Below are positions 1 through 64,000 of a stretch of DNA of 64,000 bases, piece by piece (position 1 is the first letter of the stretch; every line of letters starts with the position of its first letter). A model generated the notes under the pieces. It was not told the origin of the DNA. It searched no databases and was given only the letters and a program-made list of their open reading frames with translations. Source of the DNA: an uncultured Gammaproteobacteria bacterium (lineage in GTDB: Bacteria; Pseudomonadota; Gammaproteobacteria; Nitrosococcales; Methylophagaceae); the NCBI GenBank assembly GCA_905181885.1, contig CAJIZI010000003.1:124001-188000 (forward strand), given 5' to 3'. Position numbers and translations under genes: made by a program.

Positions 1-225
1 CCAAAAGAAAGAGCTAATGAGCTAGGAATTATAGTTTCTGTTTGGTTACACCCAGATATCATAACTGTTGAAGATTTAGATCATGAAGCTTTATTTAACA
101 TTCATCGTGAAGCAACACGGAAAGCACTTGAAAAAGCAATGAATAATGAGCCCAGCATTGATTACTTATTGGAGAACCAAGATAAGTTAGTCCATAAATA
201 TTATGAGAGAGCATTAGCAAAGTAA
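1..225 (+). CDS. Formaldehyde-activating enzyme-like protein, C-terminal part (partial)
   Basis: The window begins inside this gene. Reading from base 1 gives 74 residues ending at the TAA at 223-225. The segment GIIVSVWLHP followed by REATRKALEKAMNNEP matches in order the C-terminal pattern of Fae proteins (a hydrophobic VSVF/W strand, then YEAT, then RA.N.EP). Fae joins formaldehyde to tetrahydromethanopterin in C1 metabolism, so this would mark a methylotroph or formaldehyde-detoxifying lifestyle. Fae paralogues exist that may not be catalytic, and the active-site N-terminal half lies outside the window, so the exact class is open. A rho-independent terminator follows. Confidence 0.65.
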   Translation, partial: PKERANELGIIVSVWLHPDIITVEDLDHEALFNIHREATRKALEKAMNNEPSIDYLLENQDKLVHKYYERALAK

Positions 226-252
226 ATACTTAATTATTTAGAGCATAAGAGC

Positions 253-290
253 AACGGCCCGCATAGCATACTATCTGGGCCGTTATTTTA
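253..290 (+). terminator. Rho-independent terminator after the fae-like gene
   Basis: Perfect 8-bp stem: AACGGCCC at 253-260 pairs with GGGCCGTT at 277-284. The loop is 16 nt and a T-rich run follows. It lies 28 bp after the stop codon of the fae-like gene. Confidence 0.8.
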
Positions 291-352
291 TTAATAACTT
301 GATTTGTTGGGCGCTATCGAAAATGGTCATCAACGCCTTATGGATATAAAAG

Positions 353-2272
353 ATGCATGAAGAAATAGCACAAGTTTTTAGTGATGGGGGGTTGTTATCC
401 CAGCATATTGATGGCTACGCTCCAAGACCACAGCAGCTAGAAATGGCAAATACTATTGCTGAAACCCTCTCAGATAGCACAGTTTTAATAGCGGAAGCAG
501 GAACGGGGACAGGAAAAACTTTTGCTTATCTCGTTCCGGCAATTTTATCGGGTCAGAAAATCATTATTTCAACTGGTACCAAGAATTTACAAGACCAATT
601 ATTTAGTCGTGACTTACCAACATTACGGAAAGCATTAGCCGTACCTTTCCAAGCTGCTTTGTTAAAAGGTCGGAGTAACTATCTTTGTCACTACCGGTTA
701 GATTTGGCACAACATGATCCATTACAAGCTCAGTACTCCGACACTCTCTATGAGTTACAAGTCTGGTCAGGGCAGACGCGAACAGGAGATTTAAGCGAGG
801 AAGATATACTTGAAGATGGGATGAGCTTATGGCCCAAAGTCACCTCGACGATTGATAACTGTCTAGGACAGTCATGCCCAAATAATACAGAATGCTTCAT
901 AAATGAAGCGAGGAAAACTGCACAAGAAGCAGATATATTGGTTGTGAATCACCATTTATTAATGTCAGATATGTCGTTGAAGTCATCCGGTCAAGGTGAA
1001 GTTTTACCGAGTGCAGATGGGTATATCATTGATGAGGCCCACCAGTTACCTGACATAGCTACTCAATTTTTAGGGGACCGAATTAGTAGCCACCAAATTC
1101 AAGAGTTGTGCCGAGATACAATTAGGGAAATGGTTAAAGACGCAGCAGATATGGCATCTTTACAAGACCATGCCGATAAAACTGAAGCTTGTTTAAGAGC
1201 TTTCAGGCTGAGCCTGGGTGAAAAGGAACAACGGTTACCATGGAGGTCTTTGCTCGAAAAAATGGGAGTTGAGAACAAATTAGCAAGCTTATTGGAATGT
1301 ATAGAAGATCTGTCAGAACAATTAGCACAGGCTGCTGAAAGAGGAAAAGGCCTAGAACAGTGCCATACACGCTCTATTGGTATATTAAATATACTACGGT
1401 TATTTAACCAAGAACATGAAAATGACCTTTTGGTTTTATGGGCAGATATTCGCTCTGCAAGCATTACACTACATGCGACCCCACATAATATAAGTGACTA
1501 CTTTCATAAATGGATTGATCAAAAACGACAAGCTTGGGTGTTCACTTCTGCTACTTTAACAGTTGCAGGAAAGCTTAAAAACTTTAGTAGTCAATTAGGA
1601 ATCAGCAATGCTCAAAATGTAGTTTGGCCAAGCCCATTTGATTTTGAAAAACAAAGCCTCTTGTATATGCCTTCGATTCCTGTTGATCCAAATCATGTTG
1701 ATTATTTAAAACACATAATCGAGATAAGTAAAGAGATGATTGAATATAGTCAGGGTCGTACTTTCTTACTCTTTACTAGTTATCGAGCACTAAATATTGT
1801 TGCTGAAGCATTAGTAGATTCGGATTATCCATTGATGGTTCAAGGCAGGGCATCAAAAAGTCATTTGCTAACAGAATTCCGTTCTCATGGTAATGCAGTT
1901 TTATTAGGAACAAATAGCTTTTGGGAGGGTGTTGATGTGAGAGGGGAGGCATTATCTTGCGTTTTAATTGATAAAATTCCTTTTGCAGCACCTGATGACC
2001 CTATATTACAAGCTAAAATTGACCATTTACGAGAAAGAGGAGGTAACCCTTTCACATCTATACAAATACCAGCCGCTGTAATTCAGCTAAAGCAAGGTAT
2101 TGGGCGACTTATTCGTGATAACTCAGATTATGGCGTGCTCGTATTATGTGACCCAAGGTTTTTAACTAAACCATACGGCAAATTATTTTTACGTAGTTTG
2201 CCACCCATGCCCATCACACAGAAGAGTGAGGATGTGGCCAAATTTTTCAAAGAAAAAGCAGGGACTAACTAG
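353..2272 (+). CDS. ATP-dependent DNA helicase, DinG/YoaA (XPD-like) family
   Basis: A 639-residue superfamily 2, 5'-3' DNA helicase of the DinG/YoaA iron-sulfur group, which unwinds forked or damaged DNA and helps replication-stress repair. The Walker A segment AEAGTGTGKT lies near residues 48-56 and the DEAH box at 227-230. Four cysteines (Cys112, Cys170, Cys175, Cys181) sit between motifs I and II where the family binds a [4Fe-4S] cluster. The C-terminal helicase motifs include GTNSFWEGVDVRG and QGIGRLIRD. The length fits YoaA better than E. coli DinG. The stop codon overlaps that of the convergent DUF3010 gene. Confidence 0.9.
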   Translation: MHEEIAQVFSDGGLLSQHIDGYAPRPQQLEMANTIAETLSDSTVLIAEAGTGTGKTFAYLVPAILSGQKIIISTGTKNLQDQLFSRDLPTLRKALAVPFQAALLKGRSNYLCHYRLDLAQHDPLQAQYSDTLYELQVWSGQTRTGDLSEEDILEDGMSLWPKVTSTIDNCLGQSCPNNTECFINEARKTAQEADILVVNHHLLMSDMSLKSSGQGEVLPSADGYIIDEAHQLPDIATQFLGDRISSHQIQELCRDTIREMVKDAADMASLQDHADKTEACLRAFRLSLGEKEQRLPWRSLLEKMGVENKLASLLECIEDLSEQLAQAAERGKGLEQCHTRSIGILNILRLFNQEHENDLLVLWADIRSASITLHATPHNISDYFHKWIDQKRQAWVFTSATLTVAGKLKNFSSQLGISNAQNVVWPSPFDFEKQSLLYMPSIPVDPNHVDYLKHIIEISKEMIEYSQGRTFLLFTSYRALNIVAEALVDSDYPLMVQGRASKSHLLTEFRSHGNAVLLGTNSFWEGVDVRGEALSCVLIDKIPFAAPDDPILQAKIDHLRERGGNPFTSIQIPAAVIQLKQGIGRLIRDNSDYGVLVLCDPRFLTKPYGKLFLRSLPPMPITQKSEDVAKFFKEKAGTN

Positions 2273-2694
2273 CTATTCTCTATATAGGAAAACCCAGTCA
2301 TAAATGCCTGTTCTTGAAATTGTTTTAAACCGGTATCATTAAAATTCATACTGGTGTGACTATTTTTTAGAGTTTCTTTAATTTTAGCAGATGACAACAA
2401 GGTTACATTAAGGTTTTCAATTAATTGAATACTCGCTTCAAGCTTAAAACTTACCGATCCACCTGCAAACTTACCACGTGTCATTCGTTCTTTTATGACA
2501 ACATGATCCACCTGATAATCTGCCATTAATTTTGTAAAATCAAACTGAAATTTTTGAAGCTGTTGCTGGTTTGTAGCATCGGATATGCTAATTTTTTTAA
2601 CCCGACATTCAAGTAAAGTATACAGGCCCTTCTCAAATATCATTAAGCATATGACAGCATCATTACCTTTTAACTCAACACCACATACTTTCAT
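2269..2694 (-). CDS. DUF3010 family protein
   Basis: A 141-residue protein that I recognise as the DUF3010 family of marine gammaproteobacteria. It starts MKVCGVELKGNDAVICL, a short beta-hairpin resembling the first strands of RNase H-like folds. It then has a conserved-looking VVIKERMTRGKFAGGSVSFKLEASIQ segment in the middle. No signal peptide or membrane segment is visible. Function is unknown; the RNase H-like fold is only an impression from the N-terminal pattern. It is convergent with, and overlaps by 4 bp, the helicase gene. Confidence 0.75.
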   Translation of the reverse strand: MKVCGVELKGNDAVICLMIFEKGLYTLLECRVKKISISDATNQQQLQKFQFDFTKLMADYQVDHVVIKERMTRGKFAGGSVSFKLEASIQLIENLNVTLLSSAKIKETLKNSHTSMNFNDTGLKQFQEQAFMTGFSYIENS

Positions 2695-2918
2695 TATAAA
2701 ATCCTAACGCATGTTAAAAATAAATATATGATACAAGGTCGTGACGTAGAAGTACGATTATTTAGTGCATGAGGGTAATACGTGAAAAGTGAAAAGCTTG
2801 GCATACAATTTATTAAACAAGGGACCATAACCAGCACCTATTGCCTAATCCAAGTCTTCAAAGCCATCGTCATTTAGACCTGCGGCACCAAGTAGTTCGG
2901 GCGCCTTTTAAACTTTGA

Positions 2919-3224
2919 TTAACTATAAGACGGCTTAGCCCTTATATGCCATATGACTCGACCTTGAATGTGGCTTAAGGGTTGTAAACCTAAGGACTGT
3001 GTGGATGTGGATTGCTGAAGGTTGTCACCAACCAGCCTCACACTTTTTTGTTCAATACTTAGAATTCGTTTAAGGATCTTACCTAGCGAGGGATGTTGAA
3101 CGATAACTACGTCATTTATTCTGTAGTGTGTGTTATAACAAGAAAAGCTCACTACGAAGTCATCATGTTTAAATACAGGGAGCATACTCTCTCCCTGTAT
3201 TTTATGGACACCCAAATGAAACAT
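2919..3224 (-). CDS. sodX: Nickel-type superoxide dismutase maturation protease
   Basis: A 101-residue S24/S26-type peptidase. The serine of GESMLPVF (Ser13) and the lysine in KILKRIL (about Lys52) form the expected Ser/Lys dyad. The protein is about the size of known SodX proteases, which remove the N-terminal propeptide of nickel SOD so that the histidine becomes the free N-terminal nickel ligand. It starts 8 bp after the sodN stop on the same strand, the classical sodN-sodX pairing. There is no membrane anchor, consistent with cytoplasmic maturation. Confidence 0.92.
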   Translation of the reverse strand: MFHLGVHKIQGESMLPVFKHDDFVVSFSCYNTHYRINDVVIVQHPSLGKILKRILSIEQKSVRLVGDNLQQSTSTQSLGLQPLSHIQGRVIWHIRAKPSYS

Positions 3225-3232
3225 TCAGACAA

Positions 3233-3730
3233 TTAGCCTAATTTGGGGTAAACAACTTGTTCTGACGGTGGGTAAGGGCATTCAGCTGTGAAAGTATCAA
3301 CACCTTTAGTTTTCCAAAACGCGTCAGCAAATTCATTGACTAGGGCTAATAGTTTTTCACCATTAGCACGATCAATAGTTGTTTTGCAGGCTGAGCCAGT
3401 AAGCATAATGCTATGCACTAATTCATTTGTATTCGGGTATTTTTCAAACTGTGGTTGTTTGAAATAGTCACCCCAGATAATACGAACTTCATCCTTTACT
3501 TTTGCAGCATGAGTTTCTTTCTCTGATACTAAACGACTTAATTTTGCTTGGTCGGCTAAAGATAAGGATGCACCGTCTAGCTCATTAATTAAATCTAAAA
3601 AACGAATAACACTTAATGCCGCTATTTGTGCGGTTGAAGGGTCATAAATTTTGCAGGGAATATCGCAGTGTGCAGCGGTGGTATCAAATCTCAAAAGAGA
3701 GTCTAATTGTGAAAAAATTGTATGTAACAT
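3233..3730 (-). CDS. sodN: Nickel superoxide dismutase precursor
   Basis: A 165-residue precursor. The nickel hook HCDIPCKIYDP begins at His21; cleavage before it would expose His, Cys and Cys as nickel ligands (motif H-C-x-x-P-C-x-x-Y). The 20-residue leader is a propeptide, not a signal peptide. The rest matches the family's four-helix bundle, including IIWGDYFKQPQFEKYP. The enzyme dismutates superoxide to oxygen and peroxide in the cytoplasm. It sits between a small His-rich gene and sodX in one apparent operon. The residue after the second Cys is Lys, where the Streptomyces enzyme has Gly. Confidence 0.96.
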   Translation of the reverse strand: MLHTIFSQLDSLLRFDTTAAHCDIPCKIYDPSTAQIAALSVIRFLDLINELDGASLSLADQAKLSRLVSEKETHAAKVKDEVRIIWGDYFKQPQFEKYPNTNELVHSIMLTGSACKTTIDRANGEKLLALVNEFADAFWKTKGVDTFTAECPYPPSEQVVYPKLG

Positions 3731-3760
3731 GATGGTTGTACCTCTATATTAATTATAGTC

Positions 3761-3970
3761 TTAAGAAGATATTTTCTTGCGGGCCAGATGTTTATTAACC
3801 GAGTAGGCTGCAACACCGACAAGTATTATAATGCCAAAAAAGGTCGCGCTATGTAGGGCGCTGCTAGACCAATGACTATGGTCATGACCGGAATGCGCTA
3901 GCGCTGACTGACTAAAAATAGTCGCGCTTGAAACTGCCAGCAGAGATAAAGAACGGATTTTCATATTCAT
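3761..3970 (-). CDS. Small secreted His-rich single-pass membrane protein leading the sodN operon
   Basis: A 69-residue protein with a signal peptide ending at about SALA. The predicted mature N-terminus is strikingly His-rich (HSGHDHSHW). A transmembrane helix (TFFGIIILVGVAAYSV) and a basic tail follow. The start is supported by an AAAGGA Shine-Dalgarno just upstream. It ends 30 bp before sodN on the same strand. The histidine cluster would face the periplasm and could bind nickel or another divalent metal, so a role in nickel capture for SodN is a reasonable but unproven inference. I do not recognise a named family. Confidence 0.7.
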   Translation of the reverse strand: MNMKIRSLSLLAVSSATIFSQSALAHSGHDHSHWSSSALHSATFFGIIILVGVAAYSVNKHLARKKISS

Positions 3971-4134
3971 ATTTCCTTTATGGGTTAATTTAATCTTGTG
4001 GAATTTTTTATTTTATCAGAGCCTGATGTAAAATTGGCTGATATATTAAAGTTATTACGTAAAGCTTTACTTTCAAATGAGCAAGGACATGAACACTCTT
4101 GGTGAGAGAAGCGAGTTATCCTAACTATAGATTG

Positions 4135-4518
4135 CTAATTTAGGTCAATAGCAAATTGTTTTAAAAGATTGAGAGGAACAATTTCAAGCGATTTTTTATG
4201 TGTGCTCATGAGGTGTACTCGTGGAGCCATCTTTTCATTATATGCCTCGAGCCAGCGTTGTGCGCACAAGCACCAACGGTCGCCGTCATTTAAGCCAGGA
4301 AAGCCGAACTCAGGTACTGGTGTTGTCAGATCATTACCTTTGAAACGGGAATATTCGAGAAACGTCTTAGACACTTCTACACAAATGGTGTGTGAACTAA
4401 CGTCATCATCATTAGTATTACAGCATCCATCTCTGAAAAAACCTGTTAGCGGATTTTCACTACAGACTGATAAAGGCTCATCTAAAACATTTAAAGGTGT
4501 TTCTGTTTTTATACCCAT
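4135..4518 (-). CDS. DUF2237 family protein
   Basis: A 127-residue protein that I recognise as DUF2237 (COG3651). It contains NPLTGFFRDGCCNT, then HTICVEVSKTFLEYSRFKGNDL, then FPGLNDGDRWCLCAQRW and PRVHLMSTHKKSLEIV. Several cysteines (in GCCN and WCLC) could bind metal, but function is unknown. It is the second gene after the pterin dehydratase (24-bp gap), so the two are probably co-transcribed. No signal peptide is present. Confidence 0.85.
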   Translation of the reverse strand: MGIKTETPLNVLDEPLSVCSENPLTGFFRDGCCNTNDDDVSSHTICVEVSKTFLEYSRFKGNDLTTPVPEFGFPGLNDGDRWCLCAQRWLEAYNEKMAPRVHLMSTHKKSLEIVPLNLLKQFAIDLN

Positions 4519-4542
4519 TATTCATTTTTATCCGTGTATTGA

Positions 4543-4926
4543 CTAATCATATTTAATATATTTGAATCTAGCGTCATTGGGTGTACCGGGTAAGGCTAAT
4601 CCATCTTTGCCAGGTTGCCACATGATGACTTCTTCAATTTTTTTAGCTAATTGAAAGTCTTTATCAGTGATGCCTTTAGCAGCATGGTTAGTTAATTTAA
4701 CAATAACAAATGCGTATGAAATGGCCATGTCAGGATGATGGAACCCTGCTTCTGCTAAGTGTCCAACGGTATTTACCACCATTAAAGTACTTTTCCAACC
4801 AGCAGTTTTATATTTACGTCGTATCCAACCATTCTCAAGGTACCAGTGGGGGAGTTCTGATTTCAAAAATTTATTAACTTCATCATCCGAATATGATTTC
4901 TCAGTACCATCTTCTCGCCAAACCAT
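4543..4926 (-). CDS. phhB: Pterin-4a-carbinolamine dehydratase (PCD) family protein
   Basis: A 127-residue PCD/DCoH protein. The family motif is present as EAGFHHPDMAISY, with the two active-site histidines, followed by VIVKLTNHAAKGITDKDFQLAKKIE. The enzyme dehydrates 4a-hydroxytetrahydrobiopterin during aromatic amino acid hydroxylation, or recycles molybdopterin-like pterins in organisms without PhhA. No phhA is in the window, so the physiological partner is unknown and the symbol is by family only. The start has a good AAAGGAG ribosome-binding site 7 nt upstream. It probably forms a two-gene operon with the DUF2237 gene. Confidence 0.85.
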   Translation of the reverse strand: MVWREDGTEKSYSDDEVNKFLKSELPHWYLENGWIRRKYKTAGWKSTLMVVNTVGHLAEAGFHHPDMAISYAFVIVKLTNHAAKGITDKDFQLAKKIEEVIMWQPGKDGLALPGTPNDARFKYIKYD

Positions 4927-5765
4927 TCTGATTCTCCTTTGCCTATTCCAGTAGTCAAGGTTAGCCGATATACATAAAGCTTTGCAAGTAATATCAATTA
5001 ATGAGATTGAATACCTAATTATTCACAATAAGGCTTTATTAATATGCATGGTGTTTATATGAGGTGATATCTTTTTTTTCTTATGAAGTTAGCACCTACT
5101 TTACTAATGTGTCCAGTTTAATCATATTCTATTTAACATAATATACATTATACGAACTAGTTTGATCATTAAGCTCTGCAAATAAAAGGCACGTAATGTA
5201 GTCTTACTCTTTCCTTTCAAGAGATGATTAAAACATAATAGAGTGACGAGTTGCCCACTGCTCTAGTTTTGATATAATAAATCATTAAAATCAGTTACTT
5301 ACGAATTTATTATCAAGGTTGATTAATATAAAATTGATGCTTATGAATAAAAGATGAATTGATATTTAACTGATGACCTATCTATACCTCAATACAAGTT
5401 GTTAGGGTGACACACTCAAAAAGAAGATAAATTTACAATAATCGCTTATATTCAGTGAGTTAGGCAGTATAAGTAAAGTCAATTATAGTTAACTTTAAGC
5501 TATGATGTATGATTGAAATTAGAATAAACTAAACACTGGTTTGCTTATGCTTGTCTAATTCACAAATCGGTGCCCTCTTATTCACAAAAATAGCTATATG
5601 AAGTTTGATTAGAACTCTAACTGAAATATAGGTGTTTCTATGTGAAGCTCTTACAGTGGAATCTAATATTGAGCCCTAAAGGTTTATAAATAACTCTTAT
5701 AGAATGTAAAGGTTTCTTTAATTAGGGTATTATCCTATCTCTTTAATAAGACATAGACGCTTTGT
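4927..5765. other. 839-bp gene-free AT-rich gap
   Basis: Six-frame reading shows only short, stop-riddled frames. I found no tRNA, riboswitch core, strong hairpin with T-tract or tandem repeat. The base composition is markedly AT-rich. The right end must carry the promoter of the Bfd-like gene, but no convincing -35/-10 pair or Fur box could be fixed. It may be decayed sequence. Confidence 0.6.
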
Positions 5766-5966
5766 ATGAGTGATAAAATTCAAGATATTGACTTTGAAAT
5801 GGATGAGGCTGTCTGTATATGCAGTGGAACAACTAAAAGAAGAATTATCGAGTTAATCATTGAAGGCCATGATTTGGACAATGTTTCCAGGAAAACAGGT
5901 GCATATTCAGGCTGCGGAGCTTGTGAGTATGACTTAGAAGTTTTATTTAAGATCCATAGAGCTTAA
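5766..5966 (+). CDS. Bfd-like [2Fe-2S]-binding protein
   Basis: A 66-residue protein with the BFD-like cysteine arrangement: CIC near residue 17 (Cys-x-Cys) and GCGAC near residue 50 (Cys-x-x-Cys), spaced as in bacterioferritin-associated ferredoxin and the central domain of nitrite reductases. These small proteins carry a [2Fe-2S] cluster and often transfer electrons. It is preceded by the long gene-free gap, has no clear Shine-Dalgarno, and no bacterioferritin gene is nearby. The assignment is therefore to the domain and not to Bfd function itself. Confidence 0.75.
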   Translation: MSDKIQDIDFEMDEAVCICSGTTKRRIIELIIEGHDLDNVSRKTGAYSGCGACEYDLEVLFKIHRA

Positions 5967-6031
5967 ATAAGCTGAAACTCACAGCTGGAAAATAAAGTCG
6001 CCTAGTGATTTATGGGTTTAATCTTTAGTGC

Positions 6032-6802
6032 TTATTTTGTAGTTGGAAATGCTGTGTGAAAATTATCTGTTGTCGTTTTCGCTATATTCTCAATTGAATC
6101 GCCCCTCAACGTTGCTAAAAACTCTGCCACATGCCTAACAAAAGCTGGCTGGTTAGTTTTCCCTCTATGAGGAACTGGTGCAAGATAAGGTGAATCAGTT
6201 TCAATTAAGATCCTGTCTAAGGGTAGTTTTTTAGCGACTTCTTGTAATTCTCTAGCATTTTTAAAGGTCACAATACCTGATAAAGAGATGTAAAACCCTA
6301 TATCTAAGGCACGTTTTGCTGTTTCCCAGTCTTCAGTGAAGCAATGAATGATACCACCCGCAGACTTAGCATCTTCATTTTCTAAAATATCCATAGTGTC
6401 TTTACGAGCTTCTCTTGTATGGACAATCAATGGTTTTTTAAGCTCTTTAGCCGCTTCTACATGTACACGGAACCTTTCACGTTGCCAACCCAGGTCACCC
6501 TCGCTTCTGAAGTAATCTAAGCCTGTTTCGCCTATTGCAATAACTTTTTCATGATTTGCTAATGATACAAGCTCTTCTACAGTGAAGTTTTCAGTTTGTT
6601 CAATATTAGGATGTATTCCAACACTGGCAGACAAATACGTATTTGATTGAACAATTTCAATGATTTTATGACAGCTAGACTTATCTATCGAAATACAAAG
6701 AATATGGTCAACACCGTTTTCCTTAGCATTATTAATTGCTAAATCTATCCCGCCCTCTTCTTGAGCCAGCAGATCAAGGTGACAATGTGAATCAATAAAC
6801 AT
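6032..6802 (-). CDS. TatD family metal-dependent hydrolase (YcfH type)
   Basis: A 256-residue TIM-barrel hydrolase. The N-terminal metal motif is DSHCHLD; further ligands lie in GETGLDYF, PLIVHTREA, GIIHCFT and ETDSPYLAPVPHRGKTNQP. Family members are Mg/Mn-dependent nucleases or deoxyribonucleases. It is the last gene of the long lipid and cell-wall operon, 23 bp after holB, where YcfH normally sits. The pilZ gene often found between holB and tatD in other gammaproteobacteria is absent. Confidence 0.92.
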   Translation of the reverse strand: MFIDSHCHLDLLAQEEGGIDLAINNAKENGVDHILCISIDKSSCHKIIEIVQSNTYLSASVGIHPNIEQTENFTVEELVSLANHEKVIAIGETGLDYFRSEGDLGWQRERFRVHVEAAKELKKPLIVHTREARKDTMDILENEDAKSAGGIIHCFTEDWETAKRALDIGFYISLSGIVTFKNARELQEVAKKLPLDRILIETDSPYLAPVPHRGKTNQPAFVRHVAEFLATLRGDSIENIAKTTTDNFHTAFPTTK

Positions 6803-6825
6803 TAGTTATTCCTGTCCAAGGTTGA

Positions 6826-7764
6826 CTATCTACTCGTTAGGTTCATAGCTTTCACCATAAACTTCTCTATTAACAACACTTTATTAAGGTTGTGTGATGA
6901 AGATAATAGCTTTGTTGTGTCGATAATACAATCATACATTGCCCAGTCGTTAATAACTATATTATTACCGGAGCTTTCTATATTTTTTACTAAGCGCTGT
7001 TTTAGTTTAAGTTGTAAATAGTACAAAACCATATGTAAGTCGAACTGTTGCCACTGCTGGGCTAATATAACTGGGTTTGCTGCTCCGCTAAGTACATGAT
7101 TGAAATCCTTTGAAATTTGTTCTAAAAAGTATAATGAATTAGATGACAACAATCTTAAAGCCTCTATGGGTGCTCCATTTGACAATGACAATGCGCGTTT
7201 AATCTCGATTTCTTTATAAGTTTCTTGATCTTGCTCTTCTATCCATTCAATAGCTTGCTTATTCGTTGGTACTGCCAGTGGTACTTTTTGACACCGACTC
7301 AGGATAGTGACGGGAAGTAACTGAGGTTTAATGCTAATTAAAATAAGCAAGGTATTACTTTGAGGCTCCTCAAGAAGCTTTAATAGGCTATTGCTGGCGC
7401 TTATATTCATGTTCTCAGCTGGCCATATAATGGATGTTTTCCATTTAGCGATATTTGCTGTCAAAGTATGTTTCTGTTTTAATTCACGTATTTTCTCTAT
7501 TTTAATCTGTTTTCCACTCTCATCGGGCCCTACAAAAGTATGGTCAGGATGATTGCCTGCAGCAAATACTTGGCAGTTATGACAGCCTCCACATGGTGCT
7601 GAAATGGGAGGTTCTTCACAAAGTACTGTAGCGACCATTTTATTTGCTAAAGATAATTGCCCTAGGCCGTTGACGCCGGTTAATATTATTGCATGAGGAA
7701 GACGCTTTTGTTCATATTGTAAGCTGAAAGATCGCCATTGTTCTGTTTGCCAAGGATATAACAT
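6826..7764 (-). CDS. holB: DNA polymerase III subunit delta'
   Basis: A 312-residue clamp-loader subunit. It opens with LYPWQTEQWRSF and ILTGVNGLGQLSLA, a degenerate P-loop as expected for delta', which does not hydrolyse ATP. The zinc-module cysteines lie in CGGCHNC. The sensor region NSLLKLLEEP is conserved. With tau/gamma and delta it opens the beta clamp for loading on primed DNA. It lies 4 bp after tmk in the operon, the usual tmk-holB pairing. Confidence 0.93.
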   Translation of the reverse strand: MLYPWQTEQWRSFSLQYEQKRLPHAIILTGVNGLGQLSLANKMVATVLCEEPPISAPCGGCHNCQVFAAGNHPDHTFVGPDESGKQIKIEKIRELKQKHTLTANIAKWKTSIIWPAENMNISASNSLLKLLEEPQSNTLLILISIKPQLLPVTILSRCQKVPLAVPTNKQAIEWIEEQDQETYKEIEIKRALSLSNGAPIEALRLLSSNSLYFLEQISKDFNHVLSGAANPVILAQQWQQFDLHMVLYYLQLKLKQRLVKNIESSGNNIVINDWAMYDCIIDTTKLLSSSHNLNKVLLIEKFMVKAMNLTSR

Positions 7765-7768
7765 TCTT

Positions 7769-8389
7769 TTAGATTAGAGGCTTTAAAAGCTGTGTCAATT
7801 GTTTTTGTATTTCAGTTATAGAAAGACTGGCATCAACAATTTTAATCCTATTAGGTTCTGCTTTTGCACTTTGAAGGTAACTTTTTCGGATTTTTTTAAA
7901 AAAATCGACTTTTTCCCTTTCAAACCGGTCTGTCGTACCCTGCCGTTCTATTACCCTTTTAAGGCCTAGTTCGACTGGTAAATCAAAGAGAAGTGTCAAG
8001 TCAGGGATTAAACCCCTTAATGTCCAGTCAGCTATTTGTTGTATACGCTGTCGCTGAATGCCTCTTCCTCCACCCTGGTAAGCATAAGTGGCATCGTGAA
8101 ACCTATCACACAATACCCAGTCCCCACGATGTAATGCAGGATTAATCACTTGTGAAATATGCTCTGCTCGAGAAGCAAACATGAGTAGTAACTCGGTGTC
8201 GTTTGCCATAGCAATGGGTGAAGGCTCAAGTAGGAGGTTACGAATTTTTTCACTTAATTCTGTACCTCCGGGTTCGCGAGTGACAACAACAGTTTTTCCA
8301 AGACTTTTTAAGCAATCATGAATGAAACTGACTTGTGTTGATTTTCCCGCCCCTTCAACACCCTCAAGACTAATAAATTTTCCCGCCAT
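7769..8389 (-). CDS. tmk: Thymidylate kinase
   Basis: A 206-residue kinase that phosphorylates dTMP to dTDP. The P-loop is FISLEGVEGAGKST, followed by the REPGGT nucleotide-binding segment, the CDRFHDATYAYQGGGRG base-recognition region and a LID with RQGTTDRFE. The start overlaps the mltG stop by one base, indicating translational coupling. The mltG-tmk-holB order is standard in gammaproteobacteria. Confidence 0.97.
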   Translation of the reverse strand: MAGKFISLEGVEGAGKSTQVSFIHDCLKSLGKTVVVTREPGGTELSEKIRNLLLEPSPIAMANDTELLLMFASRAEHISQVINPALHRGDWVLCDRFHDATYAYQGGGRGIQRQRIQQIADWTLRGLIPDLTLLFDLPVELGLKRVIERQGTTDRFEREKVDFFKKIRKSYLQSAKAEPNRIKIVDASLSITEIQKQLTQLLKPLI

Positions 8390-9390
8390 TATTTCTTCAA
8401 CTGATATTTTCTAACCGCTTTATTATGGTCGGTCAGGTTATTTGAAAACACATGGCGGCCTTCTCGCCCCATGGCCACGAAATATAAACTATCGCCTCCC
8501 GCAGGGTTTAGGGCAGCCTCAATTGCTGCTTTACCCGTCAATGCTATTGGACTTGGAGGAAGGCCTGATCTAGTATAAGTATTATAAGTCGTATCGCGCA
8601 TTAAGTCTTTCTTACTTATGTTACCAGTATATTGTTCACCCATGCCATAAATGATGGTTGGATCGGACTGTAACCGCATGCCCTTTTCTAAGCGACGTAC
8701 AAAAACACCTGCAATTTGACTTCGTTCTGAAGCATTACCTGTTTCTTTTTCAATAATAGAAGCCATTATTAAGGCTTCATAAGGAGTTTCGTAAGGTAAG
8801 TTATCAGCTTTTTTCAGCCACGCCTCTGCCAAGTTATCTTGCATTAATTTATGGGCACGTTTCAGAATAGCTATGTCTGTTGTTCCTGCTAAAAAGTAAT
8901 ATGTATCAGGGGCAAACTCCCCTTCACCATGGCGGCTAGCACCTTCAATCAGTAGTAAAATTTCTTTCAAACTCTCGGCTTTGAGGGTGTGCACTAAACG
9001 GTTGTCGGCAGCTAAGCTCGCAATCAATTGCTTAGATGTCATGCCTTCAACTATTGTGAAGGTATGCTGGACCACTTCACCCTCTATAAACTGCGTTAAT
9101 AATTCCGGTAGAGTTTTTGACGCTTCAATATGATACTCCCCAGCTTTTATAAGATGGGCTGTATTTTTATATCTCCCATACCAATATAAATATGATGGGG
9201 AAAGAGGTGTAATGTTTTTTTTCGTCAATTGATGACTTATTTGGAGTAAGTTACTGCCCGACTTAATTGTAAATGTTTCACCATTTTCAATATTAAGTGG
9301 CGTTGATATAAACATACTATATTGAGAATAGCCTGCATATATCAATATAATTAATATTAGTAAGCACAAGTCTCTTAATAAAAACCGCAT
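8389..9390 (-). CDS. mltG: Endolytic murein transglycosylase
   Basis: A 333-residue YceG/MltG protein. It has one N-terminal transmembrane helix (LCLLILIILIYAGYS), a LysM-like region and the catalytic domain with the family signature ASIIEKETG, whose Glu is the expected catalytic acid, then GVFVRRLEKGMRLQSDPTIIYG and SGLPPSPI. It cleaves nascent glycan strands in the inner membrane and so sets glycan length. It abuts pabC (0-1 bp gap) and tmk. Confidence 0.96.
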   Translation of the reverse strand: MRFLLRDLCLLILIILIYAGYSQYSMFISTPLNIENGETFTIKSGSNLLQISHQLTKKNITPLSPSYLYWYGRYKNTAHLIKAGEYHIEASKTLPELLTQFIEGEVVQHTFTIVEGMTSKQLIASLAADNRLVHTLKAESLKEILLLIEGASRHGEGEFAPDTYYFLAGTTDIAILKRAHKLMQDNLAEAWLKKADNLPYETPYEALIMASIIEKETGNASERSQIAGVFVRRLEKGMRLQSDPTIIYGMGEQYTGNISKKDLMRDTTYNTYTRSGLPPSPIALTGKAAIEAALNPAGGDSLYFVAMGREGRHVFSNNLTDHNKAVRKYQLKK

Positions 9391-10209
9391 TTATTTTTTT
9401 AATTCAGATAAGGATTTTTGAATAAATTGAGTAATAAGCCCAATAGAATATATTGTAGTAGTGATGCCAGATACAGGCCATACACCAATAATACTATTAC
9501 AAATAAATACTTCATCTGCTTGAGCTAATTGCTGTCTTGAAATCGCCCTTTCTTCTACTGAAATTCCGCTTCTAGTTGCTAATTGTATTATTTGACCTCT
9601 CATGACTCCAGCTATGCCCGCTTGTGTTACTAGCGGTGTGGTAAGAACATTGTCTGCAACAACAAATATATTACTCATTGTACATTCAATGATACTGCCC
9701 TCCTCGTTAGACATGATCCCTTCTGCAATAGCAGGATCGCTCCATTCATTCCTAGCGAGAACTTGTTCGAGTCTATTCATGTGTTTAATACCCGCTAGTC
9801 GACGATTAACAGATAAGGTTTGTTCACAGAAACGAAGGGTCACACCATCAACTTGATAACCTTCTGGATATATTGGGTAAGAATATGTTGCAATTATACG
9901 TGTTGGAATAGCACTGTTATCGGAAAAATAACCTCTACCACCTACCCCTCTTGTGATAGTTATTTTTATAACCGTGGAATCAGAGTCGAGGGTTTTAAAT
10001 ACACCTTCAAGTTCAGCACGCAAGTGGTCTATTTGTCCAAAATTAATATGTAAGATTCGACAGCCGTTTAGCAACCGTGTTATGTGTTGCTCTAAAAACT
10101 CAGGAGATCCACCTCGATAGGCAATAGTTTCGAAAACTCCGTCCCCGTATTGCAGGCCACGATCTGAAACGCTAACTTTATCACCGCTTATACCGTTAAT
10201 TAAGACCAT
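9391..10209 (-). CDS. pabC: Aminodeoxychorismate lyase
   Basis: A 272-residue fold-type IV PLP enzyme that converts 4-amino-4-deoxychorismate to p-aminobenzoate and pyruvate for folate synthesis. N-terminal motifs include VSDRGLQYGDGVFETI. The PLP lysine lies in LAGIKHMNRLEQVLARNEW, and EGSIIECTMSNIFVV follows. Branched-chain aminotransferases share the fold, but the length and the position between fabF and mltG favour PabC. Confidence 0.93.
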   Translation of the reverse strand: MVLINGISGDKVSVSDRGLQYGDGVFETIAYRGGSPEFLEQHITRLLNGCRILHINFGQIDHLRAELEGVFKTLDSDSTVIKITITRGVGGRGYFSDNSAIPTRIIATYSYPIYPEGYQVDGVTLRFCEQTLSVNRRLAGIKHMNRLEQVLARNEWSDPAIAEGIMSNEEGSIIECTMSNIFVVADNVLTTPLVTQAGIAGVMRGQIIQLATRSGISVEERAISRQQLAQADEVFICNSIIGVWPVSGITTTIYSIGLITQFIQKSLSELKK

Positions 10210-10224
10210 AATGAGTTATGTTTT

Positions 10225-11463
10225 TTATATTTTTCTAAAGAGGAGCGTTCCATTGGTACCACCAAAGCCAAATGAATTTGACATTGATATACTTATACCC
10301 ATTTGTCGTGCTGTATGTGGGACGTAATCAAGATCACATTCTGGATCTTGATTATCAAGATTAATCGTCGGCGGCGCAACTCTATCTTGTATGGATAAAA
10401 CACTAAATATAGCTTCAACACCACCTGCCGCCCCTAATAAGTGACCGATCATTGATTTTGTTGAACTAACGGCCACTTTATCTGCAGCATTTCCTAACGC
10501 AGTTCTCACTGCTTGGCTCTCTGCTAGGTCACCAGCTGGTGTGGATGTTCCGTGGGCGTTGATGTAGTCTATTTCATCAGCATTTATTCCAGCATCATTC
10601 ATTGCATTAACCATACAACGGGCTGCTCCCTCTCCACCTTTAGACGGCATCGTCATGTGGTATGCATCAGAACTCATCCCTGAGCCGATTAATTCAGCGT
10701 AGATCTTAGCTCCTCGTTTAACAGCATGTTCGTATTCTTCGAGCACAACAATACCTGCCCCATCACCTAAAACAAAACCATCACGGTTTTTATCCCAAGG
10801 CCTACTTGCTGCTGTCGGGTCCTCATTACGAGTTGACAATGCTCGGGCTGATGAAAAACCACCGAGACCCATTTTTGAGGTAGACATTTCAGCACCACCT
10901 GCAATCATTACGTCCGCATCACCATATTGAATCATACGACCCGCAGTTGAGATATTATGAGTACCACTAGAGCAAGCTGTTGCAATTGCTGTAGAGGGGC
11001 CTTTCATTCCGTACATGATAGACAAGTTACCCGCTATCATATTAATGATATTACTAGGTACAAAGAATGGAGATATCTTTCTTGGGCCACCTTTTAGATA
11101 TGTATCATATCCAGACTCAATCCCTGGTAAACCACCAATGCCAGCACCAATAGCTACGCCAATCCTACCTGCATTTTGTTCCGTAACTTCTATTCCTGAA
11201 TCGTCGATAGCTTCTTTACCAGCGGCAATTCCATAATGGATAAAGGTATCCATTTTTTTTGCCTCTTTGCGAGGGATGATAGTGGTGATATCAAAGTTTT
11301 TGACACTTGCACCGAAGTGTACAGGAAAGCTTGCTGTGTCAAATATCGTTAGTGGTGCAACGCCACTCATACCGGAGAGGATATTATTCCAAGTTTCTTT
11401 TACGTTTAAGCCGACGGGAGTAACCGCGCCAAGACCTGTTATCACAACTCGCCGTTTGGACAT
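10225..11463 (-). CDS. fabF: Beta-ketoacyl-ACP synthase II
   Basis: A 412-residue condensing enzyme for fatty acid elongation (malonyl-ACP plus acyl-ACP). The catalytic Cys lies in TACSSGTHN, the His residues in [11 protein letters not shown] and [12 protein letters not shown], and the Lys in SSTKSMIGH. The C-terminus [10 protein letters not shown] is typical. It follows acpP but is separated from it by a strong inverted repeat at 11503-11539, so its expression may be lower than that of acpP. Confidence 0.97.
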
Positions 11464-11502
11464 CAGGAGTTCCTTTTCATAATATTAAAATACTAAAACA
11501 AG

Positions 11503-11539
11503 ATAGCCGCCTAGTATTTTGACAATACTAGGCGGCTAT
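11503..11539 (-). terminator. Perfect inverted repeat between acpP and fabF (terminator or attenuator)
   Basis: Sixteen bases (ATAGCCGCCTAGTATT at 11503-11518) pair perfectly with 11524-11539 around a 5-nt loop. On the transcribed minus strand the hairpin is followed by a U-rich but interrupted tract. It lies inside an operon, so partial termination would let acpP be made in excess over fabF. Confidence 0.75.
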
Positions 11540-11559
11540 AAGTTTAGCTATAAACTAAA

Positions 11560-11796
11560 TTAAGACTGGACAGAATTAATATAGCTTACGGCCTCTTTAA
11601 CAGTTGTTATTTTTTCGGCTTCGTCGTCTGGGATCTCACATTCAAACTCTTCTTCAAGTGCCATAACCAATTCGACTGTGTCTAAGGAATCAGCACCCAG
11701 GTCGTCTATAAATGAAGCATCAGTTTTTACTTCATCAGCGTTGACACCCAATTGTTCAACAACGATGTCTTTTACTCGGGCTTCGATCTCACTCAT
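11560..11796 (-). CDS. acpP: Acyl carrier protein
   Basis: A 78-residue acidic protein. The phosphopantetheine serine lies in [18 protein letters not shown]. The start has an AAAGGA Shine-Dalgarno. It carries acyl intermediates for the neighbouring Fab enzymes and for PlsX. It lies between fabG and fabF, flanked on both sides by inverted repeats (11872-11899 and 11503-11539). Confidence 0.98.
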
Positions 11797-11871
11797 AACG
11801 TATATTTCCTTTGGTAATTAAATATATAAATGTGCGGGCATTTTATATTGCAAGCACAGTATAAACAAGCA

Positions 11872-11899
11872 AATTTGAATTTGAAGGTTAATTCAAATT
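11872..11899. repeat. 10-bp AT-rich inverted repeat upstream of acpP
   Basis: AATTTGAATT at 11872-11881 is repeated inverted as AATTCAAATT at 11890-11899 with an 8-nt spacer, in the fabG-acpP gap. It could be a weak hairpin or a dimeric regulator site. No known operator consensus is matched with confidence. Confidence 0.5.
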
Positions 11900-11921
11900 T
11901 TGAATTAATTAAATTAACTAA

Positions 11922-12665
11922 TTAATTCATATACATGCCGCCATTAACATGAATAGTTTCACCGGTAATATAGGCTGCGTCATCACTAGCCAAATAACTG
12001 ACAGCGCCAGCAATTTCTTCCGGAGTTCCTAATCTTTTGATAGGTACTTGTGATAACAATACTGTCTTGTGCTCATCAGCTAACGAACTAGTCATATCCG
12101 TGTCAATAAATCCAGGAGCGACTGCATTAACGGTAATACCTCGAGCTCCAACCTCGCGAGCTAGCGACTTACTAAAACCAATTACGCCTGCTTTTGCAGC
12201 AGCATAATTAGTTTGCCCTGCATTCCCCATCACACCTACTACTGAAGTTATTGTAATAATTCGACCTGATCGTGCTTTTGTCATTGCGCGTAGACAACGC
12301 TTTGATAGCTTATAAATTGGTGTCAAATTCGTGCTGATAATATCATCCCAATCATCATCTTTCATACGAATAAGAAGGTTATCTCTTGTAATTCCAGCAT
12401 TGTTTACTAAGATACTGGGTGCACCATAAATGGACTCTGTTTCAGCTACTACAGCTTCTATTGAATCGGGGTCAGTTACATTAAGTACCATTCCTGAACC
12501 AGCAATATTGGCCTCTCTAAGGTATTCCGTTATAGATTTAGCCCCCGCTTCTGATGTGGCCGTTCCCACGATAGTTGCACCTTCAGATCCTAACCGTAGA
12601 GCAATTGCTCGTCCTATTCCTCGTGTAGCACCAGTTACTAATACAATTTTCTCATCAAAACTCAT
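11922..12665 (-). CDS. fabG: 3-oxoacyl-ACP reductase
   Basis: A 247-residue short-chain dehydrogenase that reduces 3-oxoacyl-ACP with NADPH. It has the cofactor motif TGATRGIGRA, the NNAG motif, a catalytic serine in ITSVVGVMGN, and Tyr/Lys in YAAAKAG. The C-terminal GETIHVNGGMYM is typical of FabG. It overlaps fabD by 4 bp. Confidence 0.97.
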   Translation of the reverse strand: MSFDEKIVLVTGATRGIGRAIALRLGSEGATIVGTATSEAGAKSITEYLREANIAGSGMVLNVTDPDSIEAVVAETESIYGAPSILVNNAGITRDNLLIRMKDDDWDDIISTNLTPIYKLSKRCLRAMTKARSGRIITITSVVGVMGNAGQTNYAAAKAGVIGFSKSLAREVGARGITVNAVAPGFIDTDMTSSLADEHKTVLLSQVPIKRLGTPEEIAGAVSYLASDDAAYITGETIHVNGGMYMN

Positions 12666-13603
12666 GATTGCTCTCCTAATACTTGGACTACTTTTTCTAG
12701 CGATGTTTGGTCAAAGATGGGCAGAGCTATTAATGACTTATCTATTCGTTTCGTTAAGCCGGCTAATACTTTTCCAGGTCCGCATTCTATAATATTTGTA
12801 ACACCCAAACTTGAAAATCTCTGTATTGTTTCCACCCAGCGCACTGGAGTATGTAACTGCTGGGCAAGAAGGTGTTTGATAGCTTTATCATCATCACCTT
12901 GGCCAACATTAGCATTATGAATGACAGGAATCACCGGTTTATATATAGTCATACTTGTTAATGTTATTTCCAATTGTTCTGCGGCAGGTTTCATCAAAGC
13001 ACAATGTGAAGGTACACTGACTGGCAATAACATGGCTCGCTTAGCACCCTTGTCTTTTGCTAGTACTGTGGCTCGTTTAACTGCCTCAATATCACCTGCA
13101 ATTACTACTTGGCCTGGTGAATTGAAATTAACAGCTTCAACTACAGCATTTTTAGCAGCTTCTATACATATTTCTTTTACCAGATCGTCATCTAGACCTA
13201 AAATAGCAGCCATAGCTCCCTGTCCTGTGGGTACTGCTCGCTGCATAAACTGGCCACGCATCTCGACAAGTTTTATCGCATCAGAAAAGGACATTGACTC
13301 AGCTGCAACCAGAGCCGTATATTCACCTAAACTATGGCCAGCTAAATAATGAGGCTGAATATTTGTTAACTCCTGCCATAAACGCCACACAGCGATACCC
13401 GCCGCTAACATTGCTGGCTGAGTACGCTCAGTCTGGTTTAAGGCTTCTATAGGCCCTTCTGAAATCAATTTCCATAAGTCATAGTTTAAGACATCAGAGG
13501 CTTCTGAAAATGTTGCCTTCACTTGTGGAAATTCAATGGCTAACTGTGTCAACATGCCAATGGACTGGGAGCCTTGCCCAGGAAATACAAATGCTAAACT
13601 CAT
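12662..13603 (-). CDS. fabD: Malonyl-CoA:ACP transacylase
   Basis: A 313-residue acyltransferase that loads malonate onto ACP. The N-terminal FVFPGQGSQ oxyanion segment and the nucleophile motif GHSLGEYTAL are clear; the catalytic His lies in VSVPSHCALM. It is co-transcribed with fabH upstream (21-bp gap) and fabG downstream. Confidence 0.97.
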   Translation of the reverse strand: MSLAFVFPGQGSQSIGMLTQLAIEFPQVKATFSEASDVLNYDLWKLISEGPIEALNQTERTQPAMLAAGIAVWRLWQELTNIQPHYLAGHSLGEYTALVAAESMSFSDAIKLVEMRGQFMQRAVPTGQGAMAAILGLDDDLVKEICIEAAKNAVVEAVNFNSPGQVVIAGDIEAVKRATVLAKDKGAKRAMLLPVSVPSHCALMKPAAEQLEITLTSMTIYKPVIPVIHNANVGQGDDDKAIKHLLAQQLHTPVRWVETIQRFSSLGVTNIIECGPGKVLAGLTKRIDKSLIALPIFDQTSLEKVVQVLGEQS

Positions 13604-13624
13604 GAACTTAAAGTCTCTTTAAAA

Positions 13625-14584
13625 TTAGAAGTTTAATAAAACTGAACCCCAAGTGAACCCACCACCAAAAGCTTCAAGTAATAATATTTCGCCACGGTTT
13701 ATCCGTCCATCTCTAACTGCAACATCTAATGCCAGCGGTATTGATGCAGCTGATGTATTACCATGTTCATCGACTGTTACTACTACCTGGTCCATAGACA
13801 TACCTAGTTTTTTTGCAGTAGCTGCAATAATACGAATATTAGCTTGGTGTGGTATTAACCAATCAATGTCTTTTTTACTTAAATTGTTAGCTGATAGCGT
13901 TTCATCGGCAATGCTGCTGAGCGTTCTAACAGCAATTTTGAAAACATCATTACCCTGCATCTCTATATAAGGCTTTGCATCAGTATCCATTGACCCTGGT
14001 CCGGTAGGTACTGATAACAAGCCATTGTACTTTCCATCCGAATGAATGTGTGTTGACAAAATACCTGTTTCTTCCGACGCCTGTAATACTACAGCTCCCG
14101 CACCATCACCAAATAAAACACAAGTATTTCTGTCACTCCAGTCAACTATTCGTGATAAGGATTCCGCACCAATTACTAAAGCATTTTTAGCACTGCCGGA
14201 TTTAATAAACTTATCAGCAACCGTTAAGGCATATATGAAACCTGTACAGACTGCTTGTATATCGAAGGCAGGACACCCACTGATTCCTAAGCGTTCTTGA
14301 ACTAAGGATGCTGTACTAGGAAATATCCTAGTTGGCGTTGTAGTCGCAATAATGATTAGATCAATTTCTCTGTTTTCTATACCGGCTGCTTCTATCGCTT
14401 TTACAGCAGCATTAAAGGCTAAGTCGGTCGTTGTTTCGTTCTCAGCAATAATATGACGTTTTTTTATTCCTGTCCTTTCTTGGATCCACTGATCATTGGT
14501 GTCTACCATTTTCTCAAGATCATTGTTACTCAGAATTTTATGGGGTAAATAACTACCTGTGCCCGTAATTCTTGAATAGATCAA
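13625..14584 (-). CDS. fabH: Beta-ketoacyl-ACP synthase III
   Basis: A 319-residue initiating condensing enzyme (acetyl-CoA plus malonyl-ACP). The catalytic triad is Cys in QAVCTGF, His in PHQANIRI and Asn in EHGNTSAAS. The best start is a TTG whose last two bases lie in the plsX stop (TTGA overlap), suggesting translational coupling. Confidence 0.97.
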
Positions 14585-15600
14585 GCTGCTTGGCCTTTCA
14601 ATAAACGTTCTAGATGCTGACTTATATTTCTAGGAACATCTTGTTCAGCTTCAATTACTGCAATATTAATAGCATTAGCAAAACCAACTTCATCTGCCCC
14701 ACCATGGCTTTTTATTACAATACCTTGCAAACCAATAAAGTTTGCGCCGTTATATGCTCTAGGATCAAGATCATCTCTAAATTTTTTCAGTATAGGCGAG
14801 GCAAGTAGACCAACTAGTTTTGTGAAAATATTCTGACTGAACGATCGTCGCAAGTAATGGCGCATCATGTGGACAACACCTTCACTAGACTTCAATGCAA
14901 TATTACCTACAAAACCATCACAAACAACAACATCGACTTCACCACGATACATCCCATCACCTTCGACAAACCCGTGATAATTAAGGTCAGTTTTACTCAG
15001 TAATATAGCAGCTTCTTTAACACGCTCATTACCCTTCATTTCTTCTGCACCAATATTAAGTAGGCCAATCGTTGGGTTTTTTCGCCCTTCTATTGACTCG
15101 GCTAATACCGAACCCATGATGGCAAATTGCACCAACTGTTTAGCACTGGAATCTACATTTCCACCTAAGTCCAATACGTAAGTATGGCCTTTCATTGTCG
15201 GGAGTGCTGATACAATGGCAGGTCTCTCAATGCCTGGCAGCATTTTGAGTACAAATTTAGCTGTAGCCATCAGAGCACCCGTGTTGCCTGCACTAACACA
15301 AGCTGATGCACTACCAGTTTTAACTAAATCAATTGCTACGCGCATCGAGGAGTCTTTTTTTCCTCTTAATGCTAAAGCCGGTGATTCATCCATTTCTACC
15401 TGCTGTGAGGCATGGTGAATAATAAATCTTGAATCATTTTGAACATGATATTCTTTAAGCTTAGCTGCGAGAGTCTTCTCATCCCCCACTAATATTAGGT
15501 TAATGTTTGGGTGCTTATTTAGTGCGCGTATCGCAGCCGGAATAACAACGTCTGGCCCATGATCCCCACCCATTGCGTCAATCGATATTGTATGGCCCAA
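14581..15600 (-). CDS. plsX: Phosphate acyltransferase
   Basis: A 339-residue enzyme that converts acyl-ACP to acyl-phosphate for phospholipid synthesis. The N-terminal [15 protein letters not shown], the [10 protein letters not shown] segment and [17 protein letters not shown] are family motifs. The start appears to be TTG, 5 bp after rpmF, with only a weak Shine-Dalgarno. It sits in the conserved rpmF-plsX-fabH order. Confidence 0.96.
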
Positions 15601-15605
15601 TCTGA

Positions 15606-15791
15606 TTAGTCTTCTTCACTCTTATCAGCAACAACTTTACGACCACGATAGTAGCCATCAGCAGATACATTGTGACGCATATGAAGTTCACCTGATGTTG
15701 CATCCACAGATAGAGGTGCACTTGTTAAGGCATCGTGTGAACGACGCATACCGCGGCGTGATGTACTTTTCTTACTCTTTTGAACAGCCAT
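15606..15791 (-). CDS. rpmF: 50S ribosomal protein L32
   Basis: A 61-residue basic ribosomal protein beginning [20 protein letters not shown], with the usual [21 protein letters not shown] segment. It has no zinc-ribbon cysteines, as in the enterobacterial form. It lies between yceD and plsX. Confidence 0.97.
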
Positions 15792-15842
15792 GTTGAACTC
15801 CTAACACAAAAATATAATTATTTAAAACCAGCGTTTACTGAT

Positions 15843-16376
15843 TTATTGTTTCTTTAAACTCGATAATATGGCAAATGGTGACACTGGTTTTTCATCTCCT
15901 TCATCCTCATTATAATCACTATTATCACTCATTGCGGACCATGCCTCACTTGGTAGACAGGCCTCTGTATGGCGTGGTACCAGTGGCAACACCAAGATTA
16001 ACTCATCTTCAACAACCTTGCTTAATGATATAGGATCGCTATTTTCTAGTAACCAAGGGTCATATTGTTCTGCAAGTTTATCTATAAACTTCTCACTAAC
16101 AACCATTGCCAATAAACAGCTTACAGATAACTCCATGCTCATCGGCAACATGCAGCGTTCACACACAATTGACACTGGAACTGTAAACTCACCTTTTACA
16201 TAAGGCGTACCAATTTCATCAATATCGAACGCTAGTACAACGTTCACTAAACCACTATCACTATGAAGTGACTTTGCGAGTCTTGGCATATCACTTAATA
16301 ATAATTGGCCATCAAACTTCAGACCATTTTGAGCCAAGCGTAGTGGGTCGATTTCTTTTGGTAATTTACGATGCAT
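15843..16376 (-). CDS. yceD: YceD family protein (DUF177), upstream of rpmF
   Basis: About 177 residues starting MHRKLPKEIDPLRLAQNG, which matches the usual DUF177 N-terminus. A longer TTG-initiated reading is possible but would start inside the -35 box of the promoter described here. The pair of cysteines CERCMLPM and the acidic C-terminus are typical. YceD proteins accompany rpmF and have been linked to 23S rRNA maturation in plants and bacteria; the exact role is not settled. The chosen ATG has no Shine-Dalgarno and lies about 10 nt from a TATAAT box, so the mRNA may be nearly leaderless. Confidence 0.85.
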   Translation of the reverse strand: MHRKLPKEIDPLRLAQNGLKFDGQLLLSDMPRLAKSLHSDSGLVNVVLAFDIDEIGTPYVKGEFTVPVSIVCERCMLPMSMELSVSCLLAMVVSEKFIDKLAEQYDPWLLENSDPISLSKVVEDELILVLPLVPRHTEACLPSEAWSAMSDNSDYNEDEGDEKPVSPFAILSSLKKQ

Positions 16377-16386
16377 AATCGACGGA

Positions 16387-16415
16387 ATTATATAAGAAAA
16401 CTCACTAAATCGCAA
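16387..16415 (-). promoter_or_regulatory. Sigma70 promoter of the yceD-rpmF-plsX-fab operon
   Basis: On the minus strand TTGCGA (16415-16410) is followed after exactly 17 bp by TATAAT (16392-16387). The yceD ATG begins 10 nt after the -10, leaving room for only a very short 5' leader. Confidence 0.65.
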
Positions 16416-16492
16416 AGCTGCGAAGCTTTAATTGTAATGTTTGCTCATGAACTGCCTCAATTACTTAAATAATAGCTTCGTTAGCCACACAT

Positions 16493-18004
16493 TTAGTCAT
16501 CATTATATATTTCAATAACTCCGCTACTTTTATCTGTATCTTGTTTTGTATTGTCATTCCGCAATGCGTTGATATGATAAAGGTAGGACTCATCAACGTC
16601 TCCTGTTATATACTTACCATCAAAACAAGAAGTATCAAAGGACTCAATTTTATTATCTTCATTTACCGCATCAATCAAATCATCAAGTTCTTGATAGATT
16701 AGCCAGTCAACGCCTAACTCTTCTGCTATTTGGTCAATATTACGGTCGTGTGCGACAAACTCTTTAGGGGACGGCATGTCGATACCATATACGTTCGGAT
16801 AACGTACTGGAGGAGCAGCAGATGCAAAATAAACTTTTTTTGCACCAGCTTCGCGTGCCATTTGTACAATTTGTTGAGAAGTGGTGCCTCTTACGATTGA
16901 ATCGTCAACCAATAAGACCACCTTGTCTTTAAATTCAATATTTATTGCATTTAATTTTTGGCGAACAGACTTTTTACGTTGTGTTTGTCCTGGCATGATA
17001 AATGTTCGACCAATATAGCGATTTTTAATAAAACCTTCTTGGTACTTCACTCCTAAGTCATACGACAATTGCAAAGCTGCACTTCGACTTGTGTCTGGAA
17101 TAGGAATAATCACATCAATATCATGCTCAGGGAAATCACGAATTATTTTCTCAGCTAATTTACTTCCCATTCGGCTCCGGCTTCTATGGACAGAAATACC
17201 ATCCATAATAGAATCGGGTCGTGCAAAGTAGACATACTCAAAAATACACGGTGCATTAATTTTAGGAGCTGCGCATTGTTGGGCATGGAAGTTACTGTTC
17301 ACATCAATAAACACACATTCACCCGGTTTTATATCGCGAAGCAGCTCAAAATTTAAGGTTTTAAGAGCTACGCTTTCAGAAGCAATAATATAATCAGCTT
17401 GTTCCCCTTCTGCTTCTCGCTTACCAATAACAACGGGACGAATGCCATGTGGGTCACGAAAGGCTAAGACCCCTACCCCAGCAATCATTGCAACTATCGC
17501 ATAAGCGCCATTACAACGCTCATGGACTTTAGTCACAGCAGTAAAAACATCTTCAGCTGTTGGCGTCAAATCGCAAGACTTTTGCAATTCATGGGCCAAA
17601 ATATTAAGTAATACTTCAGAATCAGAATCAGTATTAAGGTGACGCCGGTCACTTTGAAAAAGCTCTTCTTTTAAGGCCTTCGTATTCGTTAAGTTACCGT
17701 TATGAGCTAATGCGATACCAAAGGGAGAGTTGACATAGAAGGGCTGGGCTTCGGCTAATGTCGAACATCCAGCAGTAGGGTAGCGAATATGGCCAATGCC
17801 CATATTACCACTTAAACGTACCATATGGCGTGTATGAAAAACATCCTTGACTAGACCATTAGCCTTGCGTAGAAAAAACTTCCCATCTTGATCGCACGTC
17901 ACAATACCAGCAGCATCTTGCCCACGATGTTGCAACACAGTTAAACCATCGTAAAGAGATTGATTAACCTCAGAATGTCCAACAATGCCAATAATTCCGC
18001 ACAT
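16493..18004 (-). CDS. purF: Amidophosphoribosyltransferase
   Basis: A 503-residue enzyme for the first step of purine synthesis (PRPP plus glutamine to phosphoribosylamine). Cys2 in MCGIIGIVG is the N-terminal nucleophile of the glutaminase domain. The PRPP-binding loop [15 protein letters not shown] lies in the C-terminal half. No long propeptide precedes Cys2, as in the E. coli type. It follows cvpA by 21 bp in the conserved cvpA-purF order. Confidence 0.97.
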
Positions 18005-18025
18005 ATAAAATTACCTTGTTACTAA

Positions 18026-18517
18026 CTAACTAAAATGAACATACTCTGCTAATCCATCTGGCAGAAACTGTTGTACCCAAACGGCAATTTTTTCAAAATG
18101 CTCAATTAATACTGCATTCTGCCACCATGTATCGTTCGGTATGGGTGTTGTACCCGCTAATAAGACAATGAGTGTGACAATAGTAATACCTCGTAGTAAG
18201 CCAAAAATTATGCCCAAAGAACGATCAGTTCCACTAAGCCCTGTCTTTTCTACGATAGTCGAAATTATATGATTAACAAGTGCACTTAAAATTAGAGTAA
18301 TAACAAATAAAGTGGTAAAGGCAGCTATAAGTCTAATTGATTCTGTGCTGATGTATTCTGATAATAATGGTGATAAGGGTCCTGAAAAACTGAATGCGAC
18401 CCAAATTGATAATGCCCATGCAAGCAAAGACAAAACTTCTTTAACAAATCCCCTGACAACACTTATTATCGCTGATAACGCTATGATACCGATAATGACA
18501 TAATCAACCCAAAACAT
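18026..18517 (-). CDS. cvpA: CvpA family membrane protein
   Basis: A 163-residue protein with four hydrophobic helices. The first begins WVDYVIIGIIALSAIISVVRGF, with the family's VRGFVKEVLSLLAW segment, and GLSGTDRSLGIIFGLLRG follows. E. coli CvpA is needed for colicin V production and for tolerance of bile and deoxycholate. It is normally co-transcribed with purF, as here. Confidence 0.93.
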   Translation of the reverse strand: MFWVDYVIIGIIALSAIISVVRGFVKEVLSLLAWALSIWVAFSFSGPLSPLLSEYISTESIRLIAAFTTLFVITLILSALVNHIISTIVEKTGLSGTDRSLGIIFGLLRGITIVTLIVLLAGTTPIPNDTWWQNAVLIEHFEKIAVWVQQFLPDGLAEYVHFS

Positions 18518-18597
18518 GATTCTCTCGGAGACAAGCTCGTTAGTGTTTTAAAGTACTGATTTTAGCAGAATAGAATGCTTCGAAGCAGATATTTTTA

Positions 18598-19267
18598 TCA
18601 GGCACGATGGAGTTCAATATCGATTAATGATATTTTAATGATTTGCGATGTTAAATTTAGGTGTTGTTTTATCTTGCGAACAATAATACTTACCTCTTTC
18701 TCGTTTAATTCAGGACCAATCCTTAAACGATAAAAAGTTGTACCATCGCTATTTTTTACTGGTTCTATAGCTGATTTATACCCCAAAGCCTTAACTTTTA
18801 TTTGAAGTGCTTGAGCTTTTCCTTTAACTCTAAAACTAGCCAGTTGTATAATCCACCTTGCTTGATTTGCATTTATCTTCTTTGACTTCTGAACTGGGGC
18901 TGTTTCTTTTGATGATTTAACTACTTTGACAATCGGTTCTTTATCTCTCTCTACCTTAGGTTTTTTTAATGTCACAATTTTTAAATTTGCCGATGTAAGC
19001 TTAACCTCAGACTTATCACTTTTTTCAGCCTTAACTTCCGAAGGTAATGTACTTCCCAGATTATGAGGGTCGACTAATATTTCTAGTTCGTCCAAAACAA
19101 CATTGTCGTCAACCGTCTCTATTTCTCAAGTTAAATGCTGGAGTAATTTGTTCATTTTGTGCTTCAGCGTGGTTGTTGGCATTTTCAATTAAAAAGAAGG
19201 CACTAACAATAATAGCTAATAATACAAGCAATGTACCAACTAACCTTTGTTTCGCTACCTCAGACAT
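18598..19267 (-). pseudogene. SPOR-domain (DedD-like) protein, frameshifted
   Basis: The gene is split by one frame change. From the ATG at 19267 the sequence reads MSEVAKQRLVGTLLVLL, a cytoplasmic start and transmembrane helix as in DedD-type proteins, and hits TGA after about 52 codons. The other frame continues from about 19130 with EIETVDDNVVLDELEILV through a charged linker to a C-terminal SPOR domain (WIIQLASFRVKGKAQALQIKVKALGY...FYRLRIGP). Removing one base near 19121-19131 joins the two. SPOR proteins bind denuded glycan at the division septum. The position next to cvpA-purF is that of dedD; folC, usually its neighbour, is missing. Whether the shift is real or a sequencing error cannot be told here. 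Confidence 0.8.
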
Positions 19268-19292
19268 TATCTATACCCTGCTCTCATTTCAC

Positions 19293-21734
19293 TCAGTGCC
19301 TATTCTCAGAACCCACCCCATGGTAACTGGCTTTCTCATTTGATATTAATGCCTTAGCACCGGCCCCTCCCTCTCGAGGTTTTGGCATCGTTTGTAAGGC
19401 CAACTCTAATACATCCGTAATCCAGTGAACTGGAATAATATTAAGCCCTTTCTTTATATTTTCAGGAATTTCTTTTAGATCTTTGACATTATCTTTAGGG
19501 ATAAGAACTGTATCAATACCACCTCGTAAAGCAGCTAATAATTTTTCTTTAAGGCCACCTATTGGTAATACCTCGCCTCTAAGTGTAATCTCGCCAGTCA
19601 TAGCAACATTTGCTTTAACTGGAATACCAGTAACTGCAGATACTAAAGCAGTACACATCCCTATACCTGCACTTGGTCCGTCCTTAGGAGTAGCACCTTC
19701 AGGCACATGAAAATGTACATCATGCTTTTGCATTACATCGGGGTCGATTGCCCAGTCTACTGAGCGAGAGCGAACTACCGTGGTAGCCGCCTGAATAGAC
19801 TCTTGCATAACATCACCTAGTGTACCCGTATAAGTAGCTTTTCCCTTACCTGGCATAATAGCAGTCTCGATAGTTAACAACTCACCACCAACCTCCGTCC
19901 AAGCTAAGCCTGTGACTTGTCCAACCTGGTCAGTTTCCTCTGCTACACCATACTGATAGTGATAAACACCCAGGTAGTCTTCTATATTATCGAGTGTGAT
20001 AACCATCTTATTGAGAGGCTTATTTTGCAAAATTCTCTTGACCACTTTTCGAAATATTTTAGAAACTTCACGCTGTAAATTACGTACTCCAGCTTCACGG
20101 GTATAACGTCTAATCACTTCAAGTAGAGCATCATCCTCAATATGTACTTCATCAACTTTTAAACCGTTATCTTTCATTGCTTTTGGCAACAAGTACTTTC
20201 TGGCAATATTGAACTTTTCATCTTCCGTATAACCGGAAAGGTGAATAATTTCCATTCTGTCTCTTAATGCATCTGGAATATTTAATGAATTGGCTGTACA
20301 AACAAACATCACATCGGTTAAGTCAAAGTCTACCTCCATGTAATGATCAACAAAATGTGCATTTTGCTCAGGATCTAAAACTTCTAGCAATGCAGATGCA
20401 GGATCTCCACGAAAGTCCTGTGCCATTTTATCTATTTCATCCAACAAAAATAGCGGGTTTTTTACACCAGATTTAGTGATGTTTTGAATTACTTTACCGG
20501 GCATTGAACCAATGTAAGTACGGCGGTGACCTCTAATTTCCGCTTCATCACGAACACCACCCAAAGCCATTCTGATATATTTTCTGTTAGTCGCGTGTGC
20601 TATAGACTCGGCCACCGAAGTTTTACCAACACCAGGCGGTCCTACTAAACATAAAATTGGCCCCTTTGCCTTTTTGACACGCTGCTGAACAGCCAGATAC
20701 TCTAAAATTCGTTCTTTAACTTTTTCCAAACCATAGTGGTCTTCATCTAATATTTTTTCAGCTTTATCTAGATCTTGATGAACACGAGAACGTTTTCTCC
20801 AAGGCAAATCGGTCAACCACTCAATATAGCTTCTCACTACAGTAGCTTCTGCTGACATTGGCGACATCATTTTTAGCTTTTTTAACTCAGATTCGGCCTT
20901 AGTTTTTGCTTCGGACGATAAACCAGCTTTAGTGATTCTATCTGTCAACTCATCAATTTCATTAGAAGAATCCTCGTACTCACCTAATTCTTTCTGTACT
21001 GCTTTCATCTGTTCATTAAGGTAGTATTCGCGCTGGCTTTTTTCCATTTGCTTTTTGACGCGACTGCGAATGCGTTTTTCAATATGCTGAATGTCAATTT
21101 CTGACTCAAGGAAAACCATCAATCGCTCAATGCGTGTGCTAATTTCACTTATATCTAACAGTAACTGTTTATTCTCGAGCTTTAAAGTCATGTGTGCAGC
21201 AACAGTATCGGCCATGCGGCCTGCTTCTTCAATACTTGTTAGTGAAGTAATAACTTCAGGGGGAATTTTTTTATTTAATTTAGCATATTGCTCAAACTGA
21301 CTTAACAGAGAACGCATTAACACATCACGCTCACGCTCTTCCGGTTCTTCGCCAATCAGTTCTACAGCATCGGCTTGTAAATAGTCGCCATCGTTATCAA
21401 ACCTTGTTATTTTGGCCCGCGAAATGCCTTCGACAAGTACTTTAACCGTGCCATCCGGTAATTTTAATAATTGTAATATATTAGCTAACGTCCCCATTTC
21501 ATAGAGGCTATTAGCATCTGGGTTTTCTTCAGTCGAATCTTTTTGAGCAATTAACAGGATTTGTTTACTTTCATCAGTTGCAATCTCAAGTGACTTTATT
21601 GAGCGCTCACGACCTACAAATAAAGGAATTACCATGTAAGGATAAACAACAACATCTCTTAATGGTAATACTGGGAGCTGTATTAATGGAGTTGGTTCAT
21701 TTGTATTTGTTTTTTTTTCTATTTCTTTATCCAT
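19293..21734 (-). CDS. lon: ATP-dependent Lon protease
   Basis: An 813-residue hexameric AAA+ protease. It has an N-terminal substrate domain (PVLPLRDVVVYPYMV), Walker A in CLVGPPGVGKTS, Walker B with LLDEIDKM, and the Ser/Lys dyad in PKDGPSAGIGM and GGLKEKLLAAL. It degrades misfolded and short-lived regulatory proteins. It follows clpX on the same strand but has its own heat-shock promoter in the 136-bp gap. Confidence 0.98.
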   Translation of the reverse strand: MDKEIEKKTNTNEPTPLIQLPVLPLRDVVVYPYMVIPLFVGRERSIKSLEIATDESKQILLIAQKDSTEENPDANSLYEMGTLANILQLLKLPDGTVKVLVEGISRAKITRFDNDGDYLQADAVELIGEEPEERERDVLMRSLLSQFEQYAKLNKKIPPEVITSLTSIEEAGRMADTVAAHMTLKLENKQLLLDISEISTRIERLMVFLESEIDIQHIEKRIRSRVKKQMEKSQREYYLNEQMKAVQKELGEYEDSSNEIDELTDRITKAGLSSEAKTKAESELKKLKMMSPMSAEATVVRSYIEWLTDLPWRKRSRVHQDLDKAEKILDEDHYGLEKVKERILEYLAVQQRVKKAKGPILCLVGPPGVGKTSVAESIAHATNRKYIRMALGGVRDEAEIRGHRRTYIGSMPGKVIQNITKSGVKNPLFLLDEIDKMAQDFRGDPASALLEVLDPEQNAHFVDHYMEVDFDLTDVMFVCTANSLNIPDALRDRMEIIHLSGYTEDEKFNIARKYLLPKAMKDNGLKVDEVHIEDDALLEVIRRYTREAGVRNLQREVSKIFRKVVKRILQNKPLNKMVITLDNIEDYLGVYHYQYGVAEETDQVGQVTGLAWTEVGGELLTIETAIMPGKGKATYTGTLGDVMQESIQAATTVVRSRSVDWAIDPDVMQKHDVHFHVPEGATPKDGPSAGIGMCTALVSAVTGIPVKANVAMTGEITLRGEVLPIGGLKEKLLAALRGGIDTVLIPKDNVKDLKEIPENIKKGLNIIPVHWITDVLELALQTMPKPREGGAGAKALISNEKASYHGVGSENRH

Positions 21735-21784
21735 TTTCAGCCCTCGTCGACTAGATGATATGCATTGCTATTTACCATGAATGT

Positions 21785-21813
21785 TATATGGGGATTAAAC
21801 AGTAATATTCAAG
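21785..21813 (-). promoter_or_regulatory. Sigma32 (RpoH) heat-shock promoter of lon
   Basis: On the minus strand CTTGAAT (21813-21807) is followed after 13 bp by CCCCATATA (21793-21785). This nearly matches the RpoH consensus (CTTGAAA, 11-14 bp, CCCCATNTA). It lies about 50 bp upstream of the lon start codon. Confidence 0.85.
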
Positions 21814-21870
21814 GCAAACTGTTAATGATCTCAAGATGAAATTTTTAATTCATTGGAAATGAATTTTAAG

Positions 21871-23145
21871 TTAGCTGCTTTCGCTTGCTACCAAATCAGC
21901 GAGTTGATCTTGATAAATGAGTATCGGGCCATTTTCGCCATTAACAACATGTTCATCAACAACAACCTTAGATACATTTTCTAGTGATGGTAAATCAAAC
22001 ATCGTACCTAATAATACATTTTCAATAATAGACCGCAGTCCACGGGCACCTGTTTTACGTTCCATCGCTTTTTTCGCAATTGCAAGTAGTGCATCATCTC
22101 TAAATTCAATAACTGCCCCTTCCATTTCAAACATCTTCTCATACTGCTTAGTTAATGAGTTTTTTGGTTCTGTCAAAATTTGGACTAAGGCATCTTCATC
22201 GAGTTCCGATAATGTTGCAACAACGGGCAAGCGACCAACGAATTCAGGGATCAATCCAAACTGAATTAAATCCTCGGGTTCCACTGACTTCAAAACATCG
22301 GATACTGCACGCTCTGTATCAATACTTTGTACTTCTGCAGAAAACCCTATTCCACCTTTGTGAGACCGATTCCGTATGACTTTGTCTAAGCCTGAAAAAG
22401 CACCACCACAAATAAATAGAATTTTGCTTGTGTCTACTTGTAAAAATTCTTGTTGCGGATGCTTTCTACCCCCCTGTGGAGGAATGGAGGCAGTTGTTCC
22501 TTCAATTAATTTCAATAATGCTTGCTGTACCCCTTCTCCTGATACATCTCTCGTGATTGAAGGGTTGTCTGATTTACGAGATATTTTATCGATTTCATCT
22601 ATGTAAACTATACCTGTTTCAGCTTTTTCTACATCGTAATCACATTTTTGAAGTAGCTTCTGAATGATGTTTTCAACATCTTCACCAACATATCCTGCCT
22701 CAGTTAATGTCGTTGCATCTGCGACTGTGAAGGGAACATTCAATTGACGAGCTAAAGTTTCAGCTAGAAGTGTTTTACCGCTACCTGTAGGGCCAATAAT
22801 TAGAATATTGCTTTTAGAGAGCTCCACCTCGTCACCTGTCTTACCAAATCGCAGGCGTTTGTAATGATTATAAACGGCAACAGATAAAACGCGCTTGGCC
22901 TGTTCTTGACCAATGACGTAATTATCAATCTCAGCATTTATTTCCCTCGGAGTTGGTAATTTTTCTTCTTGCTTACCTGGTGAAGTTTCTAATAACTCTT
23001 CACGAATAATATCATTACACAAATCAACACATTCATCACAGACAAAGACTGATGGACCGGCAATCAGTTTTTTCACTTCGTGTTGGCTTTTACCGCAAAA
23101 AGAGCAGTAAAGTAATTTGTCGTCGCTTTTATTATCTTCACTCAT
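21871..23145 (-). CDS. clpX: ClpXP protease ATPase subunit ClpX
   Basis: A 424-residue AAA+ unfoldase. The N-terminal zinc domain has CSFCGKS and CDECVDLCN. Walker A is [15 protein letters not shown] and Walker B is [10 protein letters not shown]. The IGF-type loop needed to dock on ClpP is recognisable as [12 protein letters not shown] and its neighbourhood. It sits between clpP and lon as usual. Confidence 0.98.
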
Positions 23146-23184
23146 TTTTATTCTTCCCTAGCAGGCAAATTTTATACCGGACTA

Positions 23185-23823
23185 TTATTTGGTTTCTTCA
23201 GGCCGATTGCTTAGTACTGAGTCAATTAAACCATATTCTAGCGCTTCTTCACCATTCATAAAATTATCACGATCAGTATCTTTTTGAATTTTATCAATAT
23301 CTTGCCCTGAATGATGAGCCAAAATACCATTTAAACGTTTGCGAATTGTCAAAATTTCTTGCGCATGAATTTCGATATCAGAAGCTTGTCCTTGGAAGCC
23401 ACCTAGAGGCTGGTGTACCATTACACGGGAATTAGGAAGACTATGTCTCTTTCCAGCAGCACCTCCTGCTAATAAAACCGCGCCCATACTTGCTGCTTGG
23501 CCAATACACAATGTACTCACATCAGGTTTAATAAATTGCATTGTGTCATAAATTGCCATACCGGCAGTCACAGCCCCTCCCGGGGAATTAATGTAAAGGT
23601 GAATATCTTTGTCAGGGTTTTCTGATTCAAGAAAAAGTAATTGTGCAACGACTAAGTTAGCCATGTGGTCTTCGACTTGGCCCACCAAAAATATGACACG
23701 TTCTTTCAATAAGCGCGAGTAGATATCATAAGACCGCTCTCCTCGTGAGGTTTGCTCTACAACCATTGGTACAAGTGCATTATCAATATTGCTCATACTA
23801 TTCTCAAAGATAGTGTTATTCAT
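23185..23823 (-). CDS. clpP: ATP-dependent Clp protease proteolytic subunit
   Basis: A 212-residue serine protease. Catalytic Ser lies in [11 protein letters not shown], His in [10 protein letters not shown], and the Asp further on near the [10 protein letters not shown] region. It forms the double heptamer that degrades ClpX- or ClpA-delivered substrates. It is separated from tig by a clear terminator, so clpP-clpX probably start from a promoter in the short gap. Confidence 0.97.
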
Positions 23824-23845
23824 ATTTGTCTCATCATGTTAGTAG

Positions 23846-23886
23846 TAAAACAAAACAGCCCATACCCAATTAATTGAGTATGGGCT
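23846..23886 (-). terminator. Rho-independent terminator between tig and clpP
   Basis: AGCCCATACCCAATTA at 23857-23872 pairs with the segment ending at 23886 (AGTATGGGCT arm). On the minus strand the stem is followed by GTTTTGTTTTA. It closes the tig transcript. Confidence 0.85.
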
Positions 23887-23911
23887 ATCGTCTATTTAAT
23901 GATGTAGCGGC

Positions 23912-25213
23912 TTAAGCAGCGTTAGAATTCATAACTTCACTAAAAGTCGAGGGCTTCTCTTCGACCTTAATTTTATCCGTTATCCATTCAACAACCATAT
24001 CTTCAACCACCATCATTTGAACTTCTGATAGCTTCTGTGGATCGTTCATATAATATTTTATGACGTCCTCTGGGTCATCATAACTGCTGGCCATAAGCTC
24101 AACAACTGCTTTCACTTTATCATCATCAGCCTGAATCTTGTTATCGGTAATAATCTTACCAATTAATAGGCTCAGCGCAACACGTTGTTTAGCGGGTTCT
24201 TTAAACCCGTCAGTTGTGAAAGGGATCCCCTTGATGTCGACACCTTGTTTCTCTAGGTTACTTTTGGCCTGTTCCATCAGATGTTCAGCTTCACGTTCAA
24301 CTGGCGCTTCTGGTAGGTTAACTCCATTTTTTTCGGTCAACATATCTAAGACTATTTTTTTATTTTTTTGTTTTAAGGCATTTTCCAGTTCACGGCCCAT
24401 ATTAGCCCGAACTTCTTTTTTCAATGCAGCTATTCCGGCTTTTACACCACAAAGCACTGCAAACTCCTTATCTAGTTTTGGCAGTTTTTTCTTAGCGACA
24501 GCTTTAACTGTGACTGCAAACTCAGCTGTTTTACCTGCTAACTGTTCTGCTTGATAGTCTTTTGGAAATGCTACAGTGACTGTCGTGTCCTGCCCTTCTT
24601 TCTTGCCAAGTAACTGGGTTTCAAATTCAGGTAGCATCTGTCCCGAGCCAATAACGATTGCTACATCTGTGCCTGTTCCGCCTTGAAAAGTTTCGCCATC
24701 AATAGTCCCTACGAAATCGACTATGATTTGTTCTTCTTCTTTTGCACCGCGCTTAACTGGATCCCATGTTAGGCGTTGTTCGCGTAATGTTTCCAACATA
24801 GTGTCCACATCATCATCCTGAACTTCAGCAGTAATCTTTTCAATACTGACACCTTTCAAGTTGATAGCCTTAATTTCGGGAAACACTTCATAAGTCATAG
24901 AGTAGACAAATGCTTCGCCTTCTTCGTTCATCTCTTCAATAGAAGGGCGACTAGCAGGATTGATTTTTTCTTGTGTAAAAGCCTCTTCCATACTATTTTG
25001 AACAATATTATCAATTACATCCCGTCGAGCAGTTCCACCGTGCATTTGTTCAACCATTTTCATTGGTACTTTACCTGGTCGAAAACCCGCGGCTTTCATG
25101 TTAGGTCGAATAGCAATCAAACGTTCTTGAATCGTTTGCTCAATATTGGCACCTTCAACTGTCACAGTCATTTTGCGACCAAGCTCGCTGACCTTCTCTA
25201 CAGTAACTTGCAT
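23912..25213 (-). CDS. tig: Trigger factor
   Basis: A 433-residue ribosome-bound chaperone and prolyl isomerase. The N-terminal ribosome-binding signature is present near GFRPGKVPMKMVEQ. The FKBP domain in the middle starts around EQIIVDFVGTIDGETFQGG, and the helical C-terminal arms follow. It heads the tig-clpP-clpX-lon group. tRNA-Leu lies just upstream with a terminator between them. Confidence 0.97.
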   Translation of the reverse strand: MQVTVEKVSELGRKMTVTVEGANIEQTIQERLIAIRPNMKAAGFRPGKVPMKMVEQMHGGTARRDVIDNIVQNSMEEAFTQEKINPASRPSIEEMNEEGEAFVYSMTYEVFPEIKAINLKGVSIEKITAEVQDDDVDTMLETLREQRLTWDPVKRGAKEEEQIIVDFVGTIDGETFQGGTGTDVAIVIGSGQMLPEFETQLLGKKEGQDTTVTVAFPKDYQAEQLAGKTAEFAVTVKAVAKKKLPKLDKEFAVLCGVKAGIAALKKEVRANMGRELENALKQKNKKIVLDMLTEKNGVNLPEAPVEREAEHLMEQAKSNLEKQGVDIKGIPFTTDGFKEPAKQRVALSLLIGKIITDNKIQADDDKVKAVVELMASSYDDPEDVIKYYMNDPQKLSEVQMMVVEDMVVEWITDKIKVEEKPSTFSEVMNSNAA

Positions 25214-25239
25214 TTTTTAACCTCGAAGCTAGGAGTTGA

Positions 25240-25263
25240 AACAAAAGCGATGATTGTCATCGC
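25240..25263 (-). terminator. Rho-independent terminator after tRNA-Leu
   Basis: GCGATGA at 25247-25253 pairs with TCATCGC at 25257-25263 around a 3-nt loop. On the minus strand it is followed by TTTTGTTT. It ends the tRNA transcript before tig. Confidence 0.75.
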
Positions 25264-25277
25264 CTTCCATTCCGAAA

Positions 25278-25362
<85 letters not shown>

Positions 25363-25530
25363 ATAACTGTTTTCAGGCTTCAACCTGAAGAAAGTCGGCT
25401 ATTATAGACTGGTCTATACTAGAAAACTAGCCTAATAGTGGTAAAGTAGGTCTAATAATATGTGCATTAGTGCAAAGCCTTTGAAATGCAATGTAATCTT
25501 TATTTTTACACGAAATTTTTTACTCGTAAA

Positions 25531-26442
25531 CTACTTTGTACTCTCGTTCGAAACACCGTGTGGTACATGGCCTGTTGCAACATGCTGCCTTGCAGAATCG
25601 CAATGACCCTGCTGATCATCAAAGAATATATCCGCTCCAAAAGATTTTAAAAAAGGTCCCTTTTCCATTCCCCCTAAAAATATAGCTTCGTCTATTCTAA
25701 TACCCCAAGCACGCAAGGTTCTAATTACCCTCTCATGGGCTGGTGCCGATCGCGCAGTAACTAATGCTGTCCTCAACGGAGAGTTTTCTTCTGGGAATTG
25801 ACTTTGAAGGTAATTGAGAGCCTTCAAGAATTCTTTGAAGGGCCCCTCCCTTAATGGATCTTTTGCTGTTTGTTGTTCATTGTCAGTGAAAGCTTTGAGA
25901 CCACGTTCTTTGTATATGCGCTCTGATTCGTCAGAAAATAAAACAGCATCTCCATCAAAAGCTATTCGAAGTTGCCCTTTTTGACTTTTGTCACTCTGGC
26001 TTGTTTTAGATGGCAATATTGTAGCTGCAGCAATGCCTTCTGTTAAGGCTTTACGCACATCACCCGGACTAGTCGATAAAAACAAATTTGCACCAAATGG
26101 GCCAACATAGCGATATGGACTGCTACCAGACGTAAAAACTGCTCTACTAATCCCTAATTGATGATGTTGTATTGAGTTAAAAACACGAAGCCCAGTATCA
26201 GCACTGTTTCGTGAGAGCAAGATGATTTCGACATTGGCTTTTTCGCCAGATAGCCCATCATTTAAAGCTAAAAGTTTTCGTACTAACGTGAAAGCACCGC
26301 CTGGATCCAGAGGTACATCTTCATTTTTAATTTGGTACTCACAGTAGGCTTGTGTACCTTGTTCTTCATAAATGCGGTGACTTTCATCTAAGTCAAATAG
26401 TGCACGAGATGAAATTGCTACAACAAGTCGTTTTTCAGCCAT
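25531..26442 (-). CDS. 5'-nucleotidase family protein (cytosolic cN-I-like)
   Basis: A 303-residue protein with two similar halves, each beginning with a DxD-like hydrolase segment. The first is VVAISSRALFDLDESHRIYEEQG and the second is IAFDGDAVLFSDESERIYKERG. This is the Pfam 5-nucleotidase group related to eukaryotic cN-I. These HAD-like enzymes dephosphorylate nucleoside monophosphates. It abuts the cation-efflux gene (0 bp) and is probably co-transcribed with it. Confidence 0.85.
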   Translation of the reverse strand: MAEKRLVVAISSRALFDLDESHRIYEEQGTQAYCEYQIKNEDVPLDPGGAFTLVRKLLALNDGLSGEKANVEIILLSRNSADTGLRVFNSIQHHQLGISRAVFTSGSSPYRYVGPFGANLFLSTSPGDVRKALTEGIAAATILPSKTSQSDKSQKGQLRIAFDGDAVLFSDESERIYKERGLKAFTDNEQQTAKDPLREGPFKEFLKALNYLQSQFPEENSPLRTALVTARSAPAHERVIRTLRAWGIRIDEAIFLGGMEKGPFLKSFGADIFFDDQQGHCDSARQHVATGHVPHGVSNESTK

Positions 26443-27366
26443 TTAGATTTCATTCCCTACCTGAATATCATCATTTGGGTGATCACTATTAACAGGATCC
26501 TCATGGATCATCACCTCAGCATCAACAAATAATGCAGCTATATCCTTTTCAACTTTATCAGCAATTGCATGAGCTGCTGCTAAAGTGAGAGCTGCATCTA
26601 GCTCCAAGTGTAGTTGTACAAAGACGCGTGTACCTGAGCGTCGCGTCCTTAGGTCATGGTAGCCAATGGTATCTGGGTGTGTAGATACTATATTAGCTAT
26701 TTTTTCTCGTTCATCATTCCCTATTTCATGGTCCATTAACAAATCAATAGATTCTCTTAGAATCTCCCATGCACTATACAATATGAAAATTGCAATGCCG
26801 ATACCAAAAATAGCATCAAAATAACTCCAACCATAGAATGTTAGAAATAGCGCAACAATAACACTTCCATTTACAAGCAAATCTGTTTTGTAATGCAAGG
26901 CGTCTGCTTTAATTGCTGTTGATCCTGTTTGTTGAACTACATACTTTTGAAATGAAAGTAAAGCTAACGTCATTACCATTGAAAAGACCATAACCCCTAC
27001 CCCTACTTCTAAACCAGTGGTCATCTCTTGTGGGTTTATAATTCGTCCTATAGCCTGTAATAATAAAAAACCTGCAGATCCTGCAATAAACATTGCCTGA
27101 CCAACACCAGACAAGGCCTCAGCTTTACCATGCCCAAACCGATGCTCATTATCAGCTGGTTCTAGCGCATGCTTAACAGCTATCAAGTTTAATGCAGAAG
27201 CTAAAACATCAAGACTCGAATCTAATAACGTCGCTAAAACACTGACTGAGTCTGTTATAAACCATGCAATAATTTTAACAAAAATCAATATTAAGGCGGT
27301 TGTGACTGAAGCATAGGTTGCCCAGCGCATAAGATCTGCTGCATTAGAGTGTTGAGGTAGCATCAT
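26443..27366 (-). CDS. Cation diffusion facilitator, FieF/YiiP-like
   Basis: A 307-residue CDF transporter with about six membrane helices and a cytoplasmic C-terminal domain. The metal site is visible as DSSLD in helix 2 and HYKTD in helix 5, and the GHGKAEALSG loop is typical. The D-x3-D/H-x3-D pattern matches Fe/Zn exporters of the FieF type. It exports divalent cations by proton antiport. Two adjacent ATG codons (27366 and 27363) are possible starts. Confidence 0.92.
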   Translation of the reverse strand: MMLPQHSNAADLMRWATYASVTTALILIFVKIIAWFITDSVSVLATLLDSSLDVLASALNLIAVKHALEPADNEHRFGHGKAEALSGVGQAMFIAGSAGFLLLQAIGRIINPQEMTTGLEVGVGVMVFSMVMTLALLSFQKYVVQQTGSTAIKADALHYKTDLLVNGSVIVALFLTFYGWSYFDAIFGIGIAIFILYSAWEILRESIDLLMDHEIGNDEREKIANIVSTHPDTIGYHDLRTRRSGTRVFVQLHLELDAALTLAAAHAIADKVEKDIAALFVDAEVMIHEDPVNSDHPNDDIQVGNEI

Positions 27367-27582
27367 CAGGGCGGTATAGTAATTAGTAATGTAGTAATGT
27401 TAACAAGGTTCTCTTTATGATCCTAATAACAATATAGATGAATTTATGTCTAGCAGTTCAGTTGGTACTATTTATTTCTATCGCCAAAAGATTCCAATCT
27501 TAGCCGCGAAGATAAAAACAATTATTTTTCAATAATTTATACTGGATATCTACTTTAACTTCCATTTCATGAGATCTCATAT

Positions 27583-28179
27583 ATGCACCCATTGATCCTC
27601 GGTTCTAGCTCTCCATTTCGAGCAGAGCTGCTTCGTAAGTTAAACCTGCCCTTCAAAACTGCTTCACCAGATATTGATGAAACAGCCCATGAAGCTGAGA
27701 TTCCAGCAGACCTCGTGAAACGTTTAGCTGAGCAGAAGGCAATTGCAGTTGCAATCAATCACCCAAAGACATTAATTGTCGGTTCTGACCAAGTAGCGGT
27801 TCTCAAGGGCCAAATTCTTGGGAAACCGAGAAATCATGAAGCCGCAACAAGCCAGTTACGATTGGCATCAGGCCAAACTGTGCTTTTTTTGACGGGACTT
27901 GCTTTATATAATAGTGAGACTCAGCGAATGCAATCGTTAGTTGAGCCCTTTGAAGTAACTTTTAAAAACTTATCTGACGAACAGATTCAATTCTATTTAG
28001 AAATAGATGAACCTTATCAGTGTGCAGGTAGTTTTAAATCAGAAGGATTTGGGATCACTTTGTTTGATAAATTACATGGTAACGACCCTAATAGTTTAAT
28101 TGGCTTACCTTTAATTCAGCTCATTTCTCTATTGAATAATGAAGGCTTAGATGTCCTTCAACCCAATCCATATTCTTAA
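27583..28179 (+). CDS. yceF: Maf-like nucleoside triphosphate pyrophosphatase (YceF type)
   Basis: A 198-residue Maf protein: LILGSSSPFRAELL at the N-terminus, the catalytic VGSDQVAV and KPRNHEAATSQLRLASGQ. The sequence resembles the YceF/m7GTP subgroup, which hydrolyses modified nucleotides. In many gammaproteobacteria yceF is next to yceD-rpmF; here it has moved 11 kb away to head an operon with amgK-murU (21-bp gap). Confidence 0.88.
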   Translation: MHPLILGSSSPFRAELLRKLNLPFKTASPDIDETAHEAEIPADLVKRLAEQKAIAVAINHPKTLIVGSDQVAVLKGQILGKPRNHEAATSQLRLASGQTVLFLTGLALYNSETQRMQSLVEPFEVTFKNLSDEQIQFYLEIDEPYQCAGSFKSEGFGITLFDKLHGNDPNSLIGLPLIQLISLLNNEGLDVLQPNPYS

Positions 28180-28200
28180 AAACATTTATACTCAGATATT

Positions 28201-29184
28201 ATGATTATTGATACACGCATAGACGAAATAAAATCCTGGCTATCGCACCTATATAAAACTGATAATTTCATCCTCGAGCCCGCATCCAGTGATGCTAGCT
28301 TTAGACGTTATTATCGTGTAACAATTGATAATAAAACGATGATTGTCATGGATGCTCCCCCAAAGTACGAAAATGTTGGACCTTTTATTAAAATTGCTCA
28401 ATTTTTAGTAAAGCATGGCCTTCATGTACCTGATATTATTGCTGAAGAAAGAGAAAAAGGTTTTTTACTCTTGACCGATCTCGGTTCTCAGCCTTATTTA
28501 GACAGACTTAATGCTAAATCTGCAGATGTACTTTATAAGTCTGCTATAGATGCTCTAATAAAAATTCAATTATGTGATCAGCAGTCAATTACACTTCCTG
28601 AATATAATCGAGGATTGTTACAAAAAGAGCTTAATTTATTCTCCGAGTGGTTCTTGCATAAACACATGTCACTAGGTGCTCCCAATATAATCCAGAACCA
28701 CTTTGATATATTAATTAACAATGCACTTGAGCAACCGAAAGTGATTGTTCACCGTGATTATCATTCACGTAATTTAATGTATAGTGATACTCATAATCCA
28801 GGAATAATTGACTTTCAGGATGCCGTTATAGGCCCTATTACCTATGATTTAGTATCCCTACTCCGTGATTGTTATATTGTCTGGCCTGACTCTAAAATAG
28901 AGAGCTGGGTAGGCCACTACTTTAAATTAGCAAAAGACCAAGAGTTATTAAGTAATTGCTCGCTTGAAAAGTTTACGCGTTGGTTTGATTTGATGGGCTT
29001 ACAGCGTCACATTAAGATTCTGGGTATTTTTTGTCGGTTGAATTACCGTGATAAAAAAAGTAACTATATACATGACCTTCCACAAACATTGGCCTATGTG
29101 CTCAAAATTTGTTCTAAATACGATGAGTTTGAAGACTTGGGTAACTTCCTTTCAACACAGCCAAACATAAAAGCTATTCTATGA
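28201..29184 (+). CDS. amgK: N-acetylmuramate/N-acetylglucosamine kinase
   Basis: A 327-residue aminoglycoside-phosphotransferase-fold kinase. The catalytic loop VIVHRDYHSRNLMY and the metal site GIIDFQDAVIGP are conserved. AmgK phosphorylates MurNAc at C1 in the cell-wall recycling route of pseudomonads and relatives. Its stop overlaps the murU start (ATGA), and the paired murU supports the assignment. Confidence 0.92.
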   Translation: MIIDTRIDEIKSWLSHLYKTDNFILEPASSDASFRRYYRVTIDNKTMIVMDAPPKYENVGPFIKIAQFLVKHGLHVPDIIAEEREKGFLLLTDLGSQPYLDRLNAKSADVLYKSAIDALIKIQLCDQQSITLPEYNRGLLQKELNLFSEWFLHKHMSLGAPNIIQNHFDILINNALEQPKVIVHRDYHSRNLMYSDTHNPGIIDFQDAVIGPITYDLVSLLRDCYIVWPDSKIESWVGHYFKLAKDQELLSNCSLEKFTRWFDLMGLQRHIKILGIFCRLNYRDKKSNYIHDLPQTLAYVLKICSKYDEFEDLGNFLSTQPNIKAIL

Positions 29185-29852
29185 AGGCCATCATATTATC
29201 AGCAGGACGCGGCGAGCGTATGCAACCTTTAACTAACTCAACTCCTAAGCCTTTACTCGAAGTTGATAGTAAAAGTTTAATAGAACACACTATTGAAGCA
29301 TTAGTAAATGCCGGAATAATTAATATTGTAATTAACTATGCACATCTAGGTGAGCAGTTTCCATCCAAATTAGGTGACGGAAGTAGATATAACGCCACAA
29401 TTGAATATTCTAATGAGCAAGATGGTAGGTTAGAGACTGCAGGCGGTATAGTGAAAGCACTGCCATTATTAGGGGAAGACCCTTTTTTAGTTGTCAATGG
29501 AGATATATGGACTGATTATCCCTTTAGAGAACTCGAAAAAGCTAAATTAAATTCTAAAATATTGTGCCATTTAGTCTTAGTCAATAACCCAGAACATAAT
29601 CCAAAAGGAGATTTTTCATTAGCTTCAGGTTTATTATCACAAGCAGAACAGAAAAAATTCACTTATAGCGGTATTGGTATTTATCACCCATCATTGTTCA
29701 CTAATTTAAAACTGGAACCGAAACCTCTCAAACCAATACTTCTCGCGGCGATAGCAGATCAGCAAGTATCCGGAGAAGTTTACTCGGGTCAATGGTTTGA
29801 TATTGGAACAGTCGAGCGGTTAAATGCTTTAAGTAATCATCTTAGCCGTTAG
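29181..29852 (+). CDS. murU: N-acetylmuramate alpha-1-phosphate uridylyltransferase
   Basis: A 223-residue nucleotidyltransferase with the sugar-nucleotide signature [18 protein letters not shown] followed by KPLLEV, and the metal-binding Asp in VVNGDIW. It converts MurNAc-1-P to UDP-MurNAc, bypassing MurA/MurB and fosfomycin inhibition. It is coupled to amgK and is convergent with argF (11-bp overlap). Confidence 0.92.
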
Positions 29853-30744
29853 CTGATAAGAATTCTAATAGCGCCTTTTGTGCATGTAGTCTATTTTCTG
29901 CTTCATCCCAAACTACACTTTGCGGACCATCTATCACTTGTTCGCTAACTTCTTCACCTCGATGAGCAGGTAAACAGTGCATAAATAGTGCATCTTTATT
30001 CGCCAAAGACATGACTTCTTTATTCACTTGAAAAGCAGAAAAAGCGGCTTCTCTTTTTTTCTGTTCTTCCTCTTGTCCCATGCTTGCCCATACATCGGTC
30101 ACAATGAGATCAGACTGATAAGCAGCATCGTTCACATTACTGAATAAAGTTACGTTAGCACCTGATGATGCAACAATAAGTTCATCAGGTTCATACCCTT
30201 TTGGCGTGGCAATTTTTAGATTGAAATTAAATTGCTCAGCAGCATTTATATATGAATGACACATATTATTACCATCACCTACCCAAGTCACAGTCTTGCC
30301 ATCAATTGAACCACGATGTTCTACATAGGTCTGCATATCAGCTAATAATTGGCATGGATGATAATCATCAGTCAAAGCATTGATCACAGGTACTGTTGAG
30401 AACTGTGAAAATTGTTCGGCCTTCTTATGCTCGAAAGTTCTGATCATCACCATATCGACCATGCTCGAAATTACTCGAGCTGAGTCTTCAATCGGTTCCC
30501 CACGCCCTAACTGAGTATCATTTGGAGATAGAAAAATAGAACCACCTCCAAACTGAATCATTGCCGATTCGAATGAAACTCTTGTTCGGGTTGATGATTT
30601 TTCAAATATCATAGCTAAGACTTTATTTTTTAATGGCTCATAAACTTCGCCATCCTTGTGCATTCTCTTTAATACAATTGCACGCTGAATAAGGGTAGAC
30701 AACTCAGTCGTTGATAGATCTTTTAATGTCAAAAAATGTCTCAT
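29842..30744 (-). CDS. argF: Ornithine carbamoyltransferase
   Basis: About 300 residues from the ATG at 30744, which lies one base after the argD stop; upstream in-frame codons read into argD. The carbamoyl-phosphate motif [10 protein letters not shown] and the ornithine motif [10 protein letters not shown] are present. It makes citrulline in arginine synthesis. It forms an argD-argF operon. Confidence 0.96.
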
Positions 30745-30745
30745 T

Positions 30746-31942
30746 TTAAGCCACACTCCCAATTGTATCTGCCGTCATAAAGTCAATCACGAGTTCACTG
30801 ACTATTTTGACCATGATCTGAGCTTCGTCTGCTGTCATTACTAAAGGTGGGAGCAAGCGAACAACATTACCATCTGTAACATTGATTAATAAGTTTCTGT
30901 CTAAAGCCTTTTGTACTAGCTGTGTACAGTCCATTGGAAGTTCGATACCAATCATATATCCTTTGCACCTTATTTCTATATTATCAAGCCCTGAAAGTGC
31001 ATCTTCAAAACTAGATAAGATTTGTGAGCTCACAAGTGAGACATGCGCCAGTAAGTTACTTGATTCAATTGTTTTTAAGACCGCCATGGCTACACGGCAG
31101 GCCAACGGGTTTCCACCAAATGTTGAGCCATGGTTACCAGGTTCTAAAGCTCCTATAGCCGCACCAGAAATCAAGCATGCTCCAACGGGCATACCATTGC
31201 CTAAACCTTTTGCGAGCATTAACACATCAGGTAAGACGTCATCAGCATGTTGATAAGCAAAAAATGTACCCGTTCTACCAACACCCGTCTGCACTTCGTC
31301 CAGCATCATTAATATCTTACGCTGTGTGCATAACTGACGAACTTTTGATAAATAGTCAGCAGCAGGTATTCTGATGCCACCTTCGCCTTGTATAGGTTCG
31401 AACATGACAGCAACAGCCTCGGGCCAATGGCTAATAGCCATTTTTAATGCATCTATGTCATTGTAGGGTATGCGCACAAATCCTGGTACTAGCGGTTCAA
31501 ATCCTGCGTGTACTTTAGGGTTCCCAGTCGCGGTCAGTGTTGCCATTGTCCTCCCGTGGAAACTACCATCCATAACAATGATGACAGGCTTATCTATACC
31601 TTTGTTATGGCCATATTTACGCGCGATTTTGATTGCAGCTTCATTTGCCTCAGCACCAGAGTTACAGAAGAAAGTTTGTGACATACCTGATAACTCTGCG
31701 AGTTTATCAGCCAACTCTATTTGAAGTGGTACTTGATAAATATTTGAGGTGTGGAGTAAAACTCCAGCTTGCTCACAGATAGCACTGGTGATATTCGGAT
31801 GGCTATGACCAAGGTTACAGACGGCAATACCACTTAAAGCATCGAGATATTTCTCTCCCTTATCATCAAAAAGCCAAACTCCTGCCCCTTTTGTGAAAGC
31901 GACGTCGAGGCGACCATAAGTTGGCATCACTGATTCTGACAC
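30746..31942 (-). CDS. argD: Acetylornithine/succinyldiaminopimelate aminotransferase
   Basis: About 398 residues of a class III aminotransferase. The PLP lysine lies in [14 protein letters not shown] and the [10 protein letters not shown] segment is typical. It acts in arginine and possibly lysine synthesis. The GTG at 31942 is preferred: GGAG lies 8 nt upstream. The ATG at 31981 (13 codons earlier) has no Shine-Dalgarno. argF follows directly. Confidence 0.94.
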
Positions 31943-32012
31943 TGTGTTTACTCCATTAACATGCTCGTCGCAGTTAAACATTAACTAAGCAACAACTTTT
32001 TACATACCCACT

Positions 32013-32050
32013 AAACGAAAAGATGGCCGTTTCTCTCGAAACTGCCATCT
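32013..32050 (-). terminator. Rho-independent terminator between rimI and argD
   Basis: AGATGGCCGTTTC at 32021-32033 pairs with GAAACTGCCATCT at 32038-32050, with one mismatch and a 4-nt loop. On the minus strand TTTTCGTTT follows. It separates the leuA-holD-rimI transcript from argDF. Confidence 0.85.
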
Positions 32051-32115
32051 TTCAAAGAACGTCATTTTATAACGATCTAACACTGTTAGCAATACTATCA
32101 AAGTAATACGTAGCT

Positions 32116-32634
32116 TTACAGTTGATTATTCATATTATCCGTGAAAGGTAACATCAATAAATCTAAACCCATCAAAATAGCATCCTCACGTCCAGAGTCT
32201 GCTGGGTAATAATCTTTACGCACGGACATTTCATTGAACCCTACTTTACGGTAGAGCTTTTGTGCACGACTATTTGAGGACCTGACCTCAAGGACTAACA
32301 ATGAAAAAGAAGAATCCTTAGCATAATCAATAATAAAGTTTAAGATAAACGTGCCAAGGCCCTCCCCCTGTAACTGTTGCCGTACACAAACATTCAACAA
32401 ATGCAGTTCGTCTACTACTTTTTGTAAAATGGTAAAACCAATAATCTCACCTGTTTCGCTAGAAAAAACCCAAGCTTGATACCCAGGTTTTAAACAACTT
32501 TGGAAGTTTTTTAATGACCACGGGAATGCATTTACTGCTTTTTCAATTATCACCACTTCGGGTAAGTCGCCCTCTAAAATGGGTCTACATACAACTGTTT
32601 TGAGTAAATCAGTATTATTATCTTTTAAGCTCAT
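32116..32634 (-). CDS. rimI: Ribosomal-protein-alanine N-acetyltransferase RimI
   Basis: A 172-residue GNAT acetyltransferase. It has the acetyl-CoA loop QLQGEGLGTFIL, the LEVRSSNSRAQKLYRKVGF segment and RKDYYPADSGREDAILM typical of RimI. It acetylates the N-terminal alanine of ribosomal protein S18. It overlaps the HolD-like gene by 4 bp; the holD-rimI pair is conserved in gammaproteobacteria. Confidence 0.93.
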   Translation of the reverse strand: MSLKDNNTDLLKTVVCRPILEGDLPEVVIIEKAVNAFPWSLKNFQSCLKPGYQAWVFSSETGEIIGFTILQKVVDELHLLNVCVRQQLQGEGLGTFILNFIIDYAKDSSFSLLVLEVRSSNSRAQKLYRKVGFNEMSVRKDYYPADSGREDAILMGLDLLMLPFTDNMNNQL

Positions 32635-33164
32635 CTCTTTTCATGCACATCGTTAGTATACATTTTTACTGTGCGTAGATCCTGCCATGCTAATGCCTTG
32701 TTTTGAGGATTAATCATTAATTCATCTAATCCAAAACTAACGATAGCGGTTAAGTTTGATTGTTCTATGTTATGAGTATTATTGCGATAAGTTACTACAT
32801 TTGATGCTTCACCAAAAACCTGTTTAACAGCACCGTCACCCATCAAAAAAAGTATTTTTTGTTCAATTTCCCTTTCTTTTAACTTAGTCAAAACATCCAA
32901 TTCAGCTAAAGAAATAAAACATGCGGCTGCACCTGATAGCCCAATAGTTGACATCATCGCTTGAAGTAAATAGTTTGTCTGTTTTGATATTTGGCTATCA
33001 TGACTAACTAAAATTATTGAGTTTGAGATTCTAGCTAATAACGCCGAGGTGTCTAGAGGTCTGTTCACACTTACTTCAACCTTTTCCTCAGCTATGCTTC
33101 GTAATTTCCAGACAGGTATTCCCATCGCTTGTAGTAATGAAATTTGCGTAGAACTAGGCATCAT
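32631..33164 (-). CDS. holD: DNA polymerase III psi subunit-like (HolD)
   Basis: A 177-residue protein with low overall conservation. It begins with LLQAMGIPVWKLR, the HolD N-terminal chi-binding motif (GI..W.LR). The coupling to rimI (4-bp overlap) is the classic holD-rimI arrangement. Psi bridges the clamp loader to SSB through chi. The start codon overlaps the leuA stop by one base, so leuA-holD-rimI may be one transcript, an unusual linkage. Confidence 0.7.
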   Translation of the reverse strand: MMPSSTQISLLQAMGIPVWKLRSIAEEKVEVSVNRPLDTSALLARISNSIILVSHDSQISKQTNYLLQAMMSTIGLSGAAACFISLAELDVLTKLKEREIEQKILFLMGDGAVKQVFGEASNVVTYRNNTHNIEQSNLTAIVSFGLDELMINPQNKALAWQDLRTVKMYTNDVHEKR

Positions 33165-34696
33165 TATACTTGCGGGTGAGCCCTTTCAAGGGGAAGAATC
33201 ATTTTGTTCAAGGCATGCACATATGCTTTTGCTGATGCAATTACAATGTCCGTATCAGCACCTTGGCCACTGACTATACGGCCTCCTCTTTCAAGACGTA
33301 CATTAACTTCACCTTGTGAGTCTGTGCCACTCGTAATATTGTTGACAGAATAAAGTTGCAGCTCCGTATGACTTTGTACTATTTCTTCGATGGCACGAAA
33401 GGCTGCATCAACAGGGCCGCTTCCACTCATTTCGACCTGCTTTTCTTCACCATCAACAGATAAAGTCATCGTTGCAATCGGCATTTCGCCTGTCTCGCTA
33501 GTCACTTTCAATGAGATCAATTTAACGTGTTCATTTTCAGAGAGGAGAGATTCGTTAACTAAAGCCTGAATGTCTTCGTCAAACACCTCATGCTTTTTAT
33601 CTGCCAACTCTTTAAAACGCTGAAAAATTGCATTAAGTTCGTTTTCTGATTCAAAGCTAATACCTAATTCATCCAAACGCGACCTGAATGCATTTCGACC
33701 TGAGTGCTTACCCAAGACCATTCTATTGGTATGCCAGCCAACATCTTCAGCGCGCATTATTTCATAGGTTTCACGGTTTTTTAATACACCGTCCTGATGT
33801 ATACCTGATTCGTGAGCAAATGCGTTAACACCTACGATGGCTTTATTCGGCTGAACTGCAAACCCAGTAATTCCGGATACAAGACGCGATGCTGCAACAA
33901 TTTGTGTTGCATCAATATTGGTGTCACAAGTAAATAGATCCTGGCGTGTTCGTACAGCCATCACGACTTCTTCTAAAGCTGCATTGCCGGCACGTTCACC
34001 CAGCCCATTAATCGTACATTCAACTTGACGTGCACCATTCAATACTGCTGACAATGAATTTGCAACAGCCATACCAAGGTCATTATGACAATGTACTGAG
34101 AAGATCGCCTTATCAGAATTTGGTATCCGTTCTCTTAAGTTAGTGATTAACTGGCCAAATTGTTGTGGTACGTTATAGCCCACTGTATCGGGAATATTTA
34201 AAGTCCTAGCACCAGCATCGATCACGGCTTCTAATATTCTACATAAAAAGTCAGGGTCACTTCGCCCAGCATCTTCGGGTGAAAACTCAACATCATCTGT
34301 ATACTTTAGCGCCCTTTTCACTGCTTTCACCGCATTTTCAACAACTTGATCAGGCTCCATCCGCAACTTCATTTTCATGTGGATAGGAGACGTAGCAATG
34401 AAGGTATGGATCCTTGAAGCATTGGCTTCTTTTAAAGCTTCACCAGCTCGATCTATATCTTTATCCAGCGCCCGAGCTAGACCACAAATACGGCTTTGTG
34501 TTACTGCCTTTGCTACAGCGCGAACCGATTCAAAGTCACCTTCACTTGCAATTGGAAAGCCAGCCTCTATGATATCTACTTGCATACGTTCTAATGCTTT
34601 TGCAATCCGGACTTTTTCATCCTTCGTCATCGAGGCACCAGGACTTTGTTCCCCATCCCTTAATGTTGTATCAAAAATAATTAATTTTTCACTCAT
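33164..34696 (-). CDS. leuA: 2-isopropylmalate synthase
   Basis: About 510 residues from the ATG at 34696 (AGGA six bases upstream); a longer reading from 34750 is less likely. The catalytic domain begins [17 protein letters not shown] with the divalent-metal HCHNDLGMA motif; the C-terminal LeuA dimer/regulatory domain binds leucine for feedback inhibition. It condenses acetyl-CoA with 2-oxoisovalerate. A leucine-rich leader ORF lies upstream at 34787-34891. Confidence 0.96.
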
Positions 34697-34786
34697 TGTT
34701 CCTGCTCCATTTTCGCAGACTTCTTTGTATATAAGTTTGTTTGCTGTCATTAAAGCCAGCTAGGTGAGTGCTAAGTCTGTATGCCA

Positions 34787-34891
34787 CTAGGGCAGTCGAA
34801 GCAGGGTCCGTAGACGAATGTATGAGGCGATAAGGTTTGACTGCAAATTATCTGCAGCAGTCAAAATAAAAAACACCATATTTACAGTCAT
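34787..34891 (-). CDS. Putative leuA leader peptide (attenuation)
   Basis: A 34-codon ORF from ATG 34891 to TAG 34787, ending IRLRTLLRLP. The last eight residues contain four Leu codons (CTA, CTG, CTT, CTG) and two Arg codons, as in ribosome-mediated attenuators of leucine genes. A 9-bp inverted repeat (34836-34844 with 34857-34865) lies inside it. I could not define a convincing terminator/antiterminator pair between it and leuA. Confidence 0.5.
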   Translation of the reverse strand: MTVNMVFFILTAADNLQSNLIASYIRLRTLLRLP

Positions 34892-34932
34892 GTCTAGCAT
34901 TCTAGGCTGAAATAAACTACTTGCCAACCCCG

Positions 34933-35676
34933 CTACTTATCATGTTGACGCCCCGTTCTATGTTGACGTAATTTAGCTAGTGTGAATATAGGGCCTGAAA
35001 TAGCATAAAACAGAAAACCTCCGAATAAAATTGACGCTGGGTCAATTGCTATAAAAGCGATCCCTAACACTAGTACTAACATCACCACGAATGGTACTTT
35101 CCCACGAAAATCTAATTCTTTAAAACTGTGGTATCGCAATGTACTAACCATCAATATGCCACAGCCAAAAGTGAGAGGTAGTGCAATATTAGCAATTAGT
35201 ACTGGGTCAAAGTAATTACTACTTCCAGCCCAAATCCAACCAGCTAAACATGCCGCAGCAGCAGGACTGGGAAGCCCTTGAAAATACCTTTTATCTTCAA
35301 CACCTATTTGTGTATTAAACCTAGCCAGACGTAATGCTCCGCATGCGGCATAAATGAAGGCTACCATCCAACCTAATTTACCCATATCTAACAAAGCCCA
35401 TTGATAAATAACTAGAGCAGGCGCTAGACAAAAGGATACCATATCAGCCAGACTGTCATATTCAGCACCAAAGGCGCTCTCGGTATTGGTTAAACGGGCA
35501 ATCCGTCCATCTAGCCCGTCCATAACTAGAGCAATAAAGATGGCAATAGCCGCTGATTCAAAGTCCCCCCTGATAGCAGCAATAATGGCATAAAAGCCTG
35601 CAAATAAACCTGCAGTAGTAAACAGGTTAGGTAGTAAATAAATGCCACGGCTTTGTGGTTTCTTATTTGGAGCCAT
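34933..35676 (-). CDS. pssA: CDP-diacylglycerol-serine O-phosphatidyltransferase
   Basis: A 247-residue integral membrane CDP-alcohol phosphatidyltransferase. The signature D-G-x2-A-R-x8-G-x3-D-x3-D appears as DGLDGRIARLTNTESAFGAEYDSLAD. Several hydrophobic helices follow. It makes phosphatidylserine from CDP-diacylglycerol and serine (type II, the membrane form). The order ilvIHC-pssA-leuA is common in gammaproteobacteria and beta-proteobacteria. Confidence 0.95.
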   Translation of the reverse strand: MAPNKKPQSRGIYLLPNLFTTAGLFAGFYAIIAAIRGDFESAAIAIFIALVMDGLDGRIARLTNTESAFGAEYDSLADMVSFCLAPALVIYQWALLDMGKLGWMVAFIYAACGALRLARFNTQIGVEDKRYFQGLPSPAAAACLAGWIWAGSSNYFDPVLIANIALPLTFGCGILMVSTLRYHSFKELDFRGKVPFVVMLVLVLGIAFIAIDPASILFGGFLFYAISGPIFTLAKLRQHRTGRQHDK

Positions 35677-35740
35677 TTGTATTTATTTCCTTAAACAACG
35701 TTACTGTTCATTAAGAGTATGACATGCGTTAATGATACAA

Positions 35741-35775
35741 ACAAAACGGGGACCGCTTTTTCACAGCCGTCCCCG
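35741..35775 (-). terminator. Rho-independent terminator after ilvC
   Basis: CGGGGACCGC at 35747-35756 pairs (one mismatch) with the arm ending CCGTCCCCG at 35775. On the minus strand the stem is followed by TTTTGT. It separates ilvC from pssA. Confidence 0.8.
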
Positions 35776-35799
35776 CCTTTATCTCTTAAAACTTATTGT

Positions 35800-36828
<1,029 letters not shown>

Positions 36829-36861
36829 TCAGAAAATATTTAAAATTGTTATTAACTTAGT

Positions 36862-37356
36862 TTAGATTTTTAAGTACTTGTCGCCGCGCGCAATACCTGA
36901 AACGCCAGAGCGTACTGTTTCTAAAATTTCATAGTCCGTTAGGGCCGCAATGAATGAATCAATTTGCTCACCTGTCTGCGTGAGCTGAATTGTCATAGTC
37001 ATAGATGTATGGTCGATTAAATGGCCTTCGAACACTTCTAGTAGACGCCGCAGTTGCTGCTGTGAATCTTCTGTCGTTACTGCTACCTTAAGCAATAACA
37101 TTTCTCGCTCAATATGAGGGCCATCGGTTAATTCTAATAGTTTCACTACATCGATCAGTTTATTCAGCTGTTTGGTTATTTGCTCAATAACTCGATCCGT
37201 TCCAGTAGTTACAATCGTCATTCGAGACAATGAAGCATCTTCCGTTGCTGCAACTGTAAGTGACTCTATGTTATATCCACGTGCTGAAAACAAACCCGCA
37301 ACTCGTGATAATGCTCCGGCCTCATTTTCAATCAATATTGAAATAATGTGACGCAT
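36862..37356 (-). CDS. ilvH: Acetolactate synthase small (regulatory) subunit
   Basis: A 164-residue subunit with an N-terminal ACT domain (ISILIENEAGALSRVAGLFSARGYNI) that binds valine. It confers feedback control on the large subunit. The start is coupled to the ilvI stop (1-bp overlap). Confidence 0.96.
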   Translation of the reverse strand: MRHIISILIENEAGALSRVAGLFSARGYNIESLTVAATEDASLSRMTIVTTGTDRVIEQITKQLNKLIDVVKLLELTDGPHIEREMLLLKVAVTTEDSQQQLRRLLEVFEGHLIDHTSMTMTIQLTQTGEQIDSFIAALTDYEILETVRSGVSGIARGDKYLKI

Positions 37357-39107
37357 TATGACAACTCCCTTTCTGGGCTTTGTGGGCTTTGTGGTGTTTC
37401 ACAATTCGGAGACATATGCATCTCATTATGAGCTTTACCAGCCATAATCATTGGGTAAACATTTTCGGCTTGGTCAGTGACGATATCCATGAAAACTAAC
37501 CTATCTTTCATTGCAAAAGCTTTTTCCATCATAGGCTTTAGGTCTTCTGGTCGCTCAACACGCATGCCAACATGGCCATAGCTTTCGGCTAATTTTACAA
37601 AGTCTGGAAGCGACTCCATGTATGAATTAGAATAGCGATTTTCATAAAAGAATTCTTGCCACTGACGCACCATGCCTAAATAACGGTTATTAAGTGAAAT
37701 GATCTTGATCGGCAGTCCGTATTGTAAACATGTAGACAATTCTTGAATACACATTTGAATACTTCCCTCGCCTGTGACGCAGACTACAGTCTCATCTGGA
37801 TAGGCTAGTTGAACACCCATAGCAGCTGGTAAGCCGAAGCCCATTGTTCCTAGGCCACCTGAATTGATCCAACGCTTGGGTTTACTAAAGCCATAGTATT
37901 GTGCAGCCCACATTTGATGCTGTCCAACATCAGAGGTAACATAAGCATCACCAGCAGTAATCTCATGTAATAATTCAACTGCTGCTTGGGGTTTGATCAT
38001 GTCAGTTCCACGATCATAGGTCATACAATCCACTGCACGCCATCCATTGATTATCTTCCACCAGGCATCTAGCTCTTTCTTGTTAGATTCCCGCCCCACT
38101 GATTGCAGAAGCTTACTCATTTCGTGCAATACTCCAGCAACATCACCAACAATAGGCACATCTACTGTGATCGTTTTGGATATTGAGGAAGGATCTATAT
38201 CAATATGAATAATTTTTGCATTAGGGCAAAACTCAGCAATTTTTCCGGTAACCCGATCATCAAAACGGGCTCCAATAGCGAATAAAACATCACATTCATG
38301 CATCGCCATGTTGGCTTCGTATGTTCCATGCATCCCTAGCATGCCCAAAAACTGTTCATTATCATAGGGGATTGAGCCCAATCCCATTAAAGTTGTGGTC
38401 ACTGGGTAAGCTAGCAATTTCACAAGAGTGCGCAGTTCATCCGAGCCGTTACCTAATATGACACCACCACCTGTATAAATCATCGGCTTTTTTGCAGTCA
38501 AAAGTAAGTCAACAGCGCGTTTTATTTGCTCCGGGTCGCCTTCTAATACTGGGTCATAAGAACGCATTTTAATTTCATCAGGATAGTGATATGGAATCTT
38601 AATAGCTGGATCAGTAATATCTTTTGGCACATCAATAACCACAGGTCCGGGCCGACCCGTTGTGGCAACGTGAAATGCTTTCTTCACTGTTTCAGCAAGC
38701 TTGCTTAAATCTTTTACAAGAAAGTTATGTTTTACGCAAGGACGAGTGATTCCCACAGCATCCACTTCTTGGAAAGCATCACTACCAATGTTAGCTGTAG
38801 CAACTTGACCAGTAATGACCACCATTGGAATAGAATCCATAAAGGCCGTAGCAATTCCAGTCACAGCATTGGTTGCCCCCGGTCCAGAAGTTACTATTAC
38901 TACACCTGGACGACCTGTAGCACGTGCATAACCGTCAGCCGCGTGTGTTGCCGCTTGCTCATGACGCACTAAGATGTGTTTGACGTCATCTTGTCGATAT
39001 ATCGCGTCATAAATATGAAGCACAGCTCCGCCCGGGTAACCAAATAGATATTCAACACCCTCGTCTTTCAAACAACGAATCAGAATTTCGCCACCGCTTA
39101 ATTCCAC
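37356..39107 (-). CDS. ilvI: Acetolactate synthase large subunit
   Basis: A 583-residue thiamine-diphosphate enzyme. The catalytic Glu lies in ILVRHEQAATHAADGYAR, and the ThDP/Mg motif appears as VTGEGSIQMCIQELSTC...NNRYLGMV. It begins with GTG preceded by AAAGGAG. It condenses pyruvate to acetolactate. It forms the ilvI-ilvH-ilvC operon; ilvB is an alternative symbol. The promoter lies in the 193-bp gap shared with divergent pyrC. Confidence 0.96.
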   Translation of the reverse strand: MELSGGEILIRCLKDEGVEYLFGYPGGAVLHIYDAIYRQDDVKHILVRHEQAATHAADGYARATGRPGVVIVTSGPGATNAVTGIATAFMDSIPMVVITGQVATANIGSDAFQEVDAVGITRPCVKHNFLVKDLSKLAETVKKAFHVATTGRPGPVVIDVPKDITDPAIKIPYHYPDEIKMRSYDPVLEGDPEQIKRAVDLLLTAKKPMIYTGGGVILGNGSDELRTLVKLLAYPVTTTLMGLGSIPYDNEQFLGMLGMHGTYEANMAMHECDVLFAIGARFDDRVTGKIAEFCPNAKIIHIDIDPSSISKTITVDVPIVGDVAGVLHEMSKLLQSVGRESNKKELDAWWKIINGWRAVDCMTYDRGTDMIKPQAAVELLHEITAGDAYVTSDVGQHQMWAAQYYGFSKPKRWINSGGLGTMGFGLPAAMGVQLAYPDETVVCVTGEGSIQMCIQELSTCLQYGLPIKIISLNNRYLGMVRQWQEFFYENRYSNSYMESLPDFVKLAESYGHVGMRVERPEDLKPMMEKAFAMKDRLVFMDIVTDQAENVYPMIMAGKAHNEMHMSPNCETPQSPQSPERELS

Positions 39108-39300
39108 TTGTTCTCCTTTTCGATTGTCATTACGTTATAACTGCATACAAATATAAACCCTTAAATTTACGTGTAATAGTCCTTTAGGTCAAGTGAAATC
39201 ACGCCTAAAGCACCATTACTTGATGCTGGTTAATATTAGAATAATCCTTTGCTTTTCGCCAATATGGCATAATAGCGAATCATCAACAAAGACAGCCACT

Positions 39301-40361
39301 ATGCAATTAACAATAACTCGACCCGACGACTGGCATATACACTTACGAGACAATGAAGCACTTGTGCGCTCTGTCAGAGACACCTCTCGTTATTTTGGCA
39401 GAGCTATTGTAATGCCGAACCTCTCTAAACCCGTCATTAACAGCGAGCAAGCACTTCAATATCGACAGCGTATTATTGATGCGGTTCCTCAAGGGAGCGA
39501 CTTTCAGCCATTAATGACCCTGTATCTAACAGATAATACTACCGCCTTAGATGTAAAAAAAGCTCATGCAACTGGACTAATTCATGCAGTTAAGCTCTAC
39601 CCCTCAGGTGCCACAACTAATTCTGATGCTGGCGTTACAAACCTTAAACACTGTAGTGCTGCACTTGCTGAAATGGAAAAGTTACAAATGCCATTATTGG
39701 TGCATGGTGAAGTCACAGACAAAAATGTTGATATTTTTGACCGAGAAAAAGTATTTTTAGAGCAGGTTTTAGCACCCTTGCTGAATGACTACCCAGAGTT
39801 GAGGGTTGTTTTAGAACATATTACGACATCTGAATCTGTAAATTTTGTATTGAGCATGAAACAACGACTTGCTGCAACAATTACACCTCACCATCTGTTG
39901 CTTAACAGAAATGATTTACTAGCGGGTGCAGTCAGGCCACATTATTATTGTTTACCAGTATTAAAACGCAATACTCATCAACAAGCATTGATTAAGGCGG
40001 CTACCAGTGGCTACCCTCAGTTTTTTTTGGGGACTGATAGCGCTCCTCATACAAAAAATTCAAAAGAGAGTGCCTGTGGCTGTGCAGGAATATAGCAATG
40101 CCCATGCTGCTCTAGAGCTCTATGCCGAAGTTTTTGAACAAGCCGGAGCTTTAGAGAAAGCTGGAGGGGTTTTCAAGTCATTTTGGAGCTGACTTTTATC
40201 GCTTACCGCGTAACAGGCGAAAGGTGACGCTCACTAAAGAGAGCTGGAAAGTGCCCGATAGTTACCCTTTGGGTGATAATTCTGTTGTGCCGTTGAGGGC
40301 AGGAAAGACTATCAAATGGCAAGCAATACTTAATGATTTAGAGAGTAACTCCAATTCGTAA
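39301..40361 (+). pseudogene. pyrC: Dihydroorotase with two frameshifts near the 3' end
   Basis: From the ATG at 39301 the sequence reads as a class II dihydroorotase: [11 protein letters not shown] metal motif, VVMPNLSKP-type segment, LVHGEV, EHITT and [17 protein letters not shown]. The frame breaks at about 40087-40091. The homologous sequence goes on in a second frame ([19 protein letters not shown]) and, after another break at about 40165-40173, in a third ([15 protein letters not shown]) to a TAA at 40359-40361. Removing one base at each site restores a normal-length PyrC. The enzyme closes the pyrimidine ring. The 3' end overlaps convergent purC by 24 bp. Confidence 0.88.
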
Positions 40362-41051
40362 AGCAACTTCTTCATAAGCCTCGATTACACCACCTAAGCC
40401 TTGCCTAAATCGATCTTTATCTAACTTTTTACGGGTCTTTTTATCCCATAACCGGCAGCCATCCGGACTAAACTCATCGCCTAGTACAACCTGACCTTTA
40501 AACAATCCAAACTCAAGCTTATAATCAACTAAAATCATACCAGAATCTGAAAACAGCTCTTTAAGTATAGTATTAATTTTGAATGTTAACTGCTTCATTT
40601 TAATCACACTTTCTTTTGATGCCCAACTAAATGTTTCTATGTGATACTCATTAATCATAGGGTCGTGTAGTGCATCATCTTTTAGAAAAAACTCAAAGAC
40701 AGCAGGGCTTAACTCTTGCCCTTCTTTCACACCTAATCGACGGCATAGGCTACCGGAAGCTACATTCCTAATGACACACTCTATTGGCATCATCTCCATT
40801 TTTTTTACTAATACTTCATTAGCGCTTAATAAACGTTCAAAATGTGTTGGAATTCCAGACTTTTCTAAGTACTCCATGATAAAAGCATTGAATTTATTGT
40901 TGACTTCACCTTTTCGAGCTGAGCTGTTCCATTTTTTCGCCGTCAAAAGCAGAGGTATCATCTCTAAAACACATAGATAACAAAATCATCATCATCAGTT
41001 TTGTGAGACACTTTTAGCCTTACCTGCATATAACTCTTGTCTTTTTTCCAT
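40338..41051 (-). pseudogene. purC: SAICAR synthase with three frameshifts near the 5' end
   Basis: The 3' two-thirds is one open frame with typical PurC motifs ([56 protein letters not shown]). The true N-terminus lies upstream at ATG 41051 (MEKRQELYAGKAKSV) and is separated from it by breaks at about 41004-41008, 40964-40969 and 40915-40924. Removing one base at each gives MEKRQELYAGKAKSVYKTDD...[20 protein letters not shown], matching the family. The three insertions sum to a whole codon. A short start at 40961 would lack the ATP-binding N-terminus. Confidence 0.88.
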
Positions 41052-41107
41052 TCACTTATTCTCTAATTTTATTTTCTTTGAGACTTATGCTAATTCTTAA
41101 TTTAACA

Positions 41108-41876
41108 CTAATTATTAACTGTTTCACGCCATTGAAAACCAAGGTCTTGATCAGCAATACCTATCCAAGCTTCTTCGCAACCCAAAACGTTAGCAAATAA
41201 ATTTCTAACTATAGCTAGGGCTATTATTTTTTTCACTTAAGTGCATAGCCACTAGGTGCTGTAATTTTGAGGTGTCGATGTTCTTAAGTATGCTTGATGA
41301 TTGAACGTTATTTAAGTGGCCCATTTTCCCTGACACTCTGTACTTCAAGTGTTCTGGATATTCGCCTGCATCAAGCATGGACATGTCATGGTTAGCCTCT
41401 AGTAATAACCCATGACAACCTGACAAGGCCTCCTCTATTACGGGTGTAGTTGAACCTACGTCTGTTAATAGACCTACTCGATGCCGCCCATCATTAAAGA
41501 CAAATTGGCTGGGCTCTCTCGCGTCATGAGGTACTGGGAATGGCTCTACAAGGATATCATTGATCTCAAACTGTTCATGACAGCTAAACTCATGAACGAG
41601 ACCCATGACATCTGAATTTAGACAGCCTGCTGTCCCCGCTGTCGCATAAACGGGCAATTGGTATTTTTTAGCTAGGACACGTACACCGTTAATATGGTCG
41701 CCATGCTCATGAGTCAGGACAATTGCAGTCACGTCACTCATATCCAGACTATATTGCTGCATTCTTTTTTCTGTTTCTCGCGCTGAAAAACCACAGTCGA
41801 CTAATAAAGTCGTATTCGCATGTGACATTAAGGTTGCGTTACCCCGACTTCCGCTGCCGAGCGAAGCAAAATGCAT
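41108..41876 (-). pseudogene. MBL-fold metal-dependent hydrolase (YycJ/WalJ-like), frameshifted at the 3' end
   Basis: The first 216 or so residues read intact as a metallo-beta-lactamase-fold protein: FASLGSGSRGNATLM, the metal motif LTHEHGDH and HLNNVQSSSILKN...HLSEKNNSP. One base at about 41213-41219 shifts the frame. Beyond it the expected tail continues (AIVRNLFANVLGCEEAWIGIADQD) to a TAG at 41108. The family is an exonuclease-like group of unknown exact role in gammaproteobacteria. It lies between bamC (1-bp overlap) and purC. Confidence 0.82.
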
Positions 41877-42902
41877 TATCGGTCCAATCTGTCCTGAATA
41901 AGGCGCAGCATACGCCTTGCTGTTGGAGATGATGTTCTTACCTGGTCTATATCTAAAATAATTACTTTCGTTTCATTCATATCAGTAACAAGTTTAATGT
42001 AGAAAAACATGTCTGGCGCTTTGTCCATCGCATCTTGCCAAAAAGCTAATTTACTAAAAATACTCTCATCGCCATGTTTAGCTACTAAGAAAGGATCTAA
42101 ATATTGCACAAAGTAGATGCCACGTTCACGCTGTCTGTCCTGAACAATAAAGTATTTACTGTCTACAACACGGCTAATGTTTCGCCATGCGGTATCATAA
42201 GCTCAAGAGCAACCATTAAAGCTTGATGGTCACTGGCCTCGTCGATAATAACAGCACTGATTGATGAGACTGGTTGGCGCTGTGAAGCCTGCTGTTGTGT
42301 ATGTTGACTAGATCGATGCTGTTCACCCATATATTCTGCTAAATTGCGAAGTTGGGTTTCATTTTTTAACTCATTTGAATCAAAATTAGCCGAGCTAATA
42401 TACATCTTAAGAGTATTGGGTAAGTCACCTATTTCAACACGTGCTCGGTAAGCATAACCCTCAGCATCTTCAACCGTGTCCATAAGACCCAATGTTTGGT
42501 CGTGTCGTTTAATCTTGATATCACTTCTCGCCCCAAAACTCAAGCATTCGCTGCCACAAAATTGCTGACGGCCCATATACAATCAAATGACGGTCACTAC
42601 CATCACCCATTAGAGCTGGTTTTGTGCTCGGCACCACATTGTATTTGGCTTCTAACGGGTTATTAGCTGGTTCGGCATAGTCAGAATAGCTGCTATCATC
42701 ATTTTTTTCAGCAAACTCATCATTAATACGGGAATTATTTAAATCCGGGGGTATAGCTAATGGTGGCAATGTTTCTGCTTTTTGATACTTTTGGCTATTA
42801 TCTTTCACCACAGCATCTAATGCTGGAATTGATCCACAGCCTGAAAATAACGAGACTCAGGAGAGTGACAATAATGATTTGTTTAATATGCTTAAAATTC
42901 AT
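41876..42902 (-). pseudogene. bamC: BamC-like outer-membrane assembly lipoprotein with three frameshifts
   Basis: It starts at ATG 42902 with a lipoprotein signal (MNFKHIKQIIIVTLLSLV, then FSGCGS with the lipobox Cys in the shifted frame). KYQKAETLPPLAIPPDL is the BamC N-terminal signature. The frame changes at about 42843-42852, 42524-42535 and 42195-42201 (two extra bases and one missing base). The C-terminal domain RVVDSKYFIVQDRQRERGIYFVQYLDPF is intact in another frame. BamC is an accessory subunit of the BAM complex. The dapA-bamC-purC order supports the call. The central region appears shorter than in E. coli BamC. Confidence 0.82.
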
Positions 42903-42924
42903 GTAATATTTGTTTCACTTGTAA

Positions 42925-43803
42925 TTATTTATGTACTAAGGCAGCTGCGAGTGCATCACGGACTGGCTGATGGTATTGATCTGATAATACCGTCATTGGT
43001 AAACGCAGACCTTCTGGTATCAGACCCATTTCATGTAATGCCCATTTCACAGGAATGGGGTTTGCTTCTAAAAATAAATTTTGGTGCAATAGAGCTAAGT
43101 TATTATTGATTTGGCGGGCTCGATCTTCATTATTTTCTAGTGCAGCTTTACACATTTCATGCATCGCTACAGGGGCAACGTTGGCTGTAACAGAAATCAC
43201 ACCTTGCCCACCCGCTAAAATAAAGTCAACAGTAATCGCATCTTCACCAGTGTATATTTCAATCTTGCTCGAACAGAGTGCATTTATTTTCTCTATACGT
43301 GTGATGTCACCAGTTGCTTCTTTTATTCCTACAATATTTGGAATATCTGCTAAACGAGCTACAGTTTCTGGTAATAGATCACAAGCTGTTCGACTAGGTA
43401 CATTATACAGAATTTGAGGTATATCAACTGCTTCAGCAATTGCTTTGTAATGCAAGTAAAGCCCTTCTTGTGTTGGCCTATTATAATAAGGTGTGACTAA
43501 TAACACCGCATCAACTCCAAGCTCTTTAGCGCATTGGCTTAGCTCAATGGCTTCAGAAGTCGAGTTGGCCCCTGTCCCAGCAATAACTGGAATACGACCA
43601 TTAACTTGCTTAACCACTTGGGCAATTACACTGCAGTGCTCCTTAAAAGCCAAAGTCGCGGACTCACCAGTTGTCCCAACAGCCACAATGCCATCAGTAC
43701 CACTTTCTATATGAAACTCAACTAAGTTTTGCAGGCTCTCACAGTCTATCGAGCCATCAGCTCTCATAGGTGTGACTAGTGCTACCATACTGCCACTAAA
43801 CAT
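42925..43803 (-). CDS. dapA: 4-hydroxy-tetrahydrodipicolinate synthase
   Basis: About 292 residues from ATG 43803 (MFSGSMVALVTPM); upstream in-frame residues do not match the family. The catalytic Lys lies in VGIKEATGD and the Tyr in VTPYYNRPTQEG. It condenses pyruvate with aspartate semialdehyde in lysine and peptidoglycan synthesis. It heads the dapA-bamC-MBL-purC set and diverges from bcp. Confidence 0.97.
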   Translation of the reverse strand: MFSGSMVALVTPMRADGSIDCESLQNLVEFHIESGTDGIVAVGTTGESATLAFKEHCSVIAQVVKQVNGRIPVIAGTGANSTSEAIELSQCAKELGVDAVLLVTPYYNRPTQEGLYLHYKAIAEAVDIPQILYNVPSRTACDLLPETVARLADIPNIVGIKEATGDITRIEKINALCSSKIEIYTGEDAITVDFILAGGQGVISVTANVAPVAMHEMCKAALENNEDRARQINNNLALLHQNLFLEANPIPVKWALHEMGLIPEGLRLPMTVLSDQYHQPVRDALAAALVHK

Positions 43804-43925
43804 GACCGCACATCTCCAAAAAAATAAACTGTAATGGTACGTTGACCAAGTCAAGATGACAACATCTGGTAGCTTTGTGTATGGTGTGACATCTAACTAT
43901 ATTGATCAAAAAAGGAATCCTGTCT

Positions 43926-44393
43926 ATGCAAAAAGTCGCGCTTGGTAAGCCCGTACCCGATTTCGAACTATCTAGCACAGGCAATACCTCTTTCCGCTTA
44001 TCTAATCACCATGGTAAGAATATTGTGATTTACTTCTATCCCAAAGACAACACCCCTGGCTGTACTTTAGAAGCACAAAACTTTCGCGATCATATTGTTG
44101 AGTTTGAAGCCAAAAACACTATCATCGTTGGAGTATCGCGGGATAGTGTCCGCGTACATGAAGGCTTTAAGTCCAAGCAAAACTTACCTTTTGAGTTGTT
44201 GTCTGATCCTGATGAAAGTATATGTACATTATTTGATGTCATTAAATTAAAAAAGAACTTCGGTCATCAATATATGGGCATTGTGCGCAGTACATTTTTA
44301 ATCGACAATAATGGAATTCTTCTCCACGAGTGGCGTAATGTCAAAGTTAAAGAGCATTTAGCCCAAGTGTTGAATGAAATTAATACACTTTAA
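43926..44393 (+). CDS. bcp: Thioredoxin-dependent thiol peroxidase (Bcp, cytoplasmic)
   Basis: About 155 residues from ATG 43926, which has AAGGAA upstream. The peroxidatic Cys lies in YPKDNTPGCTLEAQNFRD, and the rest matches Bcp/PrxQ. It lacks a signal peptide, unlike the second copy at 57987-58520. The second position of the usual Cys-x4-Cys pair is Ala-Gln here, suggesting a one-Cys mechanism. It reduces organic and hydrogen peroxides. Confidence 0.93.
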   Translation: MQKVALGKPVPDFELSSTGNTSFRLSNHHGKNIVIYFYPKDNTPGCTLEAQNFRDHIVEFEAKNTIIVGVSRDSVRVHEGFKSKQNLPFELLSDPDESICTLFDVIKLKKNFGHQYMGIVRSTFLIDNNGILLHEWRNVKVKEHLAQVLNEINTL

Positions 44394-44493
44394 GATTTTT
44401 TTCTAATCAAAAAAATACTTTTTTTAATGCTATTTACACATCCATACTCACCAATAGCCCATTCCGTCTAGCTTGAAGCCTTTTAGATAAAAG

Positions 44494-44524
44494 TTATCCA
44501 CAAATAATCCACAATTTGTTCACA
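44494..44524 (+). promoter_or_regulatory. Three DnaA-box-like sites upstream of nrdAB
   Basis: TTATCCACA at 44494 is a perfect DnaA box. TAATCCACA at 44505 and TTGTTCACA at 44516 each differ by one base. They are in the same orientation and exactly 11 bp apart, so on one DNA face, ending 9 bp before the -35. DnaA regulates nrdAB in E. coli. Confidence 0.75.
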
Positions 44525-44533
44525 AAAAATGGG

Positions 44534-44562
44534 TTGCCATTTCTAATAAAACACACTATCTT
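44534..44562 (+). promoter_or_regulatory. Sigma70 promoter of nrdAB
   Basis: TTGCCA at 44534-44539, a 17-bp spacer, then TATCTT at 44557-44562. The -10 lies inside the first NrdR-like box. Confidence 0.6.
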
Positions 44563-44598
44563 GTGGTTTAGGTACCTAACAACCACAACTTGTAGTGG
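44551..44598 (+). promoter_or_regulatory. Tandem NrdR-like boxes at the nrdAB promoter
   Basis: Box 1 is 44551-44566 (ACACACTATCTTGTGG) and box 2 is 44583-44598 (CCACAACTTGTAGTGG). Against the NrdR consensus (ACACWATATATWGTGT) box 1 matches 13 of 16 positions and box 2 matches 11. They start 32 bp apart, the usual three-turn spacing for NrdR pairs. Confidence 0.7.
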
Positions 44599-44643
44599 TT
44601 TGCAGGTTTCACTATTTATTAGAAAACACGTGGGATTATTCAT

Positions 44644-47469
44644 ATGGCAAGTCAAGCAACGGCAGCTGAACAAACCCGATATCAAGTCATTCGACGCAAT
44701 GGTAAATCAACGCCCTTTGATGGCCATAAGATTTCAGTGGCGGTCACCAAGGCTTTTTTAGCTGTTGAAGGTAATGGCGCCCAAGATAGTAGTAGAATTC
44801 ATGAGGTTGTTACCAAACTAACGGCACAAATTGTTAACAGCCTGACACGCCGCTTAGAAGACAGTGGTACAGTTCATATTGAAATTATTCAAGATCAAGT
44901 TGAATTAGCTCTAATGCGTGAGGGGGAGTATAAAGTTGCCCGTGCTTATGTACTCTATCGTGAGCAACAATCACAAAAAAGAGCCAAAGAAGAAGAAGAA
45001 AACCCCACAATCGTCAGTGACAACACTCTGACCATCACAACAGCCGACGGCTCAAGAATTCCACTAGATATAGCCCGCCTGCAACACCTCATTAGTGAAG
45101 CATGTGAAGGTGTTGACTCTGTTGATGGTGCTGCAATCTTGCGAGATACCCAACAAAACCTATTCGATGGCGTTAGTCAAGCAGATGTAGAAAAGGGTTT
45201 AGTCATGGCCGCCCGTACCTTTATCGAAAAAGATCCTGGGTACAGTACTATTGCCGCTCGTTTATTAATGGATAGTATTCGCCGTGAAGCTCTAAGCTAT
45301 GTGTATGACACACCTCGTCATGCATCACAAACTGAAATGGCTGAGCAATATTCTGATTACTTCAAACACTACATTCATCGAGCCATCGACCACGAATTAT
45401 TAGCACCTGAATTAGCTCAATACGATCTAGAAAAGCTTGGTAATGCACTGAAACCTGAAAATGACTTTAGCTTTACTTACCTAGGCTTACAAACACTTTA
45501 TGATCGTTACTTCATTCACCAAAATGATGTCCGTTTTGAGCTACCTCAAGCATTTTACATGCGAGTCTCTATGGGTCTGGCAATTAATGAAATTGATCGT
45601 GAAACTCGAGCTATCGAGTTTTACAACCTATTGTCATCATTTGACTTTATGAGTAGTACGCCAACGCTTTTCAATGCTGGTACGTTACGCCCTCAACTGT
45701 CGTCTTGTTATCTCACTACGATACCTGATGACCTAGGTGGTATTTACAGTGCAATGCGAGACAATGCTCTCTTATCAAAATATGCCGGTGGCTTAGGTAA
45801 TGACTGGACTCCTGTCCGTGGTCTCGGTTCACATATCAAAGGTACTAATGGTAAATCACAAGGTGTAGTGCCATTCTTAAAAGTTGCTAATGATACAGCT
45901 GTTGCAGTTAACCAAGGAGGCAAACGTAAAGGTGCAGTCTGTGCTTACTTAGAAACATGGCATATAGACATTGAAGAGTTTCTCGATATGCGCAAAAACA
46001 CAGGTGATGACCGTCGTCGTACTCACGACATGAATACTGCCAACTGGATCCCCGATTTATTTATGAAACGAGTGGCTGAGGATGGTGACTGGACTTTATT
46101 CTCACCAGAGGAGACTCCCGACCTTCACGATCTCGTTGGTTTAGAATTTGAAACTGCTTATGCCGCTTATGAAGAGAAGGCAGCACGGGGCGATATTAAA
46201 AATACTCGAACCCTTCCTGCTAATGACCTCTGGCGAAAAATGCTGGGTATGTTATTTGAAACTGGCCATCCTTGGGTAACTTTTAAAGACCCTTGTAACC
46301 TTCGAAGCCCACAACAGCATGTTGGAGTTGTTCACAGCTCAAATTTATGTACAGAAATAACACTTAACACATCCAAAGATGAAATTGCCGTCTGTAACTT
46401 AGGCAGTGTCAACCTGCCACAACATATTACTGATGGTGAGCTAGATGTAGAGAAGCTCAAGCAGACAATCACTACTGCAATGCGCATGCTAGATAATGTC
46501 ATTGAGTACAACTACTATAGTGTCCCCCAAGCGCGGAACTCTAATCTTAAACACCGCCCTGTTGGGTTGGGAATAATGGGTTTCCAGGATGCATTATATA
46601 AAATGCGTCTCCCATACAGTACAGAAGAAGCCGTTCAATTTGCAGACACTTCGATGGAAACAGTTAGCTATTACACAATCGAAGCTTCTTCTGATTTAGC
46701 TGTTGAACGTGGTAGCTATGACTCTTACCAAGGTAGCTTATGGAGTCAAGGTATTTTACCCATTGATTCAATTAGCATCCTTAAAAAAGCGCGAGGTCAA
46801 TACCTACAACAAGATGAAAGTCAAACATTAGATTGGGAGAGCCTACGTGATAAAATAAAGTCGCAAGGCATGCGTAATTCCAACACCATGGCTATTGCCC
46901 CTACTGCCACAATTTCAAATATTTGTGGTGTTAGTCAGTCTATCGAACCTACCTATCAAAACTTATTTGTTAAATCTAATTTGTCTGGTGAGTTTACCGT
47001 CATTAATCCTTACATGGTTGCAGACCTAAAAGCCTTGAATCTTTGGGATGAAGTGATGATTAACGATTTAAAATACTATGACGGCAGCCTACAATCTATA
47101 GACCGTGTTCCGGAAGATTTAAAATCACTTTACACCACGGCCTTTGAAATGGATGCACGCTGGCTTATCGAAGCTGCATCACGTCGTCAAAAATGGATAG
47201 ACCAAGGACAAAGCTTGAACCTTTACATGGCACAGCCCTCAGGGAAAACCATGGATAACTTGTACAAACTAGCGTGGTTGCGCGGCCTAAAAACAACATA
47301 TTACCTACGTTCTATGGGCGCAACAGCAGCAGAGAAGACTAGTAGTTCAAAACCAATGGCAACCATTGCAGCAGTTCCGACAGCAGTGGAAGAATTGGTC
47401 CTCGGCGCAGGCGTAGAAGCACCACAAGCCTGTTCAATACTCGAACCAGACTGTGAGGCGTGTCAATAA
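44644..47469 (+). CDS. nrdA: Ribonucleoside-diphosphate reductase alpha subunit (class I) with two ATP-cones
   Basis: A 941-residue catalytic subunit that reduces ribonucleotides to deoxyribonucleotides. Two ATP-cone domains are visible (about residues 13-106, RYQVIRRNG..., and 128-206, LTITTADG...), as in Pseudomonas-type NrdA. The catalytic core has the redox Cys in LSSCYLTT, the radical Cys in SNLCTEITL and the second redox Cys in VCNLGS. The C-terminal shuttling pair is CEAC. It overlaps nrdB by one base (TAATG). NrdR and DnaA sites precede it. Confidence 0.97.
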   Translation: MASQATAAEQTRYQVIRRNGKSTPFDGHKISVAVTKAFLAVEGNGAQDSSRIHEVVTKLTAQIVNSLTRRLEDSGTVHIEIIQDQVELALMREGEYKVARAYVLYREQQSQKRAKEEEENPTIVSDNTLTITTADGSRIPLDIARLQHLISEACEGVDSVDGAAILRDTQQNLFDGVSQADVEKGLVMAARTFIEKDPGYSTIAARLLMDSIRREALSYVYDTPRHASQTEMAEQYSDYFKHYIHRAIDHELLAPELAQYDLEKLGNALKPENDFSFTYLGLQTLYDRYFIHQNDVRFELPQAFYMRVSMGLAINEIDRETRAIEFYNLLSSFDFMSSTPTLFNAGTLRPQLSSCYLTTIPDDLGGIYSAMRDNALLSKYAGGLGNDWTPVRGLGSHIKGTNGKSQGVVPFLKVANDTAVAVNQGGKRKGAVCAYLETWHIDIEEFLDMRKNTGDDRRRTHDMNTANWIPDLFMKRVAEDGDWTLFSPEETPDLHDLVGLEFETAYAAYEEKAARGDIKNTRTLPANDLWRKMLGMLFETGHPWVTFKDPCNLRSPQQHVGVVHSSNLCTEITLNTSKDEIAVCNLGSVNLPQHITDGELDVEKLKQTITTAMRMLDNVIEYNYYSVPQARNSNLKHRPVGLGIMGFQDALYKMRLPYSTEEAVQFADTSMETVSYYTIEASSDLAVERGSYDSYQGSLWSQGILPIDSISILKKARGQYLQQDESQTLDWESLRDKIKSQGMRNSNTMAIAPTATISNICGVSQSIEPTYQNLFVKSNLSGEFTVINPYMVADLKALNLWDEVMINDLKYYDGSLQSIDRVPEDLKSLYTTAFEMDARWLIEAASRRQKWIDQGQSLNLYMAQPSGKTMDNLYKLAWLRGLKTTYYLRSMGATAAEKTSSSKPMATIAAVPTAVEELVLGAGVEAPQACSILEPDCEACQ

Positions 47470-48671
47470 TGTTAGATTGGGAAGATCCATTTGCAAAACC
47501 TGCAACAGGTACTGACTCAGCACAAGCTGCAGATTCAGTTACGCCTGTAGAAGAAAAGGAAATAGCTGCAGTTCAGCCTGCTGCTAATGAAGCCTCGGCG
47601 ATAGCCATGCCGACATCAGTACCGGAGCCGGATAAAGCTAGTATTTCATCCTTACCCAGAGCTAACATTGCTCCTGTGAACCCTGAGGATAAGCGTGTTA
47701 TTAATGGTATGACTGATATTAATCAGCTCGCTCCATTTAAGTATCCGTGGGCGTGGGAATACTGGCTTAACTCTAATAAGAACCACTGGACCCCGCTTGA
47801 TATCAATATGACACAGGATGTTCACGACTATCGTCATAACCTGACTATGGAAGAGCGTCATGTCTATGAGAACGTACTGTCATACCTAACTACTTCTGAT
47901 ATCCTCGCGATGCGAAATATTGGTATAGCGGTGATGGAAAAAATGTCAGCGCCAGAATTACAAATATACCAAGCGCGCCAAGTCTATGAAGAAGCTCTTC
48001 ATACATGGACTTATCAACACTGCATTGAAACTATTGGGTTAGATCAAAGCGAAATTTATAATCGCTACCGTGTCGTCCCCGAAATCAATCAAAAAATTCA
48101 ACTAGCCAACCGTCGTTTAAATTCAGTACTACGAAGTGATATTGATTTAAAAGATAAAGATGAGCTTGAAAACTTCGTAATGGCCTATGCTTTCTTTGGG
48201 GGTATCTTTGAAGGTTGCTGGTTCTACAATGGCTTCAGCCCAATATTTGCTCTGCAACGTCGTGGCCTAATGAAAGGGACAGCAGAACAGCTGCAATACA
48301 TTATGCGTGATGAGGTCTTGCACGCTTCTTTTGGTATTCGTGTTGTTAAACAAATTATCAAAGAAGAAAACGTCAAACTCGATCCCGTTAAGATACAAGA
48401 AATGTGGGAAGAAGCAGATGCCGCAGAAGAAATTTATGCAAGCTATATCTTGCGAGATCCAATTTTAGGTTATTCAAAAGAAAACCATATAGGTCAGTTC
48501 CGTTTTATCGCTAATCGTCGAGCAAAACAACTTGGTTTTGAAAAGCCATTTCCTGGCGCTGAAGCCACTCTCCCTTGGCTTGATGAGCAGGCAAATATGC
48601 GTAAGGAGAAAAACTTTTTTGAAACTAAAGTCACAGAGTATCAAACAGGTGGGGCTTTGAAGTGGGATTAA
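47469..48671 (+). CDS. nrdB: Ribonucleoside-diphosphate reductase beta subunit
   Basis: A 400-residue radical-generating subunit. The tyrosyl radical site appears as EEALHTWTY (E-x2-H-x3-Y) with metal ligands. The ATG at 47469 overlaps the nrdA stop; MLDWEDPF is a typical start. A low-complexity Ala/Pro/Glu-rich stretch of about 60 residues separates this motif from the conserved core (NGMTDINQLAPFKYPWAW), longer than in E. coli. Confidence 0.96.
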   Translation: MLDWEDPFAKPATGTDSAQAADSVTPVEEKEIAAVQPAANEASAIAMPTSVPEPDKASISSLPRANIAPVNPEDKRVINGMTDINQLAPFKYPWAWEYWLNSNKNHWTPLDINMTQDVHDYRHNLTMEERHVYENVLSYLTTSDILAMRNIGIAVMEKMSAPELQIYQARQVYEEALHTWTYQHCIETIGLDQSEIYNRYRVVPEINQKIQLANRRLNSVLRSDIDLKDKDELENFVMAYAFFGGIFEGCWFYNGFSPIFALQRRGLMKGTAEQLQYIMRDEVLHASFGIRVVKQIIKEENVKLDPVKIQEMWEEADAAEEIYASYILRDPILGYSKENHIGQFRFIANRRAKQLGFEKPFPGAEATLPWLDEQANMRKEKNFFETKVTEYQTGGALKWD

Positions 48672-48682
48672 AGACAAAATAA

Positions 48683-48718
48683 AAAATAGGGAGGAAACCT
48701 AGAGTAACTCCCTATTTT
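48683..48718 (+). terminator. Rho-independent terminator after nrdB
   Basis: AAAATAGGGAG at 48683-48693 pairs perfectly with CTCCCTATTTT at 48708-48718; the arms carry A and T runs, so it can act in both directions. Confidence 0.8.
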
Positions 48719-49032
48719 GACTTTATACTCATAATACTAAAGATATTCTTTTATAAGAAAACAAAAAATAGTTAATAGACTAACGTTTTAAACATCAGCC
48801 AGCTTTCTTAGCCTTATAGTATCTCTTTGGATTAAAAATAAATTTAGCCGTTTTTTTAAAAACGTTACCAAAATTAATCCTATAAATAAATTACTTCTTC
48901 CAGTTATCAATCAATAGGACCATAATGACCTATAGGTTATATCAGCAGTAGACAGTGTATTGGTCTGCTCGATTAAGTATCTCCCTCAAAACTAACTTTT
49001 AGATATTCAATCTATGTCAATGGAGAAATATA
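48719..49032. other. Gene-free gap between the nrdB terminator and the small Lys-rich gene
   Basis: This is an AT-rich 314-bp stretch with only short stop-rich frames. I see no repeat, tRNA or obvious hairpin. It must hold the promoter of the small gene at 49033; its ribosome-binding site GGAGA is at the right end. Confidence 0.6.
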
Positions 49033-49149
49033 ATGAGTAAAGGTCAAGACAGTAAAAAAAACGTCAAAAAGAAACCACTTTTAACTTCAAAAGAAAAAAA
49101 AGCAGCTAAAAAATCAAAAAAAGCTGGGACTAGTTTGCTCGGAGAGTAA
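49033..49149 (+). CDS. Small Lys-rich protein (38 residues)
   Basis: A 38-residue ORF with a GGAGA ribosome-binding site 7 nt upstream. It begins MSKGQDSKKNVKKKPLLTSK and is about 40 percent lysine. Similar short Lys-rich proteins starting MSKGQ.KK..KK are, to my recollection, annotated as hypothetical in many gammaproteobacteria. The high charge suggests RNA, ribosome or nucleoid association, but this is inference. Confidence 0.65.
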   Translation: MSKGQDSKKNVKKKPLLTSKEKKAAKKSKKAGTSLLGE

Positions 49150-49256
49150 AACCCGCGGCTTATAAAGAAGATGGGTCGACTCTATACAAGGTTAAAAGTC
49201 GATTTAATTGATTCCATTGTCATTGGTTTATAAAGTAACCAGTTTCCTCGGAGAAA

Positions 49257-50078
49257 CTACCATGGATGAAAAGATAACCAATAAGAGCCCCAACTAATAA
49301 GCAATAAGCCTGTTATGAAACGTAGATAAAAAGATGCAATTGGCCCCACCTTCTCTAGCAGTACGAAGGCGGTGATTAGGAAAACCCAGAGCATATTCAT
49401 AACTCCGACAGAAAATAACACTAGCATTAGTGCCCAGCAGCAACCAACACAATACAGACCGTGATGTACACCTAGTTTGAACGCCCCTAAGTACCCCTCC
49501 CTCCATGATGTCATCAAAAAACTTAATGGACTTCGACAGTTACTAAGACAGGCCTCTTTAAGTGGAGTCCATTGATAAAGTCCTGCAATCAATAAAATGC
49601 AGCCACTTAACAAATAGCTTCTGCTGTTCATCATAGGGTTCAGCAGCCCGCTTTCATGTAAAGGGTATTGTATTGCTGAAGCTACGATACTAAATAAAGC
49701 CCAAGCTACTAGATAACCACTTAGAAATATAAACGTTGGGCTATAAGGATGACCTTTTTTCTGCTTCCCTTTATTAACCGCGGTAAACATAAGTACCATT
49801 GGTGTAACAGAAGGCATCATCATTGCTACCATCATCACCAACCACATGATAAATAGCATGAAAAAATCGTAAGCGCTCCATGGATGATTACCCGCATTGG
49901 GAGGCATCCACATGTCAACAAGGTGCATGTTATCCATCGCCCATCCCATGTAAAGCATATAGGCCCATGCCATCGCTATGATTAAAAAAACTCCACCATA
50001 AACAATTAGGCGATCACGAAATGAGAGTATTGTTCTCTCTCTATGTCCCGTTATGGTTTGATTGTCTTGATTATGCAT
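49257..50078 (-). CDS. DUF2182 family membrane protein
   Basis: A 273-residue polytopic protein that I recognise as DUF2182. Methionine-rich membrane segment at residues 77-97 (FIMWLVMMVAMMMPSVTPM), and cysteines at 177, 181 and in the HHGLYCVGCCW motif (210-214). Paired Met and Cys clusters in a membrane protein suggest copper or other soft-metal handling; this is inference. It is divergent from the DUF1326 gene, its frequent partner. Confidence 0.85.
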   Translation of the reverse strand: MHNQDNQTITGHRERTILSFRDRLIVYGGVFLIIAMAWAYMLYMGWAMDNMHLVDMWMPPNAGNHPWSAYDFFMLFIMWLVMMVAMMMPSVTPMVLMFTAVNKGKQKKGHPYSPTFIFLSGYLVAWALFSIVASAIQYPLHESGLLNPMMNSRSYLLSGCILLIAGLYQWTPLKEACLSNCRSPLSFLMTSWREGYLGAFKLGVHHGLYCVGCCWALMLVLFSVGVMNMLWVFLITAFVLLEKVGPIASFYLRFITGLLLISWGSYWLSFHPW

Positions 50079-50217
50079 GATTAGTTATGTAGGATAAGTT
50101 ATACGATTTAAGAGCCCGCAAATAGAATAGAAAGTAAGCAAGTTATTAACTTAATGAGTTTAAACGTGACTTACTCTACTATACTAAATAATCACTAACA
50201 ACTGTATGGAGTTCGAT

Positions 50218-50820
50218 ATGTCAAACAATTGGAAAGTTACCGGACAATACTTTGAATCCTGCAACTGTGACTCAGTTTGTCCTTGCATATTTTTAGCCCC
50301 CCCTACTGAAGGGTTTTGTGAGGCGCTTGTCGGTTGGCATATTGAAAAAGGACACTTAGATGGCGTTGAGTTAAATGATTTAAATGTCTCCGCCTGGTTA
50401 CATTCACCCGGCTCCTTAACTGACGGTAACTGGAGGCTTGCGCTCTATATTGATGAACGTGCCACAGAAGCACAAAAAGATGCAATATCAGCGTTATGGG
50501 GAGGAGAGCACGGCGGCCACTTAGCTGTTATAGCTGGCCTAGTTGGTGAACTAATGAGCGTGAAACAAGTGCCGATCGAATTTAACCAAAAAGACCGGAA
50601 CCACTACTTAAAAGTAGGAAGCTTCGCAGAAAACAATATGCAAGAAATAGAAGGTGAGGACGGTGGGGAAGTTAAAATATCTAACCACCCTCTTGCCGTA
50701 TCGCCAAGTGAACCCGTGACGATAAGTAAATCTAAGTCTGTTACTTATAATGACAATGGCATCAATTGGCATCAGTCGGAAACCGTTGGTTTATCAGCGC
50801 CCTTTACTTATGCGGCCTGA
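50218..50820 (+). CDS. DUF1326 family protein
   Basis: About 200 residues. The ATG at 50218 is preferred because GGAG lies 8 nt upstream; the ATG at 50206 contains that Shine-Dalgarno. The N-terminus has ESCNCDSVCPC (Cys15, 17, 21, 23), a metal- or cluster-binding-like motif typical of DUF1326. The LSAPFTYAA C-terminus is also typical. No signal peptide. Function unknown; co-occurrence with DUF2182 suggests a shared role. Confidence 0.85.
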   Translation: MSNNWKVTGQYFESCNCDSVCPCIFLAPPTEGFCEALVGWHIEKGHLDGVELNDLNVSAWLHSPGSLTDGNWRLALYIDERATEAQKDAISALWGGEHGGHLAVIAGLVGELMSVKQVPIEFNQKDRNHYLKVGSFAENNMQEIEGEDGGEVKISNHPLAVSPSEPVTISKSKSVTYNDNGINWHQSETVGLSAPFTYAA

Positions 50821-50846
50821 TTAACTAAAAACAATTTTAGTTAATC
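50819..50846 (+). terminator. Inverted-repeat terminator after the DUF1326 gene
   Basis: GATTAACTAAAA (50819-50830) and TTTTAGTTAATC (50835-50846) are perfect 12-bp arms around ACAA, overlapping the stop codon. The arm ends in a T run, so it may terminate transcription in this direction. Confidence 0.65.
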
Positions 50847-50977
50847 ATCATTTATAGACTTTTTCCAATATGAATGAGGTTTCAGACCTTTGAAAAAATG
50901 GAAGCGTTATGAGCTATAGTCTCCAACGTTGTCCATATTTACCCCTCAACTACACGAGATGCTGACTTAACTTTACA

Positions 50978-51214
50978 ATGTCTAACTTTGATACAGAAAT
51001 TGATACCTCAGGCCTTAATTGCCCCCTCCCTCTGCTAAAAACTAAAAGAGCTCTTGCAGCCATGAGTAAAGGGGAGTATTTACGCGTCATTGCCACTGAC
51101 CCAGCTGCCTTTATTGATATTCCTGTTTACTGTCAAATGTCTGATAATAAGTTAATTAACTCCAGTAAAGTCCAAAGCAAACTTATTTTTATTATCGAAA
51201 AAAACAGCTCTTGA
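50978..51214 (+). CDS. TusA/SirA-like sulfurtransferase family protein
   Basis: A 78-residue protein with the family's N-terminal motif GLNCPLPLLKTKRAL, where the Cys of CPLP is the persulfide-carrying residue. Such proteins pass sulfur to tRNA thiolation, molybdenum-cofactor or sulfur-oxidation pathways. No partner genes of tusBCDE are in the window, so the pathway is undetermined. Confidence 0.9.
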   Translation: MSNFDTEIDTSGLNCPLPLLKTKRALAAMSKGEYLRVIATDPAAFIDIPVYCQMSDNKLINSSKVQSKLIFIIEKNSS

Positions 51215-51284
51215 GTATTGGATCCCAGTTAACCTGCTCCTCTTTTCAATAAACCCATAATTCATATACAGGTACTGTCAATAC

Positions 51285-52028
51285 ATGAAAATACAAAGTC
51301 ATCTAGTCGACCTAGAAACACCCACCGGTATTATGCGTACTTATATTCATCGCCCAACTGGAGACGGTCAGTACCCTGTTATCTTGTTTTACTCTGAGAT
51401 TTTCCAGCAAACTGGCCCTATTGAACGTGCAGCAAAGCTAATGGCAAGTCATGGCTACGTAGTTCTAGTACCGGAAGTATTTCATGAGTTGAATCCAATA
51501 GGGACAGTTTTAGGGTATGACGATGCTGGACGGGAGAAAGGCAATACGGACAAGCATTCTAAAAATGTACAGGGGTATGACTCTGATAATGTGACATTAA
51601 TTAATTACGCTCAACAACAAAGCTGGTTTAACGGTCATATAGGTGCAATGGGGTTTTGTATTGGTGGTCATTTGGCTTTTCGAGCTGCTCTACAGCCAGA
51701 AGTTAAGGGGACCGCATGCTTTTATGCCACTGATCTACATGTCAGCGTTATTCCTAATAAAGATGGTCAGCATAGTATGGAACGTTTAGACAGTATTAAA
51801 GGTGAGTTACTAATGATATGGGGTAAACAAGATAGTCATGTCCCTAAGGACGGTTTAGCCAAAATTTATAAAGAATTAAATGCAACTGACATTACTTTTA
51901 CTTGGCATGAGTTTAATGCAGCACATGCTTTTATGCGTGATGAAGCAGATGATGGTCGTTATGACGGACAAACGGCACAGCTCGGATACCAACTAGCCTT
52001 AAATTTATTTAGTCGTACTTTACGTTAA
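51285..52028 (+). CDS. Dienelactone hydrolase family protein
   Basis: A 247-residue alpha/beta hydrolase. The triad appears as Cys in MGFCIGGHLAF, Asp in WGKQDSHVP and His in NAAHAFMRD. The nucleophile Cys matches dienelactone hydrolases. The substrate is unknown; no aromatic-degradation genes are nearby, so a general esterase role is equally possible. Confidence 0.88.
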   Translation: MKIQSHLVDLETPTGIMRTYIHRPTGDGQYPVILFYSEIFQQTGPIERAAKLMASHGYVVLVPEVFHELNPIGTVLGYDDAGREKGNTDKHSKNVQGYDSDNVTLINYAQQQSWFNGHIGAMGFCIGGHLAFRAALQPEVKGTACFYATDLHVSVIPNKDGQHSMERLDSIKGELLMIWGKQDSHVPKDGLAKIYKELNATDITFTWHEFNAAHAFMRDEADDGRYDGQTAQLGYQLALNLFSRTLR

Positions 52029-52388
52029 GCCGATGCAAAAGCTACTTTTACGACTAGTGAAATTAATTTTAATTCTCACTCTTCTAAAAGGTTTCTCGTC
52101 ATCAATCAGCTATTAACTCGCCCCCATTAAAATTATAGTATTTCCTTACTCAATAAATATTTTTATATAATAAATTCATAAATTTAATATTGTGAAATCC
52201 TCCATGTTTTACTTGCACAACTCCTACTTAAACAGCTAAATTAAAAAAAGAATAATTACCTAATCTCTTTTCACAAAATATTCGATAAAGTTCCTTCATG
52301 AGCTGACTATATAACCATGCTACTATGTGATTTATTCGTATAAAAAAGTATTAATAGCCACATTTAAATTCACAGCAAGGTCTCAATT
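52029..52388. other. 360-bp gene-free gap
   Basis: AT-rich sequence without an open frame of useful length, tRNA or clear terminator hairpin. It separates the dienelactone hydrolase gene from the flavoprotein reductase gene, and presumably carries the latter's promoter. Confidence 0.55.
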
Positions 52389-53132
52389 ATGATTACATGG
52401 TTGCAAGGAAAAGTTGTTAAAAACAAACGTTGGTCTGCTGAGTTGTTCACTATTTATATCAAAACTGAGCCTTTAGAATTCAAAGCAGGGCAATTTATAT
52501 TGATTGGGGTTAAGGATGGGAGTGATATTCTTTATCGCCCATATTCTCTTGTCAATACGCCAGATGAAAACCTGCTTGAGGTCCATTTCAATACAGTAAA
52601 AGATGGTACTTTAAGTCCACTATTGACTGATTTAAGTCCTGGTGACAGCATACAAGTATCTAATCGACCTACTGGGCTACTAACTTTGGAAGAGGTACCA
52701 CATGTTAATAACCTCTGGTTTTTTGCTACAGGGACGGGTGTAGGGCCCTTTATATCAATTTTAAAGACAGCAGAACCTTGGCAGCGGTTTAAGAAAGTTG
52801 TCTTGTGTTATGCAGTGAAAACACTCGAGGATATGGCCTATATTAAAGAATTAGACAAAATTCAATCCAAATATAAAGAACAATTTTGTTTTATTCCTTT
52901 TATCACACGTGAGGTAGTAGCCGGTACGGTGAATTCACGTTTAACAACATACCTTGAATCTGGCGATCTTGAAAAAAAAACTCAGCTCGTTTTATCAGCT
53001 AAGACCAGCCACACCATGCTTTGTGGTAATGCTGATATGATAAATGATGTAACGCAGCTACTTGAACAAAAAGGGTTGCGTCGCCATAGCCGTAGTAAGC
53101 CAGGTCAAATAACAATCGAAAAATATTACTAA
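52389..53132 (+). CDS. fpr: Ferredoxin-NADP reductase
   Basis: A 247-residue flavoprotein. FAD binding is shown by LYRPYSLVNTPDE and the NADPH site by FATGTGVGPFISIL. The TMLCGNADMI segment and the C-terminal QITIEKYY are typical of bacterial Fpr. It shuttles electrons between NADPH and ferredoxin or flavodoxin, for example in oxidative-stress defence. No iron-sulfur motif of its own is present. Confidence 0.92.
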   Translation: MITWLQGKVVKNKRWSAELFTIYIKTEPLEFKAGQFILIGVKDGSDILYRPYSLVNTPDENLLEVHFNTVKDGTLSPLLTDLSPGDSIQVSNRPTGLLTLEEVPHVNNLWFFATGTGVGPFISILKTAEPWQRFKKVVLCYAVKTLEDMAYIKELDKIQSKYKEQFCFIPFITREVVAGTVNSRLTTYLESGDLEKKTQLVLSAKTSHTMLCGNADMINDVTQLLEQKGLRRHSRSKPGQITIEKYY

Positions 53133-53275
53133 ACTTTGAATCTACCAACAAACTCTAAAGGCATGTTAGCTACTAAAAAATAAATTACGACAGATATCAT
53201 TAGCATATGACTTTTCACCTTTTAAGTAGTTTATAATCTCTGCTTCTTTATACATCAAATCAAACTGGAAATACC

Positions 53276-54550
53276 GTGTCTATAAGCTATAAAAAAACAC
53301 ACATCGGAGAGCATCCACTTAAAGCGGACTCACTAATGATGGGCTACGGCTATGACCCTCAGCTATCTGAAGGCTCGATTAAGTGCCCTAATTTCCAGAC
53401 CTCAACCTTTGTATTCAAATCAGCAGAGCAAGGGAAAGACTTTTTTAATCTTGTTTCGGGCCGTCGTCAACTAAAAGATGGCGAACAGGCCGGCTTAGTC
53501 TACTCTAGATTTAACAACCCAACCCTAGAAATTGCAGAAAATCGTATTGCCATTTGGGATCAGGCTGAAGATTGTATTGTTACTGGTAGTGGTATGTCAG
53601 CGATTTCAACCACACTCTTTACTTTTTCACGACCCGGTGATGTTGTTGTCTACTCCGAACCGATTTATGGAGGTACAGACACTTTAGTTAATGTCGTATT
53701 AAAACAAATGAATATTCAATCTGTGGGCTATTTATCTAGTGAAGGAAGCCTCGGTTTAAAGCAAGCGCTTGATAAGGCAAAAGCGCTAGGCTCCATATCA
53801 GTTGTAATGCTAGAAACACCAGATAACCCTACTAATAACCTTATCGATATTGCTGAATGCAAAAAGATTATTGATGATGCAACGATAGACCAAGCATCTA
53901 AGCCCGTATTAGCAATCGATAACACAATGATGGGCCCTGTATGGCAACAACCATTAGCTCATGGTGCTGACTTATGCATTTATTCCTTAACTAAATATGT
54001 AGGTGGTCACTCCGATTTAATAGGAGGCAGTTGTTCTGGTAGCAAAGCATTGGTCAGTAGGATCAGAAAAGTCAGAAATAGTATTGGTACAACAATGGAT
54101 TCAAATACAGCCTGGTTAATTTTACGCTCTTTAGAGACTCTAAAGATTCGTATGCAAGCTGCTGCTGATGGTGCAAAGAAAGTTGTCGGTTACTTGCAAA
54201 GCCACGATAAAGTTAGTCGAATTGATTTCCCTGGCTTATTGAAAAAAGGTGATGCCCAATATGATATTTATCAAAAGCAATGTACAGGGGCTGGCTCAAC
54301 ATTTTCATTTGAAGTTGATGGAGGGGAAGAAGGAGCCTTTGCAGTATTGAATAAACTAAAACTGGTAAAACTTGCCGTCAGTTTAGGTGGTACTGAAAGC
54401 CTAGCTCAGCACCCAGCAGCAATGACACATTCAGGTGTTCCAAAAGATCGCCGTGCAGTCATTGGTATTACCGAAGGTTTAATCAGAATATCAGTTGGTA
54501 TTGAAGACGCAGAAGATATTATTGCTGATTTATCACAAGCTCTAGCCTAA
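53276..54550 (+). CDS. Cystathionine gamma-synthase/methionine gamma-lyase family PLP enzyme
   Basis: A 424-residue Cys/Met-metabolism PLP enzyme with GTG start. The PLP Lys lies in YSLTKYVGGHSDLIGG; YSRFNNPTLEIAENRIA is the tetramer-contact segment. The family includes synthases, beta- and gamma-lyases, and the exact reaction cannot be assigned from the motifs. A long N-terminal stretch (SIKCPNFQTSTFVFKSAEQGKDFFNLVSGRR) marks the longer subgroup with an insertion. The parvulin gene follows after an 83-bp gap. Confidence 0.88.
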   Translation: MSISYKKTHIGEHPLKADSLMMGYGYDPQLSEGSIKCPNFQTSTFVFKSAEQGKDFFNLVSGRRQLKDGEQAGLVYSRFNNPTLEIAENRIAIWDQAEDCIVTGSGMSAISTTLFTFSRPGDVVVYSEPIYGGTDTLVNVVLKQMNIQSVGYLSSEGSLGLKQALDKAKALGSISVVMLETPDNPTNNLIDIAECKKIIDDATIDQASKPVLAIDNTMMGPVWQQPLAHGADLCIYSLTKYVGGHSDLIGGSCSGSKALVSRIRKVRNSIGTTMDSNTAWLILRSLETLKIRMQAAADGAKKVVGYLQSHDKVSRIDFPGLLKKGDAQYDIYQKQCTGAGSTFSFEVDGGEEGAFAVLNKLKLVKLAVSLGGTESLAQHPAAMTHSGVPKDRRAVIGITEGLIRISVGIEDAEDIIADLSQALA

Positions 54551-54633
54551 ACTTAACTGAGTAACTCATAACAAAATAATTAATACACTTTTTAATCAAG
54601 TAATCCAGTAATTAAAGCTATAGAGTGAGTTTT

Positions 54634-54912
54634 ATGCCCATAGCCAGTGCTCGCCATATCCTAGTGAAAACAAAAGACGAAGCTGATAAGCTAAAACTAC
54701 AACTCGCTAATGGGGCTGAGTTCGATCGACTCGCTAAAAAACATTCACTTTGTAAGTCTTCTAAACAAGGCGGAGATTTGGGTGAGTTTAGCCCCGGAAA
54801 AATGCTCAAAGCTTTTGATAATGTAGTCTTTAAAAAATCATTACTTACTATTCATGGACCTATTAAAACAAAATTTGGCTATCATCTTATACAAGCTATA
54901 TATCGACGGTAG
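54634..54912 (+). CDS. ppiC: Peptidyl-prolyl isomerase, parvulin type (PpiC)
   Basis: A 92-residue single-domain parvulin from ATG 54634. ASARHILVKTKDEA, FDRLAKKHSLCKSSKQGGDLGEF and KFGYHLIQA match PpiC of E. coli closely in length and motifs. It has no signal peptide, so it acts in the cytoplasm. Confidence 0.95.
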   Translation: MPIASARHILVKTKDEADKLKLQLANGAEFDRLAKKHSLCKSSKQGGDLGEFSPGKMLKAFDNVVFKKSLLTIHGPIKTKFGYHLIQAIYRR

Positions 54913-54919
54913 CTTGATC

Positions 54920-56611
54920 CTAGAATGTTACCTTGGCTTGAAAAACCATTTTACACTTCGTGACAGGATGCTTTATTTCTAACTTCTCTGCATGCAAATG
55001 CAAACGGTCGGAGCCATTTCCGTAGAGCTCGTCCCCTTTAATAGGTAGTCCAAGTCCACTAATGTGGGCAGAATGTACACGTAGTTGATGAGTACGCCCT
55101 GTTATTGGATAAAAATAAACTTTGGTTTGCTCTGAATATCTTTCAATCACTTGCCATCTTGTTTTGGCTGGTTTCCCATAGTCATAACAGACTAATTGCC
55201 GTGGCCGGTCATCTAAATCAACACGTAAAGGTAAATCAATAATACCCTCGTCTTCAACTAACAAACCATCTAACACTGCAACGTAACATTTTTTAACGGT
55301 CCGCATAATAAATTGTTGTTGTAATATTTTATGAGATTTTTTGGTTAAAGCAATTACCATTAAGCCTGAAGTCGACATATCTAAACGATGGATAATTAAG
55401 GGTCCAGTTGCCATGGGGTATAGTTTCTTCATTCGACTATAAACAGAATCCTCAATATTTTTACCGGGTACTGATAATAAACCTTCCGGCTTATTGATTA
55501 TTACCAACAATTCATCCTCATAAACAATCTCAAGTGTTTTATAAATAGCTGGATTGATCAAAAGCGGATTGTCATCAATTTTCATCCCCTCGAGCATATG
55601 GGCTAATATTGGCTGACATTTACCTTTGCAAGCACCATAAAAATTGCCATGCTGCCTAATTTCAGACTCGGGTGCCCTACCCCACCAAAACTCAGCAAGT
55701 GCAATAGGTTTTAAGGAATGACTAAAAGCATACTGTAATAATTTAGGTGCAGCACAATCTCCTGTCCCTGAGGCCGGTTGGCCATGTCCATTCTCTGAAA
55801 ATAGAACTTTTAACTTTTTTTTAACACCGTTCATATTAAGAAAGTTGTAATTATCAAACACTCTTTCTTGCAGTTCCTTTGATTGTATTTTACGATATTT
55901 TTTTAGAGCAGCTATAACATCAGTTAACTTATGTAAGGCTTGTTCTGCCACTTCAATTCGCTGCCGGAATTGTGCCTTTAATTCTTTCAGTTGATTCTTC
56001 TGATCCACACTTTGCTTTGCTAATACTCTTAGCAGTTGATTAAACTCCTGTTCATTTGTTTTATCTTTATCAGCTAGTCTTTTAGCTTTTCTCTCCTTTC
56101 GACTTTCAACCATTACTTTTCGATAATTTTCTGTAACTTGCTCTTCAGTTTTGAGCTCTGTTTTCAAATGCTCCATACATACAGCTATTTGTGTATTTTG
56201 TTCTAATTTTTCTATCTCTTGACTAAGCTCGTTAATTTCAGCTTCGCTTTTTAGAAAAAAATCATTTTCTCCTAAAGGATCAAATACTGGGGGAATAAAT
56301 TTTTGCCAAGTATTTTGACCGCCTAATTGGCCTGAAAATGCTGAGATAAAACCAACATCGCCATTTTCGTTTTCAACGACTAAAACACCAAACATTTTGC
56401 CAGTTCTGTTCTTATCACCTAAAATTTTTGATTCTGGACTTTGTCCATCTTCAACTTCAGCTTCGATATATTGCTGCAACTTTTTCACCGCTAATAAAGA
56501 CAATGGGTGTGGATCGTAGTAAAACGGAAATGTGAAACTCTCCGGAATAGAATAATTTGCTAGCGATTCTTTAAATGGCGTGAAGTAACTATCTGTCAAT
56601 GTCCCATCCAA
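54920..56611 (-). CDS. RluA-family RNA pseudouridine synthase, long form with coiled-coil N-terminus
   Basis: A 563-residue protein. The C-terminal 200 residues carry the RluA catalytic motif IHRLDMSTSGLMV with the Asp nucleophile and PITGRTHQLRVHSA. The N-terminal 350 residues include FTFPFYYDPHPL, a Lys/Glu-rich predicted coiled coil (about residues 130-250) and CAAPKLLQYAF. This long form is common in marine gammaproteobacteria and probably modifies 23S rRNA. The start appears to be a non-ATG codon (TTG), so a few residues are uncertain. Confidence 0.88.
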   Translation of the reverse strand: MDGTLTDSYFTPFKESLANYSIPESFTFPFYYDPHPLSLLAVKKLQQYIEAEVEDGQSPESKILGDKNRTGKMFGVLVVENENGDVGFISAFSGQLGGQNTWQKFIPPVFDPLGENDFFLKSEAEINELSQEIEKLEQNTQIAVCMEHLKTELKTEEQVTENYRKVMVESRKERKAKRLADKDKTNEQEFNQLLRVLAKQSVDQKNQLKELKAQFRQRIEVAEQALHKLTDVIAALKKYRKIQSKELQERVFDNYNFLNMNGVKKKLKVLFSENGHGQPASGTGDCAAPKLLQYAFSHSLKPIALAEFWWGRAPESEIRQHGNFYGACKGKCQPILAHMLEGMKIDDNPLLINPAIYKTLEIVYEDELLVIINKPEGLLSVPGKNIEDSVYSRMKKLYPMATGPLIIHRLDMSTSGLMVIALTKKSHKILQQQFIMRTVKKCYVAVLDGLLVEDEGIIDLPLRVDLDDRPRQLVCYDYGKPAKTRWQVIERYSEQTKVYFYPITGRTHQLRVHSAHISGLGLPIKGDELYGNGSDRLHLHAEKLEIKHPVTKCKMVFQAKVTF

Positions 56612-56850
56612 CTCTAAAATAATGCCGATTCAACTCTGCGCAACTAATCGTATTTTATACCCTAATATACTAGCAAAACTGTCACAAATGATTGCTACAC
56701 AATGATAATGCCTTTATTACAGCACAATTATTACGCATAGTTAATACTCAATATAAAATCTGCTTCACTTTTAGCTTAAAAAAAATGAGGCGCCAGAGTC
56801 AAGATAATGTAAAATTCATTATCAAATGTGTTTAAAATCAGGAATAATTT

Positions 56851-57258
56851 ATGTCCAACGCACTCTCATTACGTTTTTTAATTGCTCTGATAATAATGAT
56901 GTCTCACTTTACTGTTCATGCAGACCCAACCATTTCTGAGCATATTGATATACATCAGTTTTCCAATTTGATGTCAGAAAAAAGTGATAACACCAAGATC
57001 ATCGATGTCCGCACCCTCGGAGAATTTCAGACTGGTCACTTATCTGATGCTATCTTGATTGATTTTTATGCCAAAAACTTTGTCGAGAGAGTAAAAAAGC
57101 TAGATAAAGATGCAACTTATTTACTGTATTGCCGAACTGGCAATCGTAGTGGACAAACATTAAAGTTGATGCGTAATCTTGGCTTCAAAGCCGCATATAA
57201 TATGAAAGGAGGTATGAATAAATGGGCTGCTGCAAAGTATCCCGTTCTTAAGCCTTAA
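56851..57258 (+). CDS. Secreted rhodanese-like protein
   Basis: A 135-residue protein with a signal peptide (RFLIALIIMMSHFTVHA) and one rhodanese domain. The catalytic Cys sits in LLYCRTGNRSGQT. It would act in the periplasm as a sulfurtransferase or thiol-binding protein. It resembles PspE-type single-domain rhodaneses. Substrates are unknown. Confidence 0.9.
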   Translation: MSNALSLRFLIALIIMMSHFTVHADPTISEHIDIHQFSNLMSEKSDNTKIIDVRTLGEFQTGHLSDAILIDFYAKNFVERVKKLDKDATYLLYCRTGNRSGQTLKLMRNLGFKAAYNMKGGMNKWAAAKYPVLKP

Positions 57259-57376
57259 ATAAGGCTCTGGTATGTTATTCAAGTAGCCTTTCTCACATAA
57301 GTTGTTAGCTAGAGAGTAATCGTAATCAAACACTACATGACAGTAAAAGTTTTATTGTTGTATTGAGTCAATTAGC

Positions 57377-57976
57377 ATGGTTGAACAGCTCTTTTTAAAG
57401 CCCATTAGTAGCAGTTTCATGAAAACTGTACCGTCCTTATCTGTTGACATGTCCGGTACTATTGGTAACAAGACTCAACACCCATTGAAGCAACTTCTTA
57501 TACTACCTATTAATACACTAGATCAATTTTCTATCCAAGCGGGCCATCTAAAAGAAGATATAGTGATTAATACACCGTTTGATTTTCATGCATTACCTTC
57601 AGGCACTGTTGTTCAAATTGGTTCAACTCAGCTCAGACTTACCTTTCATTGCGAGCCTTGCTCGAAAATAAAACATCTTACGAATATTAAAAAGATAGTT
57701 CATCAACGAGGCTATCACAGCCAAGTTTTGCGAGCAGGCTCTATTAAACTTGGAGATAAAGTCAAAGTCCTGCTTGAAAGACACGAAGCAATTCCTTATG
57801 TTTTTGCCGATAGGATAAAATGGTACTTAGATAAATACCCAACGCCTATATTAGTCTCAGACTTAATAAACGCTATTGGCTTGTCGAGCAGTTATTGTAG
57901 GGCTGTACCTGCAGTAATACGACACAGAACTGACATTGATAAAAAACTTATACTCTTCAAAAAAAACCGGCTTTAG
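57377..57976 (+). CDS. MOSC domain protein
   Basis: A 199-residue protein. HPLKQLLILPINTLDQ and the Cys-containing segment LRLTFHCEPCSKIK, followed by GVYSQVLRAG-like sequence, match the MOSC (molybdenum cofactor sulfurase C-terminal) fold. The C-terminal part from about residue 150 (TPILVSDLINAIGL...CRAVPAVIR) looks weakly like the DNA-binding tail of O6-methylguanine methyltransferase. That is only an impression. MOSC proteins bind molybdenum cofactor or metal-sulfur groups. No molybdoenzyme is nearby. Confidence 0.7.
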   Translation: MVEQLFLKPISSSFMKTVPSLSVDMSGTIGNKTQHPLKQLLILPINTLDQFSIQAGHLKEDIVINTPFDFHALPSGTVVQIGSTQLRLTFHCEPCSKIKHLTNIKKIVHQRGYHSQVLRAGSIKLGDKVKVLLERHEAIPYVFADRIKWYLDKYPTPILVSDLINAIGLSSSYCRAVPAVIRHRTDIDKKLILFKKNRL

Positions 57977-57986
57977 TTCAATTTAC

Positions 57987-58520
57987 TCAAGAGTCAGCTT
58001 CTGATTTTAATATTCTAAGTGTTCCAATTACCTCTTCACTATGAAGAGTGGGATTCACGCTACGGTAAACTTTTTTTATTTTACCCATAGGGCTTATAAT
58101 TATAGTGTGTCGCTTAGCAAACTTAATAGGCCCTAATGAGGCTAGAGCTCCGTATTGATTGGCTACATGTCCATCAATATCTGCTAAAAGTGGAAATGGT
58201 AAACTATATTTTTCCGAAAATGCCGCATGGCTTTCAATACTATCCATGCTTACCCCTAGGATCTGAGTATTGAGTGCGGAAAGAACTCTATACTCATCCC
58301 TAAAAGCACATGCTTCTGTCGTACACCCTGGTGTGTCATCTTTTGGATAGAAATAAAGTACTACCCACTGGCCATGATAATCAGCTAAAAAATGAGGCTT
58401 GCCTGTTTGATCTTGTAACTCAAATTCGGGTGCTGCACTGTCGATTTCTAATACGTCTGCTTTTGCTAAATTAAACATTGTCATAAACACCATTAAAAAA
58501 GATAAACTTACTAAACGCAT
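57987..58520 (-). CDS. Secreted Bcp/PrxQ-type peroxiredoxin
   Basis: A 177-residue peroxiredoxin with a signal peptide (MRLVSLSFLMVFMTMFNLAKA). The peroxidatic Cys and resolving Cys are in YPKDDTPGCTTEACAFRDEY. It is a second Bcp-type enzyme, exported, in contrast with the cytoplasmic copy at 43926. It removes peroxides in the periplasm. It lies convergent to the MOSC gene. Confidence 0.9.
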   Translation of the reverse strand: MRLVSLSFLMVFMTMFNLAKADVLEIDSAAPEFELQDQTGKPHFLADYHGQWVVLYFYPKDDTPGCTTEACAFRDEYRVLSALNTQILGVSMDSIESHAAFSEKYSLPFPLLADIDGHVANQYGALASLGPIKFAKRHTIIISPMGKIKKVYRSVNPTLHSEEVIGTLRILKSEADS

Positions 58521-58643
58521 TATTTCCCCTTATCCGTAATTGTTTTGCAACTAATGGTTACCAACTATATGCTAAGTGTAAACTAACTTCAGAAAACCTG
58601 CTTAACTTGACACCACATAATAGACATATTGAACCCAAAATCA

Positions 58644-58943
58644 ATGAAGCTTATTTACACAAATGAAAACTATTTTCTTGTACACAATATCAAAAATATT
58701 GTTGAGAATGCTGGTGTCTCTACTACTTTAAGAAATGAATATACATCTTCAGGTGCTGGTGAATTAGCTCCTAATGAAACTTGGTTAGAACTCTGGGTCC
58801 TCAATGAAAATGAATATGGCAAAGCTATAGTAGCAATTACATCAGCATTTAATACACATGCAAAAGCGTGGGTTTGCAAAAAATGCCTTGAGAAAAATGA
58901 TGCTGCTTTCGAGTTTTGCTGGCAATGCCAGACTAATCCTTAA
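58644..58943 (+). CDS. DUF2007/zinc-ribbon protein
   Basis: About 99 residues. The N-terminal half (KLIYTNENYFLVHNIKNIVENAGV) matches DUF2007, which resembles PII-like signal transduction folds. The C-terminus carries a small zinc ribbon (WVCKKCLEKND...CWQC). The ATG at 58644 is preferred to an upstream TTG because it begins at the conserved strand. Function unknown. Confidence 0.8.
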   Translation: MKLIYTNENYFLVHNIKNIVENAGVSTTLRNEYTSSGAGELAPNETWLELWVLNENEYGKAIVAITSAFNTHAKAWVCKKCLEKNDAAFEFCWQCQTNP

Positions 58944-59033
58944 GCAAACATTCTCTTAGCTCAATTTAAATATTTTCTACCCACCTCAATTAAAGGGGGC
59001 CTCTTCAAATGCTTATTGACTCTATACCTATAT

Positions 59034-60113
59034 TTATTTAGATAGTGACTTTCGCTTGCTTAAGTAACGTCTCTTAGCCCATGGGTGCAGTGCACGTTTA
59101 AACATTGACGATTGATACTGCTTACGTAACTCTTCTCTGACATCACGGTGGCTTTGAGCACGCAAAAACCACCCATATCCTCGGTTACCTAATAAAGCAA
59201 ATAAGCAGCGGTTTACTATCGAGGCATCCATCTGTGGTTTCAGATCACGATGCCACAACGTATCGTAGTTTTCACCTGTTATTAAACTTTGAGCTGCTAG
59301 TTGTCCTGATGAAATCACCAATCTCATGCCAAAACCCCACAAAGTGTCTTGGAAACCGGCTTGTTCACCAATTATCGGGTGCCGCCCTGCATAAGCAGTT
59401 TCTGGCACATAAAAATTACCTATTCCGCCGTGAAACTTTGGGTTGATCATCTCTAAATTCACTAATTTTTCAAAGGCTTCTACGGTCCTTTTGACATAAA
59501 GCTTTTCTTGTTTAAAGTCATCAAATATACAGCTTTTTACAGTCCCCACTCCATCCATTATTAATAGATAAGAATAACCTTTCGGCGCTAGATTATCATC
59601 GCAAATGACCCAGTAACCATCATCCATTTCAGTTGAGAAATGGTACCCGGCAGAGATGGCATCAGCAGCCTTAGGACCGGCGGCCATAATACCTTCATTT
59701 TCTATAACTCGCAGCCTACTGTTAAATCGCACTTCAACACCTAGTCTTTTTGCCTGCCTGAGTAGTGCGCTATCCAAAGTTTTGGGACCTGGTCCCCGCT
59801 CGAGCATATAAAACAAGGGCTGTTTGCAATTGATCTTGTATTTTCGCTTCTTGTAATCAAATGCCGTGCCTTGGTTACATGCTAAGTTAGCAAAGTCCGT
59901 AGTTAGGCCTTGCTCTTCAAAGAGACTCAACACGTCCCGTTCTGTCGTCCAGTTCTCCAGGCCTTGAAAGTCTTGGTATTGACTGCCAAATCGGTGTCCA
60001 ACCTCTTTGTGCGTTTCATGTACTACCACCTCACGGCCAGCTTGAGCTAAAGTAATGGCAGCGACTAGGCCAGCTGGACCTGCGCCAGCAATTTCTATAA
60101 CAGGATCAGTCAT
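59034..60113 (-). CDS. FAD-dependent oxidoreductase, geranylgeranyl-reductase-like
   Basis: A 359-residue flavoprotein. The Rossmann FAD motif IAGAGPAGLVAAITLAQAG is at the N-terminus. The second FAD segment GRHPIIGEQAGFQDTLWGFGMR is typical of the p-hydroxybenzoate hydroxylase/geranylgeranyl reductase superfamily. The substrate is unknown; isoprenoid reduction or ring hydroxylation are possible. It stands alone between the DUF2007 gene and the RNase J gene. Confidence 0.75.
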   Translation of the reverse strand: MTDPVIEIAGAGPAGLVAAITLAQAGREVVVHETHKEVGHRFGSQYQDFQGLENWTTERDVLSLFEEQGLTTDFANLACNQGTAFDYKKRKYKINCKQPLFYMLERGPGPKTLDSALLRQAKRLGVEVRFNSRLRVIENEGIMAAGPKAADAISAGYHFSTEMDDGYWVICDDNLAPKGYSYLLIMDGVGTVKSCIFDDFKQEKLYVKRTVEAFEKLVNLEMINPKFHGGIGNFYVPETAYAGRHPIIGEQAGFQDTLWGFGMRLVISSGQLAAQSLITGENYDTLWHRDLKPQMDASIVNRCLFALLGNRGYGWFLRAQSHRDVREELRKQYQSSMFKRALHPWAKRRYLSKRKSLSK

Positions 60114-60245
60114 GTAGTATCACAGTGGTTTGCATATTGATATTTTAAAATCAGTCTTATATACAGTTAGAAAAGGGATACTCTAAGCTCATAAAGTCAA
60201 AAAGTACAGGTATTACCCTGTCATTAAACTCAGTAATTATTTTAA

Positions 60246-61622
60246 TTACTTGATTTCGATTAATGTTTGACCCTTCACTCCAAGCCTTCCAGTTTTAACT
60301 GCACCGCGCCTTATGCCTATGGCTGGTGATATATAAAAAAGGTCACCGTTTTTTCCTAATAATTGCTGTTTTACGCCTACATGTTTTGCTAATCTAGCAT
60401 TTGCATTTAGGTGATGTACTTCACCATGAACAGGAATAGCACAACGTGGAGTAACCCAACCATACATTGCCTTTAACTCATCTTGAGCAGGGTGCCCTGA
60501 AGCATGAATGGGAAGCTCGCTATTGTCTTCACTTATCACCACCACATTCATTGCTTTTAAGCGTTCTATCATTTGTTCAATAGACAATTCATTGCCCGGA
60601 ATAACTTTAGAGCTAAAAATAACGGTGTCACCCGGTTCTAGGGCCATATCTCGAAAACTATTCATACTAAGTCTATTTAATGCGGTTCTAGGCTCGCCCT
60701 GGCTCCCCGTTGCAACTAAAAGTACCGTATTAGGGGGTAGGTAGCCTAGGTGTGCAGAATCAATATGTGTTTCAACTGTCGTCCAAAGACCTGTCGATTT
60801 AGCAGCCGACATCATATTCACCATTGATCTGCCAAGTAGACCCAGGTGTCTATCGGTTTCTTTAGCAATTTTAGCCAGTGTATGAATTCGTGCCAGATTA
60901 CTCCCAAAGCACGCTACGATAACTCGACCTTTTGCTTCAGTTACATGTTGTTTTAGGCCTTTATATAAACTTGCTTCAGATACTGACCATCCAGCTATAT
61001 TTGCGTTAGTTGAATCACAAACCATAGCATCAATTTTTTGTTTGCTTAGTTCCTGATATTGTTCTTTATTATAAGGTAACCCAATAACTGGTTTTTTATC
61101 TAACTTCCAGTCAGCAGTATGAAAAACACGGCCCACTGGAGTCGATATGACCATACCGTAAGGTTCAGGAATAGAATGGGTAAGCGCTACCCATTCCACA
61201 CTAAATACACCAATTTTAAGTATTTCATTAGGCTCTACAATAGTGACAGGAACTTTTCCATCTAAGCCCACCTCAGTTAGTTTCCTGCGTAAAATTTCAG
61301 CAGTGAAGGCTGTCGTAAATATAGGGCACTTTAGCTTTTCCCAAATATAAGGTACCGCACCAATATGGTCTTCGTGAGCATGAGTAATAACCAAGCCTGC
61401 TAGAGATTTGCACTGATCGGCAATAAATTTTGGATCAGCCATTTGAATATGCGGTCGCTGGCAACTATCTGTTTCACCATCCAACCTGCTGTAATTCTCG
61501 AAGATAACACCGCAATCAACCATGAGCCACTGACCATCATGACCATATAAGTTCATATTCATGCCGATTTCACCAGTGCCTCCAAGCGGTAGGAACCAAA
61601 AGTCTTGATGTTCAGGTGTCAT
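60246..61622 (-). CDS. rnj: Ribonuclease J-family metallo-beta-lactamase protein
   Basis: A 458-residue protein. FLPLGGTGEIGMNMNLYG at the start, the metal motif THAHEDHIGAVP and the beta-CASP segments GSQGEPRTALNRLS and HASGHPAQDELK mark RNase J. It is shorter than Bacillus RNase J (about 550 residues) and lacks the C-terminal domain. RNase J is a 5'-3' exo- and endoribonuclease. Gammaproteobacteria usually lack it, so its presence is notable. Confidence 0.88.
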   Translation of the reverse strand: MTPEHQDFWFLPLGGTGEIGMNMNLYGHDGQWLMVDCGVIFENYSRLDGETDSCQRPHIQMADPKFIADQCKSLAGLVITHAHEDHIGAVPYIWEKLKCPIFTTAFTAEILRRKLTEVGLDGKVPVTIVEPNEILKIGVFSVEWVALTHSIPEPYGMVISTPVGRVFHTADWKLDKKPVIGLPYNKEQYQELSKQKIDAMVCDSTNANIAGWSVSEASLYKGLKQHVTEAKGRVIVACFGSNLARIHTLAKIAKETDRHLGLLGRSMVNMMSAAKSTGLWTTVETHIDSAHLGYLPPNTVLLVATGSQGEPRTALNRLSMNSFRDMALEPGDTVIFSSKVIPGNELSIEQMIERLKAMNVVVISEDNSELPIHASGHPAQDELKAMYGWVTPRCAIPVHGEVHHLNANARLAKHVGVKQQLLGKNGDLFYISPAIGIRRGAVKTGRLGVKGQTLIEIK

Positions 61623-61730
61623 ATATAGATAGAATTTGTTGCAAAAAGATATTATTATGCATTATGACGTCACTCAATAGTGACAAATTATTACTCAGCA
61701 TCGAAATAATGCAACATTTGTTAACAATGC

Positions 61731-61736
61731 TATAAT
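61731..61736 (+). promoter_or_regulatory. Possible -10 box upstream of oadGAB
   Basis: TATAAT at 61731-61736, about 75 bp before the oadG start. No good -35 at 17 bp is visible, so an activator may be needed or the match is chance. Confidence 0.4.
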
Positions 61737-61811
61737 GCCGCCTGTTTCGACTATAGATGCTGTCATTAAATTAGCCTATAGCCTATCTTAAATCTTATAG
61801 GGTTCGTGTAG

Positions 61812-62102
61812 ATGGAAGCACCTAGCTTACTAAATGAAGGTTTAACTCTCATGCTTTTTGGCATGGGATTTGTTTTTGTCTTTCTAACATTACTAGTCTT
61901 TGCTACAAAGATGATGTCCCTACTTATTACCCAATATGAAAAAAGTGTTGGTGTGTTACCTGAAGGTGGTGTCCCATCTCCAACAGCTGTTATCCCGCGT
62001 CATGGACCTATTGCCCCACTTGAACATACACATCAAGAGGATAAGAACTTAGTTTCAGTACTGACAGCTGCAGTGCATGAGTATCGTTCACGCCATAAAT
62101 AA
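61812..62102 (+). CDS. oadG: Oxaloacetate decarboxylase gamma subunit
   Basis: A 96-residue protein with one N-terminal transmembrane helix ([25 protein letters not shown]), then a proline-rich region and the C-terminal [15 protein letters not shown] typical of OadG. It links the alpha and beta subunits of the sodium-pumping decarboxylase. It starts the oadG-oadA-oadB operon. Confidence 0.95.
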
Positions 62103-62149
62103 GTACACTTTTTCACCCCATACTTTGCTATTACTCAAAGGCCATCAAT

Positions 62150-63946
62150 ATGACCGAATCTAAACACACATTAGGTATCACAGACGTCGTTCTCCGTGAT
62201 GCTCACCAATCATTATTTGCCACTCGTCTTCGCTTAGAGGACATGCTGCCTATTGCAGATAAACTCGATCAAGTAGGCTATTGGTCAATAGAGACATGGG
62301 GCGGCGCCACTTTCGATGCTTGTATTCGCTACTTAGGTGAAGATCCATGGCACCGTATTCGAACTTTGAAAGCTGCTATGCCTAATACACCTCAGCAAAT
62401 GCTGTTGCGTGGCCAAAACCTATTAGGTTATCGCCATTATGCAGATGATGTGGTTAGGAAATTTGTCGAGCGTGCCGCAATTAACGGTGTTGATGTGTTT
62501 CGTGTGTTTGATGCAATGAACGATACTCGTAACTTAGAAACAGCAATTAAGGCAATTTTAGAAAATGGTCGCCATGCACAAGGCACAATCTCCTATACAC
62601 TTAGCCCTGTACATAATTTATCTATGTGGATCGACCAAGCTAAGCGTATTGAAGATATGGGTGCCAACTCACTATGCATTAAAGATATGGCTGGTTTGCT
62701 TAAGCCTTATACGGCTTTCGAGCTCGTTACAAGCCTTAAGCAAGCCATCGATATTCCCATTCAATTACATTCGCACGCAACTACAGGCCTATCCACAGCA
62801 ACAATCTTAAAAAGTGTCGAAGCTGGAATTGATAATGTCGACACCTCAATTTCATCAATGTCTATGACCTATGGTCATTCACCAACAGAGTCTGTGGTTG
62901 CAATGATGGAAGGAACGCAACGGCCTACTGGTTTAAACATTATATTGCTAGAAGAAATTGCAGCTTATTTCCGCGATATTCGTAAAAAATATGTAAAATG
63001 GGAAGGTTCTTTAAGGGGGATAGACTCTCGAATTTTAGTAGCTCAAGTCCCCGGAGGCATGCTGACGAATATGGAAAGTCAACTGCGTGAACAAGGAGCA
63101 GAAGACAGGTTAGATGAGGTGCTCCTTGAAATACCGAGAGTTCGTGAAGATCTAGGCTTTATTCCTCTCGTTACCCCCACTTCTCAAATTGTCGGTACTC
63201 AAGCAGTGCTTAATGTTCTCACTGGAGAACGCTACAAGAATATTACAGCTGAAACAGCTGGCATCTTAAAAGGCGAGTATGGATCTGCGCCAGCTCCATA
63301 TAATCAAAAATTACAACAACAGATCTTAGATGGAGCTGATGTCATCACCTGCCGCCCTGCAGATCTGATTGAGCCCGAACTAGGTAAACTCACAGCTGAA
63401 TTACAAGAGCATGTAAGTAATGAAGGTATTTCACTTGAAGTCGGCGAACGTGAAATTGATGATGTCTTAACATATGCTTTATTCCCCCAAGTTGGGTTGA
63501 AATTTTTGGCAAACCGCAATAACCCTGATGCGTTTGAACCCACGCCAACTTTAGAGACTGTAAAGGTTGAGAATGAAAAACTGACAACACCTCAATCCGG
63601 CTCAGAAACCTATACCGTCAACGTAAACAACCAAGACTACGTTGTTGTCGTAAATGAAGGCGGCGAACTATCACATTATGAAAGTGCATCAATTAATGAA
63701 AGTAACACCACAGCAGCGGCCCCCTCAATTACGGCCACGACTGTATCTGCACCTCTAGCTGGCACCATATGGAAAGTAGAAGTTAATGTGGGTCAGACTG
63801 TACAGGAAGGTGAAGTAATATTAATTCTTGAAGCAATGAAGATGGAAACACAGATTGTGGCAGAAAAAAAAGGGATAATCACCTCTCTTTCTGTCAAACC
63901 TGGTGATGCCGTTCAAGTTGGTGATCATCTTGTTTCACTGGGATAA
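62150..63946 (+). CDS. oadA: Oxaloacetate decarboxylase alpha subunit
   Basis: A 598-residue carboxyltransferase. The metal site is in [15 protein letters not shown] and [12 protein letters not shown] Pro/Ala-type linker leads to the C-terminal biotin-carrier domain with the biotinyl Lys in LEAMKMET. It transfers the carboxyl of oxaloacetate to biotin, which the beta subunit then decarboxylates while pumping sodium. Pyruvate carboxylase subunit B shares the architecture; oadG and oadB neighbours settle the call. Confidence 0.96.
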
Positions 63947-63957
63947 AGGTTTGAATA

Positions 63958-64000
63958 ATGGATAAGTTGTTACATCTTTGGCATAACACTGGCCTTCATC
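63958..64000 (+). CDS. oadB: Oxaloacetate decarboxylase beta subunit, 5' end (partial)
   Basis: Only the first 14 codons (MDKLLHLWHNTGLH) are in the window. They match the start of OadB, the membrane subunit that couples decarboxylation to sodium export, and the position after oadA supports this. Confidence 0.85.
   Translation, partial: MDKLLHLWHNTGLH

Follow-up and report, generated by a model that had tools for sequence, protein, structure and literature searches.

The window analysed here is a 64,000-nucleotide stretch of DNA belonging to a 1.5 Mb assembly (G000) of an uncultured gammaproteobacterium that is 99.73% complete. Three of its genes lie head to tail, a gene for a small membrane protein (here called small N-His) followed by sodN and sodX, separated by gaps of 30 nt and then 8 nt (Table 1). 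A preliminary description of this DNA had placed a 69-residue protein upstream of sodN and sodX on the same strand, with a signal peptide, the motif HSGHDHSHW, one helix, and a basic tail; the open reading frames were found where it had put them, and the layout of the protein agreed with hydropathy and an AlphaFold2 model. Within SodN, the pattern A20-H21-C22-D23-x-P25-C26 was invariant across 12 aligned sequences and spans HCDIPC, which we take to be the nickel hook. SodX lacks a membrane helix of its own and scored 50.1 bits against TIGR02754, under the cut-off of 63.25, and just above the cut-off of Peptidase_S24; its name is supported by the fact that an ORF of the same cluster accompanies sodN in 79 of the 80 listed loci described below. 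No Pfam or NCBIfam family matched small N-His above cut-off.

Table 1. Positions of the three genes and of their predicted parts within the window.
Feature	Position	Strand	Basis
Small N-His membrane protein, first gene of the trio	3761..3970	-	ORF, 69 aa
Predicted signal peptide, residues 1-25, ending ALA	3896..3970	-	Hydropathy and -3/-1 rule; AlphaFold2 helix 4-20
HSGHDHSHW, residues 26-34, predicted mature N-terminus	3869..3895	-	Conservation in 51-sequence alignment
His40 (mature His15), start of membrane helix	3851..3853	-	His in 50/51
Predicted transmembrane segment, residues 37-55	3806..3862	-	Hydropathy; AlphaFold2 helix 36-68
Basic C-terminal tail, predicted cytoplasmic	3764..3805	-	K+R distribution in 51 sequences
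sodN, nickel superoxide dismutase precursor, 165 aa	3233..3730	-	PF09055, E 2.3e-47; TIGR02753 above cut-off
HCDIPC of SodN, residues 21-26, presumed nickel hook	3653..3670	-	Exposed once leader is removed; alignment of 12 SodN
sodX, S26/S24-like SodN maturation peptidase, 101 aa	2919..3224	-	TIGR02754; ORF cluster

The window protein begins with a signal-like segment ending ALA|H and continues through the histidine motif into a single hydrophobic stretch (mean KD 1.89) and the basic tail, its predicted mature peptide being HSGHDHSHWSSSALH. In the AlphaFold2 model (mean pLDDT 83.8), the histidine cluster forms a loop between a helix at residues 4 to 20 and another at residues 36 to 68. Alignment of 51 such proteins (A2) gave the consensus H-P-G-H-D-H-x-H-W-x-S-x-x-I-H after predicted cleavage (AxA|H), followed by one helix and a K/R tail. 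Conservation was highest at mature positions His1 and His4 (51/51 each), Asp5 and His15 (50/51 each), and His6 (49/51), with Ser11 (46/51), Trp9 (45/51), and His8 (43/51) close behind. Mean pairwise identity reached 63% over mature residues 1 to 15, as compared to 22% for the helix and tail and 22% for the signal peptide, and the histidines are thus apparently under selection. A signal-like pattern ended directly before His1 in all 51 sequences, the placement of histidine at +1 being a prediction of the -3/-1 rule, and a strong hydrophobic stretch was present in 49 of them. Lysine and arginine averaged 4.9 residues after the helix versus none before it, and in none of the 51 proteins did positive charge before the helix exceed that after it. 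Small N-His would thus be an anchored peptide with its N terminus outside and its C terminus inside, carrying a predicted metal-binding N terminus.

The survey of sodN neighborhoods that the preliminary description had proposed was carried out on 80 loci from named records, listed from the 541 confirmed by a scan with a SodN alignment, and the neighboring ORFs were grouped by clustering. The recurrent members were sodN (80), sodX (79), small N-His (54), and a TPR/DUF2753-like gene (49). Small N-His stood directly upstream of sodN in these 54 of the 80 listed loci, at a median distance of 2 nt and within 50 nt in 53 of the 54, and took a divergent or fused form in three more (L088, divergent; L085, fusion; L038/L019, a small membrane protein lacking the His cluster). 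The usual order was TPR-like gene, small N-His, sodN, and sodX, with outer genes varying between loci. Since the gene precedes sodN this often and its motif is far better conserved than the rest of the protein, the association with sodN goes beyond chance. Consistent adjacency was also seen among 95 genomes of the tree neighborhood, where the seven clearest matches (at least 29 bits, window included) all lay directly 5′ of sodN, as judged for G031 via locus L066. Ten of 369 genomes sampled from the class carried sodN. In all seven of their sodN loci with a sodX-like neighbor a small ORF lay upstream, and in four it was canonical; two further loci, L023 and L025, carried sodN of another type, described below.

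The preliminary description's case for an accessory role depended on the protein not occurring mostly without sodN, and the counts favored it. Among the 369 gammaproteobacterial genomes, profile matches above 60 bits occurred in four, all of them sodN-positive, and the next match scored 37.6 bits (at most 16 candidates were scored per genome, and weak members may be missed). A further 49 genomes were drawn from the sodN loci; each of the 26 bearing the gene had one strong match beside sodN, while no match exceeded 32.2 bits in the 23 classed as lacking it. One of the 26 had a second copy (L210) away from sodN, with no nickel gene within 1.5 kb. No name or description of such a protein was found in the literature searched, which included few subscription journals. 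What had been put forward as a possible new accessory component is thus a real, conserved component of the NiSOD operon, undescribed within that literature.

Small N-His is not essential for every NiSOD, since 23 of the 80 listed loci contain no form of it, and its histidines are not indispensable, since L038/L019 retains a small membrane protein without the cluster. Several other arrangements were observed around sodN. The TPR/DUF2753-like gene encodes ~150 residues and mostly lies directly upstream in the loci that have it (e.g., L044:3307-3777; loci L031-L106); it is not beside sodN in the window and constitutes a second unstudied component of the NiSOD operon. In L029, L030, L033, L034, and L035, from which small N-His is absent, a protein of ~85 residues without a signal peptide (cluster c36) precedes sodN. 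Another type of sodN, found in a genome of the same genus (G013, L023:1414-1890) and in G359 (L025:1369-1893), has a signal peptide running straight into HCQVPCG or HCQIPCG and adjoins neither sodX nor the small protein; its product is probably a NiSOD that is exported and processed by the ordinary signal peptidase. Two sodN genes were found on MAAL01 contigs (L082 and L067; one genome, judging by the contig names), one with the full operon and the other with neither sodX nor the small protein nearby.

The fused form occurs in G728, an assembly from an uncultured member of the Pseudomonadales that contains L085, where a 225-residue frame joins the small protein in frame to SodN. It runs from a signal peptide through AHAGAEHVHF, a helix, and a basic stretch into ...KKASA HCDIPCKIYDP, with a SodN domain match of E 3.3e-44 and a sodX-like ORF behind it. 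The SodN hook follows the helix and is predicted to lie in the cytoplasm. Among 58 genomes around G728 only this one had the fused form; of the 12 with sodN, eight had a separate copy and three had none. The fusion is known from one metagenome-assembled contig only, and faulty assembly could have produced it.

Away from sodN, 21 weaker profile matches were listed in the class sample. Ten were either HupE-like permeases (several named by eye) or small N-His proteins adjoining nickel genes; the other 11 were unrelated or DUF6488-like, five being DUF6488-like. Small frames were followed from profile matches in the class sample, the genomes of the sodN loci, and a further search. Thirteen similar single-helix small N-His proteins adjoined urease or NiFe-hydrogenase genes, and one more copy, L210, did not. 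The neighbors were the hydrogenase large subunit (PF00374; L112, L114, L230, L259, and L261), hydrogenase protease (PF01750; L225), HypC and a HypB-type gene (L260), an AIRS-family gene identified by eye as hypE (L113), UreG-type genes (PF02492; L178 and L216), and UreD (PF01774; L124, L126, and L130). L118 lacks a helix and does not fit the set. Paraglaciecola marina (G737) carries two small N-His genes, one next to sodN and the other next to ureG. The closest Pfam family was DUF6732 (PF20506), matched at E≤1 by 35 of the 51 small N-His proteins (best 1.6e-6), the window protein scoring 9.7 bits against a cut-off of 27. In all seven strong loci (L133-L139), the DUF6732 gene precedes a CbiX cobaltochelatase gene, which suggests a cobalt-linked family of N-His membrane peptides; DUF6732 is unmentioned in the literature searched.

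To our knowledge, the route by which apo-NiSOD receives nickel is unsolved. The SOD search in G000 covered the Fe/Mn and nickel families but not SodC, and NiSOD was the sole SOD found, as no Fe/Mn-SOD match was obtained there with PF02777 in a search that found this family in 12 of 14 control genomes. Nor was Fe/Mn-SOD (PF02777) detected in G018, G031, or G032, all of which have sodN and the small protein. G000 also gave no match to HupE_UreJ, NicO, or CbiM, the importer search covering these three families and not NikABCDE, UreH/SodT, or CorA. With NiSOD the only SOD found and three permease families not detected, the small N-His gene makes nickel supply in G000 a testable question. Two papers describe cyanobacterial SodX and SodT, and the partners that they name for NiSOD are sodX and, for picocyanobacteria, sodT, a putative permease gene (PMC8346466, PMC4284471).

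Because small N-His adjoins sodN in many marine bacteria and similar proteins occur at other nickel enzymes, it probably helps bring nickel to SodN. The reading we favor, at a probability of roughly 0.6, is that it is a periplasmic nickel-binding membrane peptide serving nickel capture or delivery in SodN maturation. The protein would be exported by Sec, and cleavage following ALA would leave a short peptide fixed in the membrane by its one helix, with the N-terminal His cluster on the periplasmic side and the basic tail on the cytoplasmic side. The free N terminus together with His1, His4, Asp5, and His6, and with His15 at the membrane, would bind periplasmic Ni2+, so that nickel concentrated at the inner membrane could be loaded into new SodN cut by SodX. 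Small N-His would then do, as a peptide in its own right, what the metal-catching N terminus does in HupE/UreJ permeases. We infer each of these steps (export, cleavage, topology, nickel binding, and hand-over). The metal assignment of the preliminary description, which had rested on histidine content and gene neighborhood, now draws as well on the conservation of the histidines, the similar proteins beside urease and hydrogenase genes, and the single fusion to SodN.

The fusion is also compatible with a membrane platform, in which the basic tail would recruit the SodN precursor, soluble SodX, or both, and the periplasmic histidines would matter less. The G728 protein sets the SodN leader directly after the helix and tail, and SodX has no membrane helix. 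However, conservation is strong in the His motif and poor in the tail, and the similar small proteins of urease and hydrogenase loci occur where there is no SodX, making this a rather unlikely alternative to nickel capture.

A nickel-binding N terminus might instead belong to a subunit of a nickel importer, working in trans in the manner proposed for small subunits of the CbiN/NikN or CbtB type. The N terminus of small N-His has HupE-like geometry. When HupE, NicO, and CbiM were searched in the 49 genomes, no permease partner tracked the small N-His gene. HupE and NicO did not follow its presence (Fisher p 0.74 and 0.51, respectively), while strong CbiM matches were rarer with the gene (3/26) than without it (13/22; Fisher p 0.0007; fusion genome left out), as if one substituted for the other, a contrast confounded by descent, in that many genomes without the gene are Oceanospirillaceae or relatives. 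Pooling the three families, again uncorrected for descent, gave 10 of 26 genomes with the gene versus 14 of 22 without it (p 0.15). No permease gene recurred among the clustered neighbors of the 80 listed sodN loci, and we consider an importer subunit unlikely.

The main regulatory precedent is that of CutF-like peptides (PMC9973294), which, like small N-His as predicted here, are small exported peptides with a metal motif encoded upstream of a metalloenzyme gene. By analogy, export of the nascent metal-binding peptide would control sodN translation in cis, a reading favored by the place of a small Sec-type metal peptide directly upstream of a metalloenzyme gene. In contrast to the stem-loop over the downstream Shine-Dalgarno sequence and the Pro-rich C terminus that mark CutF-like members (PMC9973294), the sodN start showed no unusually stable structure (mean z +0.63; z < -2 in 0/54), and the last 20 residues of small N-His contained no proline in 47 of 54 cases. 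Such a mechanism would moreover be impossible for the G728 fusion of peptide and enzyme, and we regard it as quite improbable. Handling of another metal, or protection of SodN from mismetallation, in place of nickel supply is very improbable, for although the motif is not nickel-specific by sequence, His/Asp peptides can also bind Cu, Zn, or Co, and DUF6732 adjoins a cobalt chelatase gene, 13 of the 14 small relatives followed up adjoin nickel genes.

The nickel-capture reading can be extended, in a speculative form that we think possible but somewhat doubtful, to a dispersed guild of one-helix N-His peptides (“mini-HupE”), each for one nickel enzyme (NiSOD, NiFe hydrogenase, or urease) and perhaps one, DUF6732, for cobalt chelation. 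Such peptides would provide a membrane nickel-capture step replacing or preceding a full permease, and in the NiSOD case would even be joined covalently to the enzyme, with capture outside and hook loading inside on one molecule. Should other nickel enzymes be served by such peptides as well, a testable role would follow for a class of small proteins that lack annotation.

Among known systems, the N terminus of HupE/UreJ permeases (PF04955) offers a close likeness, with a signal peptide, a predicted mature N-terminal histidine, and a second histidine 14 residues on at the start of TM1. This spacing was 14 residues in 50 of 51 small N-His proteins and mostly 14 to 15 in the HupE examined, and both share an aromatic residue six positions before the membrane histidine and Ser, Ala, or Thr four before it. 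In contrast to the six or more helices of HupE, small N-His has one, and it lacks HX5DH and the second HupE motif; the window protein, at 69 residues, has no multi-helix core and gave no match to PF04955 (cut-off 23 bits) at E≤10. Six of the 51 relatives matched HupE weakly, below the Pfam cut-off (best E 0.011). Comparison by hhalign of mature segments with those of 12 HupE, seven of which had been picked through the small protein, gave a probability of 91.8 (E 7.4e-7; 0 of 200 shuffles as high), whereas against HupE collected solely with the Pfam model the score of 11.2 lacked significance, falling within the shuffles (up to 14.4). When the segments were anchored on the membrane histidine, 1.4% of permutations scored as well, and a slide of -4 slightly outscored the true register. 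Because the match from the biased sample was lost with Pfam-found HupE, likeness rather than membership is claimed; homology to the HupE N terminus is only suggested, and small N-His would work in the manner of that N terminus.

The stand-alone HupE-like small proteins, with no description in the literature searched, share with small N-His a frame of 57 to 99 residues, a signal peptide, an N-terminal histidine, one helix, a basic end, and nickel-gene neighbors, but several retain the DH of HX5DH, and their slot is at hydrogenase or urease. Three of them (L178, L225, and L261) exceeded the HupE_UreJ cut-off, over profile positions 2 to 51 of 179 only, the permease N terminus. DUF6732 proteins are likewise small, with a signal peptide, AHxGH...GHxHW, and one helix, and differ in motif spacing, an acidic tail, and the cobalt chelatase neighborhood. 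According to a 2025 paper (PMC12537917), proteins with histidine at the mature N terminus bind transition metals, DUF4198 binding nickel with a Kd of 18 nM, and N-terminal-His domains termed anglerases are found on HupE/UreJ-2. Ang-1, Ang-2, and DUF4198 resemble the predicted mature form of small N-His in using a histidine exposed by cleavage as a metal catcher and in their link to HupE/UreJ-2 or nickel genes, but they are folded domains (PMC12537917), whereas small N-His would present its histidines on a short peptide carried by one helix.
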